Assembly: GCF_024169245.1 (NCBI RefSeq)
Contig: NZ_JALJWP010000001.1
Span: 1,054,001 to 1,118,000, forward strand
Direction of reading: 5' to 3'
DNA: 64,000 nucleotides
Origin: Pseudomonas koreensis
Lineage (GTDB): Bacteria; Pseudomonadota; Gammaproteobacteria; Pseudomonadales; Pseudomonadaceae
The notes beneath the pieces were generated by a model. That model searched no databases and was not told the origin of the DNA. It worked only from the letters and a program-made list of their open reading frames with translations. The translations under genes and the position numbers were made by a program. Below are positions 1 through 64,000 of the stretch, in pieces (position 1 is the stretch's first letter; every line of letters starts with the position of its first letter).

Positions 1-428
1 AGTACCGCCGTGAAGCCCAATTGCCGATGGACGGTGGTCCGGCGAGCAGTCCCGAGACTTTGTATTACCAGCTGTCAGGCCCGGGACGCTCACGCAGGGT
101 CGAAACCCGCCCGGCACCGCAGACGCCAGTGAACAAACCGTTCTACGACGTGCAGGCGATCATCGGCAAAGCCGCGCCCGGCGAAGTGCAGGTGACCCTG
201 TATTGCAATCAGCGGGAATTCAGCGAACTGGAACATGGCGACCAGCTGTTCAGCGTGGTCGCCCGGGAGATCGTCGAGCAGCGCCGCGAGACCGAGCGCT
301 ATCGCTGCTACATCACCGACCTCGACCTGTCGGGTCTGCTCGGTGACGGGCACAGTTCAAGCAATCTGTATCTGCGCTACAAGGCGGACCTGGAGCGCTC
401 TTTGAACGACGCGCTCGAACAGGTTTGA
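1..428 (+). CDS. cyaA: Class I adenylate cyclase, C-terminal end (partial)
   Basis: The reading frame is already open at the left edge, so only the last 140 or so residues are present. Class I adenylate cyclases convert ATP to cAMP; the catalytic N-terminal half lies outside the window and this part belongs to the C-terminal regulatory region. The call rests on resemblance to the C-terminus of Pseudomonas CyaA and on the neighbours rnk and cyaY, which flank cyaA in this genus. It converges on rnk with only 9 bases between stop codons. No catalytic residue can be checked here. Confidence 0.8.
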   Translation, partial: YRREAQLPMDGGPASSPETLYYQLSGPGRSRRVETRPAPQTPVNKPFYDVQAIIGKAAPGEVQVTLYCNQREFSELEHGDQLFSVVAREIVEQRRETERYRCYITDLDLSGLLGDGHSSSNLYLRYKADLERSLNDALEQV

Positions 429-437
429 GGCAGGGAT

Positions 438-857
438 TTATTCGGGAAAGGCGCCGCCGTTGACCGGTTGCGATTCCACTTCCAGCAAGGTCAGTTTCAG
501 CGACTTGCCGCCCGGCGCCGGCCAGTCGATGTGCTGACCGACTTTCAGGCCCAGCAGTGCACTGCCGACCGGGGCCAGAATGGAAATCTTGCCTTCGTCG
601 GCGTTGGCGTCCTTGGGGTAGACCAGCGTCAGGTGGTAATCCTTGCCACTGCCTTCTTCGCGGCAATGCACACGGGAATTCATGGTCACGACATCGGCGG
701 GCACTTCATCGTGGCCGACCACGGTATCGGCGCGGTCCAGCTCGGTTTGCAGCGCAATCACGCCCGGCGCAGCCTGATCTTTGTCGCTCAGGCTGTCGAT
801 CAGGCGCTCCAGACGTTGCACGTCCAGACGGGTAAGGGTGATGGAAGGTGCGGTCAT
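438..857 (-). CDS. rnk: Nucleoside diphosphate kinase regulator Rnk
   Basis: A 139-aa protein of the Rnk family: a short N-terminal coiled coil (residues about 10-45, rich in Leu, Arg and Asp) followed by a GreA/GreB-like C-terminal domain (YPKDAN and SILAPVGSALLG). Rnk binds RNA polymerase and affects nucleoside diphosphate kinase and alginate production in pseudomonads. The start was set at the ATG at 857 because AAGGAG lies about 14 bases upstream and the family starts with this MTAPSITLTRLD-like sequence. The open frame extends further upstream, but through a terminator hairpin, so the longer version is unlikely. Confidence 0.9.
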   Translation of the reverse strand: MTAPSITLTRLDVQRLERLIDSLSDKDQAAPGVIALQTELDRADTVVGHDEVPADVVTMNSRVHCREEGSGKDYHLTLVYPKDANADEGKISILAPVGSALLGLKVGQHIDWPAPGGKSLKLTLLEVESQPVNGGAFPE

Positions 858-894
858 GATCCAGGCAGACTCCTTTCTTCTGCACAAAAAAAGC

Positions 895-923
895 AAAACC
901 CCGCCAAAAAAAGACGGGGTTTT
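895..923 (-). terminator. Rho-independent terminator after the DUF1289 gene
   Basis: The stem AAAACCCCG / CGGGGTTTT (895-903 with 915-923) is followed on the minus strand by a T-rich tract (GCTTTTTTTG). It separates the cyaY-DUF1289 transcript from rnk. Confidence 0.75.
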
Positions 924-984
924 CACCGTGCCTCGGTGGTTTGAGGCGTTCGCGGACACTATCACAGCTCAAAAAATATACAAG

Positions 985-1209
985 TCACGCCCCACTGGAC
1001 TGCTTGCGCTGTGACGCCTGGGCGACGATGACCCGACGCCGCTGATCATCCGCCGAGCGCCATTCGCGAATGTCTTCGACGTGACGTGCACAGCCGAGAC
1101 AGACTTTCTGTTCGTCCAGTCGACAGACGCCCGTGCACGGCGAAGGCACCGCCGGGCTGACGTTGCTGTAAAGCGGTTTCGGCGGGCGAACAGGCGCTGC
1201 ATCCGTCAC
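985..1209 (-). CDS. DUF1289 small cysteine-rich protein
   Basis: A 74-aa protein with the DUF1289 pattern: a conserved SPCTGVCRLD start, then VCLGCARHVEDIREW, giving four cysteines in a C-x3-C and C-x2-C arrangement that could bind metal. A basic tail follows. Its function is unknown. It starts 3 bases after the cyaY stop, so the two are cotranscribed and translation may be coupled. A link to iron-sulfur metabolism through frataxin is possible but is inference from position only. Confidence 0.85.
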   Translation of the reverse strand: MTDAAPVRPPKPLYSNVSPAVPSPCTGVCRLDEQKVCLGCARHVEDIREWRSADDQRRRVIVAQASQRKQSSGA

Positions 1210-1212
1210 GAA

Positions 1213-1545
1213 TCACAGACCTTCGAAATCGAATTCGGCGTCAGCCTGCTGCTTGACGATGCGTTCGAGCATTTCGCCCAACTGCTCTTCGCTCTTGTCG
1301 CACATCCAGCGCCCGCTTTCTTCGTCGTAGTCGAAATGGAAGCCACCGGACACCGCCGCCAGCCACAGCTGCCGCAAGGGTTCCTGGCGGCTGAAGATCA
1401 ACTGGCTGCCGTTTTCGAATTTGACCGTCAGCACGCCGGCAGAGCTTTCCAGATCGATGTCCAGATCGCTTTCGTCAAATATGTCTTCCAGTTTTTCCTG
1501 GGTTTCATCGACCAGATCGTGGAAACGGGCTTCGGACAAACTCAT
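1213..1545 (-). CDS. cyaY: Frataxin-like iron-binding protein CyaY
   Basis: A 110-aa frataxin homologue of the usual bacterial length. The acidic first helix (EARFHDLVDETQEKLEDIFDES) supplies the Glu/Asp ridge that binds iron, and the beta-sheet signature with WLAAVSGGFHF follows. CyaY modulates iron delivery to the IscS/IscU cluster assembly machinery in the cytoplasm. It lies upstream of the DUF1289 gene on the same strand and diverges from the lppL-lysA operon, an arrangement shared with E. coli and other pseudomonads. Confidence 0.95.
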   Translation of the reverse strand: MSLSEARFHDLVDETQEKLEDIFDESDLDIDLESSAGVLTVKFENGSQLIFSRQEPLRQLWLAAVSGGFHFDYDEESGRWMCDKSEEQLGEMLERIVKQQADAEFDFEGL

Positions 1546-1850
1546 TGCGGCAACCTCAAAAATGTCTGATCAGGCTCAAGCGCCGAAAGATACGGACGCT
1601 GCCGGCCGATTGCAAAGATTAACGACCAAGCACCTGTCGCACTCCAAACACTACCCCCTGTAGGAGTGAGCCTGCTCGCGAATGGCCGGCACATTCAACA
1701 TAACTGCTGCCTGACACACCGCTATCGCGAGCAGGCTCACTCCTACAGGGGTTTGCGCAAGCCCCGCCGGACGGGAACCCCCTCGCATAGGCAAGCTGCC
1801 GGGTGGCCGGTATACTCCGGCGCAATTAACGCATTTTCAAGGATTTCGCC
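1546..1850. other. Intergenic region between cyaY and lppL
   Basis: This 305-base divergent gap carries a REP pair (1655-1751) and must hold the promoters for cyaY and for lppL-lysA. I see no convincing open reading frame and cannot place the promoters with confidence. Confidence 0.6.
1655..1751. repeat. REP pair (GTAGGAGTGAGCCTGCTCGCGA type)
   Basis: Two copies of a roughly 25-base sequence face each other as an inverted repeat around an unrelated centre: CTGTAGGAGTGAGCCTGCTC at the left and its complement ending ACTCCTACAGGGG at the right. The same element recurs at 6465-6560 and 18695-18789. Confidence 0.9.
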
Positions 1851-2021
1851 ATGAAGCGCCTGATCTCTTCCCTTGCTGCGCTCGTCGCGGTTGCCTGCCT
1901 CGTTTCGGCCTGTGGTCAAAAAGGCCCGCTGTACCTGCCGGATGACGATCAGGACCCGGCCGAACAAGCCCAGTCTTCGCAAAAGCAGCCATCCAAGGCT
2001 CACAAGCACGACGTTTACTAA
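1851..2021 (+). CDS. lppL: Small lipoprotein LppL/YifL (LptM family)
   Basis: A 56-aa lipoprotein. The signal peptide ends in the lipobox LVSAC, followed by the family motif GQKGPLYLP and a polar, His/Lys-rich tail. In enterobacteria the homologue YifL is LptM, which helps the LPS translocon LptD mature; whether the pseudomonad protein does the same is inference. It precedes lysA by 9 bases and is the first gene of the lppL-lysA-dapF operon. The start is the ATG after a weak AAGGA box. Confidence 0.9.
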
Positions 2022-2030
2022 GGGATCGCC

Positions 2031-3278
2031 ATGGACGCTTTTAACTACCGTGGCGGGGAGCTGTTCGCGGAAGGTGTGGCGCTGTCCGCCATCGCCGACC
2101 GCTTCGGCACGCCCACTTATGTCTATTCGCGCGCGCACATCGAAGCGCAATATCTGGCCTACGCCGATGCCTTGGCCGGCATGCCGCATCTGGTGTGCTT
2201 CGCGGTCAAAGCCAATTCCAACCTCGGCGTACTCAATGTCCTGGCCCGTCTCGGCGCCGGTTTCGACATCGTTTCCCGTGGTGAGCTGGAACGCGTACTG
2301 GCCGCTGGCGGCAGCGCCGACAAGATCGTCTTCTCCGGCGTCGGCAAGACCCGTGACGACATGCGTCGCGCCCTCGAAGTCGGCGTGCACTGCTTCAACG
2401 TCGAATCCACCGACGAGCTCGAGCGCCTGCAACTGGTCGCCGCCGAGCTGGGCGTTCGCGCCCCGGTTTCGCTGCGCGTGAACCCGGACGTCGATGCCGG
2501 CACCCACCCGTACATTTCCACCGGTCTCAAAGAAAACAAGTTCGGCATCGCCATTGCCGACGCCGAAGACGTGTACGTGCGTGCCGCGCATCTGCCGAAC
2601 CTGGAAGTGGTCGGCGTCGACTGCCACATCGGTTCGCAACTGACCACGCTGCCGCCGTTCATCGATGCACTGGATCGCTTGCTGGATCTGGTCGATCGCT
2701 TGGGCGATTGCGGCATTCACCTGCGCCACATCGATCTCGGTGGCGGCCTGGGCGTGCGTTATCGCGATGAAGAGCCGCCGCTGGCTGCCGACTACATCAA
2801 AGCCGTGCGCGAACGTCTCGACGGGCGTGATCTGGCGCTGGTGTTCGAGCCGGGCCGCTTCATCGTCGCCAATGGCGGCGTGCTGCTGACGCAGGTCGAG
2901 TACCTCAAGCACACCGAGCACAAGGATTTCGCCATCGTCGATGCGGCAATGAACGACCTCATCCGCCCGGCGCTGTATCAGGCGTGGATGGACGTCACGG
3001 CGGTGAAACCGCGCGACAGCGCTGCACGCAAGTACGACATCGTCGGGCCGATCTGCGAAACCGGTGACTTCCTCGCCAAGGACCGTGAACTGGCGCTGGA
3101 AGAAGGCGACTTGCTGGCGGTGCATTCGGCCGGAGCCTACGGTTTCGTCATGAGCTCCAACTACAACACTCGCGGCCGTGCCGCCGAGGTGCTGGTGGAT
3201 GGTGATCAGGTTTTTGAAGTGCGTCGCCGCGAAACCGTGGCCGAGCTATTTGCCGGCGAAAGCCTGCTGCCGGAGTAA
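2031..3278 (+). CDS. lysA: Diaminopimelate decarboxylase
   Basis: A 415-aa fold-type III PLP enzyme that converts meso-diaminopimelate to L-lysine, the last step of lysine synthesis. Lys60 in FAVKANSN is the PLP-binding lysine, HIDLGGGLGV binds the cofactor phosphate, and GPICETGD carries the active-site Cys from the partner subunit. The gene lies between lppL and dapF with 9 and 3 base gaps. DapF makes its substrate, so operon and pathway agree. Confidence 0.97.
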   Translation: MDAFNYRGGELFAEGVALSAIADRFGTPTYVYSRAHIEAQYLAYADALAGMPHLVCFAVKANSNLGVLNVLARLGAGFDIVSRGELERVLAAGGSADKIVFSGVGKTRDDMRRALEVGVHCFNVESTDELERLQLVAAELGVRAPVSLRVNPDVDAGTHPYISTGLKENKFGIAIADAEDVYVRAAHLPNLEVVGVDCHIGSQLTTLPPFIDALDRLLDLVDRLGDCGIHLRHIDLGGGLGVRYRDEEPPLAADYIKAVRERLDGRDLALVFEPGRFIVANGGVLLTQVEYLKHTEHKDFAIVDAAMNDLIRPALYQAWMDVTAVKPRDSAARKYDIVGPICETGDFLAKDRELALEEGDLLAVHSAGAYGFVMSSNYNTRGRAAEVLVDGDQVFEVRRRETVAELFAGESLLPE

Positions 3279-3281
3279 CCC

Positions 3282-4112
3282 ATGCTGCTGCGTTTTACCA
3301 AAATGCACGGCCTGGGCAACGACTTCATGGTCCTCGACCTGGTCAGCCAGCACGCGCACATTCAGCCCAAACACGCCAAGCAATGGGGCGACCGCCACAC
3401 CGGTATCGGTTTCGACCAGTTGCTGATCGTCGAAGCGCCGAGCAACCCGGACGTGGATTTCCGCTACCGGATCTTCAACTCCGACGGTTCGGAAGTGGAA
3501 CAATGCGGCAACGGTGCGCGCTGCTTCGCCCGCTTCGTGCTCGACAAGCGCCTGACCGCCAAGCGGCAGATCCGTGTCGAGACCAAGGGCGGCATCATCG
3601 AACTGGACGTGCGTAACGACGGCCAGATCGGCGTGAACATGGGTGCGCCGCGCCTGGTACCGGCGGACATTCCGTTCCAGGCGCCGGCCCAGGCCAGCAG
3701 CTATCAGCTGGAAGTCGACGGCACTACGGTCGAGCTGGCTGCCGTGTCGATGGGCAATCCCCATGCGGTCATTCGCGTGGATGACATCAACAGCGCGCCG
3801 GTGCATGAATTGGGGCCGAAGATCGAACACCATCCGCGCTTCCCGGCGCGGGTCAATGTCGGTTTCCTTCAGGTCATCGACCGCCACCGCGCGCAACTGC
3901 GCGTGTGGGAACGCGGCGCCGGGGAAACCCAGGCCTGCGGCACCGGCGCCTGTGCGGCGGCGGTGGCGGCCATCAGTCAGGGGTGGATGGATTCGCCGCT
4001 GTTGATCGACCTGCCCGGCGGGCGTCTGTCCATCGAGTGGGCCGGCCCGGGCGAACCGGTATTGATGACCGGTCCGGCAGTGCGTGTATACGAAGGACAA
4101 GTGCGTCTTTGA
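3282..4112 (+). CDS. dapF: Diaminopimelate epimerase
   Basis: A 276-aa enzyme that interconverts LL- and meso-diaminopimelate, feeding both lysine and peptidoglycan. Both catalytic cysteines are visible: Cys75 in EQCGNGARC and Cys219 in TQACGTGAC. Length is normal. The gene follows lysA by 3 bases and precedes the DUF484 gene by 13 bases, continuing the operon. Confidence 0.97.
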
Positions 4113-4125
4113 GCGAGCAGAAATC

Positions 4126-4851
4126 ATGACCGACAAGCCCCAGGTACCCGCCCGACCAGTCGACGAATCAGCGTCCGAGAGCCTCGAGGCAGCCGCGGTT
4201 GCCGCCTACCTGGAGGCTCATCCGGACTTCTTCGTCGAGCACGAAGAGCTGCTGCCGTCGTTGCGCATCCCGCACCGACGCGGCGACACCGTGTCGCTGG
4301 TCGAGCGCCAGATGACCATCCTGCGCGATCGCAACATCGAGATGCGCCATCGACTTTCGCATCTGATGGACGTGGCCCGCGACAACGATCGGCTGTTCGA
4401 AAAAACCCGGCGCCTGATCCTCGCGCTGATGGATGCCTCGACCCTGGAAGACGTGGTGATCAGTGTTGAAGACAGCCTGCGTCAGGATTTCCAGGTGCCT
4501 TTTGTCAGCCTGATCCTGCTCGGTGACAACCCGGCACCGGTCGGCCGCTGGGTAACCCACGCCGACGCGCAAACCGCGATCGGCGGCCTGCTCACCGAAG
4601 GCAAAAGCGTCAGCGGCAGCCTGCGTGAACATGAGCTGGATTTCCTCTTCGGCGAAGAACAGCGCCAGCAGATCGGCTCGACCGCCGTGGTTGCCGTCAG
4701 CCATCAAGGCATCCACGGCATTCTGGCCATCGCCAGCCGCGATCCGCAGCACTACAAGAGCTCGGTCGGCACCCTGTTCCTGAGCTACATCGCCGAGGTC
4801 ATGGGCCGCGTGCTGCCACGGGTCAACAGCTCGCTGCGCTCGGTACGCTGA
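4126..4851 (+). CDS. DUF484 family protein (YigA-like)
   Basis: A 241-aa DUF484 protein. The N-terminal motif [22 protein letters not shown] is followed by a helical stretch ([15 protein letters not shown]) and a C-terminal GAF-like domain. Function is unestablished; position directly before xerC is conserved from E. coli to Pseudomonas. The start was set at ATG 4126, giving the conserved acidic N-terminus; an in-frame ATG at 4084 would overlap dapF by 29 bases. Confidence 0.9.
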
Positions 4852-4853
4852 CC

Positions 4854-5753
4854 GTGGAACGACAACTGGACGCTTACTGCGAACACCTGCGCAGTGAGCG
4901 ACAGGTGTCGCCGCACACCCTGTCGGCTTATCGCCGCGACCTCGATAAAGTCCTCGGCTGGTGCATCAAGCAGAACATCGGCAGCTGGGCTGCGCTGGAC
5001 ATCCAGCGCCTGCGCAGCCTGATCGCCCGGTTGCATGCGCAAGGCCAGTCCTCGCGCAGCCTCGCCCGCCTGCTCTCGGCAGTGCGTGGGCTCTATCACT
5101 ATCTGAATCGCGAAGGCTTGTGCGACCACGACCCGGCCACCGGTCTGGCACCGCCGAAAGGCGAACGGCGCCTGCCGAAAACCCTCGACACTGACCGCGC
5201 CCTGCAACTGCTGGAAGGTGCGGTCGAGGACGATTTTCTCGCCCGGCGCGATCAGGCAATTCTGGAACTGCTCTATTCATCAGGCCTGCGCCTGTCCGAG
5301 CTGACCGGGCTCAATCTCGATCAGCTCGACCTCGCCGACGGAATGGTTCAGGTGCTGGGCAAGGGCAGCAAGACCCGTCTGCTGCCTGTGGGGAAAAAGG
5401 CCCGTGAAGCCCTCGAACAATGGCTGCCGCTACGCGCCATGACCAATCCTGCCGACGATGCGGTTTTTGTCAGCCAGCAAGGCCGACGCCTTGGCCCGCG
5501 TGCAATTCAGGTGCGGGTCAAACTCGCTGGCGAGCGAGAGCTGGGGCAGAACCTGCATCCGCACATGCTCAGGCACTCGTTCGCCAGCCATTTGCTGGAG
5601 TCTTCCCAGGACCTGCGCGCGGTGCAGGAATTGCTCGGTCACTCCGATATCAAGACCACCCAGATCTACACCCATTTGGACTTCCAGCACCTGGCGGCGG
5701 TCTACGACAGCGCCCATCCCCGGGCCAAACGCATGAAAGGCGATGATTCATGA
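4854..5753 (+). CDS. xerC: Tyrosine site-specific recombinase XerC
   Basis: A 299-aa tyrosine recombinase that, with XerD, resolves chromosome dimers at dif. The N-terminal SAM-like DNA-binding domain (to about residue 90) is followed by the catalytic domain with SSGLRLSEL (Arg), GKGSKTR (Lys), [10 protein letters not shown] (His, Arg), [16 protein letters not shown] (His, nucleophile Tyr). The start is GTG, two bases after the DUF484 stop. Its end overlaps the HAD gene by four bases (ATGA). Pseudomonads also call this gene sss. Confidence 0.95.
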
Positions 5754-6457
5754 GCATTCAGTTGATCACCTTCGATCTCGACGACACCCTGTGGGACACC
5801 GCTCCGGTGATCGCCAGCGCCGAAACCGTGTTGCGCGAATGGCTGAGCGAACATGCGTCGAATCTGGGGGCAGTGCCGGTGGAGCATTTGTGGTCGATTC
5901 GCGAGCGGGTGCTGGCGGACGAACCAGGCCTCAAGCACCGCATCAGCGCGCTACGCCGACGTGTGCTGTTCCATGCGCTGGAAGAAGCCGGATATGCCCA
6001 CGGCGAGGCGTCGGATCTGGCCGACAAGGCTTTTGAAGTGTTCCTGCACGCTCGGCATCAGATCGAAGTGTTCCCCGAAGTCGAACCGCTGCTGGAGTTG
6101 CTCGTCAATCACTATGCCCTCGGCGTGGTCACCAACGGCAATGCAGACGTACGCCGGCTGGGGCTGGCGGATTACTTCAAGTTTGCCTTGTGTGCCGAGG
6201 ATATCGGCATCGCCAAACCGGACGCACGGCTGTTCCACGAAGCCTTGCAGCGCGGCGGCGTAAGTGCCGAAGCGGCAGTGCATGTCGGCGATCATCCCGG
6301 CGATGACATTGCCGGGGCGCAGCAGGCGGGCTTGCGCGCGGTGTGGTTCAACCCGACGGGCAAGGTCTGGGAAGCGGAGCGCTTGCCGGATGCAGAGATT
6401 CGCAGCCTCACGGAATTGCCAGCGGTAATCGCCCGCTGGAATGCTCCCTCGAAATGA
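5750..6457 (+). CDS. HAD superfamily phosphatase (YigB-like)
   Basis: A 235-aa class I HAD hydrolase. Motif I is [10 protein letters not shown] (Asp nucleophile), motif II is VVTNGNADV, motif III Lys is in IAKPDARLF, and motif IV is [16 protein letters not shown]; a helical cap lies between motifs I and II. In E. coli the gene after xerC is yigB, a flavin-pathway phosphatase (5-amino-6-(5-phosphoribitylamino)uracil), so that substrate is plausible by synteny but not proven. It overlaps xerC by 4 bases and ends the operon. Confidence 0.9.
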
Positions 6458-6464
6458 CACAGAT

Positions 6465-6560
6465 CCCCTGTAGGAGTGAGCCTGCTCGCGATAGCGGAGT
6501 GTCATTCAATTAGATGTATCTGATACACCGCTATCGCGAGCAGGCTCACTCCTACAGGGG
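6465..6560. repeat. REP pair (GTAGGAGTGAGCCTGCTCGCGA type)
   Basis: A near-perfect inverted repeat: CCCCTGTAGGAGTGAGCCTG at the left, its complement at the right, separated by about 30 bases. It lies between the convergent HAD and sutA genes. Confidence 0.9.
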
Positions 6561-6593
6561 ATTCTGGTGGCTGCTCCATTCATGTCAGACATG

Positions 6594-6622
6594 AAAAAGC
6601 CCGCAGCGACGGCGGGCTTTTT
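6594..6622 (-). terminator. Rho-independent terminator of sutA
   Basis: The stem AAAAAGCCCGC / GCGGGCTTTTT (6594-6604 with 6612-6622) lies 20 bases past the sutA stop and has T-runs on both strands, so it may also end transcripts from the left. Confidence 0.85.
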
Positions 6623-6642
6623 CAGCAAGCGAGCGACGCGCC

Positions 6643-6969
6643 TCAGATAGGGCGGCTGCCGTACTTGTTGTCCGGCTTCTTGGGCGGATCGGCGACCACG
6701 TTGGCCTCCACTTCCTGCACCTTGCCGCCGCGCGCAAGGAATTCTTCCATGGCCCTGGCCAGGGCGTCACGCTCCTTGTTCTTGGCTTCGATGCTCGGCA
6801 ATTCGTCGACCGATACCGCCGCCTTGGCTTTGCCTTTGGCAGCCGGGGCCGGCGTGTCGTCACCGCCATCGTCTTCGGCAACGTCTTCCGCTGCCGCTTC
6901 CAGGCCTTCCTCGGCCTCGTCTTCGTCGCCTACTTCGAGGTCGTCGTTTTCCAGATCATCGTCGCTCAT
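6643..6969 (-). CDS. sutA: RNA polymerase-associated regulator SutA
   Basis: A 108-aa, strongly acidic, low-complexity protein: residues 1-40 are mostly Asp/Glu, an Ala/Lys stretch follows, then a conserved helix (SIEAKNKERDALARAMEEFLARGGKVQEVEANVV) and a GSRP end. This matches SutA of P. aeruginosa, which binds RNA polymerase and supports transcription in slow-growing or starved cells. The disordered acidic N-terminus and single central helix are typical. Monocistronic, with its own terminator. Confidence 0.88.
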   Translation of the reverse strand: MSDDDLENDDLEVGDEDEAEEGLEAAAEDVAEDDGGDDTPAPAAKGKAKAAVSVDELPSIEAKNKERDALARAMEEFLARGGKVQEVEANVVADPPKKPDNKYGSRPI

Positions 6970-7038
6970 GTTCTACCTCATGACTTGCCAAAAGCAGATT
7001 AGTTATAGACCAGCTTTGGCGGCTGTCGAAGCCGCCGT

Positions 7039-7069
7039 TGAAAAATCTTCTACCGCTGCCGGGCAGCGG
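7039..7069 (-). terminator. Possible terminator after the yjbQ-like gene
   Basis: A CCGCTGC / GCAGCGG hairpin (7053-7069) followed on the minus strand by TAGAAGATTTTT. It starts 2 bases after the stop codon of the YjbQ-family gene. Confidence 0.5.
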
Positions 7070-7070
7070 C

Positions 7071-7496
7071 TCATGCCTGTTCACCGTGCAAGGTGGCGAG
7101 GACTTTACGGGCACCGCCGTGATCACGGTGCTCGCCCAGATAAATCCCTTGCCAGGTACCCAGAGCCAGTCGCCCTGCCGCAACCGGCAGACTGATCTGG
7201 CAACCGAGCACGCTGGCCTTGAAGTGCGCCGGGAGATCATCCGGGCCTTCGTCGTTGTGCTCGTAACCGTCTGTTCCTTGTGGGATCAGGCGATTGAAAA
7301 ATCGTTCGAAGTCGCGGCGGACTGCCGGATCGGCGTTCTCGTTGATGGTCAACGATGCCGACGTGTGCTGCAGCCACAAATGCAACAGACCGACCCGACA
7401 GGTCTTGAGTTCAGGCAAGCCTGCGAGCAACTCGTCGGTTACAAGATGAAAGCCCCGGGGCCGTGCCCGCAGGGTTATCAGAGTCTGTTGCCACAT
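7071..7496 (-). CDS. YjbQ family protein (UPF0047)
   Basis: A 141-aa UPF0047/YjbQ protein. The family signature is present: [22 protein letters not shown] and [18 protein letters not shown], ending in [20 protein letters not shown]. Members bind metal through these His residues; some have weak thiamine-phosphate synthase activity in vitro, but the physiological role is unclear. The start at 7496 (MWQQTLITL) fits family alignments; an upstream in-frame start at 7523 adds nine unconserved residues. Confidence 0.88.
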
Positions 7497-7667
7497 ACAG
7501 TTCTCCGCTCGTTCGGGGCGCATTCTAGCGTGCTCTGAAAAAAAACAAAGGCCCTAATATTCCTGCAGCGATGTAAGCGATTGCCCGCAGAAAAAGCCTC
7601 GTCGTAAAGACGACCAAAGCCGTAAGAAAAATCCTTTCAGCCGCTCCTTGAATGACAAATCCCGGAC

Positions 7668-7699
7668 AAAAAAATGCCCGGCGAACCGGGCAATTTTTT
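7668..7699 (-). terminator. Rho-independent terminator of glnK-amtB
   Basis: A TGCCCG / CGGGCA stem extended by flanking A7 and T6 runs (7668-7680 with 7687-7699) lies 13 bases beyond the amtB stop. Confidence 0.85.
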
Positions 7700-7711
7700 C
7701 AGTGCGCGTAC

Positions 7712-9049
7712 TTACAGGTTGTAGCCGCGTTCGTTGTGCTGTGCCAGATCGAGACCGACCGACTCTTCTTCCTCGGTGACACGCAGACCCATGACGGCGT
7801 CCAGCACCTTGAGGATGATGAAGGTGACGATGGCGGTGTAGATCACCGTGAAGCCGACGCCTTTGATCTGAATCCAGACCTGCGCGCCGATGTCAGTCAC
7901 GGTGCCGAAGCCGCCCAGTGCCGGTGCTGCGAAAACGCCGGTGAGGATCGCGCCGAGGATACCGCCGATACCGTGTACGCCGAAGGCATCCAGGGAATCG
8001 TCATAGCCGAGTTTGCGTTTCAGGGTAGTGGCGCAGAAGAAGCACACCACGCCTGCGGCAAGACCGATCACCAGTGCACCCATCGGGCCCACGGTGCCAG
8101 CGGCCGGAGTGATCGCGACCAGACCGGCGACCACACCCGAGGCGATGCCCAGTGCGCTTGGCTTGCCGTGCGTGACCCACTCGGCAAACATCCAGCCCAG
8201 TGCCGCAGCAGCGGTGGCAATCTGGGTGACCAGCATCGCCATGCCGGCGGTGCCGTTGGCAGCTGCAGCGGAACCGGCGTTGAAGCCGAACCAGCCGACC
8301 CACAGCATCGCCGCGCCCATCAGCGTGTAACCGAGGTTGTGCGGAGCCATCGGCGTGGTCGGGAAACCTTTGCGCTTGCCCAGTACCAGGCACGCGACCA
8401 GACCGGCGATACCGGCGTTGATGTGCACCACGGTGCCGCCGGCGAAGTCGAGCACGCCCCAGTCCCACATCAGGCCGCCGTTACCGGACCAGACCATGTG
8501 CGCGATCGGTGCATAAACCAGGGTGAACCAGACGCCCATGAAGATCAGCATCGCGGAGAACTTCATGCGCTCGGCGAACGCACCGACGATCAGCGCCGGA
8601 GTGATGATCGCGAAGGTCATCTGGAAGGTGATGAACACCGCCTCAGGGAACAGCGCCGCCGGGCCGGTGATGCTCGAAGGCGTGACACCGGCGAGGAACG
8701 CCTTGCCCATGCCGCCGAAGAACGAATTGAAGTTGACGACGCCCTGCTCCATGCCGGTGGTGTCGAAGGCAATGCTGTAGCCATAAATGACCCACAGGAT
8801 GCTGATCAGACCGGTAATGGCGAAGCATTGCATCAGCACGGAAAGAATGTTTTTCGAGCGAACCATGCCGCCGTAGAACAGCGCCAGACCGGGGATGGTC
8901 ATGAACAGCACCAAGGCTGTCGAGGTGAGCATCCAGGCGGTGTCGCCGGAATTGAGGACTGGCGCTGCCACTTCGTCTGCCGCCATGGCGATGCCGGGCA
9001 TTACGATGGACAACAGGGCGCCTAGCCCTGCGAATTTACGCAGAGTCAT
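7712..9049 (-). CDS. amtB: Ammonium transporter AmtB
   Basis: A 445-aa Amt/Rh channel. A cleavable signal peptide (about residues 1-23, ending GIAMAA) is followed by eleven hydrophobic segments. The conduction-pore histidine pair is in PIAHMVWSGNGG and FGVHGIGG, and the signature DFAGGTVVHINAG is intact. It brings ammonium into the cell and is closed by GlnK. It lies 36 bases downstream of glnK in the classic glnK-amtB pair, so the sigma-54 control described for glnK applies here too. Confidence 0.97.
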   Translation of the reverse strand: MTLRKFAGLGALLSIVMPGIAMAADEVAAPVLNSGDTAWMLTSTALVLFMTIPGLALFYGGMVRSKNILSVLMQCFAITGLISILWVIYGYSIAFDTTGMEQGVVNFNSFFGGMGKAFLAGVTPSSITGPAALFPEAVFITFQMTFAIITPALIVGAFAERMKFSAMLIFMGVWFTLVYAPIAHMVWSGNGGLMWDWGVLDFAGGTVVHINAGIAGLVACLVLGKRKGFPTTPMAPHNLGYTLMGAAMLWVGWFGFNAGSAAAANGTAGMAMLVTQIATAAAALGWMFAEWVTHGKPSALGIASGVVAGLVAITPAAGTVGPMGALVIGLAAGVVCFFCATTLKRKLGYDDSLDAFGVHGIGGILGAILTGVFAAPALGGFGTVTDIGAQVWIQIKGVGFTVIYTAIVTFIILKVLDAVMGLRVTEEEESVGLDLAQHNERGYNL

Positions 9050-9086
9050 ATTGTTTTCTCCTGGGGCGTTGGGTTTGTGGCGGCGC

Positions 9087-9647
<561 letters not shown>

Positions 9648-9701
9648 TCAACCGTTTGGCGACGGGTACGGGCACTCGTGTAGAAAAGCCTTTACCGATA
9701 C

Positions 9702-9716
9702 GCACAACAACGGTGC
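9702..9716 (-). promoter_or_regulatory. NtrC-type enhancer site
   Basis: GCAC-N7-GTGC, the core of the NtrC consensus (TGCACC-N5-GGTGCA). Its centre is about 84 bases upstream of the -24 element, a usual distance for an NtrC enhancer. Confidence 0.6.
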
Positions 9717-9819
9717 GCCGCCGTCCGTCCCCCTGCGCGAAAAGCGTGCATCCGTGCAACGGGATTGACTATAGACACTGCGTGATACACTGCCGGCCAT
9801 TGTTTCCAGGACATTTCCC

Positions 9820-10080
9820 ATGCTCGCGCCCAAAGACTTCCTCGACGCCCTGAGCGGCACCGCTTCCCGCCTGTTCAGCGGCGACACGCCACTGCCGAAA
9901 GCCGAAATCGAAAGCCAGTTCAAAATGCTGCTGCAAAGCGCCTTCAGCAAACTCGATCTGGTCAGCCGGGAAGAGTTTGATAGTCAGATGGTCGTACTGG
10001 CCCGCACTCGCGCTCGCCTCGAAAGCCTCGAAGCCAAGGTTGCCGAGATGGAAGCGAAGCTGACACCGCCCGCGGAATAA
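9820..10080 (+). CDS. ubiK: Ubiquinone biosynthesis accessory factor UbiK
   Basis: An 86-aa BMFP-domain protein (formerly YqiC). The N-terminal amphipathic region (MLAPKDFLDALSG) is followed by a C-terminal coiled coil that forms trimers, with the conserved LVSREEFDSQ and ARTRARLESLEAKVAEMEA. UbiK works with UbiJ to support oxygen-dependent ubiquinone synthesis. It faces away from glnK and in pseudomonads precedes comM; here an accessory islet separates the two. Confidence 0.92.
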   Translation: MLAPKDFLDALSGTASRLFSGDTPLPKAEIESQFKMLLQSAFSKLDLVSREEFDSQMVVLARTRARLESLEAKVAEMEAKLTPPAE

Positions 10081-10088
10081 TCCGCGCC

Positions 10089-10125
10089 CCCTGTAGGAGC
10101 TGCCGAAGGCTGCGATCTTTTGATC
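10089..10125. repeat. Single REP unit (GTAGGAGCTGCCGAAGGCTG type)
   Basis: One half of the repeat seen in pairs elsewhere: CCCTGTAGGAGCTGCCGAAG followed by GCTGCGATCTTTTGATC. No matching right-hand half is visible, so this is a solitary or decayed unit, just after ubiK. Confidence 0.75.
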
Positions 10126-10205
10126 TCCAGCCCTTCAACCATCCCGGCAACGTCCTACAACCTGCACCACCGCCGTCCGATTGCGCCGAAAAGCCCAGGT
10201 TTCAA

Positions 10206-10346
10206 CTAGATCGAAAACCCCCAGCCGTGGATACGGTCACACGATTCGCCGCAGATGATGGTGAAACGGGAACAGACCAAGCGCCCAATGGCGGGGCCAT
10301 GGTGGAAAAGGGCTTCGCGGATGCTGCAATCGCTATAAGCCCGCAT
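10206..10346 (-). CDS. Possible 46-aa protein overlapping the end of the higA-like gene
   Basis: A short frame beginning MRAYSDCSIREALFHHGP and ending IHGWGFSI, with four cysteines. Its ATG lies inside the last codons of the antitoxin gene (14-base overlap), which would suit translational coupling. I do not recognise it and a chance frame of this length is quite possible. Confidence 0.25.
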   Translation of the reverse strand: MRAYSDCSIREALFHHGPAIGRLVCSRFTIICGESCDRIHGWGFSI

Positions 10347-10602
10347 GCCTGAGCTGGGCCCTGCGCAAATCGTAAGTCGATTGGAGATTCATCCAGAACT
10401 CAGGCGTAGTGTTGAGATGATTGGCAAGGCTGATTGCCAGATCGGCGCAGATCCTGAGCTGGCATTTCACAAGCTTATCGATCTCACTTTCGGGCCAGTT
10501 CGTGGGCATGGCCAGATCCATGACAGTCATGCCCAACGGCTCCATGAATTCCTTACTCAGGACCTCGCCCGGATGAATCGGGCGCATACCATTGCGATTC
10601 AT
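10333..10602 (-). CDS. HigA-like addiction module antidote protein (orphan)
   Basis: An 89-aa XRE-type protein of the HigA/VapI family. The family opening MRPIHPGEVLSKEFMEPLGMT is clear, then a helix-turn-helix region and the conserved end NTTPEFWMNLQSTYDLRRAQ. The HTH looks diverged (LAMPTNWPESEIDKLVKCQL instead of an LA-x-ALGV-type helix). A toxin HigB gene normally lies directly upstream; none is visible there, so this is an orphan or relic. The start has a GGAG box 7 bases upstream. Confidence 0.8.
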   Translation of the reverse strand: MNRNGMRPIHPGEVLSKEFMEPLGMTVMDLAMPTNWPESEIDKLVKCQLRICADLAISLANHLNTTPEFWMNLQSTYDLRRAQLRHAGL

Positions 10603-10806
10603 TTTCCGACTCCAAAGGCTGCATTGAACGGCCAAACTGGAGCATCCGACTCTTCGATACAAGACCGTCGAAACCCTTTCGCCGGGGTCCTACAACTAAT
10701 AGGGCGCGGCCCTACAAAAATCAGCGTCTGCGCCTGATTACGCGACCTTTCCTCCTTTTAATACGGTAACCAACAAAGCATCTGTCACCCAAAAAACGAG
10801 GCCTCA

Positions 10807-11004
10807 ATGAAAGACAAAAAGAGAAGGGCAAAGCTAGAAGAGATTGTTAGATATCACTCTGAAGCACTTCGGTTAGCCGGAGGTATGTCAGCCAATCAGC
10901 GTCGTTTTATTGAGGTAGCGGCCAGGTACGGTAAAGAACTCGAACCGGATGGTTGGCTAGCCGGGGGAGGAAGCCAAGTAAGAAATCCCGAAGAAGAAAA
11001 CTAA
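10807..11004 (+). CDS. Small hypothetical protein
   Basis: A 65-aa, highly charged protein (opening MKDKKRRAKLEEIVRYHSEA) with a predicted N-terminal helix and a Gly-rich, acidic tail. A GAGG box lies 5 bases before the ATG. The base composition is more AT-rich than the flanks, in keeping with the accessory islet between ubiK and comM. I do not recognise a family. Confidence 0.5.
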   Translation: MKDKKRRAKLEEIVRYHSEALRLAGGMSANQRRFIEVAARYGKELEPDGWLAGGGSQVRNPEEEN

Positions 11005-11150
11005 TGTGGCCACTCTACTGAAGGTGGAAGGGCACCTTGGCAACATCCAGTGAAGGTTTACCCCCGCGTCGGTGCCACCTGCATTCGTTCTCCCAACTAT
11101 CCTTAAAAAACCCGCAGGAAGCGGACCCCGATTCAGCTCAAGGAACGACC

Positions 11151-12644
11151 ATGTCCCTCTCCATCGTCCACAGTCGCGCCCAGATTGGCGTGGATGCTCC
11201 CGCCGTCACTGTCGAGGTTCATCTGGCAAACGGTCTGCCCTCCCTGACCATGGTCGGACTGCCCGAGGCGGCGGTGAAGGAGAGCAAGGATCGGGTACGC
11301 AGCGCGATCATCAACTCCGGGCTGCAGTTTCCGGCGCGGCGGATCACTTTGAATCTGGCGCCGGCGGATTTGCCCAAGGATGGCGGGCGCTTCGATCTGG
11401 CGATTGCCTTGGGGATTCTGTCGGCCAGTGTGCAGGTGCCATGTCTGACGCTGGATGAGGTGGAATGTCTGGGTGAGTTGGCGCTGTCGGGTGCCGTGCG
11501 GCCGGTGCGTGGCGTGCTGCCGGCAGCACTGGCGGCGCGCAAGGCCGGGCGGGCGCTGGTGGTGCCGCGAGCGAATGCCGAGGAGGCCTGTCTGGCGTCC
11601 GGGTTGAAGGTGTTTGCGGTGGATCATTTGCTGGAAGCGGTGGCGCATTTCAACGGGCATACGCCGGTCGAGCCTTACATATCAGACGGCTTGATGCATG
11701 CCGCCAAGCCCTATCCCGACCTCAACGAGGTGCAGGGCCAAACAGCCGCCAAACGCGCACTGCTGATTGCCGCTGCGGGGGCGCACAACTTGTTGTTCAG
11801 CGGACCTCCCGGCACCGGCAAGACCTTGCTGGCCAGTCGTTTGCCGGGATTGCTGCCGCCGCTTTCAGAGTGCGAAGCGCTGGAAGTGGCCGCGATTCAA
11901 TCGGTCGCCAGCGGCGTGCCGTTGACTCACTGGCCGCAACGCCCCTTCCGCCAGCCGCACCATTCCGCGTCCGGGCCGGCGCTGGTCGGGGGCAGTTCGA
12001 AACCGCAACCCGGCGAAATCACCCTCGCCCATCACGGTGTGCTGTTTCTTGATGAATTGCCGGAGTTTGATCGCAAAGTCCTCGAAGTGCTGCGCGAGCC
12101 TTTGGAGTCCGGGCATATTGTGATCGCCCGGGCCAAGGATCGCGTGCGATTCCCCGCGCGGTTTCAACTGGTGGCGGCGATGAATCCGTGCCCCTGTGGA
12201 TATCTTGGCGAACCGAGCGGCAAGTGCTCGTGCACGCCGGACATGGTCCAGCGCTATCGCAACAAGTTGTCGGGGCCACTGCTGGACCGGATTGATCTGC
12301 ATCTGACCGTGGCACGGGAGGCGACCGCGTTGAGTCCGGCAGCCAAGCCCGGCGAAGACAGCGCCAGCGCTGCGGCGTTGGTGGCCGAATCCCGGGAGCG
12401 CCAGCAGAAACGCCAAGGCTGTGCCAATGCGTTTCTCGATCTGCCGGGGCTGAAGCGTCACTGCAAGTTATCCACAGCCGACGAGAAATGGCTGGAGGCG
12501 GCTTGTGAGCGACTGATCCTGTCACTGCGCTCGGCGCATCGCCTGCTCAAGGTCGCGCGAACGCTGGCGGATCTTGAGCAGGCCGATGCGATTACCCGCG
12601 AACACTTGGCCGAAGCACTGCAGTACCGGCCGGCAACACCTTAA
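11151..12644 (+). CDS. comM: Mg-chelatase-like AAA+ helicase ComM (YifB)
   Basis: A 497-aa YifB/ComM protein. The N-terminal Lon-like domain (MSLSIVHSRAQIGVDAPAV, LAPADLPKDGGRFDL) is followed by an Mg-chelatase AAA+ domain with Walker A GPPGTGKT and Walker B LFLDELPEF, then a zinc-binding MNPCPCGYLG...CSCTP motif and a C-terminal helical domain. ComM is a hexameric helicase that promotes branch migration during natural transformation. The start at 11151 gives the family N-terminus and follows an AGGAACG box. Its stop overlaps that of the facing gene by 4 bases. Confidence 0.93.
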   Translation: MSLSIVHSRAQIGVDAPAVTVEVHLANGLPSLTMVGLPEAAVKESKDRVRSAIINSGLQFPARRITLNLAPADLPKDGGRFDLAIALGILSASVQVPCLTLDEVECLGELALSGAVRPVRGVLPAALAARKAGRALVVPRANAEEACLASGLKVFAVDHLLEAVAHFNGHTPVEPYISDGLMHAAKPYPDLNEVQGQTAAKRALLIAAAGAHNLLFSGPPGTGKTLLASRLPGLLPPLSECEALEVAAIQSVASGVPLTHWPQRPFRQPHHSASGPALVGGSSKPQPGEITLAHHGVLFLDELPEFDRKVLEVLREPLESGHIVIARAKDRVRFPARFQLVAAMNPCPCGYLGEPSGKCSCTPDMVQRYRNKLSGPLLDRIDLHLTVAREATALSPAAKPGEDSASAAALVAESRERQQKRQGCANAFLDLPGLKRHCKLSTADEKWLEAACERLILSLRSAHRLLKVARTLADLEQADAITREHLAEALQYRPATP

Positions 12645-13855
12645 TGCTCAGTCAGATCAACCAGCGGCGCCTGGCGCACTTCGGTGTCGCGCCCGGCCTG
12701 AATATCGGTCACACGCTTCAGGGCGTTATCCACCGCAGCTTTATCTGCCAGGAGGCTGTAGCTGATCTGGAACTGTTTGTGTTCTTTCGGCGCAATGGTC
12801 GGCACCAGATTCAACGGCCGCTGATAGCGACGGTTATAGGAAAAACTGGTGCCCGGCTCCAGTCCGGTGACGTAGCCCTGCCCCTGGGTGTCGGTGTTTT
12901 TCCACAGCGAGAACACTGGCAACTGCTGGGTATTGAAGCCAACCGCAACGCCGAGGCTACCGGCCTTGTTGTGCAGCACGGTCAGGGTATCGCCCTTCGC
13001 GTCCGCATATGGCACAACGTTGTAGACCGTTTCGTCGTAGTCCCTGGTCGGTGCGCGGTAGGTCTGCCAGTCGGGCAGATCGCCCTTGGCCTTGTCGTTG
13101 AACGGCGATACCTGCTTCACCGGCGCAGCGAACTTTGCGCCCTGCTCAAGAAAAGGCGTGCTGAAGTTGCTGTGATACAGCGCCTGGTATTCCTTGGGAT
13201 AATCGCCGTTGTTGGTCAGGGTGTCGTTGAGGGCGAAGCTCGCGCTGCCCGGTTCGGTGACCAGTTCGGTCGCTACCGAGAAATCGACCTTCTTGAATGC
13301 CTGCTCTTTCAGCTCGCCACGCAGCGTGATGGCATACGGCGGCTTCTCGTCGATGTGCAGAGTGACGGTGCTGGCCGGGATGTTTGCGGCGCGACCGTGC
13401 AAGGTCAGCAATTCGCCGTTGTCCATGCCGGGATGGCCAACCCACTCGTAACCGCAACGGGTGACCAGCTCATTGAAACCTTCCAGCCAGCCCAGGCCAC
13501 CGCGACCGTTGAGTTCAATGAACGCCGGGTTGACCACGTCCTTGACCGGCGAATCCCAGCCCATGCGCACGTCGCCCACCGAAGCCTGCAACACGTTCAT
13601 GCCACGGGTCGGCACCACCGACAGCTTCATCGTGCCGTTATCGATATCGACAATGCTGACGCCCTCCTGACGACCGCCATGCAGAGTACGCAGGGTCACG
13701 GAAAACGCTTTGGCGGTTTTTACACCGAGTTGCTCACTGGTGATCGTCCAGTTTTTTGCCGGAGTGTTGGCGTCAAGCAGGACATAGTCCCAAGCCATGG
13801 CGTGGGAAGCGGCAGAGAATGCGCCGAGGGCGACGAGGAGTTTGAGCGGGGTCAT
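12641..13855 (-). CDS. Periplasmic aldose 1-epimerase family protein (DUF4432)
   Basis: A 404-aa protein with a signal peptide (MTPLKLLVALGAFSAASHAMA) and a galactose-mutarotase-like beta-sandwich of the DUF4432 type. Visible motifs include VPTRGMNVLQASVG, GYEWVGHPGMDNGELLTLHGRAAN and YHSNFSTPFL. The family resembles aldose 1-epimerases, but substrate and activity are unknown; export to the periplasm is predicted. The start at 13855 begins the signal peptide; upstream in-frame codons run into a REP. It is convergent with comM and overlaps it by 4 bases. Confidence 0.8.
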   Translation of the reverse strand: MTPLKLLVALGAFSAASHAMAWDYVLLDANTPAKNWTITSEQLGVKTAKAFSVTLRTLHGGRQEGVSIVDIDNGTMKLSVVPTRGMNVLQASVGDVRMGWDSPVKDVVNPAFIELNGRGGLGWLEGFNELVTRCGYEWVGHPGMDNGELLTLHGRAANIPASTVTLHIDEKPPYAITLRGELKEQAFKKVDFSVATELVTEPGSASFALNDTLTNNGDYPKEYQALYHSNFSTPFLEQGAKFAAPVKQVSPFNDKAKGDLPDWQTYRAPTRDYDETVYNVVPYADAKGDTLTVLHNKAGSLGVAVGFNTQQLPVFSLWKNTDTQGQGYVTGLEPGTSFSYNRRYQRPLNLVPTIAPKEHKQFQISYSLLADKAAVDNALKRVTDIQAGRDTEVRQAPLVDLTEH

Positions 13856-13942
13856 GGCAGCAGCCTTTATTGGAGTTGTGCCATTTTTATAGCGCTGCGG
13901 AAACGTTTCAGCAAGTCCAAAGAAGCGGTGGGGAAAAAGCAT

Positions 13943-14034
13943 TCGCGAGCAGGCTCGCTCCCACAGGGACATCGGGCCTTCACAATATTTGTGAATTACG
14001 CCGACTACTGTGGGAGCGAGCCTGCTCGCGATAG
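13943..14034. repeat. REP pair (TGTGGGAGCGAGCCTGCTCGCGA type)
   Basis: An inverted pair: TCGCGAGCAGGCTCGCTCCC at the left and GGGAGCGAGCCTGCTCGCGA at the right. It lies between two genes on the minus strand. Confidence 0.9.
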
Positions 14035-14050
14035 CTGTTTCAAAGGTGCA

Positions 14051-16027
14051 TCAACGGAAGCGATCAACCTCGGAACGCAGATCCGCCGCCAGCTTCTCCA
14101 GCTCTTTCGCGGTAACAGCCAGGTTAGAAACCACTTCACGCTGCTCGCTGTTGGCCAGGGCAATGCTCTGCAGGTTACTGCTGAGCAACGTCGCGGTACT
14201 GCTCTGCTCCTGAGTTGCTGTGGTGATCGCGGCAAACTGCTGGCCTGCCGAGCGGCTCTGTTCGTCGATCCGCGCCAGTGCCGAGGCGACGTTGGCATTA
14301 CGCGACAGACCTTCTTGCATCAGCACGTTACCCTGCTCCATGGTGCTGATCGCATTGCCGGTTTCCTGCTGGATGCTGTGGATCATGCTGGAGATTTCGT
14401 CAGTGGCCTGACGGGTACGCGAGGCGAGGCTGCGCACTTCGTCCGCCACCACGGCAAAACCGCGGCCCTGCTCACCGGCACGGGCGGCTTCGATCGCAGC
14501 GTTGAGCGCCAACAGGTTGGTCTGCTCGGCGATCGAAGTGATCACGCCAACAATGCCGCCGATTTCTTGGGAGCGCTGGCCGAGGGTGTTGATCACCGTG
14601 GCGGTGCTGTTCAGCGCGCCAGCGATCTGCTCCAGCGACGACGACGCTTCTTCCATCGAGCTGCGGCCGATCTGCGTTTGCTGGGCGTTTTCCTGCGCCA
14701 GACGCTGCGTCGCGCCCATGTTGTCGGCAATGTTCAGCGACGTCGCGCTGAACTCTTCCACGGCGCCGGCCATGCTGGTGATTTCGCCCGACTGCTGCTC
14801 CATGCCTTCGTAAGCACCACCGGACAAACCGGACAGCGCCTGCGCGCGACTGTTGACCTCTTCCGAGGCACGACGGATATGCTCGACCATGGTCGACAGG
14901 GCCTGGCTCATCTGGTTGAAGGCGCGGGAAAGCTGACCGATTTCGTCGTGGCTCGATACGTTCAGACGCACGCTCAGATCACCGGCACCCAAGGCCTCGG
15001 CCTGGCGCACCAGATCGCCCAGTGGCGCAAGCTTGCTGCGCAGCAGCCAGACCACGGAACCGACCGCGAGCAACATCGCCAGCAGGCTGCCGATCGCCAG
15101 TTGCGTACCGACGCTCCAGGTCACCGCGCGGATCTCGGCTTTCGGCATGCTCGCTACCACCGACCACGGGCCACCTTCGAACGGTACGGCGATGCTGTAG
15201 AAGTCTTCGCCCTTGTCGCTCCAGAACTCGCCCTTGCCCGGGGTTTTCACCAGGTTGTTGATGGTCGGGGCGGCTTGATCCAGGTTTTCCACGCCGGCAA
15301 TCGGCACCAGCCATTTGTTCTGCTCGTCGAGCAGGGCCAGCGAGCCGGTCTTGCCGATGCGGAAGCGCTTGAGATTGGCGAACTGCGCGTTTTGCGCGTC
15401 GGTGTAGTCGAAGCCGACGTACAGCACGGCGATGATCTTGCCGCCCGCGTCGCGTACCGGGGTGTATTGCGACATGTAGTAGCGCTCGAACAGCAGCGAG
15501 CGGCCGACATAACTCTGCCCCGCCATCAACTTCGCGTAGGCCGGGTTGGCATGATCGAGCACGGTGCCGATGGCACGGGTGCCGTCCTGCTTGCTGACGT
15601 TGGTGCTGACGCGAATGAAGTCTTCGCCGCTGCGCACGAATACCGTGGCCACGCCGGCGGTCATCTGCTTGAACTCGTCAACTTCCTTGAAGTTGTTGTT
15701 CAGCACCTCGTTGCCCAGATGCAGGCCCGGGGTCTGCACGCCGGCCACGGCCACTGGCTGATCCGGGTGCACACTCAAGCCGCCCCCGAAGCGTTTTTCA
15801 AACAGCCCGCTCAGGCGCAGGGTGCTTTCGCGCAGCGTACCGTGGAAGGTACTCAGTTGATCGGCCAGCAGCCGGGCCTCACTGGCCAGATGCTCTTCAC
15901 GGGTGGCGAGGTTGGCGGAATCCAGCGAACGCAAGGCGAACACCGTACTGCCGCTGATAACTATCGCCAGTATTACAGCGAGGGCGAGGCCCAACTGCGA
16001 GGCGATCCGAGCACGAGGTTGAGACAT
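14051..16027 (-). CDS. Methyl-accepting chemotaxis protein with Cache sensor
   Basis: A 658-aa chemoreceptor. TM1 (about residues 11-33) is followed by a long periplasmic region of the fused Cache_3-Cache_2 type ([33 protein letters not shown]), TM2 near residue 320, a HAMP domain ([20 protein letters not shown]), and a cytoplasmic signalling domain whose hairpin tip is [20 protein letters not shown]. The ligand cannot be inferred. The start at 16027 gives a short basic N-terminus before TM1. It is a lone receptor gene with no che genes nearby. Confidence 0.93.
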
Positions 16028-16213
16028 GAACAGCTCCTGGCCGAGCCACCGAATCCTCCTTGATCGCGGTAATTGCCCGGAAAATATTCTAATAATGGGG
16101 TAGCGCGAAACCGGCACGACGGTTCCACATGCTCCTAGTCGGCGGTAAAACCGAATACTTGAGCGCGTTGCGTGGGTATGGCGCAGTAGTGGCATTGTGC
16201 CGGCTCGAACGTT

Positions 16214-17134
16214 TCAGCTCAAGCGCGCAACCGCCGGGAGTTGCATGGCGCGGACTTCGCTTTGCAGAAAGTCGCTCAAACGGCGCAAACGTTCACCTCC
16301 CGGACGGGTTTTTGGCCACACCAGGTAATAATTCAGGCCACTGGCGACCGCCGTCGGCCACGGCAGACTCAAGCGTCCTTGCGCGACATCTTCGGCAACC
16401 ATCAACAAATCGCCCATTGACACACCGTAGCCGCGCGCCGCCGCGATCATGCCCAGTTCCAGGGTGTCGAACACCTGCCCGCCCTTGAGCGAGATCTGAT
16501 CGGACAAACCCATGCGCTCCAGCCAACTGCGCCAGTCGCGGCGATCCGGAGTCGGGTGCAGCAGTTCAGCGGCGGCGAGACGCGCCACGGTCCAGGGTTG
16601 ATCATTAAGAAGGTTCGGCGCGCCGACCGGAATCAATTCCTCGGGAAACAGCAGGCTCGCTTCCCAGTCCGGTGGGAAATGCCCGTCGCTGAGCAACACC
16701 GCGCAATCGAATGGTTCGTTGTTGAAGTCCACCGAATCGATGTCCATCCACGCACTGGTCAGTTGCACCTCATTGCCCGGTTGCAAATGGCGGAAGCGGC
16801 TCAAGCGCGCCAGCAGCCAACGCATTGTCAGGGTCGATGGCGCCTTCATGCGCAGGATGTCGTCCTCGGCGCGCAAGGTGTTGCAGGCTCGCTCAAGGGC
16901 GGCGAAGCCTTCGCGGATACCGGGCAACAGCAGCCGTGCCGATTCGGTCAGTTGCAGATTGCGGCCGCTGCGGTGAAACAGTCGGCAGGCGAAATGTTCT
17001 TCAAGGGTGCGCATGTGCCGACTGACCGCGCTCTGGGTAATCGACAGTTCTTCCGCCGCGCGAGTGAACGAGCTGTGTCGCGCTGCCGCTTCGAATGCGC
17101 GCAGGGCATACAACGGCGGCAGGCGTCGGGACAT
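16214..17134 (-). CDS. LysR-family regulator (GcvA-like)
   Basis: A 306-aa LysR regulator. The N-terminal winged HTH reads LYALRAFEAAARHSSFTRAA then ELSITQSAVSRHMRTLEEHF, typical of the GcvA/AmpR subgroup, followed by a periplasmic-binding-like effector domain. It is divergent from the MATE transporter gene, whose promoter region it would share, so it may control that exporter; this is inference from position. The start at 17134 gives the usual N-terminus. Confidence 0.9.
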   Translation of the reverse strand: MSRRLPPLYALRAFEAAARHSSFTRAAEELSITQSAVSRHMRTLEEHFACRLFHRSGRNLQLTESARLLLPGIREGFAALERACNTLRAEDDILRMKAPSTLTMRWLLARLSRFRHLQPGNEVQLTSAWMDIDSVDFNNEPFDCAVLLSDGHFPPDWEASLLFPEELIPVGAPNLLNDQPWTVARLAAAELLHPTPDRRDWRSWLERMGLSDQISLKGGQVFDTLELGMIAAARGYGVSMGDLLMVAEDVAQGRLSLPWPTAVASGLNYYLVWPKTRPGGERLRRLSDFLQSEVRAMQLPAVARLS

Positions 17135-17288
17135 ACAAAAAGCTCCAGTAGCGGGGGTAGGGCCAAATCGGCGGGCACGTTTCAGCATGAGTATTAATCA
17201 TGCCACCCATCCTTTTTATCCCTTTGTGCAACGCCTGCCAAGCGCCGAGAATCGACGCTCTTCTGTTCCCTCTGATATTTGGGTGGTG

Positions 17289-18689
17289 ATGACCATGCGG
17301 CATCCTGTGCGTACCGAACTCTGGGCCATTCTGCGGCTGGCGGGGCCGCTGATTGCTTCGCAGTTGGCGCACATGCTGATGGTGCTGACCGACACCCTGA
17401 TGATGGCGCGCTTGAGTCCCGAAGCGCTGGCCGGTGGTGGCCTCGGTGCGGCGAGTTACTCGTTCGTGTCGATTTTCTGCATCGGCGTAATCGCCGCGGT
17501 CGGCACACTGGTGGCGATCCGTCAGGGCGCCGGCGACATCCTTGGTGCCGCGCGCCTGACTCAGGCCGGGCTGTGGCTGGCCTGGTTGATGGCGCTCGGC
17601 GCCGGGCTGCTGTTGTGGAATCTCAAACCCGTGTTGCTGCTGTTCGGCCAGACCGAAACCAACGTCAACGCCGCCGGGCAATTCCTCATCGCCCTGCCCT
17701 TCGCTCTGCCCGGTTATCTGAGCTTCATGGCCCTGCGCGGCTTCACCAGTGCCATTGGCCGGGCGACGCCAGTGATGGTGATCAGCCTCGCCGGCACCGT
17801 GGCCAACTTCCTCCTCAACTACGCGCTGATCACCGGCATGTTCGGTCTGCCGCACCTGGGGCTGACCGGCATCGGTCTGGTCACGGCGATCGTCGCCAAT
17901 TGCATGGCACTGGCGTTGGCCTGGCACATTCGCCGGCATCCGGCGTATGACGCTTATCCGCTGCGCACTGGCCTGTCGCGGCCGAATCGGCAATACCTGA
18001 AGGAACTCTGGCGCCTGGGCCTGCCGATTGGCGGCACCTATGCGGTGGAAGTCGGCCTGTTCGCTTTCGCTGCGCTGTGCATGGGCACCATGGGCAGTAC
18101 GCAAATGGGCGCGCATCAGATCGCCCTGCAGATCGTTTCGGTGGCGTTCATGGTCCCGGCCGGGATGTCCTACGCCATCACCATGCGCGTCGGCCAACAC
18201 TACGGCGCCGGGCAACTGGTCGATGCACGGATGTCCGGGCGGGTCGGCATCGCTTTCGGCGCGGTGGTGATGCTCGGCTTTGCCCTGGTGTTCTGGCTGT
18301 GGCCGAACCAATTGGTCGGCCTGTTCCTCGACCATAACGACCCGGCATTTGCCGAGGTGATCCGTCTGGCGGTGAGCCTATTGGCGGTCGCGGCGTGGTT
18401 CGAGCTGTTCGACGGAACCCAGACAATTGCCATGGGCTGCATTCGTGGGCTCAAGGATGCCAAGACCACATTTCTCGTGGGGCTCGCTTGCTATTGGCTG
18501 ATTGGCGCACCGGCGGCGTGGTGGATGGCGTTCCACCTCAATTGGGGGCCGACCGGCGTCTGGTGGGGTCTGGCGCTGGGGTTGGCGTGCGCGGCGGTGA
18601 GCCTGACACTGGCATTCGAATGGAAGATGCAGCGGATGATTCGGCGCGAGCCGCAAGCTGAAGGTTTCAACATCCCCCAGGCCGAATGA
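17289..18689 (+). CDS. MATE family efflux transporter
   Basis: A 466-aa multidrug and toxin extrusion protein with about twelve hydrophobic helices in two repeated halves (each opening with an A-x-P-[LM]-I-like segment: LAGPLIASQLAHMLMVLTDT). Members swap Na+ or H+ for cationic drugs or toxins. The start is uncertain: ATGs at 17289 and 17295 begin a normal N-terminus, whereas ATG 17187 adds 34 residues without family support. It diverges from the LysR gene. Confidence 0.88.
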   Translation: MTMRHPVRTELWAILRLAGPLIASQLAHMLMVLTDTLMMARLSPEALAGGGLGAASYSFVSIFCIGVIAAVGTLVAIRQGAGDILGAARLTQAGLWLAWLMALGAGLLLWNLKPVLLLFGQTETNVNAAGQFLIALPFALPGYLSFMALRGFTSAIGRATPVMVISLAGTVANFLLNYALITGMFGLPHLGLTGIGLVTAIVANCMALALAWHIRRHPAYDAYPLRTGLSRPNRQYLKELWRLGLPIGGTYAVEVGLFAFAALCMGTMGSTQMGAHQIALQIVSVAFMVPAGMSYAITMRVGQHYGAGQLVDARMSGRVGIAFGAVVMLGFALVFWLWPNQLVGLFLDHNDPAFAEVIRLAVSLLAVAAWFELFDGTQTIAMGCIRGLKDAKTTFLVGLACYWLIGAPAAWWMAFHLNWGPTGVWWGLALGLACAAVSLTLAFEWKMQRMIRREPQAEGFNIPQAE

Positions 18690-18694
18690 GGTCC

Positions 18695-18789
18695 TCTGTA
18701 GGAGTGAGCCTGCTCGCGATAGCGGTATATCAGTCAATGCAAATGTTGACTGTTGAAAAGCTATCGCGAGCAGGCTCACTCCTACAGGG
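18695..18789. repeat. REP pair (GTAGGAGTGAGCCTGCTCGCGA type)
   Basis: Inverted copies CTGTAGGAGTGAGCCTGCTC and its complement, between the convergent MATE and EAL-domain genes. Confidence 0.9.
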
Positions 18790-18797
18790 GATGGTGA

Positions 18798-20471
18798 TCA
18801 ACCGACGATTTCCAGCGCCGGCTGCTGGCTCGATCCCGACGTCAGATACTCCACCAGCTCCTCCAACGGCAACGGCCGGCTGATCAGATAGCCCTGCACC
18901 TGATCGCAACCAAACCCGCGCAACAAATCCAGCTGCTCCGGCGTCTCGACCCCTTCGGCAACCACTTCCAGGTGCAGGTTGTGCGCGAGGTTGATCATCG
19001 CGTGCACCAGTTTGCGGTTCTCTTCACGCTGTTCCATGCCGCCGACAAAACTCTTGTCAATCTTCAACAAGGTGATCGGCAGGCTGTTGAGGTGCACGAA
19101 CGAGGAGAAACCGGTGCCGAAATCGTCCAGCGAGAAGCGCACGCCAAGGCGGCCGAGGGCGTCCATGGTCTGCTTGACCAGATCGCTGCGCCGCATCACC
19201 GCGGTTTCGGTCAGTTCGAATTCCAGCCACTGCGCCTCGACGCCACGCTCGGCAATCAGACGACTGAGCGTCGGCAGCAACTGACTGTCCTGAAACTGCC
19301 GGAACGACAGGTTGATCGCCATGTGCAGCGCCGGCAGACCTTGCTCGCGCAAAGCCTGCATGTCGCGCAAGGCGCGGGAAATCACCCAGTAACCCAATGG
19401 CACGATCAGACCGCTTTGTTCGGCCAGCGGCACGAACTCACTCGGCGGCAATAGACCCCGCTCACCATGACGCCAGCGCACCAGGGCTTCGAGGCCGACA
19501 ATCTGGCCGTCTTCGAGGTTCAGGCGTGGCTGGTAATGCAGTTCCAGCTCATCGCGGCGCAAGGCCCGGCGCAGCTCGCTTTCAAGGTCGGCCATGCTCC
19601 GCGCGTTGCGGTTGATGCGTTCGTTGAAGATATGGAAGGTGCAGCCCTGCGTACTCTTGGCCTGCTGCATGGCGATGTGCGCATGCCACATCAAGGGATC
19701 CGCACCGCCGTTGGCGCGGGCGTGAGCGATGCCGAGGCTGGAGCCGATCAGCAGGCTTTCGCCGTCGACCCAATAAGGCTCGGCCAAAGCTTCGGTGATG
19801 CGTTCGGCCATCCACTCGGCGCGTTGCGGCGCGCGGCGGGTGTCGATCAGCAGAGCGAATTCATCACTGCCCAGCCGCGCCAGTTGGTCGCCCGCCTCCA
19901 GCTGACTTTTCAGCCGCGCGACGACCTGCAGGATCAGGCGGTCGCCGGCCTGATGGCCGAGGGCATCGTTGGCATGGCGAAAATTGTCGAGGTCGAGATG
20001 GCCAAGGGCGAGGCCGCGACCGTCGCCTTCGGCAAGACGTGCGGTGAGCAGGGTCTGGAAACCCTGGCGATTGGCGATGCCGGTCAGCGGATCCTGTTCG
20101 GCGAGGCGCTGCAGAGTGTTTTCCAGCACGCCGCGCTCGCGGACATGGCGCAGGCAACGCTGAAGCATGCCAGCGTCGAGGGCGTCGAATACCAGCCAGT
20201 CGCTGACACCGACCGGCGCAGTGGCCGGTTCATGCTCCAGCAGCAGAACGGTCGGCAGGCTGCAACGCCCCGGCGCCGGTTGCAACGCTGGCAAGGTCAG
20301 CAGCACCGCGTGGCGGTTGTCCTCGAACAGGCGGCTGACCGAATCCCAGTTCGGCGCGCTGATCAGCACCGCCGCGCTCCCCATCGGAGCCAGACACTCA
20401 CGCAACAACGCTGTCCACGCTGGCTCTTCGGCCAGTAGCAGCAAACGCAAGGGTTCGACAGGCGTAGACAA
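18798..20471 (-). CDS. GGDEF/EAL cyclic-di-GMP phosphodiesterase (ProE-like)
   Basis: A 557-aa protein: an N-terminal response-regulator-like domain (about 1-110), a GGDEF domain (120-285) and an EAL domain (300-545). The GGDEF motif reads GSDEF, so diguanylate cyclase activity is doubtful. EAL catalytic residues look complete: EALVRW, AINLSFRQF, ELTET, LDDFGTGFSS, LKIDKSF, AEGVET, QVQGYLIS. It should therefore degrade c-di-GMP. Its position next to rep matches PA5295 of P. aeruginosa (ProE, a phosphodiesterase affecting exopolysaccharide); orthology is inferred from synteny. Confidence 0.88.
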   Translation of the reverse strand: MSTPVEPLRLLLLAEEPAWTALLRECLAPMGSAAVLISAPNWDSVSRLFEDNRHAVLLTLPALQPAPGRCSLPTVLLLEHEPATAPVGVSDWLVFDALDAGMLQRCLRHVRERGVLENTLQRLAEQDPLTGIANRQGFQTLLTARLAEGDGRGLALGHLDLDNFRHANDALGHQAGDRLILQVVARLKSQLEAGDQLARLGSDEFALLIDTRRAPQRAEWMAERITEALAEPYWVDGESLLIGSSLGIAHARANGGADPLMWHAHIAMQQAKSTQGCTFHIFNERINRNARSMADLESELRRALRRDELELHYQPRLNLEDGQIVGLEALVRWRHGERGLLPPSEFVPLAEQSGLIVPLGYWVISRALRDMQALREQGLPALHMAINLSFRQFQDSQLLPTLSRLIAERGVEAQWLEFELTETAVMRRSDLVKQTMDALGRLGVRFSLDDFGTGFSSFVHLNSLPITLLKIDKSFVGGMEQREENRKLVHAMINLAHNLHLEVVAEGVETPEQLDLLRGFGCDQVQGYLISRPLPLEELVEYLTSGSSQQPALEIVG

Positions 20472-20743
20472 GCTGACTCCCTAGACTCTGCAATGATGTA
20501 GGCGGGGCATTATGCCGTTGTGCTGAACAATGACCAATGCGTTGGCCGATGACAACGGTAGTGGAAGGTTATTTTGTGTCACGAATGAGAACATTAGCCG
20601 CAAAATCCCCGCGTATCCTGCGTGAAAGTAACAAAAGCGGCAAATTTGAATCGCGTGTTGCGTCACAAGTCGGACAGAGCAGCACAAATCGCTGAGCCTG
20701 TTAAAATGCCGGCCCATTTCGTCAACGACTCCCGAATTTTCGT

Positions 20744-22753
20744 ATGTCCCGACTCAATCCCCGGCAGCAAGAAGCCGTGAACTATGTCGGCGGCCCTCTA
20801 TTGGTGCTCGCCGGTGCTGGCTCCGGCAAGACCAGCGTGATCACCCGCAAGATCGCGCACCTGATCCAGAACTGCGGCATCCGCGCCCAGTACATCGTCG
20901 CCATGACCTTTACCAACAAGGCCGCGCGCGAGATGAAAGAGCGGGTCGGCACCCTGTTGCGTGCCGGCGAAGGTCGCGGCCTGACCGTCTGCACCTTCCA
21001 CAACCTGGGCCTGAACATCATCCGCAAGGAGCATGCGCGGCTGGGCTACAAACCCGGTTTCTCGATCTTCGACGAGACCGACGTCAAAGCCCTGATGACC
21101 GACATCATGCAGAAGGAATACGCAGGCGACGACGGCGTCGACGAGATCAAGAACATGATCGGCGCCTGGAAAAACGACCTGATCCTGCCTGCCCAGGCCC
21201 TGGAAAACGCGCGCAATCCCAAGGAACAGACCGCCGCCATTGTCTACACCCACTATCAGCGCACGCTCAAGGCGTTCAACGCGGTGGACTTCGACGATCT
21301 GATCCTGCTGCCGGTGAAACTCTTCGAAGAGCACGCCGACATTCTCGAAAAGTGGCAGAACAAGGTGCGCTACCTGCTCGTCGACGAATACCAGGACACC
21401 AACGCCAGCCAGTACCTGCTGGTGAAAATGCTCATCGGCAAGCGCAACCAGTTCACCGTGGTCGGCGACGATGACCAGTCGATCTATGCCTGGCGTGGCG
21501 CGCGCCCGGAAAACCTGATGCTGCTCAAGGACGACTACCCGTCCCTGAAAGTGGTCATGCTCGAGCAGAACTACCGCTCCACCAGCCGCATCCTGCGCTG
21601 CGCCAACGTGCTGATCTCGAACAACCCGCACGAATTCGAAAAACAGCTGTGGAGCGAGATGGGCCACGGCGACGAGATCCGCGTGATCCGTTGCCGCAAC
21701 GAGGACGCCGAAGCCGAGCGCGTGGCCATGGAAATCCTCAGCCTGCACTTGCGAACCGATCGCCCGTACAGCGATTTCGCGATTCTCTATCGCGGTAACT
21801 ATCAGGCCAAATTGATTGAATTGAAGCTGCAGCACCATCAGGTGCCGTATCGCCTGAGCGGCGGCAACAGCTTCTTCGGCCGTCAGGAAGTGAAGGACCT
21901 GATGGCCTACTTCCGCCTGATCGTAAATCCGGATGACGACAACGCCTTCCTGCGCGTGATCAACGTTCCGCGTCGCGAGATCGGCTCGACCACCCTGGAA
22001 AAACTCGGCAACTACGCCACCGAGCGCAAGATCTCGATGTACGCCGCCACCGACGAAATCGGTCTGGGCGAACATCTGGACAGCCGCTTCACCGATCGCC
22101 TGGCGCGCTTCAAGCGCTTCATGGACAAGGTCCGTGAGCAGTGCGCCGGCGAAGATCCGATTTCGGCATTGCGCAGCATGGTCATGGATATCGATTACGA
22201 GAACTGGCTGCGCACCAACAGCTCCAGCGACAAGGCTGCGGACTACCGCATGGGCAACGTCTGGTTCCTGATCGAGGCGTTGAAAAACACTCTGGAGAAG
22301 GACGAAGACGGCGAAATGACCGTCGAGGACGCCATCGGCAAACTGGTGCTGCGCGACATGCTCGAGCGCCAGCAGGAAGAAGAGGACGGTGCCGAAGGTG
22401 TGCAGATGATGACGCTGCACGCATCCAAAGGGCTGGAATTTCCCTACGTGTTCATCATGGGCATGGAAGAGGAAATCCTCCCGCACCGCTCCAGTATCGA
22501 AGCCGACACCATCGAAGAAGAACGTCGCCTGGCCTATGTAGGCATCACCCGTGCCCGCCAGACCCTGGCGTTCACCTTTGCCGCCAAGCGCAAGCAGTAC
22601 GGCGAAATCATCGACTGCGCGCCGAGCCGCTTCCTCGATGAACTGCCGCCGGACGATCTGGCCTGGGAAGGCAACGACGACACCCCGACTGAAGTCAAAG
22701 CCGTGCGCGGAAATAGCGCATTGGCCGATATACGCGCGATGTTAAAGCGCTAG
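20744..22753 (+). CDS. rep: ATP-dependent DNA helicase Rep
   Basis: A 669-aa SF1A helicase with 3'-5' polarity. Visible motifs are Q-motif LNPRQQEAV, Walker A AGAGSGKT, motif Ia MTFTNKAAREM, motif II VDEYQDTN, motif III VVGDDDQSIYAWRGA, motif IV LEQNYRST, motif V TLHASKGLEFPYVF and motif VI VGITRAR. Length and the shorter C-terminus distinguish it from UvrD. Rep clears proteins ahead of the replisome. Confidence 0.95.
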   Translation: MSRLNPRQQEAVNYVGGPLLVLAGAGSGKTSVITRKIAHLIQNCGIRAQYIVAMTFTNKAAREMKERVGTLLRAGEGRGLTVCTFHNLGLNIIRKEHARLGYKPGFSIFDETDVKALMTDIMQKEYAGDDGVDEIKNMIGAWKNDLILPAQALENARNPKEQTAAIVYTHYQRTLKAFNAVDFDDLILLPVKLFEEHADILEKWQNKVRYLLVDEYQDTNASQYLLVKMLIGKRNQFTVVGDDDQSIYAWRGARPENLMLLKDDYPSLKVVMLEQNYRSTSRILRCANVLISNNPHEFEKQLWSEMGHGDEIRVIRCRNEDAEAERVAMEILSLHLRTDRPYSDFAILYRGNYQAKLIELKLQHHQVPYRLSGGNSFFGRQEVKDLMAYFRLIVNPDDDNAFLRVINVPRREIGSTTLEKLGNYATERKISMYAATDEIGLGEHLDSRFTDRLARFKRFMDKVREQCAGEDPISALRSMVMDIDYENWLRTNSSSDKAADYRMGNVWFLIEALKNTLEKDEDGEMTVEDAIGKLVLRDMLERQQEEEDGAEGVQMMTLHASKGLEFPYVFIMGMEEEILPHRSSIEADTIEEERRLAYVGITRARQTLAFTFAAKRKQYGEIIDCAPSRFLDELPPDDLAWEGNDDTPTEVKAVRGNSALADIRAMLKR

Positions 22754-23383
<630 letters not shown>

Positions 23384-23401
23384 GGCCACACCACCGCTCC
23401 T

Positions 23402-23494
23402 CTGTAGGAGCTGTCGAGTGAAACGAGGCTGCGATCTTTTGATCTTGATCTTGAGACAGATCAAAAGATCGCAGCGTGCCGCAGCTCCTACAGG
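23402..23494. repeat. REP pair (GTAGGAGCTGCCGAAGGCTG type)
   Basis: Inverted copies with a diverged left unit (CTGTAGGAGCTGTCGAGTGA) and the core GATCAAAAGATCGCAG. It lies between convergent genes. Confidence 0.8.
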
Positions 23495-23509
23495 TTTTGC
23501 GGTGGGCAG

Positions 23510-25432
23510 TTATTGCGTGGTGGCTTTCAGGCCGGTGAGCAGCAGGCGTTGGAAAAGGTCTTCTTTGAGGCCTTCCGGATTGGTGAGCTGCATGCGCTCC
23601 AGGTGTTCCGGAAATTGCGACGCCTCCGGCGCATCCAGCGCTGCCTTGCCCAATTCCAGAATCTCGCTCAGCTTGAACTTGCTCTTCAGCCAGTTCAGCG
23701 CGCGCAGCAGATCCCGTTCGATCGCGGTGAAATCACAACCCAACGGATACTCCGGAAACAGGTTCGGGTGCCGCGCGGCAATCGCCTGCAAGCGTTGCGG
23801 TGTGTTGTCGGCAAACCGTGGATCGATGCGGAAATCCTTCGGCAGCTTGCCGACGTTCTGCGCCTGTTCGATGAGCCCTGGCTGAAAACGTGAGTCGCTG
23901 ATGTTGAGCAGCGCTTCGATTACCGCTGCGTCGGATTTACCCCGCAGGTCGGCTATGCCGTATTCGGTGACGACGATGTCGCGCAGATGCCGCGGAATCG
24001 TGCAGTGGCCGTATTCCCAGACGATGTTGGAACTGACCTCGCCGGCGGACTCGCGCCAGCTGCGCAGAATCAGAATCGACCGCGCATTGTGCAACGCGTG
24101 TCCCTGCGCCACGAAGTTGTACTGCCCGCCGACCCCGCTGAGCACCCGCCCGTCTTCCAATTGATCCGCGACACCCGCACCCAGCAACGTCATGTTGAAC
24201 ACAGTGTTGATGAAGCGTGCATCAAGGCGCTGCAGACGTTTGAGTTCTTCCTGCCCATACAGCTCGTTGATGTAGCTGATGCGGGTCATGTTGAATTCAA
24301 GCAACCTGCTTTGCGGCAACTCGCGCAGCCGTTCATAAAAACTTCGCGGACCAAGAAAGAAACCGCCGTGCACGCAGATACCGTCAGGCTGTGCAGCTTC
24401 ATCGAGGGTGCCGGCATTGGCCTGCTCCTGGGTCGGCACATCCGGATAGACCTTGCGCCGGATGATCCCGGCATCCGCCAAAACCAGCAGCCCGTTGACG
24501 AACATCTCGCTGCAACCGTAGAGGCCTTTGGCAAATGGCGCGGTGCCGCCCTCGCGCTGGATCAATTGCGCCCATTGGCTGAGGTTGATGTCATCGAGCA
24601 ACGCCTGATACCCGGCGTTATCGGCTTGACGGGCAAGGAGCGCAGCAGTCAACGCATCACCCATCGAACCAATACCAATTTGCAGCGTGCCGCCATCGCG
24701 CACCAGCGTACTGGCGTGCAAGCCAATGAAATGATCCTGGAAGCCCACCGGCATATTCGGCGTGGAAAACAGCGTGCTGCTGTCCTTCTCGTCGATCAGC
24801 AGATCGAAGGTGTCGATGTCGACTTCCGCATCGCCGGGCATGTACGGCAAATCCGTATGCACCTGGCCGACCAGCACGATGGTCTCCCCCGCCTCGCGGC
24901 GCTTGGCGATCATCGGCAACAGGTCGAGGGTGATGTCCGGGTTGCAACTCAGGCTCAGCCGATCGGGATGATCGCTGTTGCTGGCCAGCAACTGCGCCAC
25001 CAGATTCAGGCCCGCTGCGTTGATGTCGCGGGCGGCATGGCTGTAATTGCTGCTGACGTAATCCTGCTGCGCAGGCGCGCTGTTGAGCAGACTGCCGGGT
25101 TGCATGAAGAACTGTTGGATACGGATATTGGCGGGCAGGCTGTCGCGCTGCAGATCGGCGAGGAAATCGAACTCCGGATAATCACCGAACACCCGCTCGA
25201 CGAAGGGCTCGATAAAGCGCTTCTGCAAGCCATCGCCCAGATTCGGCCGACCGAGGCACAGCGCGGTGTAGATCGTCAGCTGCCGCTCGGGCAGGTCCTT
25301 GATGCGCCGGTACAGCGCGTTGACGAAGTGATTCGGCTTGCCCAGCCCCAGCGGCAGGCCCATGTGGATGTGCGCCGGCAAGCGCACCAGTACGTCGTCC
25401 ACCGCCTGTTCGATCGAACACAACTGCACCAT
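23510..25432 (-). CDS. Acetyl-CoA hydrolase/transferase family protein
   Basis: A 640-aa class I CoA-transferase-type protein. Recognisable segments are IHMGLPLGLGKPN, YVSSNYSHAARDINAAG, GIGSMGDALTAALL, the central GGFFLGPRSFYERL, GVGGQYNFVAQGHAL and TEYGIADLRGKSDAAV near the C-terminus. It is longer than typical acetyl-CoA hydrolases because of a C-terminal extension (about 120 residues). The CoA donor and acceptor are unknown. It is monocistronic and borders the AT-rich island. Confidence 0.82.
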   Translation of the reverse strand: MVQLCSIEQAVDDVLVRLPAHIHMGLPLGLGKPNHFVNALYRRIKDLPERQLTIYTALCLGRPNLGDGLQKRFIEPFVERVFGDYPEFDFLADLQRDSLPANIRIQQFFMQPGSLLNSAPAQQDYVSSNYSHAARDINAAGLNLVAQLLASNSDHPDRLSLSCNPDITLDLLPMIAKRREAGETIVLVGQVHTDLPYMPGDAEVDIDTFDLLIDEKDSSTLFSTPNMPVGFQDHFIGLHASTLVRDGGTLQIGIGSMGDALTAALLARQADNAGYQALLDDINLSQWAQLIQREGGTAPFAKGLYGCSEMFVNGLLVLADAGIIRRKVYPDVPTQEQANAGTLDEAAQPDGICVHGGFFLGPRSFYERLRELPQSRLLEFNMTRISYINELYGQEELKRLQRLDARFINTVFNMTLLGAGVADQLEDGRVLSGVGGQYNFVAQGHALHNARSILILRSWRESAGEVSSNIVWEYGHCTIPRHLRDIVVTEYGIADLRGKSDAAVIEALLNISDSRFQPGLIEQAQNVGKLPKDFRIDPRFADNTPQRLQAIAARHPNLFPEYPLGCDFTAIERDLLRALNWLKSKFKLSEILELGKAALDAPEASQFPEHLERMQLTNPEGLKEDLFQRLLLTGLKATTQ

Positions 25433-25783
25433 CTGAAGCCTCCCGCCCGTTCCGTTGATAGGGGTAGACCGAGATTGCCGGGGAATTACTTCCGAGGGAA
25501 GGCGATTAAAAAGAAAAAACCGCTAATTTCTCGATAGGCCGAAGCTGAGGCCAGGTTGCGAATACCTACAAAAAATATTTAGCAATAACAATGAATTGTC
25601 CGCGCTCTATGAATCGCCTCACAAACTTCTCGGTATTTTTCCTACATCGACCCGAATTTAATCACGCACTACTACAGGACGCGTCTGAATTGAAGTTATT
25701 TCCGTCCTCGTTAGGATTCATAACGTAACACGTCAAAAACTTATGCCATCAAGGCAAACACTAATTTACGTCAAGGCTCAACT
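25433..25783. other. AT-rich intergenic region upstream of the lanthipeptide cluster
   Basis: This 351-base gap shifts from GC-rich to clearly AT-rich near 25500, marking the left edge of the island. It should carry divergent promoters for the acetyl-CoA hydrolase-family gene and the peptide gene. One possible promoter is listed separately. A 45-codon frame at 25591-25728 has no ribosome-binding site and was not called. Confidence 0.6.
25690..25717 (+). promoter_or_regulatory. Candidate promoter of the peptide precursor gene
   Basis: TTGAAG (25690-25695) and TAGGAT (25712-25717) are spaced 16 bases apart, a plausible sigma-70 pair about 65 bases before the precursor ATG. No known regulator site was recognised. 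Confidence 0.35.
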
Positions 25784-25966
25784 ATGGAAATCGACTTCTT
25801 AGCACTCCGTCGTGCCCGAGCACGCGTTTTAAACTCAACGGCACCCATCTCAACTCTGGCAATTCAAGCGTTCAGTAACTTGAGCGCTGCAAGCAGCGGT
25901 TCGCGACCGTGTACCAGCTGCTGTTCACAGTGTTGGCAAGGATGCTGCTACGCGACCTACATGTAA
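25784..25966 (+). CDS. lanA: Putative class II lanthipeptide precursor
   Basis: A 60-aa peptide. Residues 1-39 look like a leader (MEIDFLALRRARARVLN, then STAPISTLAIQAFSNLS), and the C-terminal part SRPCTSCCSQCWQGCCYATY has Cys at 43, 46, 47, 50, 54 and 55, with Ser/Thr at 37, 38, 40, 44, 45 and 48. That mix of Ser/Thr and Cys suits lanthionine formation. There is no GG or GA cleavage motif; the only Gly near the junction is Gly39. An AAGG box lies 7 bases before the ATG. It sits 57 bases before the LanM gene on the same strand. No homologue was recognised; calling it the substrate is inference from position and composition. Confidence 0.75.
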   Translation: MEIDFLALRRARARVLNSTAPISTLAIQAFSNLSAASSGSRPCTSCCSQCWQGCCYATYM

Positions 25967-25975
25967 ATAAAATTT

Positions 25976-26002
25976 GGGCGGCACTCGAACCGAGTGGCGC
26001 CC
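25976..26002 (+). promoter_or_regulatory. Hairpin between the precursor and LanM genes
   Basis: GGGCGGCACTCG pairs with CGAGTGGCGCCC across an AAC loop: 12 positions with a single G-G mismatch. No T-run follows, so it is not a full terminator. It may stabilise the short precursor mRNA or lower read-through into the synthetase gene. Confidence 0.7.
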
Positions 26003-26023
26003 TGACTTGTTAAGGATAAAACA

Positions 26024-28954
26024 TTGAAAAATCCTAAAGATTTTTTAAGTGGAACAACGCCATTTAAACGCGGCTACACTACTGACTGCCCGGTCTGGCC
26101 CTACCTGTCTTATTACATCTTCCATATCGAAGAACAATTTCCAAAATCGTGTGATAACGACGAAGCATTGAAATCAACTGTTATCAATGGCTTTGTAACC
26201 AACCTTGCAGCCAGACTTACTAACGCCGCCAACAATGTCTTAGTAACGGAAAAAATAATATTTGAAAAGACCACCTGCAGCAAAATGGAGACTTCCGCAT
26301 ATTTCAAATTGATAAGTGAAAACAAAAACTACCTCCTCGACATCATTAGCGCCTACCCCGAACTGGATCGAGTCCTGACCAAACTGTCAAAAAATTTTAT
26401 TGAATTCACGGCACAGTTAATCCTCGCACTTATCGAAGACAGACAAGATATCAACGAAAAATTTAATATACCGACCGGTTCCAAACTTTCCTCCGTTGAG
26501 GTTTCTTCCAGCGAAACTCACAATGGATCTAGAACCGTTTGCATACTTTCTTTTGATTCTATCAAGATAGTTTATAAACCGAGAAATTTGGAACTTGAAG
26601 CTGAAGCATCTGATTTACTGCTGCATTTGAGCCATGCTGCTGGAGATGGTTACGAAAACTGGAAATTGCCAAGGTATCTTGTAAAAAAAGAACACGGTTG
26701 GTCAGAGCATACACCTCAAACGCAGGCAGAAAGCGAAGCCGAAGTTTCTTCTTATTTTAAAAGAGCTGGATTTCTTTTAGGTTACTGCACCACCTTTATG
26801 GCCGCCGATATTACCTCTGACAATTTGATTGCACACGGCCCAAGCCCTATTCCAATCGATCTCGAAACTATTTTCTACAGCACTCTTAATATTGAAACCT
26901 TTCCAAAAGAAGTACGCTGGAATGTCACCCAAACAAGCATACTTCCAAATTGGACTTGGAAAGGCACAGACGGTATAGGTGTAGACCTGAGCGCATTAGG
27001 TGGACTATCGGAGCAATATGTCAGCTTAAATCTGTATCAACATTTGGAAGACGAGAGTGGACAGAGCCAGTTTGGCATGGACGGAGTGAAAATATTTCCG
27101 AACCAAAACGTTTTGCATATCAATGGAAAAGCGGCACAGCCGTGGGACTACGAAAAAGAAATCATTGAAGGCTTGAACAAATTATTTTCCCTTGTGAATA
27201 GTAATCAGGCTTCAATCATCGAAATTATTGACTCTCTCAGAGGAAGAAGAAATAGGTATATCCCGAGGCCGACTGCCACATATCATTACGCTATCCAATG
27301 CTCCTTGCATGCGACCTTGATGCGGTGCACTAAAAAACGTACGGCCTTTTTGGAGAACATTCTTAATAATGACACCGCCCCTGCCATAGGTTTTCTCAAC
27401 GCCGAGATCGCCGCATGCCTGGATTTAGACGTACCTTTTGCTCAGGGACTAACTGGGGGCCTTGAATTCTATGAATCAAGATACGACGGCTCTGGGCACC
27501 TAGATAGCAATGATTATATAAATGGAATAGATAACAGCGTCCAATATGTCAAAACACTAAACAGAAATAGAATCGCATTTGAAGAAAACTTGACTGCGAA
27601 TACTCTATTAGCAATGAGAAATATGTATGAGCATGGTAATAAGCTGACGGAATACAAATTCAAACAAAACGACGACCTGAACGACCCTCGGTATTCAAAT
27701 ATAGACGAGATCATTGACAAACTCAGGTTATCATCAGAGATCAATGCGAAGTTGATCAATGAGATGTTAGCCACCGAAATTTCCAGTAATGGGCTTTGGC
27801 TAGGATTTCATTCCTCACCTGGCGGTTACATGGAATTCTCCGAGTTGGGGGACGATTTCTACTACGGATTGTCTGGTATTCTCTACGGCTGCGTAGTCGC
27901 TGCCAGCCGCAGCAGCGCTGTAGATAAAGCCTTGGTAGGCGAGCTGCTAAATGCTTGCTACAGCAGAATAGCCCAAAAACTTTCGAATAAAGGCACGCAT
28001 CTAGGTGGATTTCACTTTGGCTTATCATCTGCAATTGTACCGCTACTGATAAGCTTAGACTATTTTGATGACAAAAGAGGAAGTGAACTACTACAACTCT
28101 ACAAGAGATATGTTGAAGAGGTACTCAGTGAGCCATGGTGGCAAAAATACTTTTGGGGGTCAGACTTTCTATCAGGCATGTTCGGAACTCTAAACGTACT
28201 GACACATATATTCACCCTAACGGAAGACGAACAATTTTCTGATTTAGCGAAATCCTTATATGGCAAATTAGAGCCAGAACTCACGCTTATAGACGGACGT
28301 ACGCTAGCAACATTCGATAATGCAGTTACTACGAGAAGCGATGCTTTATTAAGCGGCTTGTCTCATGGAATTATGGGGTGCGCATATTCACTATTTTATT
28401 TTAACGATCTGATTGCAAAAAAAGATTCAGTCAATAAGATATTCCTAGGATTTCTATCTTGGGAGCTCGAACAATACGATGAAACTATCGAAAATTGGCA
28501 TGACTATAGAAAACGTTCAGCATCAAGTGCGGGCGAGTTTTCATGGAGTCATGGCTTACCAGGAAACTACTTGGCAATAGATTATTTCGCCAAAAATGGG
28601 GTGCCGCTGGCAACGGAGTTCTTGGAGAAACATCCATCCAAAACTGTATTTTCTTACTGTGATCTAGAAAAAAGAAAGCGACCTATTAACGATTCTTTAT
28701 GTCACGGCGCTTTTGGAATTCTAAATATCATTAAAAAGCTTTCACCAGAATCGCTCAATGACCCAAAAATATTTCTATGGTCCAACATCATCAATCTCAG
28801 CGAACAGAGCAGTCGTGAACTTAGAACAAAGACTGCTGATCCTTTAGGTTTGTGGATCGGACGAGTGGGATCGTTAATCGGAGCAATTGGGCTAATCGAG
28901 CATGAGTATGAATTTCCATTCCTCCCCCACCAGATGGAATTCTTAAATTCATGA
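26024..28954 (+). CDS. lanM: Class II lanthipeptide synthetase LanM (atypical)
   Basis: A 976-aa LanM protein: an N-terminal dehydratase domain (DUF4135, about 80-600) and a C-terminal LanC-like cyclase (about 620-960). The dehydratase has VYKPR (Lys185), IPIDLETIF (Asp279, Glu281) and RPTATYHY, but the usual D-x-H-x-x-N reads D262-I-T264-S-D-N267, with Thr for His. The cyclase keeps GLSHG and SLCHG (Cys893, His894), yet the first zinc Cys motif W-C-x-G reads W841-S842-H-G. The enzyme would phosphorylate and eliminate Ser/Thr and, if the cyclase works, form thioethers. The start is TTG with a TAAGGA box 7 bases before. It is AT-rich with many AGA, ATA and TTA codons. Its stop overlaps the next gene by 4 bases. 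Confidence 0.9.
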   Translation: MKNPKDFLSGTTPFKRGYTTDCPVWPYLSYYIFHIEEQFPKSCDNDEALKSTVINGFVTNLAARLTNAANNVLVTEKIIFEKTTCSKMETSAYFKLISENKNYLLDIISAYPELDRVLTKLSKNFIEFTAQLILALIEDRQDINEKFNIPTGSKLSSVEVSSSETHNGSRTVCILSFDSIKIVYKPRNLELEAEASDLLLHLSHAAGDGYENWKLPRYLVKKEHGWSEHTPQTQAESEAEVSSYFKRAGFLLGYCTTFMAADITSDNLIAHGPSPIPIDLETIFYSTLNIETFPKEVRWNVTQTSILPNWTWKGTDGIGVDLSALGGLSEQYVSLNLYQHLEDESGQSQFGMDGVKIFPNQNVLHINGKAAQPWDYEKEIIEGLNKLFSLVNSNQASIIEIIDSLRGRRNRYIPRPTATYHYAIQCSLHATLMRCTKKRTAFLENILNNDTAPAIGFLNAEIAACLDLDVPFAQGLTGGLEFYESRYDGSGHLDSNDYINGIDNSVQYVKTLNRNRIAFEENLTANTLLAMRNMYEHGNKLTEYKFKQNDDLNDPRYSNIDEIIDKLRLSSEINAKLINEMLATEISSNGLWLGFHSSPGGYMEFSELGDDFYYGLSGILYGCVVAASRSSAVDKALVGELLNACYSRIAQKLSNKGTHLGGFHFGLSSAIVPLLISLDYFDDKRGSELLQLYKRYVEEVLSEPWWQKYFWGSDFLSGMFGTLNVLTHIFTLTEDEQFSDLAKSLYGKLEPELTLIDGRTLATFDNAVTTRSDALLSGLSHGIMGCAYSLFYFNDLIAKKDSVNKIFLGFLSWELEQYDETIENWHDYRKRSASSAGEFSWSHGLPGNYLAIDYFAKNGVPLATEFLEKHPSKTVFSYCDLEKRKRPINDSLCHGAFGILNIIKKLSPESLNDPKIFLWSNIINLSEQSSRELRTKTADPLGLWIGRVGSLIGAIGLIEHEYEFPFLPHQMEFLNS

Positions 28955-29829
28955 AAAATAATCTAATATTATGCTGCTTTGGTGTAGGCATTGCGGCTCT
29001 AACAAGCGCATCACCCTATTTGATTGGCAACTCCATCAATCTTTATTTGGGAGGCGACAGCTTGTATTTATACACGCTCGCAGGTGCTGCGTTCTTTCTT
29101 ATCGCCACTCCCCCATTCAAGCTGGCAGCCAACATCCATCTACAAAAAACCGCCTCCAAAACCAGATTTATTCTGAAGAAGGCAATTCTGAATCATCTAC
29201 TTGGCGGAAGCTTCGGGCATACTCAAAAACCAGGCGAGTGGATCGAACTGATTGATGGCGACGTTGATGGCTCGATGTATTTGTATCACTCGCTATATTT
29301 TGATATTTCGCTGAACTGCAGCATCATTATCGTTGCGCTTTTCATAACCGCCTTCTACTACCCGCTTTTGGCGCTCGCGCCACTTAGCGGCCTCCTCTAT
29401 GCTTTAGTTGCACATCTTGCTACTCGAAGAGCCAGTAGATCGCTATATGATGAGTACGTACAGCATAACACCGTAACCATCGGTGCTATCTGTGAGCATT
29501 TATATAATGCAAAACCATATACAAACAGGGCCAAGCTAGATATAAAAAATATCGAACGCCTCGCTTTTCGCTCAAGCCTGAAAGCATCGACTTTCGAATC
29601 AATATCAAGCTCATGTTATCCAGTGGCGATAGTGGTTCTATTATTAGTGTCGGCCCATCTGCTAAGCGCCGGAAATTCTAATATAGGTGCCATTTTTGCC
29701 TCAGCCATCTATCTTGAGCGCGTGCTGAGCCCTGCGACATCGCTGATATCCATCTACTACTCAAGCAGAGAGGCATCTTACAGACGTAGTCGGATTCGCG
29801 GCTATGGACTACAGCACGAGGGGCATTGA
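28951..29829 (+). CDS. ABC-exporter-like transmembrane protein 1 (no ATPase domain)
   Basis: A 292-aa membrane protein with about six hydrophobic segments (near 3-22, 33-55, 110-145, 215-235 and 240-260) and a cytoplasmic GEWIELIDGDVDGSMYLYHS, which resembles the GE-x-x-x-x-x-x-x-DVD motif after TM2 of type I ABC exporters. It lacks an ATPase domain and a C39 peptidase domain, so it is only the transmembrane half. Its ATG overlaps the lanM stop (ATGA), implying coupled translation and a role in exporting, or giving immunity to, the modified peptide. Confidence 0.72.
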   Translation: MKNNLILCCFGVGIAALTSASPYLIGNSINLYLGGDSLYLYTLAGAAFFLIATPPFKLAANIHLQKTASKTRFILKKAILNHLLGGSFGHTQKPGEWIELIDGDVDGSMYLYHSLYFDISLNCSIIIVALFITAFYYPLLALAPLSGLLYALVAHLATRRASRSLYDEYVQHNTVTIGAICEHLYNAKPYTNRAKLDIKNIERLAFRSSLKASTFESISSSCYPVAIVVLLLVSAHLLSAGNSNIGAIFASAIYLERVLSPATSLISIYYSSREASYRRSRIRGYGLQHEGH

Positions 29830-29832
29830 ACC

Positions 29833-30714
29833 ATGTTTATTTGCCTGCAAAAAAATCTGACCGTTTTTTTTCTGTCCGTGATTTGCCTTACATTAGCAGC
29901 CGCATGTCAATTGTTGATACCATCAGTCGTCGCCAAAAGCCTGACGGCTCTCACCACTGGTGCGATTAGCAATGAGGTTTACTTCGTCCTTATCGCTGTT
30001 TTTTTAACCAAGCTTTCAACGCAAACTCTGGGTAACTCCTATGCGACGCTCATGGAAGCGAAGTCTCGTTTTGTGCTTATCAGTTTCATTGTGCATGATG
30101 AGCGGCCCTCTCCATTATGTTCTCGGGTGACAATGATTAAAGAAGATGCTGAGAAAATTGCTTCCGTCATTCATGACGCAATTCATCTCATCGGCTCCTG
30201 CATTTTGACATTGTCCGCTGCCTTTATTCTGCTTAGGGAAAACATCTACTTCTTCCTGCCAATCGCCTCAACCATTGTATTGACTTGTGTGCAATTGAGA
30301 TTTGCCAAGCCTATAATCCAGCGGCTATATGCAGCAGAAATGTCGAAAGAGGATTTGTACAAAGATTCGCTTATTAACACGTTCAAAGTTTCCAGCGACG
30401 GCGAACAAAGTAAAATGCAACTCATCAGAAGCTTTGGATATTTGAGGGGCACAGTACGAGCACGCTACAAATATCAGAAAGCAAGCGCCATCCAATCCTT
30501 CTGGCCGGAAATGGCCATCTCGGCCGGGACGGTATCTGTCATTTTATTCAGCGCCGCTGCCACCCCGGAATTATTTGGCGAGCGTCTTATTGCCTGTCTC
30601 GGTTATATCGGAATCTTTACCATGGCCAGCACGAGCTCGATAAGACTCGGGATAGCGATGATCGGCGTGAAGGTTTCAATCGACAGAATCTTCAGAGGGT
30701 ATCGATATGAATGA
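29833..30714 (+). CDS. ABC-exporter-like transmembrane protein 2 (no ATPase domain)
   Basis: A 293-aa membrane protein with about six hydrophobic helices (near 9-30, 47-63, 112-130, 135-155, 225-245 and 250-272). The helix layout matches its upstream neighbour, though the sequences share little, so the pair could form a heterodimeric transmembrane core. There is no Walker motif. The ATG follows the previous stop by 3 bases, and the 3' end overlaps the ATPase gene by 8 bases. AT-rich like the rest of the island. Family assignment is by hydropathy and context. Confidence 0.65.
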   Translation: MFICLQKNLTVFFLSVICLTLAAACQLLIPSVVAKSLTALTTGAISNEVYFVLIAVFLTKLSTQTLGNSYATLMEAKSRFVLISFIVHDERPSPLCSRVTMIKEDAEKIASVIHDAIHLIGSCILTLSAAFILLRENIYFFLPIASTIVLTCVQLRFAKPIIQRLYAAEMSKEDLYKDSLINTFKVSSDGEQSKMQLIRSFGYLRGTVRARYKYQKASAIQSFWPEMAISAGTVSVILFSAAATPELFGERLIACLGYIGIFTMASTSSIRLGIAMIGVKVSIDRIFRGYRYE

Positions 30715-31426
30715 TCTGTTTATCCAACAAATACGCCTGAAGCCAGACATGACGGCGGCTGACTTTCTACATGACCTCTTTCCGCTTGAATTCAGCAGCT
30801 TAATAACTGTTTTTATCGGAGAAAATGGCTCTGGAAAATCCACTTTACTTGAAGCTGTTGCCATCAAGTTGGGTTGCAATCCAGAAGGCGGTGGGAAGAA
30901 TTTCAATTTCTCGACCGAGAACACCCATTCGAAACTGCATGAAACCCTGACGCTCTCAAAAGGCTACCGAAGGGAGAAGGACGTTTTTTTCTACAGAGCG
31001 GAAACCTTCTACAACTTGAGCACTACGATCCGCAAGCTCGATGCAGAGCCTAGCTTTGATCCTGAAATCAAGACCTATTACGGTGGCGTGGATTTGCATT
31101 GCATGTCGCACGGTGAAGCAATGGAAGCGCTCTTCCACCACCGATTCAAAGCCCAGGGACTGTACCTGCTCGACGAGCCGGAAGCATCGTTATCCCCGGT
31201 GAGGCAATTGGTGTTTATCAACCGGATAATGGAGCTGTCGCGCGGCGGCGCGCAATTCATCATCGCTACTCACTCTCCCCTCATCATGTCGATCCCGGGC
31301 TGTGATCTGAGGCAGATATCCGGAGGGCGCTGCGAGCAAATAGCCGCCGAAGATACTGACGCTTATGCCGTCTACAAAGCCGTGCTCAATTCTGCCGGCG
31401 CTTACATCACGAAAAACATGCTGTGA
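30707..31426 (+). CDS. Stand-alone ABC-like ATPase (AAA_21 / COG3910 type)
   Basis: A 239-aa soluble ATPase: Walker A GENGSGKST (about 38-46), an ABC-like signature SHGEAMEAL, Walker B LYLLDEPEAS and an H-loop ATHSPL. The canonical LSGGQ loop of ABC exporters is missing; the SHGE motif fits the COG3910 group of predicted ATPases, which often occur alone. Its start overlaps the second membrane gene by 8 bases, suggesting it powers this pair. The second half is more GC-rich than the first, so it may be partly ancestral chromosome sequence. Role in export is inference. Confidence 0.75.
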   Translation: MNDLFIQQIRLKPDMTAADFLHDLFPLEFSSLITVFIGENGSGKSTLLEAVAIKLGCNPEGGGKNFNFSTENTHSKLHETLTLSKGYRREKDVFFYRAETFYNLSTTIRKLDAEPSFDPEIKTYYGGVDLHCMSHGEAMEALFHHRFKAQGLYLLDEPEASLSPVRQLVFINRIMELSRGGAQFIIATHSPLIMSIPGCDLRQISGGRCEQIAAEDTDAYAVYKAVLNSAGAYITKNML

Positions 31427-31438
31427 GATTGCAGGCAC

Positions 31439-31467
31439 AAAAAAACCGTCCGAAGACGGTTTTTTTT
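31439..31467. terminator. Bidirectional terminator between the island and cytochrome c5
   Basis: AAAAAAACCGTC pairs with GACGGTTTTTTT across a CGAA loop, with T-runs on both strands. It serves the convergent ATPase and cytochrome genes and marks the right edge of the island. Confidence 0.88.
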
Positions 31468-31482
31468 CAAAGGCGCCGCTGA

Positions 31483-31908
31483 TTACAGCCCGGACATCTC
31501 TTTGATCGCACCCTTGAGCTCTTCATCGGAGCAATCGGCGCAGGTGCCCTTTGGCGGCATGGCATTGATGCCGGTGATGGCCTTGGCAAGGATGCCGTCC
31601 AGACCACCCTGGTGATCGGCGCGCTCTTTCCAGGCGGCCTTGTCGCCGATTTTCGGCGCGCCGAGCAGGCCCGTGCCGTGGCAAGCGTTGCAGTGCTTGG
31701 CGATCACGTCTTTAGGTGCCTTCGCCCCGCCACCGCCGCCTGCGGTCGCAGCCACCTCCATACCTTTGCATTCCTGCCCTTGAACACATACCTGGCCGAC
31801 GGGCTCGAGGCGTTTGGCGATTTCGTCATTCGTCGCAGCTTGAGCGCTGACAGCCCAGAGGGCCAGTACGGTTGCTGGTGCAGCCAGCATTTTCATAATT
31901 AGGTTCAC
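31483..31908 (-). CDS. Cytochrome c5 family protein
   Basis: A 141-aa exported monohaem cytochrome. The signal peptide ends at SAQA (about residue 24), the haem motif is C73-N-A-C-H77, and the distal Met lies in NAMPPKGTCADC, which also carries the extra cysteine pair typical of cytochrome c5. A second pair occurs at CVQGQEC. It would carry electrons in the periplasm. The start is GTG at 31908, preferred for its upstream GAGGGTG; an in-frame ATG lies at 31896. The position beside pauR matches cycB in P. aeruginosa. Confidence 0.9.
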   Translation of the reverse strand: MNLIMKMLAAPATVLALWAVSAQAATNDEIAKRLEPVGQVCVQGQECKGMEVAATAGGGGGAKAPKDVIAKHCNACHGTGLLGAPKIGDKAAWKERADHQGGLDGILAKAITGINAMPPKGTCADCSDEELKGAIKEMSGL

Positions 31909-32077
31909 GCGTTCACCCTCAATGGTGGCTATTCACGCCTGCGGCCACGGTTCACAGGCGGGCGCAAGTATAGCGGGTAGGCCGCTGTACTGAAACAACC
32001 CCATGGTTAGAGGGGTCTTGTTGCGCATCGGTAAAACGGTCCGGGTGCCTTCGCCGTAATGGTCTGGCGCCTCTTGC

Positions 32078-32626
32078 TCAGAAATTCGCCGGCGTGGCTG
32101 CGCTGATTAGTCGCGCCGGAACGTCGAACGGATTACGGAAACGATGCGGCTTGGTACTTTCAAAATAGTAGCTGTCGCCAGCTTCGAGGATAAAAGTTTC
32201 CAGACCCACCACCAGCTCGAGGCGACCTTCCACCAGAATCCCGGTTTCTTCACCTTCGTGGGTGAGCATTTCTTCGCCAGTGTCGGCGCCCGGCGGGTAG
32301 ATTTCGTTGAGGAAGGCGATAGCGCGGCTCGGGTGCGCGCGGCCGACCAGTTTCATGGTCACGGCGCCGTCGGAGATGTCGATCAGCTCGTTGGCCTTGT
32401 AGACGATCTGGGTCGGTTGGTCCTGCAGGATCTCTTCGGAAAAGAACTCGACCATGGACATGGGGATGCCGCCGAGCACCTTTCTTAGCGAACTGATCGA
32501 AGGGCTGACGCTGTTCTTTTCGATCATCGAAATGGTGCTGTTGGTGACGCCCGCGCGTTTGGCGAGTTCACGCTGGGAAAGCCCTTTGAGCTTGCGGATC
32601 GATTGCAGTCGTTCACCGACGTCCAA
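32078..32626 (-). CDS. pauR: XRE-cupin regulator, PauR-like
   Basis: A 182-aa regulator: an N-terminal XRE helix-turn-helix (LSQRELAKRAGVTNSTISMI, residues 18-37) and a C-terminal cupin (HEGEETGILVEGRLELVVG; GDSYYFESTKPHRFRNP). This architecture is that of PuuR/PauR, repressors of polyamine catabolism that sense putrescine or its products. Position between cycB and dadX matches pauR of P. aeruginosa (PA5301). Candidate targets in the window are the FAD oxidase (36738) and the aldehyde dehydrogenase (43056). Confidence 0.88.
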   Translation of the reverse strand: MDVGERLQSIRKLKGLSQRELAKRAGVTNSTISMIEKNSVSPSISSLRKVLGGIPMSMVEFFSEEILQDQPTQIVYKANELIDISDGAVTMKLVGRAHPSRAIAFLNEIYPPGADTGEEMLTHEGEETGILVEGRLELVVGLETFILEAGDSYYFESTKPHRFRNPFDVPARLISAATPANF

Positions 32627-32714
32627 GGCGGGAGCCTCCTGATGTTGTAAGAATATTGAGCGTTATCATGGCGACAGCGTTCAGTATTTACAACACTTGG
32701 TCCCCGTAGCGGTG

Positions 32715-33788
32715 TCAACCCTCGGAATAGAGCCTCGGCACCCGACGCAGGTTACAGAAGATCTGGTAAGGGATGGTATCGGCCCACTTCGCCACATCGC
32801 TGGCGAGGATGTTCTTGCCCCATAACTCGACGTCAGAACCGAGGCCGGCTTCCGGTACATCGGTCAGGTCGATGCAGAGCATGTCCATCGACACGCGGCC
32901 TAGCAGGCGGCTGCGCTTGCCGGCCACCAGCACCGGCGTGCCGGTCGGCGCCTGACGCGGGTAGCCGTCGGCGTAACCCATGGCGACCACGCCGATGCGC
33001 ATGGGTTTGTCGGTGATGAATCTGGCGCCATAGCCGATCGGTTCGCCGGCCGGCAATTCACGCACGCTGATGACTTTCGATTCGAGGGTCATCACCGGTT
33101 GCAGGCGTTCGGCCACTGCGTTGGCTTCTTCGAACGGGGTCGCGCCGTAAAGCATGATGCCCGGGCGTACCCAATCGCTTTTGATTTCTGGCCAGCCGAG
33201 CACGGCTGGCGAGTTGCGCAGGCTGACTTCCGCCGCCAGGCCCTTACGCGCCGCTTCGAACACTGCCACCTGGTCGGCACTGCTTTGCGCATGCAGTTCA
33301 TCGGCGCGGGCGAAGTGGCTCATTAAAACGATCTTGGCCACTTTGCCGCTGGCCAGCAGACGCTGATAGGCCGATGGATAATCTTTCGGATGCAGGCCGA
33401 CACGGTGCATGCCGGAATCGAGCTTGAGCCACACCGTAATCGGTTTGCTCAGCGCCGCCTGCTCGATCGCTTCGAGCTGCCACAGCGAATGCACCACGCA
33501 CCAGAAATCATGCTCGACGATCAACGCCAGCTCGTCAGCTTCGAAGAAACCTTCCAGCAGCAGTAGCGGCGCACGAATCCCGGCAGCGCGCAGCTCCAGT
33601 GCTTCTTCGATGCACGCCACGGCAAAACCGTCCGCCTCGGCTTCCAGTGCCTGGGCGCAACGCACCGCGCCATGGCCGTAGGCGTCCGCCTTGATCACCG
33701 CAAGCGCTTTGGCACCGGTGACTTCACGGGCAATTCGGTAGTTGTGACGCAGGGCTTGAAGATCGATCAGGGCACGGGCAGGACGCAT
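32715..33788 (-). CDS. dadX: Catabolic alanine racemase
   Basis: A 357-aa PLP alanine racemase, the same length as P. aeruginosa DadX. Lys33 ([11 protein letters not shown]) binds PLP and IGYGARF carries the catalytic Tyr. It converts L-alanine to D-alanine for oxidation by DadA. It ends the dadA-ridA-dadX operon. The start at 33788 gives the family N-terminus; an in-frame ATG at 33812 adds eight residues and lacks a ribosome-binding site. Confidence 0.93.
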
Positions 33789-33881
33789 GGCGGCAGACTT
33801 CTGGGCGGTCATGGGAAGAAAAACCGGCGCTGACTGACGGCGTGAGCCGCCAACAGCACCGGGAGAGGGATATCTAAAACA

Positions 33882-34235
33882 TTATGGCAGCGCGGCGACG
33901 ATGGAGATCTCCACCAGAATGCTCGGCTTGGCCATCTTCGCTTCGACGGTGGCGCGGGCCGGCGCGGCGCCTTTCGGCAGCCATTGATCCCACACTGAGT
34001 TCATCCCGGCGAAGTGAGCGTCGATGTCGTTCAGGTAGATCGTCGCCGACAACAGATGCTGCTTGTCCGTCCCGGCCAGATCGAGCAGGCGCTCGATATT
34101 GGCGAGCACGTCGCGGGTCTGCTGTTCAATTCCGGCGTCGAAGTCGTCCCCGACCTGCCCGGCCAGATACACGATGCCGTTGTGGCTGACGATCTGACTC
34201 ATGCGCTCATTGGTGAGCTGGCGCTGGATTGACAT
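33882..34235 (-). CDS. RidA-family enamine/imine deaminase of the dad operon
   Basis: A 117-aa YjgF/RidA protein of the YoaB-like branch, with [15 protein letters not shown], the central [18 protein letters not shown] and the arginine motif [12 protein letters not shown]. RidA proteins hydrolyse reactive imines or enamines; DadA releases imino acids, so cleaning up after DadA is plausible. The start overlaps the dadA end by 29 bases; the alternative ATG at 34202 would remove that overlap. It lies between dadA and dadX on one transcript. Confidence 0.9.
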
Positions 34236-35511
34236 GTTTTGCGGACTCCTGGGTCTTGTTGCCGTAACGGGAAATATCGAGGCCTTCGGCGCTGATCTGC
34301 GGCTTTTTCTTCGCCATCAGGTCGGCGAGCAAACGGCCGGAACCGCAGGCCATGGTCCAGCCGAGCGTACCGTGACCGGTGTTGAGGAACAGATTCTTGA
34401 ATGGCGTGGCACCAACGATCGGCGTGCCGTCCGGCGTGGTCGGGCGCAGGCCGGTCCAGAAACTCGCCTCGGCCAGATTGCCGCCCTGAGGATAAAGGTC
34501 GTTGACGATCATCTCCAGGGTTTCGCGTCGACGCGGGTTGAGCGACAGGTCAAAACCGGCAATCTCGGCCATGCCGCCAACGCGAATGCGGTTGTCGAAA
34601 CGGGTGATCGCGACCTTGTAGGTCTCGTCGAGAATGGTTGAAGTCGGCGCCATAGCCGGATCGGTGATCGGCACGGTCAGCGAGTAGCCCTTGAGCGGAT
34701 ACACCGGAGCCTTGATGCCGAGCGGCTTGAGCAGTTGCGGCGAGTAGCTGCCGAGCGCCAGCACGTAGCGGTCAGCGGTTTCCAGTTTGCCGTCAATCCA
34801 CACACCGTTGATGCGATCCCCGGCGTAATCGAGTTTCTGGATGTCCTGGCCGAAACGGAATTCCACGCCGAGCTTGCGCGCCATTTCGGCGAGGCGAGTA
34901 GTGAACATCTGGCAGTCGCCGGTCTGGTCATTGGGTAGACGCAGTGCGCCGGCAAGAATGTCGGTGACGCCTGCCAAAGCCGGTTCGACGCGGGCGATGC
35001 CGGCGCGGTCGAGAACTTCAAACGGCACGCCGGATTCTTTCAGCACGGCGATGTCCTTGGCGGCGTTATCCAACTGCGCCTGAGTCCGGAACAACTGCGT
35101 AGTACCGAGGCTGCGACCTTCGTACGCAATGCCGGTTTCGGCGCGCAACTCATCGAGGCAGTCACGGCTGTACTCGGACAGACGCACCATGCGCTCCTTG
35201 TTCACCGCGTAACGGCTGGCGGTGCAGTTGCGCACCATTTGCGCCATCCACAGGTACTGATCGATGTCGGCGGTGGCCTTGATCGCCAATGGCGCGTGGC
35301 GCTGAAGCAGCCACTTGATCGCCTTGAGCGGCACGCCCGGGGCGGCCCACGGCGAGGCGTAACCCGGCGAGACCTGGCCGGCGTTGGCGAAACTGGTTTC
35401 CATGGCCGCAGCAGGCTGCCGGTCGACCACCACCACTTCAAACCCGGCACGCGCCAGATAGTAAGCACTGGCGGTACCGATGACGCCGCTACCCAAGACC
35501 ATGACGCGCAT
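34207..35511 (-). CDS. dadA: D-amino acid dehydrogenase
   Basis: A 434-aa FAD enzyme. The N-terminal dinucleotide fold is [28 protein letters not shown], and the C-terminal FAD segment is [20 protein letters not shown]. It oxidises D-alanine (and other D-amino acids) to the keto acid, passing electrons to the respiratory chain. The ATG at 35511 has GAGGG 7 bases upstream and is preferred over an in-frame TTG two codons earlier. It opens the dadA-ridA-dadX operon and diverges from its likely regulator, dadR. Confidence 0.95.
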
Positions 35512-35664
35512 TTTCAATCCCTCATCTCGGCTTTTCGCCGAACTGTTTATTAGAGCAATGATGGGCGCAGTGTAAAAAAGAAATGCCAGTGCTTTTCACT
35601 ATATAAGCGCCTATATTTGGCGACAATTCTCGGCAAAAACCCTTTTCACGGAGGCGCATCCCCT

Positions 35665-36153
35665 ATGCGTACCAACACTCAGACCAAACGTGAGCTGGAC
35701 AAGATCGACCGCAACATCCTGCGCATCCTGCAGGCGGACGGGCGGATTTCCTTTACCGAACTTGGGGAAAAGGTCGGCCTCTCGACCACGCCATGCACCG
35801 AGCGCGTGCGGCGTCTGGAGCGCGAAGGAATCATCATGGGCTATAACGCCCGGCTCAATCCGCAGCATTTGAAAGGTAGCTTGCTGGTGTTTGTCGAGAT
35901 CAGTCTCGATTACAAATCCGGAGACACATTCGAGGAATTCCGCCGCGCGGTGCTGAAGCTGCCGCATGTGCTGGAGTGCCATTTGGTCTCAGGGGATTTC
36001 GACTATCTGGTGAAGGCGCGGATTTCCGAGATGGCCTCGTACCGCAAATTGCTCGGCGACATTCTGTTGAAGCTGCCGCATGTGCGTGAGTCGAAGAGCT
36101 ATATCGTCATGGAAGAGGTGAAAGAGAGCCTCTGCCTGCCGATTCCGGACTGA
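35665..36153 (+). CDS. dadR: Lrp/AsnC-family regulator DadR
   Basis: A 162-aa Lrp-type regulator. The winged HTH is LDKIDRNILRILQADGRISF then KVGLSTTPCTERVRRLEREG; the C-terminal RAM domain holds GDFDYLVKAR. In pseudomonads the Lrp gene divergent from dadA is DadR, which activates the alanine catabolic operon in response to L-alanine. The start at 35665 follows GGAGGCG. The 153-base divergent gap should hold its sites, which I could not define. Confidence 0.92.
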   Translation: MRTNTQTKRELDKIDRNILRILQADGRISFTELGEKVGLSTTPCTERVRRLEREGIIMGYNARLNPQHLKGSLLVFVEISLDYKSGDTFEEFRRAVLKLPHVLECHLVSGDFDYLVKARISEMASYRKLLGDILLKLPHVRESKSYIVMEEVKESLCLPIPD

Positions 36154-36159
36154 CATTTG

Positions 36160-36238
36160 AAGATCAAGAGATCGCAGCCTTCGGCAGCTCCTACATTGGA
36201 ATGCGGTCCTGTAGGAGCTGCCGAAGGCTGCGATCTTT
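36160..36238. repeat. REP pair (GTAGGAGCTGCCGAAGGCTG type)
   Basis: Inverted units: GATCGCAGCCTTCGGCAGCT at the left and CTGTAGGAGCTGCCGAAGGC at the right. It ends at the stop codon of the convergent cysteine-cluster gene. Confidence 0.88.
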
Positions 36239-36591
36239 CAAACTAATACCTGCCGATTCGCCGCCATGTATTCGAATATCTGCTTTTCCACCCGCGGATG
36301 AATCAACTCCACCGGTCGCCGCTCGTTCGGGCATGGCAGGGTCTTGGTGGTGCCAAACAATCGACAAATCAGCGGTCGCTCTTCATACACCGTGCAGCCA
36401 TTCGGCCCCAGGTGCACACAGTTGAGTTCTTCCAGCGCCGCATCCTGCTCGGCGCGGGTCTTGCGCGGCAGTCGCGCCATCTCTTCGGGCGAGGTGGTCA
36501 CCGGCCCGCAGCAGTCGTGGCAGCCCGGCACGCAGTCGAACGTCGGGATCTGCTGACGCAGGGTGCGGATTTTCTGGCTGTTGCAGCTCAT
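36238..36591 (-). CDS. YkgJ family cysteine cluster protein
   Basis: A 117-aa member of the CxxCxxxCC family thought to chelate zinc or iron. Cysteines occur in FDCVPGCHDCCGPV, in LNCVHLGPNGCTVYEERPLICRLFG and in TLPCPNE. This is the usual layout. Its biological role is unknown. The start at 36591 (MSCNSQKIRTL) fits the family. It is convergent with dadR. Confidence 0.85.
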   Translation of the reverse strand: MSCNSQKIRTLRQQIPTFDCVPGCHDCCGPVTTSPEEMARLPRKTRAEQDAALEELNCVHLGPNGCTVYEERPLICRLFGTTKTLPCPNERRPVELIHPRVEKQIFEYMAANRQVLV

Positions 36592-36737
36592 CGAAACGGT
36601 GACCAAAGTGGCGGGACAACGATTGTGCCGCAAAAGCGCGGGTCCAGACACCGCAGACCGACCGATGTTGCCCGCCTTCAGCCGCGCAGCTTATGCTCCG
36701 TCAAATTTTATCGACACTCAGCCGTTGGATGATGCCC

Positions 36738-38048
36738 ATGACCGCCCGCGCCCAGACCACCGCGAGCCAGCCCCACGTTGCCTCTTATTACGCCGCCAGC
36801 AGCTTGCCGCAGCCCGACCATCCTGTGTTGCAAGGCGAGGTGGCGGCTGATGTCTGCGTCGTCGGCGGCGGCTTTTCCGGGTTGAACACGGCATTGGAGC
36901 TGGCCGAACGCGGCTTCAGCGTAGTGTTGCTGGAAGCGCACAGGATTGGCTGGGGCGCCAGCGGTCGCAACGGCGGGCAGTTGATTCGCGGCGTCGGTCA
37001 CGGCCTCGATCAGTTCGCCAATGTCATCGGGGCCGATGGCGTGCGCGAGATGAAACTTATGGGCCTTGAAGCCGTGGAGATTGTTCGCCAACGTGTCGAG
37101 CGTTTCGGCATTGCCTGCGACCTGACCTGGGGCTACTGCGACCTCGCCAACAAAGCTTCTGATCTTGAGGGTTTTGCCGAAGACGCCGAAGAACTGCGCG
37201 GCCTCGGTTACCGCTACGAAACCCGTCTGCTACAGGCCAACGAAATGCACACCGTGGTCGGTTCGAAACGCTACGTTGGCGGCCTGATCGACATGGGCTC
37301 CGGGCATCTGCACCCGCTGAATCTGGCGCTGGGCGAAGCGGCCGCGGCGCAGCAACTGGGCGTGCAGTTGTTCGAACGTTCGGCGGTGACGCGCATCGAT
37401 TACGGCCCGGAAGTGAAGGTGCACACGGCGCAGGGCTCGGTGCGGGCGAAGACTCTGGTGCTGGGCTGCAATGCTTATCTCAACGACTTGAATCCGCAAC
37501 TGAGCGGAAAGGTTCTGCCCGCCGGCAGCTACATCATCGCCACAGAGCCGCTGAGCGAAGAGCAGGCGCATGACCTGCTGCCGCAGAACATGGCGGTCTG
37601 CGACCAGCGGGTGGCGCTGGATTACTACCGGCTCTCGGCTGATCGTCGTTTGCTGTTTGGCGGCGCCTGCCATTATTCAGGGCGCGATCCGAAAGACATC
37701 GGCGCTTATATGCAGCCGAAGATGCTTGAAGTGTTCCCGCAATTGGCCGGGGTGAAAATCGATTATCAGTGGGGCGGGATGATCGGCATCGGCGCCAACC
37801 GTTTGCCGCAGATTGGCCGGCTCGCCGACCAGCCGAACGTGTATTACGCCCAGGCCTATTCCGGGCATGGGGTGAATGCCACGCACCTGGCCGGCAAGCT
37901 GTTGGCTGAGGCGATCAGCGGGCAGCATGGCGGCGGCTTTGATCTGTTCGCCAAGGTGCCGCACATCACCTTCCCCGGCGGCAAGCATTTGCGCTCGCCG
38001 TTGTTGGCGTTGGGAATGTTGTGGCATCGGCTTAAAGAGTTGGTCTGA
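36738..38048 (+). CDS. FAD-dependent oxidase, PuuB/PauB-like
   Basis: A 436-aa DAO-superfamily flavoprotein. The FAD motif is VCVVGGGFSGLNTALELAERGFSVVLLE, with RIGWGASGRNGGQLIRG typical of gamma-glutamylputrescine oxidase. The C-terminal FAD end is AYSGHGVNATHLAGKLLAEA. PuuB/PauB enzymes oxidise gamma-glutamylated polyamines to the aldehyde. By synteny it corresponds to PA5309 (PauB4) of P. aeruginosa, and the KauB-like dehydrogenase at 43056 would act next. The start is uncertain: ATGs occur at 36729, 36732 and 36738. Confidence 0.85.
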   Translation: MTARAQTTASQPHVASYYAASSLPQPDHPVLQGEVAADVCVVGGGFSGLNTALELAERGFSVVLLEAHRIGWGASGRNGGQLIRGVGHGLDQFANVIGADGVREMKLMGLEAVEIVRQRVERFGIACDLTWGYCDLANKASDLEGFAEDAEELRGLGYRYETRLLQANEMHTVVGSKRYVGGLIDMGSGHLHPLNLALGEAAAAQQLGVQLFERSAVTRIDYGPEVKVHTAQGSVRAKTLVLGCNAYLNDLNPQLSGKVLPAGSYIIATEPLSEEQAHDLLPQNMAVCDQRVALDYYRLSADRRLLFGGACHYSGRDPKDIGAYMQPKMLEVFPQLAGVKIDYQWGGMIGIGANRLPQIGRLADQPNVYYAQAYSGHGVNATHLAGKLLAEAISGQHGGGFDLFAKVPHITFPGGKHLRSPLLALGMLWHRLKELV

Positions 38049-38056
38049 CGGATCAG

Positions 38057-38160
38057 GATCGTTCCCACGCTCTGCGTGGGAATGCATCCAGTGACGCTCT
38101 GCGTCACAGCGGACGCGGAGCGTCCGGGGCGGCGTTCCCACTCAGAGCGTGGGAACGATC
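38057..38160. repeat. Palindromic repeat (GATCGTTCCCACGCTCTGCG type)
   Basis: A repeat unlike the other REPs: GGATCGTTCCCACGCTCTGC at the left, GAGCGTGGGAACGATC at the right, and a nested palindrome in the middle (GACGCTCTGCGTC; GGACGCGGAGCGTCC). It is the only copy of this type in the window. Confidence 0.85.
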
Positions 38161-38168
38161 TGTGTTAT

Positions 38169-38411
38169 TCAGATCCGCCAGAACGGCTTCAACCCCTCCT
38201 CCCGCGCCTGCTCCAGTGTCAGCCCGACATCCTTGAGCTGTTCCGGCGTCAATTCCAGCAACGCCTTGCGCGTGTGCAGACGATGCCAGAACAGGCCCCA
38301 GCGACTGAGGCCGGACGGTGCGTTACGCAGCAGATTGCGCGCGCTGTCCTTCTGCCCTGCCGCCAGTTCCTGACTGTGTAACGTCAGCCGCACATCGCTC
38401 AAGCCGTTCAT
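38169..38411 (-). CDS. DUF1127 domain protein
   Basis: An 80-aa protein ending in a DUF1127 motif (WGLFWHRLHTRKALLELTPEQLKDVGLTLEQAREEGLKPFW). Small DUF1127 proteins bind RNA in some alpha-proteobacteria; here the function is unknown. It is divergent from the MocR regulator, so both may be controlled from the shared gap. Confidence 0.85.
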   Translation of the reverse strand: MNGLSDVRLTLHSQELAAGQKDSARNLLRNAPSGLSRWGLFWHRLHTRKALLELTPEQLKDVGLTLEQAREEGLKPFWRI

Positions 38412-38490
38412 TTTCGTTGCTCCTGTTTACTTGGGTAGCCAGAGATTCCATGATGCGCGGGCGAACAAAACCATTACAGATTCAACGAAC

Positions 38491-38509
38491 CTGTATTAAT
38501 TCCATACAG
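38491..38509. promoter_or_regulatory. Inverted repeat, likely operator of the MocR regulator
   Basis: CTGTAT-N7-ATACAG lies in the divergent gap, with ACAGATTC directly repeated at about 38476 and 38506. A MocR/GntR regulator often binds such sites beside its own gene. Confidence 0.5.
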
Positions 38510-38587
38510 ATTCGTCGATTCGCCGACTGAATGATTGTTTTTTGCCGCATCTGTACTGGTTTCCACCAACGTACACCGAGACCCACC

Positions 38588-40009
38588 ATGACTCTGTATG
38601 TAAACCTCGCCGAATTGCTCGGCACCCGCATCGAACAAGGCTTCTATCGCCCCGGCGATCGCTTGCCGTCAGTGCGTGCACTGAGCGTTGAACACGGAGT
38701 CAGCCTGAGCACGGTGCAGCAGGCCTATCGCGTGCTTGAAGACAGCGGTCTGGCCACGCCAAAACCCAAGTCCGGCTATTTCGTGCCCGTTGGCCGCGAA
38801 CTGCCGGAATTGCCGGCGATCGGCCGCCCGGCGCAACGACCGGTGGAGATTTCGCAGTGGGATCAGGTGCTGGAATTGATCCGCGCCGTACCGCGCAAAG
38901 ACGTTGTGCAGTTGGGCCGCGGCATGCCCGACGTCGGCTCGCCGACCATGAAACCATTGCTGCGTGGACTGGCACGGATCAGTCGGCGGCAGGATATGCC
39001 CGGTCTGTATTACGACAACATCCACGGCAACCTCGAACTGCGCGAACAGATCGCGCGCCTGATGCTCGATTCCGGCTGTCAGTTGAGCGCCAGCGATCTG
39101 GTGATCACCACTGGCTGCCACGAGGCGCTGTCCACCAGCATCCACGCGGTCTGCGAGCCGGGTGACATCGTCGCGGTGGACTCGCCGAGCTTCCACGGCG
39201 CCATGCAGACCCTCAAAGGCCTCGGCATGAAAGCCCTGGAAATCCCTACCGACCCGCTCACCGGCATCAGCCTCGACGCACTTGAACTGGCTCTGGAACA
39301 ATGGCCGATCAAGGCCATTCAGCTCACCCCCAACTGCAACAACCCGCTCGGTTACGTCATGCCCGAGTCGCGCAAACGCGCGTTGTTGACCCTGGCCCAG
39401 CGTTTCGACGTGGCGATCATCGAGGACGATGTGTATGGCGAACTGGCCTATACCTACCCGCGCCCGCGCACGATCAAATCCTTCGACGAAGACGGCCGCG
39501 TGTTGCTCTGCAGCTCGTTCTCCAAGACCCTGGCGCCGGGGCTGCGCATAGGTTGGGTGGCTCCCGGCCGATATCTCGAGCGCGTGCTGCACATGAAATA
39601 CATCAGCACCGGATCCACCGCGCCACAACCGCAGATCGCCATTGCCGAATTCATCAAGGCCGGCCATTTCGAGCCGCACCTGCGGCGCATGCGCATGCAG
39701 TACCAGCGCAATCGCGATGCGATGATCGACTGGGTGACCCGCTACTTTCCCGCCGGCACCCGCGCCAGTCGCCCGCAGGGCAGCTTCATGCTCTGGGTGG
39801 AGCTGCCGGAAGGTTTCGACACGCTGAAACTGAATCGCGCGCTGCACGATCAAGGCGTACAGATTGCCGTCGGCAGCATCTTTTCCGCCTCGGGCAAATA
39901 CCGCAATTGTCTGCGGATGAACTACGCTGCCAAACCAACAGCGCAGATCGAAGAAGCGGTGCGCAAGGTCGGTGCCGCGGCAATCAGATTACTCGCTGAG
40001 ACCGACTGA
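38588..40009 (+). CDS. MocR-type regulator (GntR HTH plus aminotransferase domain)
   Basis: A 473-aa MocR protein: an N-terminal GntR winged HTH (IEQGFYRPGDRLPSVRALSV; STVQQAYRVLEDSGL) fused to a fold-type I aminotransferase-like domain. The PLP lysine is in SSFSKTLAPGLRIGW. Such regulators sense PLP or an amino compound. The target is unknown; the adjacent DUF1127 gene is a candidate. The start at 38588 skips upstream in-frame codons that lack a binding site. Confidence 0.92.
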   Translation: MTLYVNLAELLGTRIEQGFYRPGDRLPSVRALSVEHGVSLSTVQQAYRVLEDSGLATPKPKSGYFVPVGRELPELPAIGRPAQRPVEISQWDQVLELIRAVPRKDVVQLGRGMPDVGSPTMKPLLRGLARISRRQDMPGLYYDNIHGNLELREQIARLMLDSGCQLSASDLVITTGCHEALSTSIHAVCEPGDIVAVDSPSFHGAMQTLKGLGMKALEIPTDPLTGISLDALELALEQWPIKAIQLTPNCNNPLGYVMPESRKRALLTLAQRFDVAIIEDDVYGELAYTYPRPRTIKSFDEDGRVLLCSSFSKTLAPGLRIGWVAPGRYLERVLHMKYISTGSTAPQPQIAIAEFIKAGHFEPHLRRMRMQYQRNRDAMIDWVTRYFPAGTRASRPQGSFMLWVELPEGFDTLKLNRALHDQGVQIAVGSIFSASGKYRNCLRMNYAAKPTAQIEEAVRKVGAAAIRLLAETD

Positions 40010-40070
40010 CCTTTTTTGTCAGCCCGGCGTCCAAAATGCCGACCTCAACCGCCAACCGGAACGATCCTAC

Positions 40071-41639
40071 GTGAGCTTCAGACAGCCCCTACTCGCTTTA
40101 CTGATACTCGCCTCGATCCTCAGCGGCTGCGCCTGCCTTGATGTACCGCGCGAACCGAGCCAGGCTTTGCCTGCTTCGCAATCCAGCTTCGGCCGTTCGA
40201 TCCAGGCGCAGGCCGCGCCCTACAAGGGGCAGTCCGGGTTTCGCCTGCTCTCCGATAGCGGCGAGGCGTTTACTGCCAGGGCCGAGCTGATTCGTCACGC
40301 CCAGGTCAGCCTCGATTTGCAGTACTACATCGTCCACGACGGCATCAGCACGCGGATGCTGGTGGAGGAAGTGCTTAAGGCTGCCGACCGTGGGGTGCGC
40401 GTGCGCATCCTGCTCGACGACACCACCAGCGACGGCCTCGACCAGATCATCGCCACCCTGGCGGCGCATCCGCAGATCCAGATTCGCTTGTTCAATCCGT
40501 TGCACCTGGGGCGCAGCACCGGCGTCACGCGTGCGGCCGGGCGACTGTTCAATCTGTCCGTGCAGCATCGGCGCATGCACAACAAGTTGTGGCTGGCGGA
40601 CAACAGCGCGGCCATCGTCGGCGGGCGCAATCTGGGCGATGAGTATTTCGACGCCGAACCCAACCTGAATTTCACCGACATCGACATGCTCAGCATCGGC
40701 CCGGTGGCCGAGCAGCTCGGGCACAGTTTCGATCAGTACTGGAACAGTGCGCTGAGCAAGCCGATCGACGAATTCCTCTCCAGCCAGCCGACCGCCGCCG
40801 ATCTGCAAAACACGCGCACGCGCCTGGAAGAGTCGCTGGAAGAAACCCGCAAGCAGAACCACGCGCTGTATCAGCAGTTGATGAAGTTCACCACCGACCC
40901 GCGCATGGACATCTGGCGTAAAGAGCTGATCTGGGCGTGGAACCAGGCCCTGTGGGATGCGCCGAGCAAGGTGTTGTCCAAGGGCGAACCCGATCCGCAC
41001 CTGCTGCTGACCACGCAACTGGCGCCGGAACTGACCGGCGTGAGCAAAGAGCTGATCATGATCTCCGCGTACTTCGTGCCGGGTCAGCCGGGGCTGGTCT
41101 ACCTGACCGGGCGCGCCGATGCCGGGGTCTCCGTGAGGCTGCTGACCAATTCGCTGGAGGCCACCGACGTGCCGGCGGTGCATGGCGGTTACGCGCCTTA
41201 TCGCAAGGCGTTGCTTGAACACGGGGTGAAACTCTATGAACTGCGCCGTCAGCCTGGGGATAACTATGGCAGCGGTCCGCGGGTGTTCTACAGCCGCTCG
41301 TATCGCGGCTCGGATTCCAGCCTGCACAGCAAGGCGATGATTTTCGATCGGCGCAAATCGTTTATCGGCTCGTTCAATTTCGACCCGCGCTCGGTGTTGT
41401 GGAACACCGAAGTCGGCGTCCTGGTCGACAGTCCGGAACTGGCCGAGCACGTGCGCGCACTGGCGCTGCAAGGCATGGCGCCGACCCTGAGCTATCAGGC
41501 AAAACTTGAGGACGGCAAGGTCGTCTGGGTCACCGAGGACAACGGCCAGATGCATACCCTGACCAAGGAACCGGGGAGCTGGTGGCGGCGCTTCAACTCA
41601 TGGTTCAGCACCAGCGTCGGCCTGGAGCGGATGCTGTAA
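40071..41639 (+). CDS. Phospholipase D family lipoprotein (ClsC/cardiolipin-synthase-like)
   Basis: A 522-aa protein with two HKD motifs: HNKLWLADNSAAIVGGRN and HSKAMIFDRRKSFIGSFNFD. This pair defines the phospholipase D superfamily; the layout resembles ClsC-type cardiolipin synthases. A lipoprotein signal (LLILASILSGC) predicts membrane anchoring. The start is GTG at 40071; the upstream frame runs back into the MocR gene and was rejected. A GGA box lies before the GTG. The substrate is unknown. Confidence 0.86.
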   Translation: MSFRQPLLALLILASILSGCACLDVPREPSQALPASQSSFGRSIQAQAAPYKGQSGFRLLSDSGEAFTARAELIRHAQVSLDLQYYIVHDGISTRMLVEEVLKAADRGVRVRILLDDTTSDGLDQIIATLAAHPQIQIRLFNPLHLGRSTGVTRAAGRLFNLSVQHRRMHNKLWLADNSAAIVGGRNLGDEYFDAEPNLNFTDIDMLSIGPVAEQLGHSFDQYWNSALSKPIDEFLSSQPTAADLQNTRTRLEESLEETRKQNHALYQQLMKFTTDPRMDIWRKELIWAWNQALWDAPSKVLSKGEPDPHLLLTTQLAPELTGVSKELIMISAYFVPGQPGLVYLTGRADAGVSVRLLTNSLEATDVPAVHGGYAPYRKALLEHGVKLYELRRQPGDNYGSGPRVFYSRSYRGSDSSLHSKAMIFDRRKSFIGSFNFDPRSVLWNTEVGVLVDSPELAEHVRALALQGMAPTLSYQAKLEDGKVVWVTEDNGQMHTLTKEPGSWWRRFNSWFSTSVGLERML

Positions 41640-41645
41640 AAAGCA

Positions 41646-41722
41646 AAAAGATCGCAGCCTCGGCAGCTCCTACAGTTGGAATGCGTATCCCCTGTAGGAG
41701 CTGCCGAAGGCTGCGATCTTTT
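41646..41722. repeat. REP pair (GTAGGAGCTGCCGAAGGCTG type)
   Basis: Inverted units AAGATCGCAGCCTCGGCAGC and GTAGGAGCTGCCGAAGGCTG, between convergent genes. Confidence 0.88.
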
Positions 41723-41726
41723 GCTC

Positions 41727-42869
41727 TCAAGCAGTCTGCGTTGTGCCGAATGCCCCTTGGCGCAACAACAAAATCACCAACCCGAAAGCCCCCGCTGCCA
41801 TCAACAGCGGCAGTGCATGCCCATTGATCCACTGACTGCCTGCCCCCGCCGCCAACGGCCCGACCAGACAACCGACACCCCACAACTGCGCGATATGCGC
41901 ATTGGCGCGCACCAGCGCATCGTCACGGTAGCGCTCGCCGATCAGGATCAGCGACAGGGTGAACAAGCCGCCGGCACTGGCGCCGAACAGCACCCACAGC
42001 GGCCAGATCAGCAGTGTGTCGAGCAACACTGGAATGGCCAGACTCGACAGCATCAACACCACCGCGCACCCGGCAAACAGCGTGCGCCGCGACAGGTAAT
42101 CGGCCAATGCGCCAATCGGCAATTGCAACAGCGCATCGCCCACTACTACGGTGCTGACCATGGCCAAGGCGATTTCGGCGGTGAACCCCTGTTGCAGGCA
42201 GTACACCGGCAGCAGCGTCAGGATCATCGCCTCGAACGCAGCGAACAACGACACCGCCCAGGCAATCGCCGGCAACTCCCGGGCAAAGCCCCACAGATCG
42301 CCAAACGTCACGCTGTTGGCCTCACTGCTCGGCGCGCCGCTGCGCCCCAGCAGCAGGAAAGGCGAGAGCGTCAGCAGACCGACCCCGACCCAGAAACCGT
42401 AATCATGCTCGGTACCCAGCGCACCCAGCAGCAACGGACCGGACAGCTGGCTCAGCGCATAGCTGCTGCCATACAGCGCCACCAGACGCCCGCGCCACTG
42501 CTCGACCACCAGCTGATTGATCCAGCTCTCGCCGAGGATGAACACGATGGTCAGGATCACACCGATCAGCAACCGTAGCAGCAACCAGATCGGATAACTC
42601 GGCAGCAGCGCCAGCAGGCCGATCGACAATGCCCCGGCCCACAGACACAGACGCATCAGATTCGCCGTGCCGAAATACGCAGCGAGATGGCTGGAAATCT
42701 TCGCCCCCAGCAGTACGCCGATCGCCGGCATTGCCGCCATCACACCGATGGCGAACGAGCCGTAGCCCCAGCCCTCCAGGCGCAACGACACCAGCGGCAT
42801 GCTGACCCCCAGGGCCAGGCCGACACTCAAGACAGACGCCAACACGGCGAAATACGTCGCCCACCGCAT
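41727..42869 (-). CDS. Major facilitator superfamily transporter (YcaD-like)
   Basis: A 380-aa MFS protein with about twelve helices in two halves and the loop motif GALADYLSRRTLF after helix 8. The sequence GESWINQLVVEQWRGRLVALYG resembles the YcaD family. The substrate is unknown. The start at 42869 (MRWATYFAVLAS) opens helix 1; longer in-frame versions read through the upstream REP. In P. aeruginosa an MFS gene also precedes kauB (PA5311). Confidence 0.88.
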   Translation of the reverse strand: MRWATYFAVLASVLSVGLALGVSMPLVSLRLEGWGYGSFAIGVMAAMPAIGVLLGAKISSHLAAYFGTANLMRLCLWAGALSIGLLALLPSYPIWLLLRLLIGVILTIVFILGESWINQLVVEQWRGRLVALYGSSYALSQLSGPLLLGALGTEHDYGFWVGVGLLTLSPFLLLGRSGAPSSEANSVTFGDLWGFARELPAIAWAVSLFAAFEAMILTLLPVYCLQQGFTAEIALAMVSTVVVGDALLQLPIGALADYLSRRTLFAGCAVVLMLSSLAIPVLLDTLLIWPLWVLFGASAGGLFTLSLILIGERYRDDALVRANAHIAQLWGVGCLVGPLAAGAGSQWINGHALPLLMAAGAFGLVILLLRQGAFGTTQTA

Positions 42870-42911
42870 GTTCCACGCTCCTGTGGATTTTTTATGTGCA
42901 CCACAAAACCA

Positions 42912-43003
42912 ATGTGGGAGCGAGCCTGCTCGCGAAAGCGGTTTCACATTCAGCATATGAGCTGACTGATACACCGGCTTCGCGAGCAGGCTCGCTCCCA
43001 CAG
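42912..43003. repeat. REP pair (TGTGGGAGCGAGCCTGCTCGCGA type)
   Basis: Inverted copies of TGTGGGAGCGAGCCTGCTCG around a 40-base centre, between two minus-strand genes. Confidence 0.9.
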
Positions 43004-43055
43004 AGGATCTCTGTTTGCTCAGGAAGCCCGGAGTGACCGGGCTCCCATCAGCGCC

Positions 43056-44549
43056 TTACAGCTTGATCCACGTCGCCTTCAGTTCGGTGTACTTGTCGAA
43101 GGCGTGCAGCGATTTGTCGCGACCGTTGCCCGACTGTTTGAAGCCACCGAACGGCGCGGTCATGTCGCCGCCGTCGTACTGGTTGACCCACACGCTGCCG
43201 GCGCGCAAGGCCTTGGCGGTCAAGTGCGCTTTGGAGATGTCCTGGGTCCACACCGCTGCGGCCAGCCCGTATGGCGTGTCGTTGGCGATCTGGATGGCTT
43301 CTTCGGCGCTATCGAAAGCGATCACCGACAACACCGGGCCGAAAATCTCTTCCTGGGCAATCTTCATCGCATTGCTCACACCATCGAAAATGGTTGGCTC
43401 AACGTAAGTGCCGCCGGTTTCCTGGAGGATGCGCTTGCCGCCGGCGACGAGTTTGGCACCATCGGTGTGACCGGATTCGATGTACGACAGCACGGTGTTC
43501 ATCTGCTGGGTATCGACCAGCGCACCGACGTTGGTCGCCGGATCCAGCGGATTGCCGGGTTTCCAGGTTTTCAGCGCCTCGATCACCATCGGCAGGAATT
43601 TGTCCTTGATCGAGCGCTCGACCAGCAGCCGCGAACCGGCGGTGCAGACTTCGCCCTGGTTGAAGGCGATGGCGCTGGCGGCGGATTCGGCGGCGGCCTG
43701 CAGGTCCGGCGCATCGGCGAAGACGATGTTCGGGCTCTTGCCGCCCGCTTCCAGCCAGACGCGTTTCATGTTCGATTCGCCGGCGTAGACCATCAGTTGC
43801 TTGGCGATCTTGGTCGAACCGGTGAACACCAGCGTGTCGACGTCATTGTGCAGACCCAACGCCTTGCCGACCGTGTGGCCATAGCCCGGCAGCACGTTGA
43901 GCACGCCTTTCGGAATACCCGCCTCAACAGCCAGCGCAGCGATACGGATGGCGGTCAGCGGCGATTTTTCCGATGGCTTGAGGATTACCGAGTTACCGGT
44001 CGACAACGCTGGGCCGAGTTTCCAGCAGGCCATCATCAGCGGGAAGTTCCACGGCACGATAGCGCCGACCACGCCCACCGGCTCACGGGTCACCAGACCC
44101 AATTGATCATGTGGGGTCGCGGCGACTTCATCGTAGATCTTGTCGATCGCTTCACCGCTCCAGCTCAGCGCCTGCGCCGCGCCCGGCACGTCGATGTACA
44201 GCGAATCGCTGATCGGCTTGCCCATGTCGAGGGTCTCCAGCAGCGCCAGTTCTTCGGCGTGCTGTTTCAGCAGGCTGGCGAAGCGGATCATGGTGGCTTT
44301 GCGTTTGGTCGGCGCCAAGCGCGACCAGACGCCGGAATTGAAAGTAGCGCGAGCGTTTTCCACGGCGCGGTCGGCGTCGGCGGCGTCGCAGCTGGCGATC
44401 TTGCCGAGCAGGCGGCCATCGACCGGGCTGATGCATTCGAAGGTTTCGCCGGAGATGGCGTCGGTGTATTCGCCATTCAGAAAGGCGCGGCCTTCGATTT
44501 GCAGATCGCGGGCGCGTTGTTCCCAGTCGGCACGAGTCAGGGTGGTCAT
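43056..44549 (-). CDS. kauB: Gamma-glutamyl-aminobutyraldehyde dehydrogenase, KauB/PuuC-like
   Basis: A 497-aa NAD(P)-dependent aldehyde dehydrogenase. Asn in VPWNFPLMMACWK, the Glu motif LEAGGKSPNIVF and the catalytic Cys in FNQGEVCTAGSRLLVE are all present. Synteny with PA5312 (KauB) and the nearby PuuB-like oxidase and PauR-like regulator point to oxidation of aminoaldehydes in polyamine, arginine or lysine catabolism. Exact substrate preference cannot be read from sequence. Confidence 0.9.
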   Translation of the reverse strand: MTTLTRADWEQRARDLQIEGRAFLNGEYTDAISGETFECISPVDGRLLGKIASCDAADADRAVENARATFNSGVWSRLAPTKRKATMIRFASLLKQHAEELALLETLDMGKPISDSLYIDVPGAAQALSWSGEAIDKIYDEVAATPHDQLGLVTREPVGVVGAIVPWNFPLMMACWKLGPALSTGNSVILKPSEKSPLTAIRIAALAVEAGIPKGVLNVLPGYGHTVGKALGLHNDVDTLVFTGSTKIAKQLMVYAGESNMKRVWLEAGGKSPNIVFADAPDLQAAAESAASAIAFNQGEVCTAGSRLLVERSIKDKFLPMVIEALKTWKPGNPLDPATNVGALVDTQQMNTVLSYIESGHTDGAKLVAGGKRILQETGGTYVEPTIFDGVSNAMKIAQEEIFGPVLSVIAFDSAEEAIQIANDTPYGLAAAVWTQDISKAHLTAKALRAGSVWVNQYDGGDMTAPFGGFKQSGNGRDKSLHAFDKYTELKATWIKL

Positions 44550-44785
44550 TCGGGTGTCCTCCTCTTATTGAATACGAGCACCACAAGCGCTGCGGTGCTG
44601 TTCAAGAATTCTGCCCGGCCAGCCTGCACTTTCGGCCCGAGGCACCCGCCACCCTAAACCAGCGGCCGGGTTTGTTTCAATATATTTGACATAAGCTGGC
44701 CATACGGCCTTGCGGTGTTCATTTTAATAAACATAGACTTCGGCTCATTCCAGCCCACGCGTCGTCATTAGCGGAGAAAACAACA

Positions 44786-45148
44786 ATGAACATCCACAAC
44801 GTCGTCGACATCAGCCTCGCCAGCAGCGAAGCCGAGCGCTATCGCCCGGATCCGGCGAAAGTACTCAAGGGCGACCCTGAGCAGGCGGTGTTCCATCAAT
44901 ACGACAGCCCTTGTGGGCAAATGGGCGTGGGAGTGTGGGAAGGCGCGGTGGGTCAGTGGACGGTGAATTACACCGAGCATGAATACTGCGAAATCCTTCA
45001 GGGCGTATCGGTATTGCGTGACAGCGATGGCAATGCCAAGACCTTGCGGGTTGGCGACCGGTTTGTAATTCCGGCGGGGTTTCGTGGTACCTGGGAAGTG
45101 CTTGAGGCTTGCCGCAAGGTTTATGTGATCTTCGAACAGAAGGCTTGA
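44786..45148 (+). CDS. Cupin domain protein
   Basis: A 120-aa single-domain cupin of the DUF861 type. Motif 1 is VNYTEHEYCEILQGVSVL, and motif 2 is GDRFVIPAGFRGTWEVLE. Metal-binding residues are partly kept (Glu, His). DUF861 proteins are often found with catabolic enzymes; this one diverges from kauB, so it may be coexpressed or coregulated. No specific reaction can be assigned. Confidence 0.85.
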   Translation: MNIHNVVDISLASSEAERYRPDPAKVLKGDPEQAVFHQYDSPCGQMGVGVWEGAVGQWTVNYTEHEYCEILQGVSVLRDSDGNAKTLRVGDRFVIPAGFRGTWEVLEACRKVYVIFEQKA

Positions 45149-45174
45149 GTTTTTCGCTGATTTTACCGGCCTTT

Positions 45175-45240
45175 TCGCGAGCAAGCTCGCTCCCACATTC
45201 CTACCGCATTCCATTGTGGGAGCGAGCTTGCTCGCGAAGG
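45175..45240. repeat. REP pair (TGTGGGAGCGAGCTTGCTCGCGA type)
   Basis: Close inverted units TCGCGAGCAAGCTCGCTCCC and GGGAGCGAGCTTGCTCGCGA separated by about 26 bases. Central bases differ slightly from the CCTGC type (CTTGC). Confidence 0.88.
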
Positions 45241-45272
45241 CGTCAGGACAGGCGACACAAAAATCGAGGCAA

Positions 45273-45308
45273 CAAAAAAGGCCCGTATCGTGAGATACGG
45301 GCCTTTTT
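45273..45308 (-). terminator. Rho-independent terminator of rpmB-rpmG
   Basis: AAAAAAGGCCCGTATC pairs with GATACGGGCCTTTTTT, with a GTGA loop. It lies 20 bases past the rpmG stop and would work in both directions. Confidence 0.9.
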
Positions 45309-45327
45309 TGTAAGTCAGGAAAATCAA

Positions 45328-45483
45328 TTACTTGATTTTGCCTTCCTTGTACATCACGTGCTTGCGAACAACCGGATCATATTTCTTGATCTCGATTTTG
45401 TCCGGGGTAGTACGCTTGTTCTTGTCGGTAGTGTAGAAGTGACCAGTACCGGCGCTCGAGATCAAACGAATCAATTCACGCAT
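45328..45483 (-). CDS. rpmG: 50S ribosomal protein L33
   Basis: A 51-aa protein opening [20 protein letters not shown] and ending in KEGKIK, the usual L33 sequence for proteobacteria. The zinc-binding cysteines of the C+ form are absent, so this is the zinc-free form. It follows rpmB by 11 bases. Confidence 0.96.
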
Positions 45484-45494
45484 GATTAGCTCCC

Positions 45495-45728
45495 TTAAAT
45501 CTTGCCATCGCGGCGAAGTTCGGCGAGCACGACAGTGATGCCACGCTTGTCGATGATACGCATGCCTTTGGCAGATACGCGCAGACGCACAAAACGTTTC
45601 TCTTCTTCAACCCAGAAGCGGTGATGCTGCAGGTTCGGCAGGAAACGACGACGGGTTTTGTTGTTTGCGTGGGAAATGTTATTCCCAGTCACCGGACCCT
45701 TACCGGTAACTTGACATACTCTCGACAT
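45495..45728 (-). CDS. rpmB: 50S ribosomal protein L28
   Basis: A 77-aa L28 with the signature [20 protein letters not shown] and the basic segment [18 protein letters not shown]. Length is normal. It is the first gene of the rpmB-rpmG operon. The leader contains a CCAACCC / GGGTTGG hairpin at 45754-45772, about 25 bases before the ATG, possibly involved in feedback control. Confidence 0.96.
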
Positions 45729-46174
45729 GCCTCAGCCCTCTAAAACCACATGCCCAACCCGGCATGGGTTGGCCGCTTAATCTCTCAGTCATTTGGCGCC
45801 AGGCGCCGCGTTTCTTTAGAGGTCTTACCGGCTACACCTACAGTGAAGGAACCGGGCCCCTAGAAAAGAGCGCTGCTTTATACCAGAAAGACCGGGGTGC
45901 AACAACAATCGGTGTGCAATCAATCGGAAAAGGGGCGATTTTTTCCGCCTCAGGTGCCTTGAATAAAGGCCGCGACGAGTTTTGACCACTCGTCGCAGAA
46001 TTCCCGCCCTACAGACGATTCAGACTTTCCATCTGGCTGTCAGCGCTCGAAACCGCGCAAGACTGCGCCTGAAAATGCAAAAAGGGGATAGTCATTTGCA
46101 ATTCAGAGCTCTAGGGTAGGACTTTTCCAGACTGCACTTGCAGATGGGCCTTCGATCTGTAAAGGAAACCGACC
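45729..46174. other. Intergenic region between rpmB and the solute-binding protein gene
   Basis: This 446-base divergent gap holds the rpmB promoter and leader. A 73-codon frame at 45764-45985 overlaps the promoter and leader and has no family resemblance, so it was not called. The region nearest 46174 should hold the binding-protein promoter, but I cannot place it. Confidence 0.55.
45877..45905 (-). promoter_or_regulatory. Sigma-70 promoter of rpmB-rpmG
   Basis: On the minus strand TTGTTG (-35) and TATAAA (-10) are spaced 17 bases apart. The bases following the -10 are GC-rich (GCAGCGC), as in stringently controlled promoters. Transcription would start near 45870, leaving a leader of about 140 bases. 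Confidence 0.6.
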
Positions 46175-47761
46175 ATGCGCCTCGCTGCCCTACCCCTGTT
46201 GCTCGCCCCGCTCCTGCTGAGCCCCCTCGCCCAGGCCGCCGCTTTGAGCGTGTGTACCGAGGCCAGCCCTGAAGGGTTCGACGTGGTGCAGTACAACTCG
46301 TTGACCACCACCAACGCTTCAGCTGACGTACTGATGAACCGTCTGGTGGATTTCGACACCGCCAGTGGCAAGGTCATCCCGAGCCTGGCCGACAGCTGGG
46401 AGGTCAGCACTGATGGCCTGACGTATGTATTCAAGCTGCACCCGCAGGTGAAATTTCATACAACCGATTACTTCAAGCCGAGCCGCGAGCTGAGTGCCGA
46501 AGACGTCAAATTCAGCTTCGACCGCATGCTCGACCCGGCCAACCCGTGGCACAAAGTCGCCCAGAGTGGTTTCCCGCATGCGCAGTCGATGCAACTGCCG
46601 ACCCTGATCAAGAAAATCGATGCCCTCGATCCGCTTACCGTGCGCTTCACTCTTGATCACCCGGATTCGACCTTTCTCGCGACCCTGAGCATGGGTTTCG
46701 CCTCGATCTACTCTGCTGAATACGCCGACAAGCTGATGAAGGCTGGTGCCACCGACAAACTCAACAGCCAGCCGATCGGCACTGGCCCGTTCGTGTTCAA
46801 TCGCTTCCAGAAAGACGCGGCGATCCGTTACAAGGCCAACCCGGATTACTTCCATGGCAAGCCTGCCGTCGACCCGCTGATCTTCGCCATCACGCCGGAC
46901 GCCAACGTGCGCCTGCAAAAGCTGCGGCGCAATGAATGCCAGATCGCCCTGTCGCCAAAGCCGTTGGACGTACAGGCCGCGCTGAAAGAACCAACACTGA
47001 AAGTCGAAAAGACTGACGCGTTCATGACCGCTTTCGTGGGCATCAACAGCCAGCATCCGCCGCTGGACAAGCCGGAAGTACGCCAGGCGATCAACCTCGC
47101 TTTCGACAAGGCCAACTACATCAAGGCCGTGTTCGAAGACACTGCCGAAGCGGCCAATGGTCCTTACCCGCCAAACACCTGGAGCTACGCGAAGAACCTG
47201 CCCGGCTATCCGCACGACGTAGCCAAAGCCAAGGCGCTGCTGGCCAAGGCCGGATTGAAAGATGGATTCCAGACCACGATCTGGACGCGCCCATCGGGCA
47301 GTCTGCTGAACCCGAACCCGAGCCTCGGCGCGCAGATGCTGCAATCGGACCTCGCCGAGATCGGCATTCAGGCGGAGATCCGGGTGATCGAATGGGGCGA
47401 GCTGATTCGCCGCGCCAAGGCCGGCGAACATGACCTGCTGTTCATGGGCTGGGCCGGCGATAACGGCGACCCGGACAACTTCCTCACCCCGCAGTTTTCC
47501 TGCGCCGCAGTGAAGTCCGGCACCAACTTTGCGCGGTACTGCAACGCCGATCTGGACAAGCTGATCAGCGCCGGCAAAACCACCAGCGAACAAGGCGTAC
47601 GCACCAAGCTGTATGAACAGGCCCAGGCGCAGATCCAGCAGCAGGCATTGTGGCTGCCACTGGCGCACCCGACGGCCTACGCACTGACGCGCAAGGATGT
47701 TCAGGGTTACTCGGTGAGCCCGTTCGGCCGGCAGGACTACTCCAAGGTCAGCCTCAAATAA
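46175..47761 (+). CDS. Peptide-type ABC transporter substrate-binding protein
   Basis: A 528-aa periplasmic binding protein of the DppA/OppA class. A signal peptide (residues 1-21, ending AQA) precedes the domain, which shows CTEASPEGFDVVQYNS, IPSLADSWEVSTDGLTYVFKL, GTGPFVFNRF and FMGWAGDNGDPDNFL. Dipeptides are the likely ligand class. No permease or ATPase genes are adjacent, so it must work with a transporter encoded elsewhere. The RBS is AAAGGAAA. Confidence 0.9.
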   Translation: MRLAALPLLLAPLLLSPLAQAAALSVCTEASPEGFDVVQYNSLTTTNASADVLMNRLVDFDTASGKVIPSLADSWEVSTDGLTYVFKLHPQVKFHTTDYFKPSRELSAEDVKFSFDRMLDPANPWHKVAQSGFPHAQSMQLPTLIKKIDALDPLTVRFTLDHPDSTFLATLSMGFASIYSAEYADKLMKAGATDKLNSQPIGTGPFVFNRFQKDAAIRYKANPDYFHGKPAVDPLIFAITPDANVRLQKLRRNECQIALSPKPLDVQAALKEPTLKVEKTDAFMTAFVGINSQHPPLDKPEVRQAINLAFDKANYIKAVFEDTAEAANGPYPPNTWSYAKNLPGYPHDVAKAKALLAKAGLKDGFQTTIWTRPSGSLLNPNPSLGAQMLQSDLAEIGIQAEIRVIEWGELIRRAKAGEHDLLFMGWAGDNGDPDNFLTPQFSCAAVKSGTNFARYCNADLDKLISAGKTTSEQGVRTKLYEQAQAQIQQQALWLPLAHPTAYALTRKDVQGYSVSPFGRQDYSKVSLK

Positions 47762-47794
47762 CCTGACCAACGCAAGACCTGAGGATGCAATCAG

Positions 47795-47886
47795 CCTGTG
47801 GGAGCGAGCTTGCTCGCGAAAGCGGTCTGTCAGTAAATATTATGCTGACTGACACGACGCCTTCGCGAGCAAGCTCGCTCCCACAG
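47795..47886. repeat. REP pair (TGTGGGAGCGAGCTTGCTCGCGA type)
   Basis: Inverted units CTGTGGGAGCGAGCTTGCTC and GAGCAAGCTCGCTCCCACAG, between the convergent binding-protein and radC genes. Confidence 0.9.
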
Positions 47887-47909
47887 TGGATTTGCACCGT
47901 TTTCGAGAG

Positions 47910-48584
47910 TTACATCCAGCCACACTCGGCCATCGACAGCGGTTCGCCGTCACCAACGATGAAGTGATCGAGCACCCGCACGTCTATCAGCTCCAGGGTT
48001 TTCTGCAGACGCTTGGTGAGCAGCCGATCCGCCTGGCTCGGATCGGTATTGCCCGACGGATGGTTGTGACACAGGATCACCGCCGCGGCGTTATTGGCCA
48101 GCGCGCGCTTCACTACTTCCCGGGGATGCACGCTGGTGTTGTCGATCGAGCCGCGAAACAGTGCCTCGAAGTTCAGCACCTGATGTTTTGAATCAAGAAA
48201 CAGGCAGCCGAACACCTCGTGCGGTTCATGCCGCAGCATCGCCTTCAGGTAATCGCGTACGACCTGAGGATTTTCCAGTGCCGGTTTCTGCCGTGAGCGC
48301 TCGGCCAGATGGCGCTTGCTCATCTCCTGAGCGGCTTGCAACTGAGCGAACTTGGCCGGGCCGAGGCCCATTTGTTTGCTGAATGCGTCCTGATCGGCCT
48401 CGAGCAACAAACGCAGGCCGCCGAATTGCATCAGCAGATGTCTGGCGAGGTCCACGGCGCTTTTTCCGGGCAATCCGGTGCGCAGAAAAATTGCCAGTAA
48501 CTCGGCGTCCGAAAGACTCCCCGCTCCATGTTCCAACAACCGTTCCCGTGGCCGTTCCGCCGCCGGCCAATCGCGAATACTCAT
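47910..48584 (-). CDS. radC: DNA repair protein RadC (JAB/MPN domain)
   Basis: A 224-aa RadC. An N-terminal helix-hairpin-helix region ([20 protein letters not shown]) precedes a JAMM metalloprotease-like domain with the zinc motif [14 protein letters not shown]. Despite the name, its role in repair is doubtful. The start at 48584 ([12 protein letters not shown]) matches the family and has GGAGG upstream; longer in-frame versions overlap coaBC. It is divergent from coaBC, as in many gamma-proteobacteria. Confidence 0.93.
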
Positions 48585-48717
48585 AGCACCTCCTTGTCTG
48601 TGGGCGCCGCTGTTCCGTAGCGGTCGCTGTGATATCGTAGCCCATCTTTTTGGCGGTCGATTCAACCCTGGGGAGGGGCATCGCACCGCAGTCATCAACG
48701 AAATGAAAGGCAGACCT

Positions 48718-49926
48718 ATGCAGCGGCTGTATCGGAAACGCATCGTTCTGGGCGTCGGCGGCGGCATTGCGGCCTACAAGAGCGCCGATCTGGTTCGCCG
48801 CCTGATCGACCAGGGTGCCGAAGTGCGCGTGGTCATGACCCATGGCGGCGCCGAGTTCATCACCCCGCTGACCATGCAGGCCCTGTCGGGCCACCCGGTT
48901 CACCTCGACTTGCTCGACCCCGCCGCCGAAGCCGCCATGGGCCATATCGAGCTGGCGAAATGGGCCGATCTGGTGCTGATCGCTCCGGCCACCGCCGACC
49001 TGATCGCCCGCCTGGCCCAGGGCATTGCCAACGATCTGCTGACCACACTGGTGCTGGCCACCGACGCCGTGGTTGCTGTCGCGCCAGCGATGAACCAGGC
49101 GATGTGGCGCGATCCGGCGACCCAGGCCAACCTGCAACTGCTGGAAAGCCGTGGCCTGAAGACTTTCGGCCCGGCCTCGGGCAGCCAGGCCTGCGGCGAC
49201 GTCGGCATGGGCCGCATGATGGAAGCCACCGATCTGGCGCTGCTCGCCGCCGATTGCTTCCAGCGCCTGGCCCTGACCGGCAAGCATGTGGTGATCACCG
49301 CCGGCCCGACCCAGGAAAACATCGACCCGGTGCGCTACATCACCAACCACAGCTCCGGCAAAATGGGCTTTGCCCTCGCCGAAGCAGCCGTGGAAGCCGG
49401 CGCCCGTGTCACCCTGATCAGCGGCCCGGTGCACCTGCCGACGCCGGATCGGGTCACCCGTATCGATGTGGTCAGCGCCCGCGACATGCTCGCCGCCTGC
49501 GAATCGGCCATGCCTTGCGATGTGTTCATCTCGTCGGCAGCGGTGGCGGACTACCGCCCTGAAGTCGTCGCGCCGCATAAGCTCAAGAAAGATCCTACGA
49601 GCGGTGACGGCTTCGTCCTGCAAATGGTGCGCAACCCGGACATCCTTGCCACCATCGCGACCCGTCCCGACCGTCCGTTCAGTGTTGGCTTCGCTGCCGA
49701 AACCGAACACCTGCTCGACTACGCTGCACGCAAGCTGAAGGACAAGAATCTCGATCTGATCGTCGCCAACGACGTCGCCAACCCGAGCATCGGTTTCAAC
49801 AGCGAAGAAAACGCCTGCAGCGTCATCGACCGTGAGCTGCACGCCACGGTTTTCGCCCAGACCAGCAAGAGCAAGATCGCTCGCCAACTGGTCACTTTTA
49901 TCGCCGAACGTCTGAACCAGGTTTAA
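48718..49926 (+). CDS. coaBC: Bifunctional phosphopantothenoylcysteine decarboxylase/synthetase
   Basis: A 402-aa CoaBC (formerly Dfp). The N-terminal decarboxylase half has the FMN motif [15 protein letters not shown], catalytic His in [18 protein letters not shown] and the catalytic Cys in [11 protein letters not shown]. The C-terminal ligase half has [20 protein letters not shown] and [12 protein letters not shown]. It makes 4'-phosphopantetheine for coenzyme A. The start at 48718 ([12 protein letters not shown]) fits; an ATG five codons upstream is possible. Confidence 0.95.
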
Positions 49927-49931
49927 TTTAC

Positions 49932-50387
49932 ATGCACGCTTTGCAAGCCAAGATCCTCGATCCACGCATCGGTACCGAATTCCCGCTGCCGCAATACGCC
50001 ACGCCGGGCTCCGCCGGCCTCGACCTGCGCGCCATGCTGGAACAGGACATCGTGATCAAACCGGGTGAAACCGTGCTGATCCCCACCGGCCTGTCGGTGT
50101 ACATCGGTGACCCGAACCTCGCTGCACTGATCCTGCCGCGCTCGGGCATGGGCCACAAACACGGCATCGTCCTGGGCAACCTGGTCGGCCTGATCGACTC
50201 CGATTACCAGGGGCCGCTGATGGTCTCCTGCTGGAACCGCGGCCAGAGCGACTTCACCATGACCGTCGGCGAACGTCTGGCGCAACTGGTGCTGGTACCG
50301 GTGGTGCAGGCGCATTTCGAAATGGTCGAGGAATTCGTCGAAACCGAACGTGGCACCGGCGGCTTCGGGCATACCGGCACCAAGTAA
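49932..50387 (+). CDS. dut: Deoxyuridine 5'-triphosphate nucleotidohydrolase
   Basis: A 151-aa trimeric dUTPase. Its five motifs are present: [45 protein letters not shown] and [11 protein letters not shown]. It removes dUTP and supplies dUMP for thymidylate. It follows coaBC by 5 bases, the conserved coaBC-dut pair. Confidence 0.96.
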
Positions 50388-50399
50388 TCGGATACGCCC

Positions 50400-50479
50400 C
50401 TGTAGGAGCTGCCGCAGGCCGCGATCTTTTGATCTTGAAAAACAAAGTCAAAAGATCGCAGCCTGCGGCAGCTCCTACA
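50400..50479. repeat. REP pair (GTAGGAGCTGCCGCAGGCTG type)
   Basis: Inverted units CTGTAGGAGCTGCCGCAGGC and GCCTGCGGCAGCTCCTACA around the core GATCTTTTGATC, between dut and algC. Confidence 0.88.
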
Positions 50480-50682
50480 CGGAAATTTGTGCAGATTCGC
50501 CTGAACGGTTAAGCGCGGAAAATCAAGGTTTTGCCGGTCGCGAGCCCGGTCCGCCGAGGCATCATGGCCCTTTCATAGCACGAACTCTCTGCGGAAAACG
50601 CCGTCATACCCTTCAGTTTGAGCCTGCCGTCGAAGATTTCGCCGGTCTGTCCCGCCCTTTTCGAGATGGAGCATTTCCGCAG

Positions 50683-52080
50683 ATGAACACCCCCGCCAAG
50701 ATCGCCCCGAAGCTGCCTGACAGCATTTTCCGCGCCTACGACATTCGTGGCACCGTGCCAGAATTCCTCAACGGTGAAACCGCCTATTGGATCGGTCGCG
50801 CCATCGGCTCGCAGAGCCTGGCCCAGGGCGAACCGAACGTGTCGGTCGGTCGCGACGGTCGCCTGTCCGGCCCGGAGCTGGTCGCGGAACTCATTCGCGG
50901 CATCGCCGAGAGCGGTTGCCACGTCAGCGATGTCGGCCTGGTGCCGACGCCGGCGCTGTACTACGCCGCCAACGTACTGGCCGGCAAGTCCGGGGTGATG
51001 CTCACCGGCAGCCATAACCCGTCCAATTACAACGGCTTCAAGATCGTGATCGCCGGCGACACCCTCGCCAACGAACAGATTCAAGTGCTGCACGAGCGCA
51101 TCAAGAACAATGACCTGAGCAGCGGCCAGGGCAGCGTCACTCAGGTCGAAATCCTCGACCGCTACAACACCGAAATCGTCCAGGACATCAAACTGGCCCG
51201 CCGCCTGAAAGTCGTGGTCGACTGCGGCAACGGCGCGGCCGGCGTGATCGCCCCGCAACTGATCGAAGCGCTGAACTGCGAAGTCATCCCGCTGTTCTGC
51301 GAAGTCGACGGCAACTTCCCGAACCATCATCCGGATCCGGGCAAACCGGAAAACCTCGTCGACCTGATTGCCAAGGTCAAAGAGACCAACGCCGATATCG
51401 GCCTGGCCTTCGACGGCGACGGTGACCGCGTCGGTGTGGTAACCAACACCGGCAGCATCGTCTACCCGGATCGTCTGCTGATGCTGTTCGCCCGCGATGT
51501 GGTGGCGCGCAACCCGGACGCGGAAATCATCTTCGACGTTAAATGCACCCGTCGTCTGGTGCCGCTGATCAAGGAATACGGCGGCCGGCCGCTAATGTGG
51601 AAGACCGGTCACTCGTTGATCAAGAAGAAAATGAAACAATCCGGCGCGCTGTTGGCCGGCGAAATGAGCGGGCACATCTTCTTCAAGGAACGCTGGTTCG
51701 GTTTCGACGACGGCATCTACAGCGCCGCGCGTCTGCTGGAGATCCTCAGCAAGGAAAAATCCACCGCGGAAGAGCTGTTTGCGACCTTCCCGAACGATAT
51801 TTCCACGCCGGAAATCAATATCCATGTGACCGAAGAGAGCAAATTCAGCATCATTGATGCACTGCACGATGCTCAGTGGGGCGAAGGCGCCGACCTGACC
51901 ACCATTGACGGCGTGCGGGTCGATTACGCCAAAGGCTGGGGCCTGGTGCGCGCATCCAACACCACACCGGTGCTGGTGCTGCGCTTCGAGGCCGATGACG
52001 AGGCTGAATTGCAGCGCATCAAGGATGTGTTCCACGCCCAACTGAAACGCGTTGCACCTGATCTCCAACTACCGTTCTGA
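50683..52080 (+). CDS. algC: Phosphomannomutase/phosphoglucomutase AlgC
   Basis: A 465-aa alpha-D-phosphohexomutase. The phosphoserine is Ser110 in TGSHNPSNYNG, the metal loop is DGDGDR, the sugar-binding loop is GEMSGHIFF, and the phosphate-binding loop is RASNTTPVLV. AlgC makes mannose-1-P and glucose-1-P for alginate, LPS and rhamnolipids. The start at 50683 gives the usual N-terminus; the frame is open for 111 codons further upstream through the REP, but that extension shows no family resemblance. Confidence 0.95.
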   Translation: MNTPAKIAPKLPDSIFRAYDIRGTVPEFLNGETAYWIGRAIGSQSLAQGEPNVSVGRDGRLSGPELVAELIRGIAESGCHVSDVGLVPTPALYYAANVLAGKSGVMLTGSHNPSNYNGFKIVIAGDTLANEQIQVLHERIKNNDLSSGQGSVTQVEILDRYNTEIVQDIKLARRLKVVVDCGNGAAGVIAPQLIEALNCEVIPLFCEVDGNFPNHHPDPGKPENLVDLIAKVKETNADIGLAFDGDGDRVGVVTNTGSIVYPDRLLMLFARDVVARNPDAEIIFDVKCTRRLVPLIKEYGGRPLMWKTGHSLIKKKMKQSGALLAGEMSGHIFFKERWFGFDDGIYSAARLLEILSKEKSTAEELFATFPNDISTPEINIHVTEESKFSIIDALHDAQWGEGADLTTIDGVRVDYAKGWGLVRASNTTPVLVLRFEADDEAELQRIKDVFHAQLKRVAPDLQLPF

Positions 52081-52097
52081 TCCACCCGGAGCCCTGA

Positions 52098-53003
<906 letters not shown>

Positions 53004-53021
53004 TGGCTGATCGCTGAAAGC

Positions 53022-53112
53022 AAAAGATCGCAGCCTTCGGCAGCTCCTACAGGGATTTCGCACTTACGGAAATCCGCTTTTGTAGGAGCTGCCGCAGGCT
53101 GCGATCTTTTTT
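53022..53112. repeat. REP pair (GTAGGAGCTGCCGAAGGCTG type)
   Basis: Inverted units AAAAGATCGCAGCCTTCGGC and GTAGGAGCTGCCGCAGGCTG; the right end runs into TTTTTT, so it could also end argB transcription. Confidence 0.88.
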
Positions 53113-53212
53113 GTGCGCGCAGGAAACGCCTGACTTAACACTGCGAAACGTCCGACATCTCTTCAGAATAAATCTCCCTAGGATCTTCCTCTCATCCAGC
53201 GGAGATCTTCCC

Positions 53213-53425
53213 ATGCAAAAAGACAGCGTTCCTTACGGCAGTGACATTTCAGCAGGTACTTATGCCTGCGTGGACTGTGGCCGAGAGTATTCAGCCCCGT
53301 CACGAAAATCGATGCCACCCTGCCCTGATTTCACAGAAGCCTCCCATCCTCTCAAAGGCTGGAAAGTGCTGCGTGGCCAGGGAGATGCGCCTCAGGATCC
53401 CTACCCAGCCGCCAGCGACAAATAA
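53213..53425 (+). CDS. Small zinc-ribbon protein
   Basis: A 70-aa protein with a C-x2-C ... C ribbon-like pattern (YACVDCGREYSAPSRKSMPPC) and a polar tail. A GGAG box lies about 8 bases before the ATG at 53213; a longer in-frame start at 53111 overlaps the REP and was rejected. The function is unknown. It lies 17 bases before the 190-aa gene, possibly the same transcript. Confidence 0.7.
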   Translation: MQKDSVPYGSDISAGTYACVDCGREYSAPSRKSMPPCPDFTEASHPLKGWKVLRGQGDAPQDPYPAASDK

Positions 53426-53442
53426 TCCGGAGCGCCTGATCC

Positions 53443-54015
53443 ATGCAGATCTCGTTCACGATCGACGCCGACGCTTTCGAGCAGGAACAAAAGGAACCGG
53501 TGAAGAAGACCTTGCGCATCGGCGACGCCGAAATCGCCCACGCGCTGGAGCGCATCGCCAAGGCCAGCCTGACCGAATACCTGAAAATGCTGGTCGAAGG
53601 CGGTATGCCGAGCCGCGCTGACGAAGCCAAACAGGATCGCCTGCTCTACCTGATTCAAAGTTACTTCGGGCAGACCCTGCCGACCGAATCGCAGATATCG
53701 ACGATCTTTCAACTGACCCAGAGCCAAAGCAAAACCCTGCTGAAGAACACCGTTTCGCGCTTTCGCAACCAGCTTGATGACATCCTGCAGCACAGCATGC
53801 GCGCGGTGATCGAGTCCGCCGAACATGCGCAAAACGTCTTTCTGGTGGTGATCAGTTCGGACGTGATTCGTGATGAGTTAAACATGCTCATCACCCAAAA
53901 CGAGCCGACCTTCAAGCCCATCACCAAACGCAAGGGCAGCGCCGGACAGTTCGAGATCAGCGAAGATTCCCACGCATTGCTCTGCGCCACGCTGGGCCTG
54001 AATGCCGTTCAGTGA
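53443..54015 (+). CDS. Conserved hypothetical protein (190 aa)
   Basis: A soluble, helix-rich protein with no motif I recognise. The middle (TESQISTIFQLTQSQSKTLLKNTVSRFRN) reads like a DNA-binding helix-turn-helix, with a first helix, a Thr-Gln turn and a basic recognition-like helix. Its end overlaps the membrane-protein gene by 14 bases, so the two are coupled. Codon use is like the chromosome, not like the AT-rich island. Confidence 0.7.
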   Translation: MQISFTIDADAFEQEQKEPVKKTLRIGDAEIAHALERIAKASLTEYLKMLVEGGMPSRADEAKQDRLLYLIQSYFGQTLPTESQISTIFQLTQSQSKTLLKNTVSRFRNQLDDILQHSMRAVIESAEHAQNVFLVVISSDVIRDELNMLITQNEPTFKPITKRKGSAGQFEISEDSHALLCATLGLNAVQ

Positions 54016-54385
54016 CATCGTCGCGGTCAGTGGCTTGCTGCTGACCCTGACTACGTTCATGTTCAATCTGGCGTGGCCGGCGCTCAATGCAGCGCTGGCT
54101 GAGGATGAGTTTCAAAAGGGTTCGCAGGGCCGAAAGCGCAGTCGAGAAAACGTGATGGCTGCTTTCTACTGGCGAGCATTGCCATTGACGTGTGCTTTTG
54201 TGGCGCTGTTTTACGTTAACTTGCCGGCAGCGGTTGGCATCATCGGCAGCAGCACGCTGGATCTGTGGGATTTCGATGTGGATCGCACGTTGTATGTAAT
54301 GGTGGTTGTAGCGCTGCTGGTGTTTGCGCTGGTCAATGTCGGACTGGCGCTGAGACTGCTGATCAAATGGCAAAAACTGCGCTAG
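54002..54385 (+). CDS. Small membrane protein (127 aa)
   Basis: Three hydrophobic segments are visible (near residues 6-28, 57-83 and 96-120), separated by a charged loop (EDEFQKGSQGRKRSRENV). It has no recognised family. It overlaps the 190-aa gene by 14 bases; a soluble HTH-like protein paired with a membrane partner suggests a sensor or anti-regulator pair, which is speculation. Confidence 0.68.
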   Translation: MPFSDIVAVSGLLLTLTTFMFNLAWPALNAALAEDEFQKGSQGRKRSRENVMAAFYWRALPLTCAFVALFYVNLPAAVGIIGSSTLDLWDFDVDRTLYVMVVVALLVFALVNVGLALRLLIKWQKLR

Positions 54386-54390
54386 ACCCG

Positions 54391-54470
54391 TGTAGGAGCT
54401 GCCGAAGGCTGCGATCTTTTGATGTTGTTTTTCCAGATCAAAAGATCGCAGCCTTCGGCAGCTCCTACAG
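54391..54470. repeat. REP pair (GTAGGAGCTGCCGAAGGCTG type)
   Basis: A near-perfect inverted repeat TGTAGGAGCTGCCGAAGGCT and its complement, between the convergent membrane-protein and pyrE genes. Confidence 0.9.
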
Positions 54471-54477
54471 GTGCGTA

Positions 54478-55122
54478 TCACACGCCAAATTGGGCGCGAT
54501 AGGCTTCCACGGCTGGCAAGTGTTGCTTGAGCTGCGGATCGTCGGCGAGGAATTCCAGCACTTGATTCAGCGACACGATGCTGATTACCGGAATACCGAA
54601 GTCGCGCTCGACTTCCTGGATCGCCGACAACTCGCCGTTGCCACGCTCCTGACGGTTCAGCGCGATCAGCACACCGGCAGCCTTGGCGCCGTCCTGGGAA
54701 GCGATGATCTGCATCACTTCGCGAATGGCGGTGCCGGCGGTGATTACATCGTCGATGATCAGCACATCTCCGGTCAGCGGCGCGCCAACCAGGCTGCCGC
54801 CTTCGCCGTGGGCCTTGGCTTCCTTGCGGTTGAAGCACCATGGCAGGTCACGGTCGTGATGCTCGGCCAGCGCAACGGCAGTGGTTGCCGCCAGCGGAAT
54901 GCCTTTGTAGGCCGGGCCAAACAGAACGTCGAAGGGGATGCCACTTTCGGCGATGGCCGCAGCGTAAAAACGCCCCAGTTGCGCCAGGGCCGAACCCGAG
55001 TTGAACAGGCCGGCGTTGAAGAAGTAGGGACTGGTGCGCCCGGACTTCAGGGTGAACTCACCGAAGCGCAAAACGCCGCGATCGATGGCAAAACGAATGA
55101 AATCGCGCTGATACGCTTGCAT
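54478..55122 (-). CDS. pyrE: Orotate phosphoribosyltransferase
   Basis: A 214-aa PRTase that makes OMP from orotate in pyrimidine synthesis. The PRPP loop is [13 protein letters not shown] and the catalytic loop is [17 protein letters not shown]. The start at 55122 ([12 protein letters not shown]) is the family N-terminus. It is divergent from crc, the conserved Pseudomonas arrangement. Confidence 0.96.
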
Positions 55123-55204
55123 GAAAAAAACCCCAAATACCACGGATTTAGCTAATTAGCTTGACGCCGTGTATCATACACGCACGCGATTTTTGGGGCC
55201 ATTT

Positions 55205-55984
55205 ATGCGGATCATCAGTGTGAACGTCAATGGTATTCAGGCGGCAGTCGAGCGCGGTTTGCTCAGTTGGCTGCAAGCCCAGAATGCCGACGTCATCTGC
55301 CTGCAGGACACCCGTGCCTCCGCCTTTGAACTGGATGACCCAGCCTTCCAACTGGATGGCTACTTCCTTTATGCCTGCGATGCCGAAGTCCCTGCCCAAG
55401 GTGGTGTGGCTTTGTATTCGCGGTTGCAACCGAAGGCTGTCATCAGCGGTCTCGGTTTCGAGACGGCCGACCGCTACGGGCGCTACCTGCAAGCAGATTT
55501 CGACAAAGTCAGTATTGCCACCTTGCTGTTTCCTTCGGGGATGAACGGCGATGAGGACTTGAACCAGAAGTTCAAGCTCATGGACGATTTCGGCAAGTAC
55601 CTGGACAAACAGCGACGCAAACGTCGCGAGTACATTTACTGTGGCTCGCTGTACGTTGCGCAGCAGAAACTCGACATCAAGAACTGGCGCGACAGCCAGC
55701 AGTCTCCAGGCTTCCTGGCGCCGGAACGCGCCTGGATGGACGAGATTGTCGGCAACATGGGCTATGTCGATGCACTGCGTGAAGTCAGCCGTGAAGGCGA
55801 CCAGTACAGCTGGTGGCCGGATAACGAACAGGCCGAGATGCTCAATCTGGGCTGGCGTTTCGATTACCAGATCCTGACCCCGGGCCTGCGTCGCTCGGTG
55901 CGCAGCGCACGCCTGCCGCGTCAGCCACGGTTCTCGCAGCACGCACCGTTGATCGTCGACTACGACTGGACGCTGACCATCTAA
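55205..55984 (+). CDS. crc: Catabolite repression control protein Crc
   Basis: A 259-aa protein of the exonuclease III/EEP fold, identical in length to P. aeruginosa Crc. The fold is seen in ISVNVNGIQAAVERGLLSWL and VICLQDTRAS (nuclease-type enzymes have a Glu at the QDT position, consistent with Crc lacking nuclease activity). Crc works with Hfq to repress translation of catabolic mRNAs carrying A-rich motifs. Its start at 55205 was taken as the ATG giving the usual N-terminus. Confidence 0.95.
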   Translation: MRIISVNVNGIQAAVERGLLSWLQAQNADVICLQDTRASAFELDDPAFQLDGYFLYACDAEVPAQGGVALYSRLQPKAVISGLGFETADRYGRYLQADFDKVSIATLLFPSGMNGDEDLNQKFKLMDDFGKYLDKQRRKRREYIYCGSLYVAQQKLDIKNWRDSQQSPGFLAPERAWMDEIVGNMGYVDALREVSREGDQYSWWPDNEQAEMLNLGWRFDYQILTPGLRRSVRSARLPRQPRFSQHAPLIVDYDWTLTI

Positions 55985-56004
55985 GCGTTTTATCGCAGCC
56001 AAAG

Positions 56005-56038
56005 AAAATGCCCGCATCGTCCGATGCGGGCATTTTTT
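56005..56038. terminator. Bidirectional terminator between crc and gltS
   Basis: AAAATGCCCGCATCG pairs with CGATGCGGGCATTTT, loop TC, with T-runs in both directions. Confidence 0.9.
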
Positions 56039-56052
56039 ATGCGCCGTGCTTT

Positions 56053-57261
56053 CTAGACGGCAGCGAAGAATGGCAAGGTCAGGTACAGCTTGATCACGAT
56101 GACGTTGACGATATCGATGAAGAACGCCCCGACCATCGGCACCACCAGAAACGCGATCTGCGAAGGCCCATACCGCTGCGTCACTGCTTGCATGTTGGCA
56201 ATGGCCGTCGGCGTAGCACCAAGACCAAAACCGCAATGCCCCGCAGCGAGCACGGCGGCATCATAGTTGCTGCCCATCACGCGGAACGTCACGAAAATCG
56301 CGAACAGCGCCATGACCAGCGCCTGCACGGCCAGAATGATGAAGATCGGCAATGCCAGCGCTGCCAGATCCCACAACTTCAGCGACATCAGCGCGATCGC
56401 CAGAAACAGCGAGAGGCTGACATTGCCGAGCACGGAAACTTCTCGCTCGAATACCTGATACAAGCCAAGCGCTGACAGACTGTTTCGCAAAACCACACCC
56501 ACAAACAGCACGCAAACAAACGTCGGCAGTTCGAAAGCAGTGCCATGCAGCAAGCCATTCAAAAGATTGCCCGCGAGCAAGCTGACGGCAATCAGGGCTA
56601 GCGTCTCTACGAACGAAAAAGGCGTGATCGAACGTTCTTTGTTCGGCTGCTCAAACCCTCTTGGCAGTCGCGGCGCTTGCTGCTGATTGCACCCCGGCAC
56701 TTGCACTCGCTTGATCAGCAACCGCGCAACCGGCCCACCGATCAGGCCACCCAGGACCAGACCGAACGTGGCTGAGGCCAGCGCCAGTTCCGAAGCCGAG
56801 GCCAGACCATATTTCTCACTGAACACCGCGCCCCATGCAGCGCCAGTGCCGTGGCCGCCGGCCAGCGTGATCGAGCCCGTCAGCAAGCCCATCAAAGGAT
56901 CGAGTCCGAGCAGGGTTGCCAGCCCGATGCCCATGGCGTTCTGCACCACCAGCAAACCGATGACCGCCAGCAGGAAGATGCCGACAATGCGACCGCCCTT
57001 CTTCAGACTGGCAAGGTCTGCGCTCAAGCCAATCGTGGCAAAGAAAGCCAACATCAACGGTGTCTGCAATGATGTATCGAAGCGAACTTCGATATCCATA
57101 GTTCGCAATATCAATAACAGCAGCGCGACCAGCAGGCCGCCCGCTACCGGCTCGGGAATATTGTAACTTCGCAGAAAGCCAACACGCGCAACAAGTCCGC
57201 GTCCGAGCAGTAATACTAAGGAAGCGGCCACGAGCGTGCCGTAAAAATCGAGCTGAATCAT
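56053..57261 (-). CDS. gltS: Sodium/glutamate symporter GltS
   Basis: A 402-aa membrane protein with ten or more helices in two inverted halves. Recognised segments are YNIPEPVAGGLLVALL, ITLAGGHGTGAAWGAVFSE and AGHCGFGLGATPTAIANM. It takes up glutamate with sodium. It is monocistronic and convergent with crc. Confidence 0.94.
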   Translation of the reverse strand: MIQLDFYGTLVAASLVLLLGRGLVARVGFLRSYNIPEPVAGGLLVALLLLILRTMDIEVRFDTSLQTPLMLAFFATIGLSADLASLKKGGRIVGIFLLAVIGLLVVQNAMGIGLATLLGLDPLMGLLTGSITLAGGHGTGAAWGAVFSEKYGLASASELALASATFGLVLGGLIGGPVARLLIKRVQVPGCNQQQAPRLPRGFEQPNKERSITPFSFVETLALIAVSLLAGNLLNGLLHGTAFELPTFVCVLFVGVVLRNSLSALGLYQVFEREVSVLGNVSLSLFLAIALMSLKLWDLAALALPIFIILAVQALVMALFAIFVTFRVMGSNYDAAVLAAGHCGFGLGATPTAIANMQAVTQRYGPSQIAFLVVPMVGAFFIDIVNVIVIKLYLTLPFFAAV

Positions 57262-57580
57262 GTGGATTATTCTTGGCTAAGTATTCACGAGGCGAGCTGT
57301 TACCTGGGCCCGACCGGTGAACCGGCTGATTTTCTCAACACTGATTACTGGGAAATTCAAGTGCCATCGATGGCTTGAACATATCGAAATGTTTCGAGCG
57401 AAACATTGCGTCGGGCAACTTTAGCAATCAGCTCGCGTCAATAACAAGGACAGTAACCCGCACATCCCTGATCAGTTGTGACCAAAGGTGTAATGGAGAT
57501 ATATCAATAAATAAATTCCAAACCGCACATCGAGAACAGACTAGTCCTACAATAAAAGCCTATTATTTAGTTGCACAAAT
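57262..57580. other. Intergenic region upstream of gltS
   Basis: A moderately AT-rich stretch of about 320 bases that should hold the gltS promoter. I see no open frame, RNA gene or repeat in it that I can support. Confidence 0.5.
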
Positions 57581-57610
57581 AAAAACGCCCTGATAAGTCA
57601 GGGCGTTTTT
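57581..57610. terminator. Rho-independent terminator of the DUF4870 gene
   Basis: AAAAACGCCCTGA pairs with TCAGGGCGTTTTT across TAAG; T-runs on both strands. Confidence 0.9.
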
Positions 57611-57632
57611 AATATTGCGAGTCAGTGAACTG

Positions 57633-58001
57633 TTACTTGATCAGTCGCCAAGTGAACGGGTATCTGTATGGAAAACCTTCATTGGCTTTGACGCCAGCAA
57701 TAATCGTCAGGACCAATGCCGCGATTGCCAGCAAGCCAAACAGGAAGAAACCAATAATCAACAGCATGAGCAAGAAGCAGATCATTGAGGCAATGGCGAC
57801 AGTGATCTGAAAATTCAGCGCTTCTTTGCCCTGCGCATCGATGAAAGGGTCCTTCTCGCGTTTCATCTGCCAAAGAATCAGCGGCCCGATCAGATTGCCG
57901 AATGGAATCCAGATCCCCAGCAAGGCGGACAAGTGACAGAACATCGCCCATTGGCGAACCTGCTGGCTCGGTTTGGGCAGCAACTCTTGGTCGTCACTCA
58001 T
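57633..58001 (-). CDS. DUF4870 membrane protein
   Basis: A 122-aa Tic20-like DUF4870 protein. Its charged N-terminus (MSDDQELLPKPSQQ) is followed by hydrophobic segments WAMFCHLSALLGIWIPFGNLIGPLILW and a long pair (ITVAIASMICFLLMLLIIGFFLFGLLAIAALVLTI split by a glycine). The conserved KDPFIDAQGKEALNFQ loop is present. Its function is unknown. The ATG at 58001 has AAGGAGG upstream and is preferred over the GTG one codon earlier. Confidence 0.88.
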   Translation of the reverse strand: MSDDQELLPKPSQQVRQWAMFCHLSALLGIWIPFGNLIGPLILWQMKREKDPFIDAQGKEALNFQITVAIASMICFLLMLLIIGFFLFGLLAIAALVLTIIAGVKANEGFPYRYPFTWRLIK

Positions 58002-58025
58002 CACGTCCTCCTTGTGGTCAAGAAC

Positions 58026-58748
58026 TCAGTCGGCCAGTGCAGCCTTCTGCAATTCGAAGATTTCGTTCATGCCTTTCTTCGCCAGTTCCAGCATGGCGTT
58101 CAGGTCTTCAGGCTGGAACGGCGCGCCTTCGGCGGTGCCCTGCACTTCGATGAAACCACCGGTGCTGGTCATCACGACGTTCAGGTCGGTTTCAGCAGCG
58201 GAATCTTCAAGATAGTCCAGATCCAGCACCGGCTCGCCCTGGTACATGCCCACCGAGACTGCACCGATCATCTGCTTGAGCGGGTCGCCGCCTTTCAGGC
58301 CGCCGCGCTTCTTGATCACTTTCAAGGCATCGACCAGCGCAACCATGGCGCCGGTGATGGACGCGGTGCGAGTACCGCCATCGGCCTGGATCACGTCGCA
58401 ATCAACGTACAGGGTCACGTCGCCGAGCTTGGACATGTCCAGCGCCGCGCGCAGGGAACGGCCGATCAGACGCTGGATTTCCAGAGTACGCCCGCCCTGC
58501 TTGCCACGGCTGGCTTCACGCTGGTTACGCTCGCCGGTGGCGCGCGGCAGCATGCCGTACTCGGCGGTCAACCAGCCCTGGCCCTGGCCTTTGAGAAAGC
58601 GCGGCACGCCGTTCTCGACGCTGACGGTGCAGATGACTTTGGTATCACCGAATTCGACCAGTACGGATCCCTCGGCGTGTTTGGTGTAGTTGCGGGTGAT
58701 GCGGATCGAGCGGAGCTGATCGGCAGCGCGACCACTTGGACGTTTCAT
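58026..58748 (-). CDS. rph: Ribonuclease PH
   Basis: A 240-aa RNase PH that trims tRNA 3' ends using phosphate. Features include [60 protein letters not shown] and [18 protein letters not shown]. The length is complete, unlike the frameshifted gene of E. coli K-12. It is divergent from the yicC gene and 24 bases upstream of the DUF4870 gene. Confidence 0.96.
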
Positions 58749-59016
58749 AGGGATACCTGTACTGAGGACGGAAAACTGCCGAGCATTATAGAGCGCTGCA
58801 CCGCGAGTGGGCACTGGTTAAAACTGCCGGCCGACGACCGAAGCCCCTCAAGCGTGCATAACCGACGGGCTGCAGCGCTTTGTCACACCGTGTGTTTGGG
58901 CGCATTCGCCGCACTGCGCTACAATCCTGCGCCTTTGCTGCCAGTCGGCTTAAATTCATTGAAATCGCGCCTGCGAAACAGCGTTTCGCGCCGATCTGCA
59001 TTGCGAGGTCACCGCC

Positions 59017-59880
59017 ATGGTGCACAGCATGACCGCCTTCGCCCGCGTCGAGAAAGCCGGTGTTCAGGGCACCCTGAGCTGGGAATTGCGTTCGGTCAAC
59101 AGCCGCTATCTGGAACCGCACCTGCGTTTGCCCGAATCGTTTCGCGACCTCGAGGGCGCCGTGCGTGAAGCGCTGCGTCAGGGCCTGTCGCGGGGCAAAC
59201 TGGAGTGCACGCTGCGCTTCACCGAGGAGAGCACCGGCAAGCCGCTGCAAGTCGACCGCGAGCGCGCTGCGCAACTGGTTGCCGCTGCGGAAACCGTTGC
59301 CGGGCTGATCAAGAATCCCGCCGCACTGAATCCCCTGGAAGTGCTGGCCTGGCCCGGCGTTCTGGTGGCCGATGCGACCGACCCGCAAGCATTGAACGCC
59401 GAAGCGCTGGCGCTGTTCAATCAGGGTTTGAAGGATCTGAAGGCTGGCCGCGAGCGCGAAGGCGCGGAGCTGGCTCGCTTGATCAATGATCGCCTGACCT
59501 CCATCGAAGAGGACGTGGTGACCCTGCGTGAACTGGTGCCGCAGATGCTCGCCACCCAGCGCCAGAAAGTCCTCGACCGCTTTGCCGACATGAAGGCCGA
59601 ACTCGACCCGCAGCGTCTGGAACAGGAAATGGTCATCCTCGCGCAAAAAAGCGACGTGGCCGAAGAACTGGATCGCCTGAGCACCCACATCATCGAAGTT
59701 CGCCGGGTGCTCAAGTCCGGTGGTGCCGCCGGGCGGCGTCTGGACTTCCTGATGCAGGAGCTCAACCGCGAGGCCAACACACTGGGCTCCAAGGCCTTCG
59801 ACCCGCGCAGCACCCAGGCCGCCGTCAACCTCAAGGTGTTGATCGAGCAGATGCGCGAACAAGTGCAGAACATTGAGTAA
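59017..59880 (+). CDS. YicC/YloC family endoribonuclease
   Basis: A 287-aa YicC protein with MTAFARVEKAGVQGTLSWELRSVNSRYLEP at the N-terminus and the C-terminal block GRRLDFLMQELNREANTLGSKA. YicC is an endoribonuclease involved in sRNA turnover. It lies 12 bases before gmk, the conserved yicC-gmk-rpoZ-spoT order. Confidence 0.94.
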   Translation: MVHSMTAFARVEKAGVQGTLSWELRSVNSRYLEPHLRLPESFRDLEGAVREALRQGLSRGKLECTLRFTEESTGKPLQVDRERAAQLVAAAETVAGLIKNPAALNPLEVLAWPGVLVADATDPQALNAEALALFNQGLKDLKAGREREGAELARLINDRLTSIEEDVVTLRELVPQMLATQRQKVLDRFADMKAELDPQRLEQEMVILAQKSDVAEELDRLSTHIIEVRRVLKSGGAAGRRLDFLMQELNREANTLGSKAFDPRSTQAAVNLKVLIEQMREQVQNIE

Positions 59881-60513
<633 letters not shown>

Positions 60514-60581
60514 AACAGCACTTCCCAAAATGCCTGCAAGCGCTTTACATTGGTGCTTGCAGCGCGTTGAAGGGTCTGGTC

Positions 60582-60619
60582 AAAAAATCAGCGCTTCCCT
60601 AATCGCTGGTGATTTTTTA
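60582..60619 (+). terminator. Terminator between gmk and rpoZ
   Basis: AAAAAATCAGCG pairs with CGCTG..TGATTTTTT with a 3-base bulge, followed by a T6 run. Confidence 0.6.
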
Positions 60620-60681
60620 AACTGCTCAGTCCGCTCGCCCAACCGGGCAGCGCGCATATTGCATTCGCTCCGAGGAATACC

Positions 60682-60945
60682 ATGGCCCGCGTAACCGTTG
60701 AAGACTGCCTAGAACACGTGGAAAACCGCTTTGAGCTGGTCATGCTCTCTACCAAGCGTGCCCGTCAACTGGCCACCGGCGGCAAAGAGCCATTGGTGCA
60801 GTGGGAAAACGACAAGCCGACCGTAGTCGCGCTGCGTGAAATTGCTGAAGGCCTGATGAGCTACGAGTTCATCGCCGAACAGGAAATCGTCCAGGATGAA
60901 CCGCTGTTCGCAGCGTTCGAGGACGAGTCGAACGAGGCCGTCTAA
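60682..60945 (+). CDS. rpoZ: RNA polymerase omega subunit
   Basis: An 87-aa omega subunit: [20 protein letters not shown], then [12 protein letters not shown] and the acidic tail. It assists assembly of the beta' subunit and forms part of the ppGpp site 1. It has a GAGGAAT box and precedes spoT by 57 bases. Confidence 0.97.
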
Positions 60946-61002
60946 GCCTATGCCTGGTCGACGTAGCACGGCGCGGGGTCACAGCTTTCGGCAGGAATCA
61001 TC

Positions 61003-63108
61003 ATGCCGAGCATAGACGCCCTCGCCGATCGCTTATCGACCTACCTCGGCAACGACCAGGTCAACCTGGTCCGCCGAGCGTATTTCTACGCCGAACAAGC
61101 CCATGACGGTCAACGCCGTCGCAGTGGCGAGGCGTATGTCACGCATCCTCTTGCGGTGGCGAATATTCTTGCCGACATGCACATGGACCATCAGAGCCTG
61201 ATGGCCGCGATGCTGCATGACGTGATCGAAGACACTGGTATCGCCAAAGAGGCGCTGCAAGCGCAGTTCGGTGAAACCGTGGCCGAGCTGGTCGACGGGG
61301 TCAGTAAGCTGACCCAGATGAACTTCGAGACCAAAGCCGAAGCCCAGGCGGAAAACTTCCAGAAAATGGCCATGGCCATGGCCCGCGACATTCGCGTGAT
61401 CCTGGTCAAGCTCGCCGACCGCCTGCACAACATGCGCACGCTGGAAGTGCTGTCCGGCGAAAAACGCCGGCGGATCGCCAAGGAAACTCTCGAAATCTAC
61501 GCGCCCATCGCCAACCGGCTGGGCATGCATGCGATCCGCATCGAGTTCGAAGACCTCGGCTTCAAGGCCATGCACCCGATGCGTTCCGCGCGGATCTACC
61601 AGGCGGTCAAACGCGCCCGGGGCAACCGCAAGGAAATCGTCAACAAGATCGAAGAGTCCCTCGGCCATTGCCTCGCCATCGACGGCATCCAGGGCGAAGT
61701 CAGCGGACGCCAGAAACACCTTTACGGCATCTACAAGAAAATGCGCGGCAAACGTCGGGCCTTCAACGAGATCATGGACGTCTACGCGTTCCGGATCATC
61801 GTCGACAAGGTCGATACCTGCTACCGCGTATTGGGCGCCGTGCATAATTTGTACAAACCGTTGCCAGGGCGCTTCAAGGATTACATCGCGATCCCCAAGG
61901 CCAACGGCTATCAGTCGCTGCACACCACGCTGTTCGGCATGCATGGCGTGCCGATCGAGATCCAGATCCGCACCCGCGAAATGGAAGAAATGGCCAACAA
62001 CGGCATCGCCGCCCATTGGCTGTACAAGTCCAGCGGCGACGAGCAACCGAAAGGCACGCACGCACGTGCTCGCCAGTGGGTCAAAGGCGTGCTGGAGATG
62101 CAGCAACGCGCCGGCAACTCGCTGGAATTCATCGAGAGCGTGAAGATCGACCTGTTCCCGGACGAGGTCTACGTGTTCACGCCCAAAGGCCGGATCATGG
62201 AGCTGCCAAAAGGCTCCACAGCGGTCGACTTCGCCTACGCGGTGCACACCGACGTCGGCAACAGCTGCATCGCCTGCCGGATCAATCGCCGACTCGCGCC
62301 GCTGTCCGAACCGCTGCAAAGCGGCTCCACGGTGGAGATCGTCAGCGCTCCCGGCGCCCGGCCGAACCCGGCGTGGCTCAACTTCGTGGTCACCGGCAAG
62401 GCGCGTACGCACATCCGCCATGCGCTGAAACTGCAACGCCGTTCCGAGTCCATCAGCCTCGGCGAACGCCTGCTGAACAAGGTGCTCAACGGTTTCGACA
62501 GCTCGCTGGAAAAGATCCCGGCCGAGCGCGTCAAAGCGATGCTCACCGAGTACCGCCTCGAACTGATCGAAGACCTGCTCGAAGACATCGGCCTGGGCAA
62601 CCGCATGGCCTACGTGGTCGCCCGCCGCCTGCTCGGCGAAGGCGAACAGTTGCCAAGCCCGGAAGGTCCGCTGGCAATTCGCGGTACCGAAGGCCTGGTG
62701 CTCAGCTACGCCAAGTGCTGCACGCCGATCCCGGGCGACCCGATCGTCGGGCACCTGTCGGCAGGCAAAGGCATGGTCGTGCACCTGGACAACTGCCGCA
62801 ACATCAGCGAAATCAGGCACAACCCGGAAAAATGCATCCAGCTCTCGTGGGCCAAGGATGTCACCGGCGAATTCAACGTCGAGCTGCGCGTCGAACTGGA
62901 ACACCAGCGCGGCCTGATCGCCCTGCTGGCCAGCAGCGTCAACGCGGCCGACGGCAATATCGAGAAAATCAGCATGGACGAACGCGATGGTCGCATCAGC
63001 GTCGTGCAGTTGGTGGTCAGCGTCCACGATCGTGTGCACCTGGCCCGCGTGATCAAGAAACTGCGCGCCTTGACCGGGGTGATCCGCATCACCCGCATGC
63101 GTGCATAA
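61003..63108 (+). CDS. spoT: Bifunctional (p)ppGpp synthetase/hydrolase SpoT
   Basis: A 701-aa RelA/SpoT homologue: HD hydrolase domain (AMLHDVIEDTGI; residues 20-180), synthetase domain (PLPGRFKDYIAIPKANGYQS; 240-350), TGS (VYVFTPKGRIMELPKGSTAV; about 390-450), a helical region and a C-terminal ACT domain (DERDGRISVVQLVVSV). An intact HD motif separates it from RelA. It sets ppGpp levels during starvation. It is followed 24 bases later by ridA. Confidence 0.96.
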   Translation: MPSIDALADRLSTYLGNDQVNLVRRAYFYAEQAHDGQRRRSGEAYVTHPLAVANILADMHMDHQSLMAAMLHDVIEDTGIAKEALQAQFGETVAELVDGVSKLTQMNFETKAEAQAENFQKMAMAMARDIRVILVKLADRLHNMRTLEVLSGEKRRRIAKETLEIYAPIANRLGMHAIRIEFEDLGFKAMHPMRSARIYQAVKRARGNRKEIVNKIEESLGHCLAIDGIQGEVSGRQKHLYGIYKKMRGKRRAFNEIMDVYAFRIIVDKVDTCYRVLGAVHNLYKPLPGRFKDYIAIPKANGYQSLHTTLFGMHGVPIEIQIRTREMEEMANNGIAAHWLYKSSGDEQPKGTHARARQWVKGVLEMQQRAGNSLEFIESVKIDLFPDEVYVFTPKGRIMELPKGSTAVDFAYAVHTDVGNSCIACRINRRLAPLSEPLQSGSTVEIVSAPGARPNPAWLNFVVTGKARTHIRHALKLQRRSESISLGERLLNKVLNGFDSSLEKIPAERVKAMLTEYRLELIEDLLEDIGLGNRMAYVVARRLLGEGEQLPSPEGPLAIRGTEGLVLSYAKCCTPIPGDPIVGHLSAGKGMVVHLDNCRNISEIRHNPEKCIQLSWAKDVTGEFNVELRVELEHQRGLIALLASSVNAADGNIEKISMDERDGRISVVQLVVSVHDRVHLARVIKKLRALTGVIRITRMRA

Positions 63109-63132
63109 CCTGCCAATTACAAGGAGTCCTAC

Positions 63133-63513
63133 ATGACCAAAACCGTCATCACCAGCGACAAGGCCCCGGCCGCCATCGGCACTTACTCCCAGGCGATCAA
63201 GGCAGGCAATACCGTTTACATGTCGGGCCAGATCCCTCTGGACCCGAAAACCATGGAACTGGTTGAAGGCTTCGAGGCCCAGACCGTCCAGGTCTTCGAG
63301 AACCTCAAGGCCGTGGCCGAAGCCGCTGGCGGTTCGTTCAAGGACATCGTCAAACTGAACATTTTCCTCACTGACTTGAGCCACTTCGCCAAGGTCAACG
63401 AGATCATGGGCAAGTACTTCGACCAGCCCTACCCTGCCCGCGCCGCCATCGGCGTGGCCGCCCTGCCGAAGGGTGCGCAGGTTGAAATGGATGCCATTCT
63501 GGTCATCGAGTGA
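63133..63513 (+). CDS. ridA: RidA enamine/imine deaminase
   Basis: A 126-aa RidA with [37 protein letters not shown] and the substrate-binding Arg in [19 protein letters not shown]. It hydrolyses 2-aminoacrylate released by PLP enzymes. A RBS (AAGGAG) lies before the ATG. It is the second RidA-family protein in the window; the spoT-ridA pair is conserved. Confidence 0.94.
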
Positions 63514-63589
63514 TGCGCACGGCGCGGCCTTCAACGCCGCGCCGACTGCTGCAAGAAAAGGTTTTGAAAGGATTCCACCATGCGCAAAG

Positions 63590-64000
63590 CGCTAGCTCTC
63601 TCGCTGCTCGCCCTGTTCCTGGGCGGCTGCGCCAGCGACCCTGCCGACCGTGACATCAGCGGCACCTGGATCAACCAGGTGGCGATCGATGCCGCCGCCA
63701 AGGGCGGCCCTCTGCGCGAAGCCCTGCAGGCCTACGGCCCGAATCTGGAATGGGACGTCAACACCAAGGCCGGTCAGGCTCGCTACACCAACGGTTTTGA
63801 GAATGTCGAAGGACGGTTGCTGGGCCAAGAGTCCGGCGCCTGGAAAGTCGATTTCTACGGCAGTTCCGCCAGCGAACTGAAACGCGACGGCGGACGCCTG
63901 CAGCAAGCCGCCAGCGACAACGAACCCGAACAACTCTTTGATCGCGCACAGATCCCGGTGCCCGAAGGCGCGCCAATCGGTGCGAGCTTCGAACGCGCGC
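63590..64000 (+). CDS. Lipoprotein (partial, runs off the window)
   Basis: The first 137 residues of a lipoprotein: signal peptide MRKALALSLLALFLGGC with lipobox LGGC, then a soluble domain opening ASDPADRDISGTWINQVAID. I do not recognise the family. The 3' end is beyond the window. Confidence 0.75.

Follow-up and report, generated by a model that had tools for sequence, protein, structure and literature searches.

What does an AT-rich set of five genes, among them a LanM-type synthetase, make in a Pseudomonas chromosome, and what are the two membrane proteins and the ATPase beside it for? The window, the whole stretch of 64,000 nucleotides analysed here, is part of the complete one-contig genome (5.97 Mb) of Pseudomonas koreensis. 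The five + strand open reading frames described in an earlier note were all found, and their coordinates (25784-31426) agree. The last four genes are spaced as it had described, with a 4-base overlap, a 3-base gap and an 8-base overlap. The cluster has a GC content of 0.444, while 94 equal-length stretches elsewhere in the window range over 0.562-0.626, which bears out the AT-richness it had seen. It had also listed LanT, LanP and a regulator as absent, and none of these is among the five cluster genes. The features of the locus are as follows.

25480..31428, no strand assigned: inserted segment, bounded approximately by the points where homology to the sister empty site stops and resumes (blastn, junction sequences, gap lengths)
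25637..25703, + strand: conserved upstream block (local alignment against genomes G098 and G300)
25784..25966, + strand: precursor peptide, 60 aa, ATG start (alignment, dN/dS, hydroxyl-keeping columns)
25976..26002, + strand: RNA hairpin between the precursor and lanM genes (-21.7 kcal/mol, z -4.2)
26024..28954, + strand: LanM-like synthetase, 976 aa, TTG start (DUF4135 and LanC-like domains; E164, T264, S842)
28951..29829, + strand: TMD1, 292 aa, exporter membrane half (PF00664, Sav1866 profile match)
29833..30714, + strand: TMD2, 293 aa, exporter membrane half (predicted fold)
30707..31426, + strand: free-standing AAA_21 ATPase, 239 aa (PF13304/PF13175)

The blastn comparison with loci lacking the cluster showed that homology of the window to the empty sites ends near 25480-25490 and picks up again near 31428-31433. 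Six empty sites (L045, L047, L048, L050, L052, L053) have 23-38 bp in place of the cluster, and three others (L044, L046, L049) have 190-245 bp. No target duplication was seen at the insertion junctions. In genomes without the cluster, the two flanking genes, by their sequences an acetyl-CoA hydrolase and a cytochrome c-type gene, adjoin each other. The suggestion that the AT-rich cluster was acquired is thus supported by a clean insertion, with the empty site present in sister Pseudomonas genomes. The five genes occupy the same chromosomal site in L002, L003, L004 (the same contig as G231) and G314. Since the site is also filled in other Pseudomonas species, with LanM identity to the window down to 56% (G314), the acquisition is old. 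Direct repeats (105 and 194 bp) flank the cluster in G006 and G169, where it lies at another place. Loci named as Pseudomonas khorasanensis, P. anatoliensis and Pseudomonas sp. AKS31 have the same cluster, and the nearest LanM homologue (92%) is named P. moraviensis. Carriage by plasmids was rejected: 150 of 72,556 plasmid records matched, all below 60% identity, and the 15 of the 150 that were listed had 21.6-24.0%. Carriage by phages was rejected as well (1 match in 50,697 phage records, 21.9%). The same site was found empty, full, pump-only and decaying in different Pseudomonas species.

The 976-aa protein had been taken for a LanM-type synthetase, to be checked by a domain search. The search found DUF4135 (E 1.7e-74) and LANC_like (E 3.7e-27), and the protein scored 392 bits with the LanM model TIGR03897 (cut-off 304). 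Its domains and its predicted fold are those of a class II LanM. Membership of class III (LanKC) or class IV (LanL) was rejected by NCBIfam, with 13.2 bits against 575 and 12.8 against 650. The active-site residues were mapped by transferring CylM positions through their spacing and the LicM2 alignment. Unlike LicM2 and CylM (class II, TIGR03897), all 22 aligned clade members have Ser (Ser842) for Cys as the first zinc ligand, Thr264 for the kinase-site His (CylM H349 equivalent) and Glu164 for the lyase-site Asp (CylM D252 equivalent). The cyclase zinc site accordingly reads Ser842, Cys893 and His894 rather than Cys-Cys-His, and T264 and E164 depart from the full CylM kinase/lyase set. The 12 other mapped residues are retained in 22/22. 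No clade member has a replacement at C893 or H894, or at D714 and H781, the acid/base residues.

The alignment comprised 27 of the 45 homologues, excluding fragments, near-copies and some distant ones. For the other 18, and for P0029 and P0030 a second time, only motifs were examined; by identity, seven of the 18 are clade members, and they match the clade signature wherever they cover it. In P0025 the motif expression missed the second zinc motif, which inspection by eye showed to be CHG. The signature-bearing LanMs form one clade in a quick tree of 39 rows that carries long-branch warnings. Several clade homologues are metagenome proteins. Judged from its residues, the 976-aa protein is not a standard LanM; it belongs to a clade that lacks one zinc ligand and the kinase-site His.

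More distant LanMs (20-30% identity over the aligned parts) were found in 17 other genomes of the sample of 398 Pseudomonas genomes used for the survey. Ten of the 21 loci fetched for distant LanMs (9 genomes) show both WCHG and CHG; the motif expression found no such pair in the remaining 11. Outside the genus, the class sample of 368 other genomes gave LanM matches in six, at 24-31% identity. In a sample of 144 genomes of relatives, two from other families matched over parts of the protein, at 35% and 23%. The 35% match was rejected as a clade member, having the canonical DxH and DxH lyase motif.

The CylM variant H349A still modifies its substrate, slowly, according to PMC4550811. Because of this, and because the other mapped residues are kept, the kinase/lyase half of the variant LanM is probably functional and would dehydrate conserved Ser/Thr residues of the 60-aa precursor. 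The enzyme would then close rings onto some of the six Cys of the precursor; the Ser-Cys-His site may support this through a rebuilt metal site or by base catalysis. As a counter-point, one of the three zinc ligands is lost. It is conceivable, if rather unlikely, that the protein acts as a dehydratase alone, with a damaged cyclase that makes no lanthionine and Cys residues that stay free, form disulfides or cyclise non-enzymatically. Replacement of the first ligand in every one of the 22 clade members agrees with this, as does a distant relative (G386) that reads WAHG/ATG where the canonical motifs are WCHG/CHG. The other two ligands and both acid/base residues are nevertheless kept throughout the clade, and PMC10604976 describes zinc-free ring closure by a class III cyclase that likewise has Ser in place of the first ligand.

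That cyclase, ThurKC, shares the first-position Ser with our LanM, but its other two positions are Phe and Asp, its kinase is of the Ser/Thr type and its lyase domain is separate (PMC10604976). LanMbC of the dehydrazoles (CcaM) resembles our LanM in joining a dehydratase half to a cyclase whose zinc site is changed. According to PMC10676384, LanMbC lacks the zinc-binding residues and is paired with YcaO, whereas our cluster has two ligands and no YcaO. LanMbC or dehydrazole membership was rejected for these reasons (2/3 zinc ligands retained, no YcaO among the five cluster proteins).

The Cys-rich 60-aa peptide was confirmed as a gene: the reading frame is present, has seven orthologues and is under strong purifying selection. 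Six Cys are invariant across the 7/7 orthologues in the alignment. Positions 40, 44, 45, 48 and 58 are Ser/Thr in all seven, and the Ser/Thr exchanges at positions 34, 40 and 48 retain the hydroxyl in all of them. The core is identical among the four closest species. The dN/dS was 0.03-0.05 in five of the six pairs of these four, and 0.09 in the sixth, which has only 4 changes. The core pattern occurs in 5 of the 398 Pseudomonas genomes, and these are also the five with a clade LanM. The reversed control gave 0 among the matches listed, and diverged cores would escape the pattern. A chance reading frame was rejected on the purifying selection and on this confinement of the pattern. A search with the precursor itself gave one truncated match. 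As in class II systems, the precursor adjoins the synthetase gene and has a leader and a Ser/Thr/Cys core.

The same peptide might instead bind metal as a metallophore or metal buffer, with the pump handling the metal complex, and not be antimicrobial. The six invariant Cys suit such a role, and a weapon under diversification would not usually keep one and the same core in the four closest species. We regard it as very improbable: the cluster has no metal-uptake, regulator or MNIO/DUF692 gene, and retention of the pump without the peptide genes, described below, suits immunity better.

The block at 25637..25703 is likely part of the promoter region, and it also lies upstream of TMD1 in two genomes without the precursor. 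The local alignment score was 62 in G098 (best of 500 shuffles, 35) and, more weakly, 31 in G300 (best of 500 shuffles, 30). The block is weak in G002, where 6 of 500 shuffles equal it against the window and 276 of 500 against L003. The promoter scan upstream of the precursor found no consensus sigma-70 site. A stable hairpin lies between the precursor and lanM in 7/7 loci, with z values of -2.0 to -4.2 that 0-7 of 200 shuffles equalled.

The two proteins that follow had been described simply as membrane proteins. They are the two membrane halves of an ABC exporter and have no ATPase domains. TMD1 matched PF00664 with 34.3 bits (cut-off 28) and the Sav1866 profile with E 2e-7. TMD2 had no Pfam match and no useful sequence match in the PDB; its model (pLDDT 83.5) has a fold that matches the membrane domains of MsbA, PCAT1 and McjD. 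A profile comparison of TMD1 with TMD2 gave no significant similarity. Both thus have the membrane domain of a type IV ABC exporter, TMD1 by PF00664 and profile, TMD2 by fold only. Neither has the fused peptidase and ATPase domains of a LanT in Pfam or NCBIfam.

The last gene encodes the expected ATPase, a free-standing AAA_21 protein above the cut-off for PF13304/PF13175, and its best Pfam match is other than an ABC-type cassette. The Walker A, SHGE, LDEPE and THSP motifs are invariant in 13/13 aligned sequences. We take it to be of the COG3910 type. Its closest solved sequences are the retron/PtuA and AriA ATPases. PADLOC matched the ATPase only, with AriA best; a defence system as such was rejected, the match running through shared ATPase stretches. 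In the proposed pump, two copies of this ATPase under the TMD1/TMD2 pair would replace the missing ABC domains. The order TMD1-TMD2-ATPase is constant in 7/7 sampled genomes holding both halves, though the spacing at the junction ranges between an overlap of 20 bases and a gap of 1 base.

In two distant relatives, G386 and G105 (LanM 25-27%), a LanM is accompanied by a precursor-like reading frame containing NCTQC...CCY, by a complete exporter that includes an ATPase domain, and by an AAA_21 ATPase. Because the ATPase is found there too, it is a recurring partner of such clusters, as a motor or as a separate protector; and because it stands beside an exporter with its own ATPase domain, it need not be a motor. 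We give a lesser, though real, chance to the ATPase being a separate protective or regulatory factor, like the PtuA-, AriA- and OLD-type defence ATPases, with the exporter halves borrowing an ABC domain from elsewhere in the cell. G386 and G105, the solved relatives and the PADLOC result all fit this, and so do the solitary open ATPases in G364 and G368. The TransAAP negative decision example for ABC cassettes includes COG3910 with SMC, RecF and UvrA (PMC9973855), which points the same way. The exporter halves are nonetheless encoded with no other ATPase domain alongside, and the gene order stays constant in 7/7 genomes even though the junction varies. The motor role is kept here as the working reading. 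As a counter-point, the solitary ATPases (G002, G364, G368) are ill-suited to a plain motor.

The survey showed that the genes are not kept together. Ten of the 398 genomes have the ATPase free of stops at an identity of at least 60%, and G037 has a fragment of it. Two further genomes have a relative of 46-47% in a different setting. Among the 11 made up of the first ten and G037, LanM is full-length and open in two (G000 and G006). In G231 it has lost about 125 residues, active-site residues among them; in G314 it has a stop at codon 565, and in G169 it is interrupted. The G314 form has been recorded repeatedly, its first piece being identical to P0028 (MULTISPECIES, 4 member sequences). Because LanM is broken in 3/5 sampled genomes carrying it, the system may be decaying. 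LanM was not found in the other six of the 11 (G098, G300, G002, G364, G368, G037). TMD1 and TMD2 are both open in 7 of the 11. The ATPase stands alone in G364 and G368, where it is open, and in G002, which keeps a TMD2 remnant; in G002 and G037 the triad itself is breaking down.

G098 and G300 have exactly TMD1, TMD2 and the ATPase, intact and at the same site, without precursor or LanM. The codons before TMD1 in G300 read PHQMEYPSQ-stop, against PHQMEFLNS-stop at the end of LanM, with the same ATGA overlap, and 2 of 20000 shuffles were as good. By free local alignment the LanM C-terminal scar in G300 is not significant (63 of 500 shuffles as good), and local alignment found no LanM remnant in G098 or G002. 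Since the upstream block is kept and a LanM-like C-terminal scar precedes TMD1, the precursor and LanM were most likely deleted in G300. The retained block in G098 points to the same deletion there. The dN/dS between the window and G098 was 0.17 for TMD1, 0.14 for TMD2 and 0.12 for the ATPase. On the ATPase tree, built from 12 members plus an outgroup, LanM state has to change four times, and well-supported branches force two of these changes.

Genes for export only would be useless without the peptide, and protective genes would still be useful, so the retained triad likely indicates immunity, most simply by efflux. The absence of any immunity gene of a known lan type, as first noted, still holds; immunity is likely provided by this separable module of membrane proteins and ATPase. 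Such self-immunity would be why non-producers keep it. The triad could also be an exporter and nothing else, persisting without LanM through unfinished decay or chance. The cases are few, the LanM losses could be recent and the triad is breaking down in G002 and G037. This seems improbable to us, given open triads in two separate lineages (G098 and G300), the low dN/dS of all three genes, and an ATPase open in 10/11 genomes where LanM is full-length and open in 2/11. 

Overall, we consider this a genuine variant class II lanthipeptide-type cluster with an unusual export and immunity pump, the role of the pump being likely. On balance we lean towards the full scheme, in which the cluster makes and exports a class II-like lanthionine-type peptide and the last three genes form one pump that would export the product and protect the cell from it.

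Among known exporters, McjD has an immunity role. McjD-type exporters share their membrane-domain fold with our TMDs, and export with self-protection is proposed here too; where McjD has its own ABC ATPase domain, our system has a separate AAA_21 ATPase and two membrane halves that lack one. LanFEG is a three-gene immunity transporter of one ATPase and two membrane proteins, apart from biosynthesis. Our triad has the same make-up, with gene retention being what is observed here. It departs from LanFEG in the type IV exporter fold of both membrane proteins and in an ATPase whose best Pfam match is to something other than an ABC-type cassette.

Class II lanthipeptide clusters have already been predicted in Pseudomonas by genome mining. 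In the parts of PMC8719888, PMC9059233 and PMC8704066 covered, these have a LanM with a precursor, or a class II label, as here. Since the other Pseudomonas LanMs have the canonical WCHG/CHG where readable, these reports may concern the other LanM group. Pseudomonas clusters are not treated in the available sections of PMC12715929 and PMC7268733. No account of this cluster was found in the literature searched, a coverage that leaves out most subscription journals.

We tentatively speculate that the locus represents a distinct Gram-negative lanthipeptide branch. It would combine a LanM with a rebuilt Ser-Cys-His cyclase and a His-less kinase, an exporter without ABC domains running on an SMC/COG3910-type ATPase, and a detachable immunity cassette kept by non-producing Pseudomonas against producers. 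A whole clade has altered the zinc site and the kinase His together and kept the rest, which makes it a natural test of whether those residues are necessary. If the proposed pump is true, an exporter would be driven by an ATPase family normally not counted as a transporter cassette. One site with empty, full, pump-only and decaying states makes the loss of production with retention of likely immunity directly testable.

The clusters of Pseudomonas genomes G006 and G169, which lie at another site than the window's, are each flanked on both sides by direct repeats, and the distant relatives G386 and G105 (LanM 25–27% identity) carry LanM clusters of their own.

L036 (G006), 7227–7331 and 13633–13737, oriented copy: direct repeat flanking the cluster, 105 bp, 99%
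L037 (G169), 6057–6250 and 12464–12657, oriented copy: direct repeat flanking the cluster, 194 bp, 96%
L038 (G386), 6489–12678: distant LanM cluster
L039 (G105): distant LanM cluster

The repeats in G006 and G169 could allow the cluster to loop out. The G386 and G105 clusters contain a precursor-like ORF with NCTQC...CCY, a complete ABC exporter and an AAA_21 ATPase. The cyclase motifs are gone from the G386 LanM, which reads WAHG and ATG, and the G105 LanM stops early, at 801 aa.

G364 and G368 (loci L101 and L102) carry a lone, open relative of the ATPase of the window's cluster (62–63% identity) between a thioesterase-like gene and an antiporter-like gene, with GC 0.48 in GC-rich surroundings; a trace of the TMD2 end is still present in G368. 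In G048 and G374 (loci L104 and L105) the relative of this ATPase is 248 aa long, at 47% and GC 0.41, and the listed stretch around it shows no lanthipeptide genes.

At the cluster-free site in loci L044, L046, and L049, the stretch from the acetyl-CoA hydrolase gene to the cytochrome c-type gene carries 190–245 bp of other sequence. This sequence is repeat-like in part, and the intergenic spot therefore seems to be insertion-prone.
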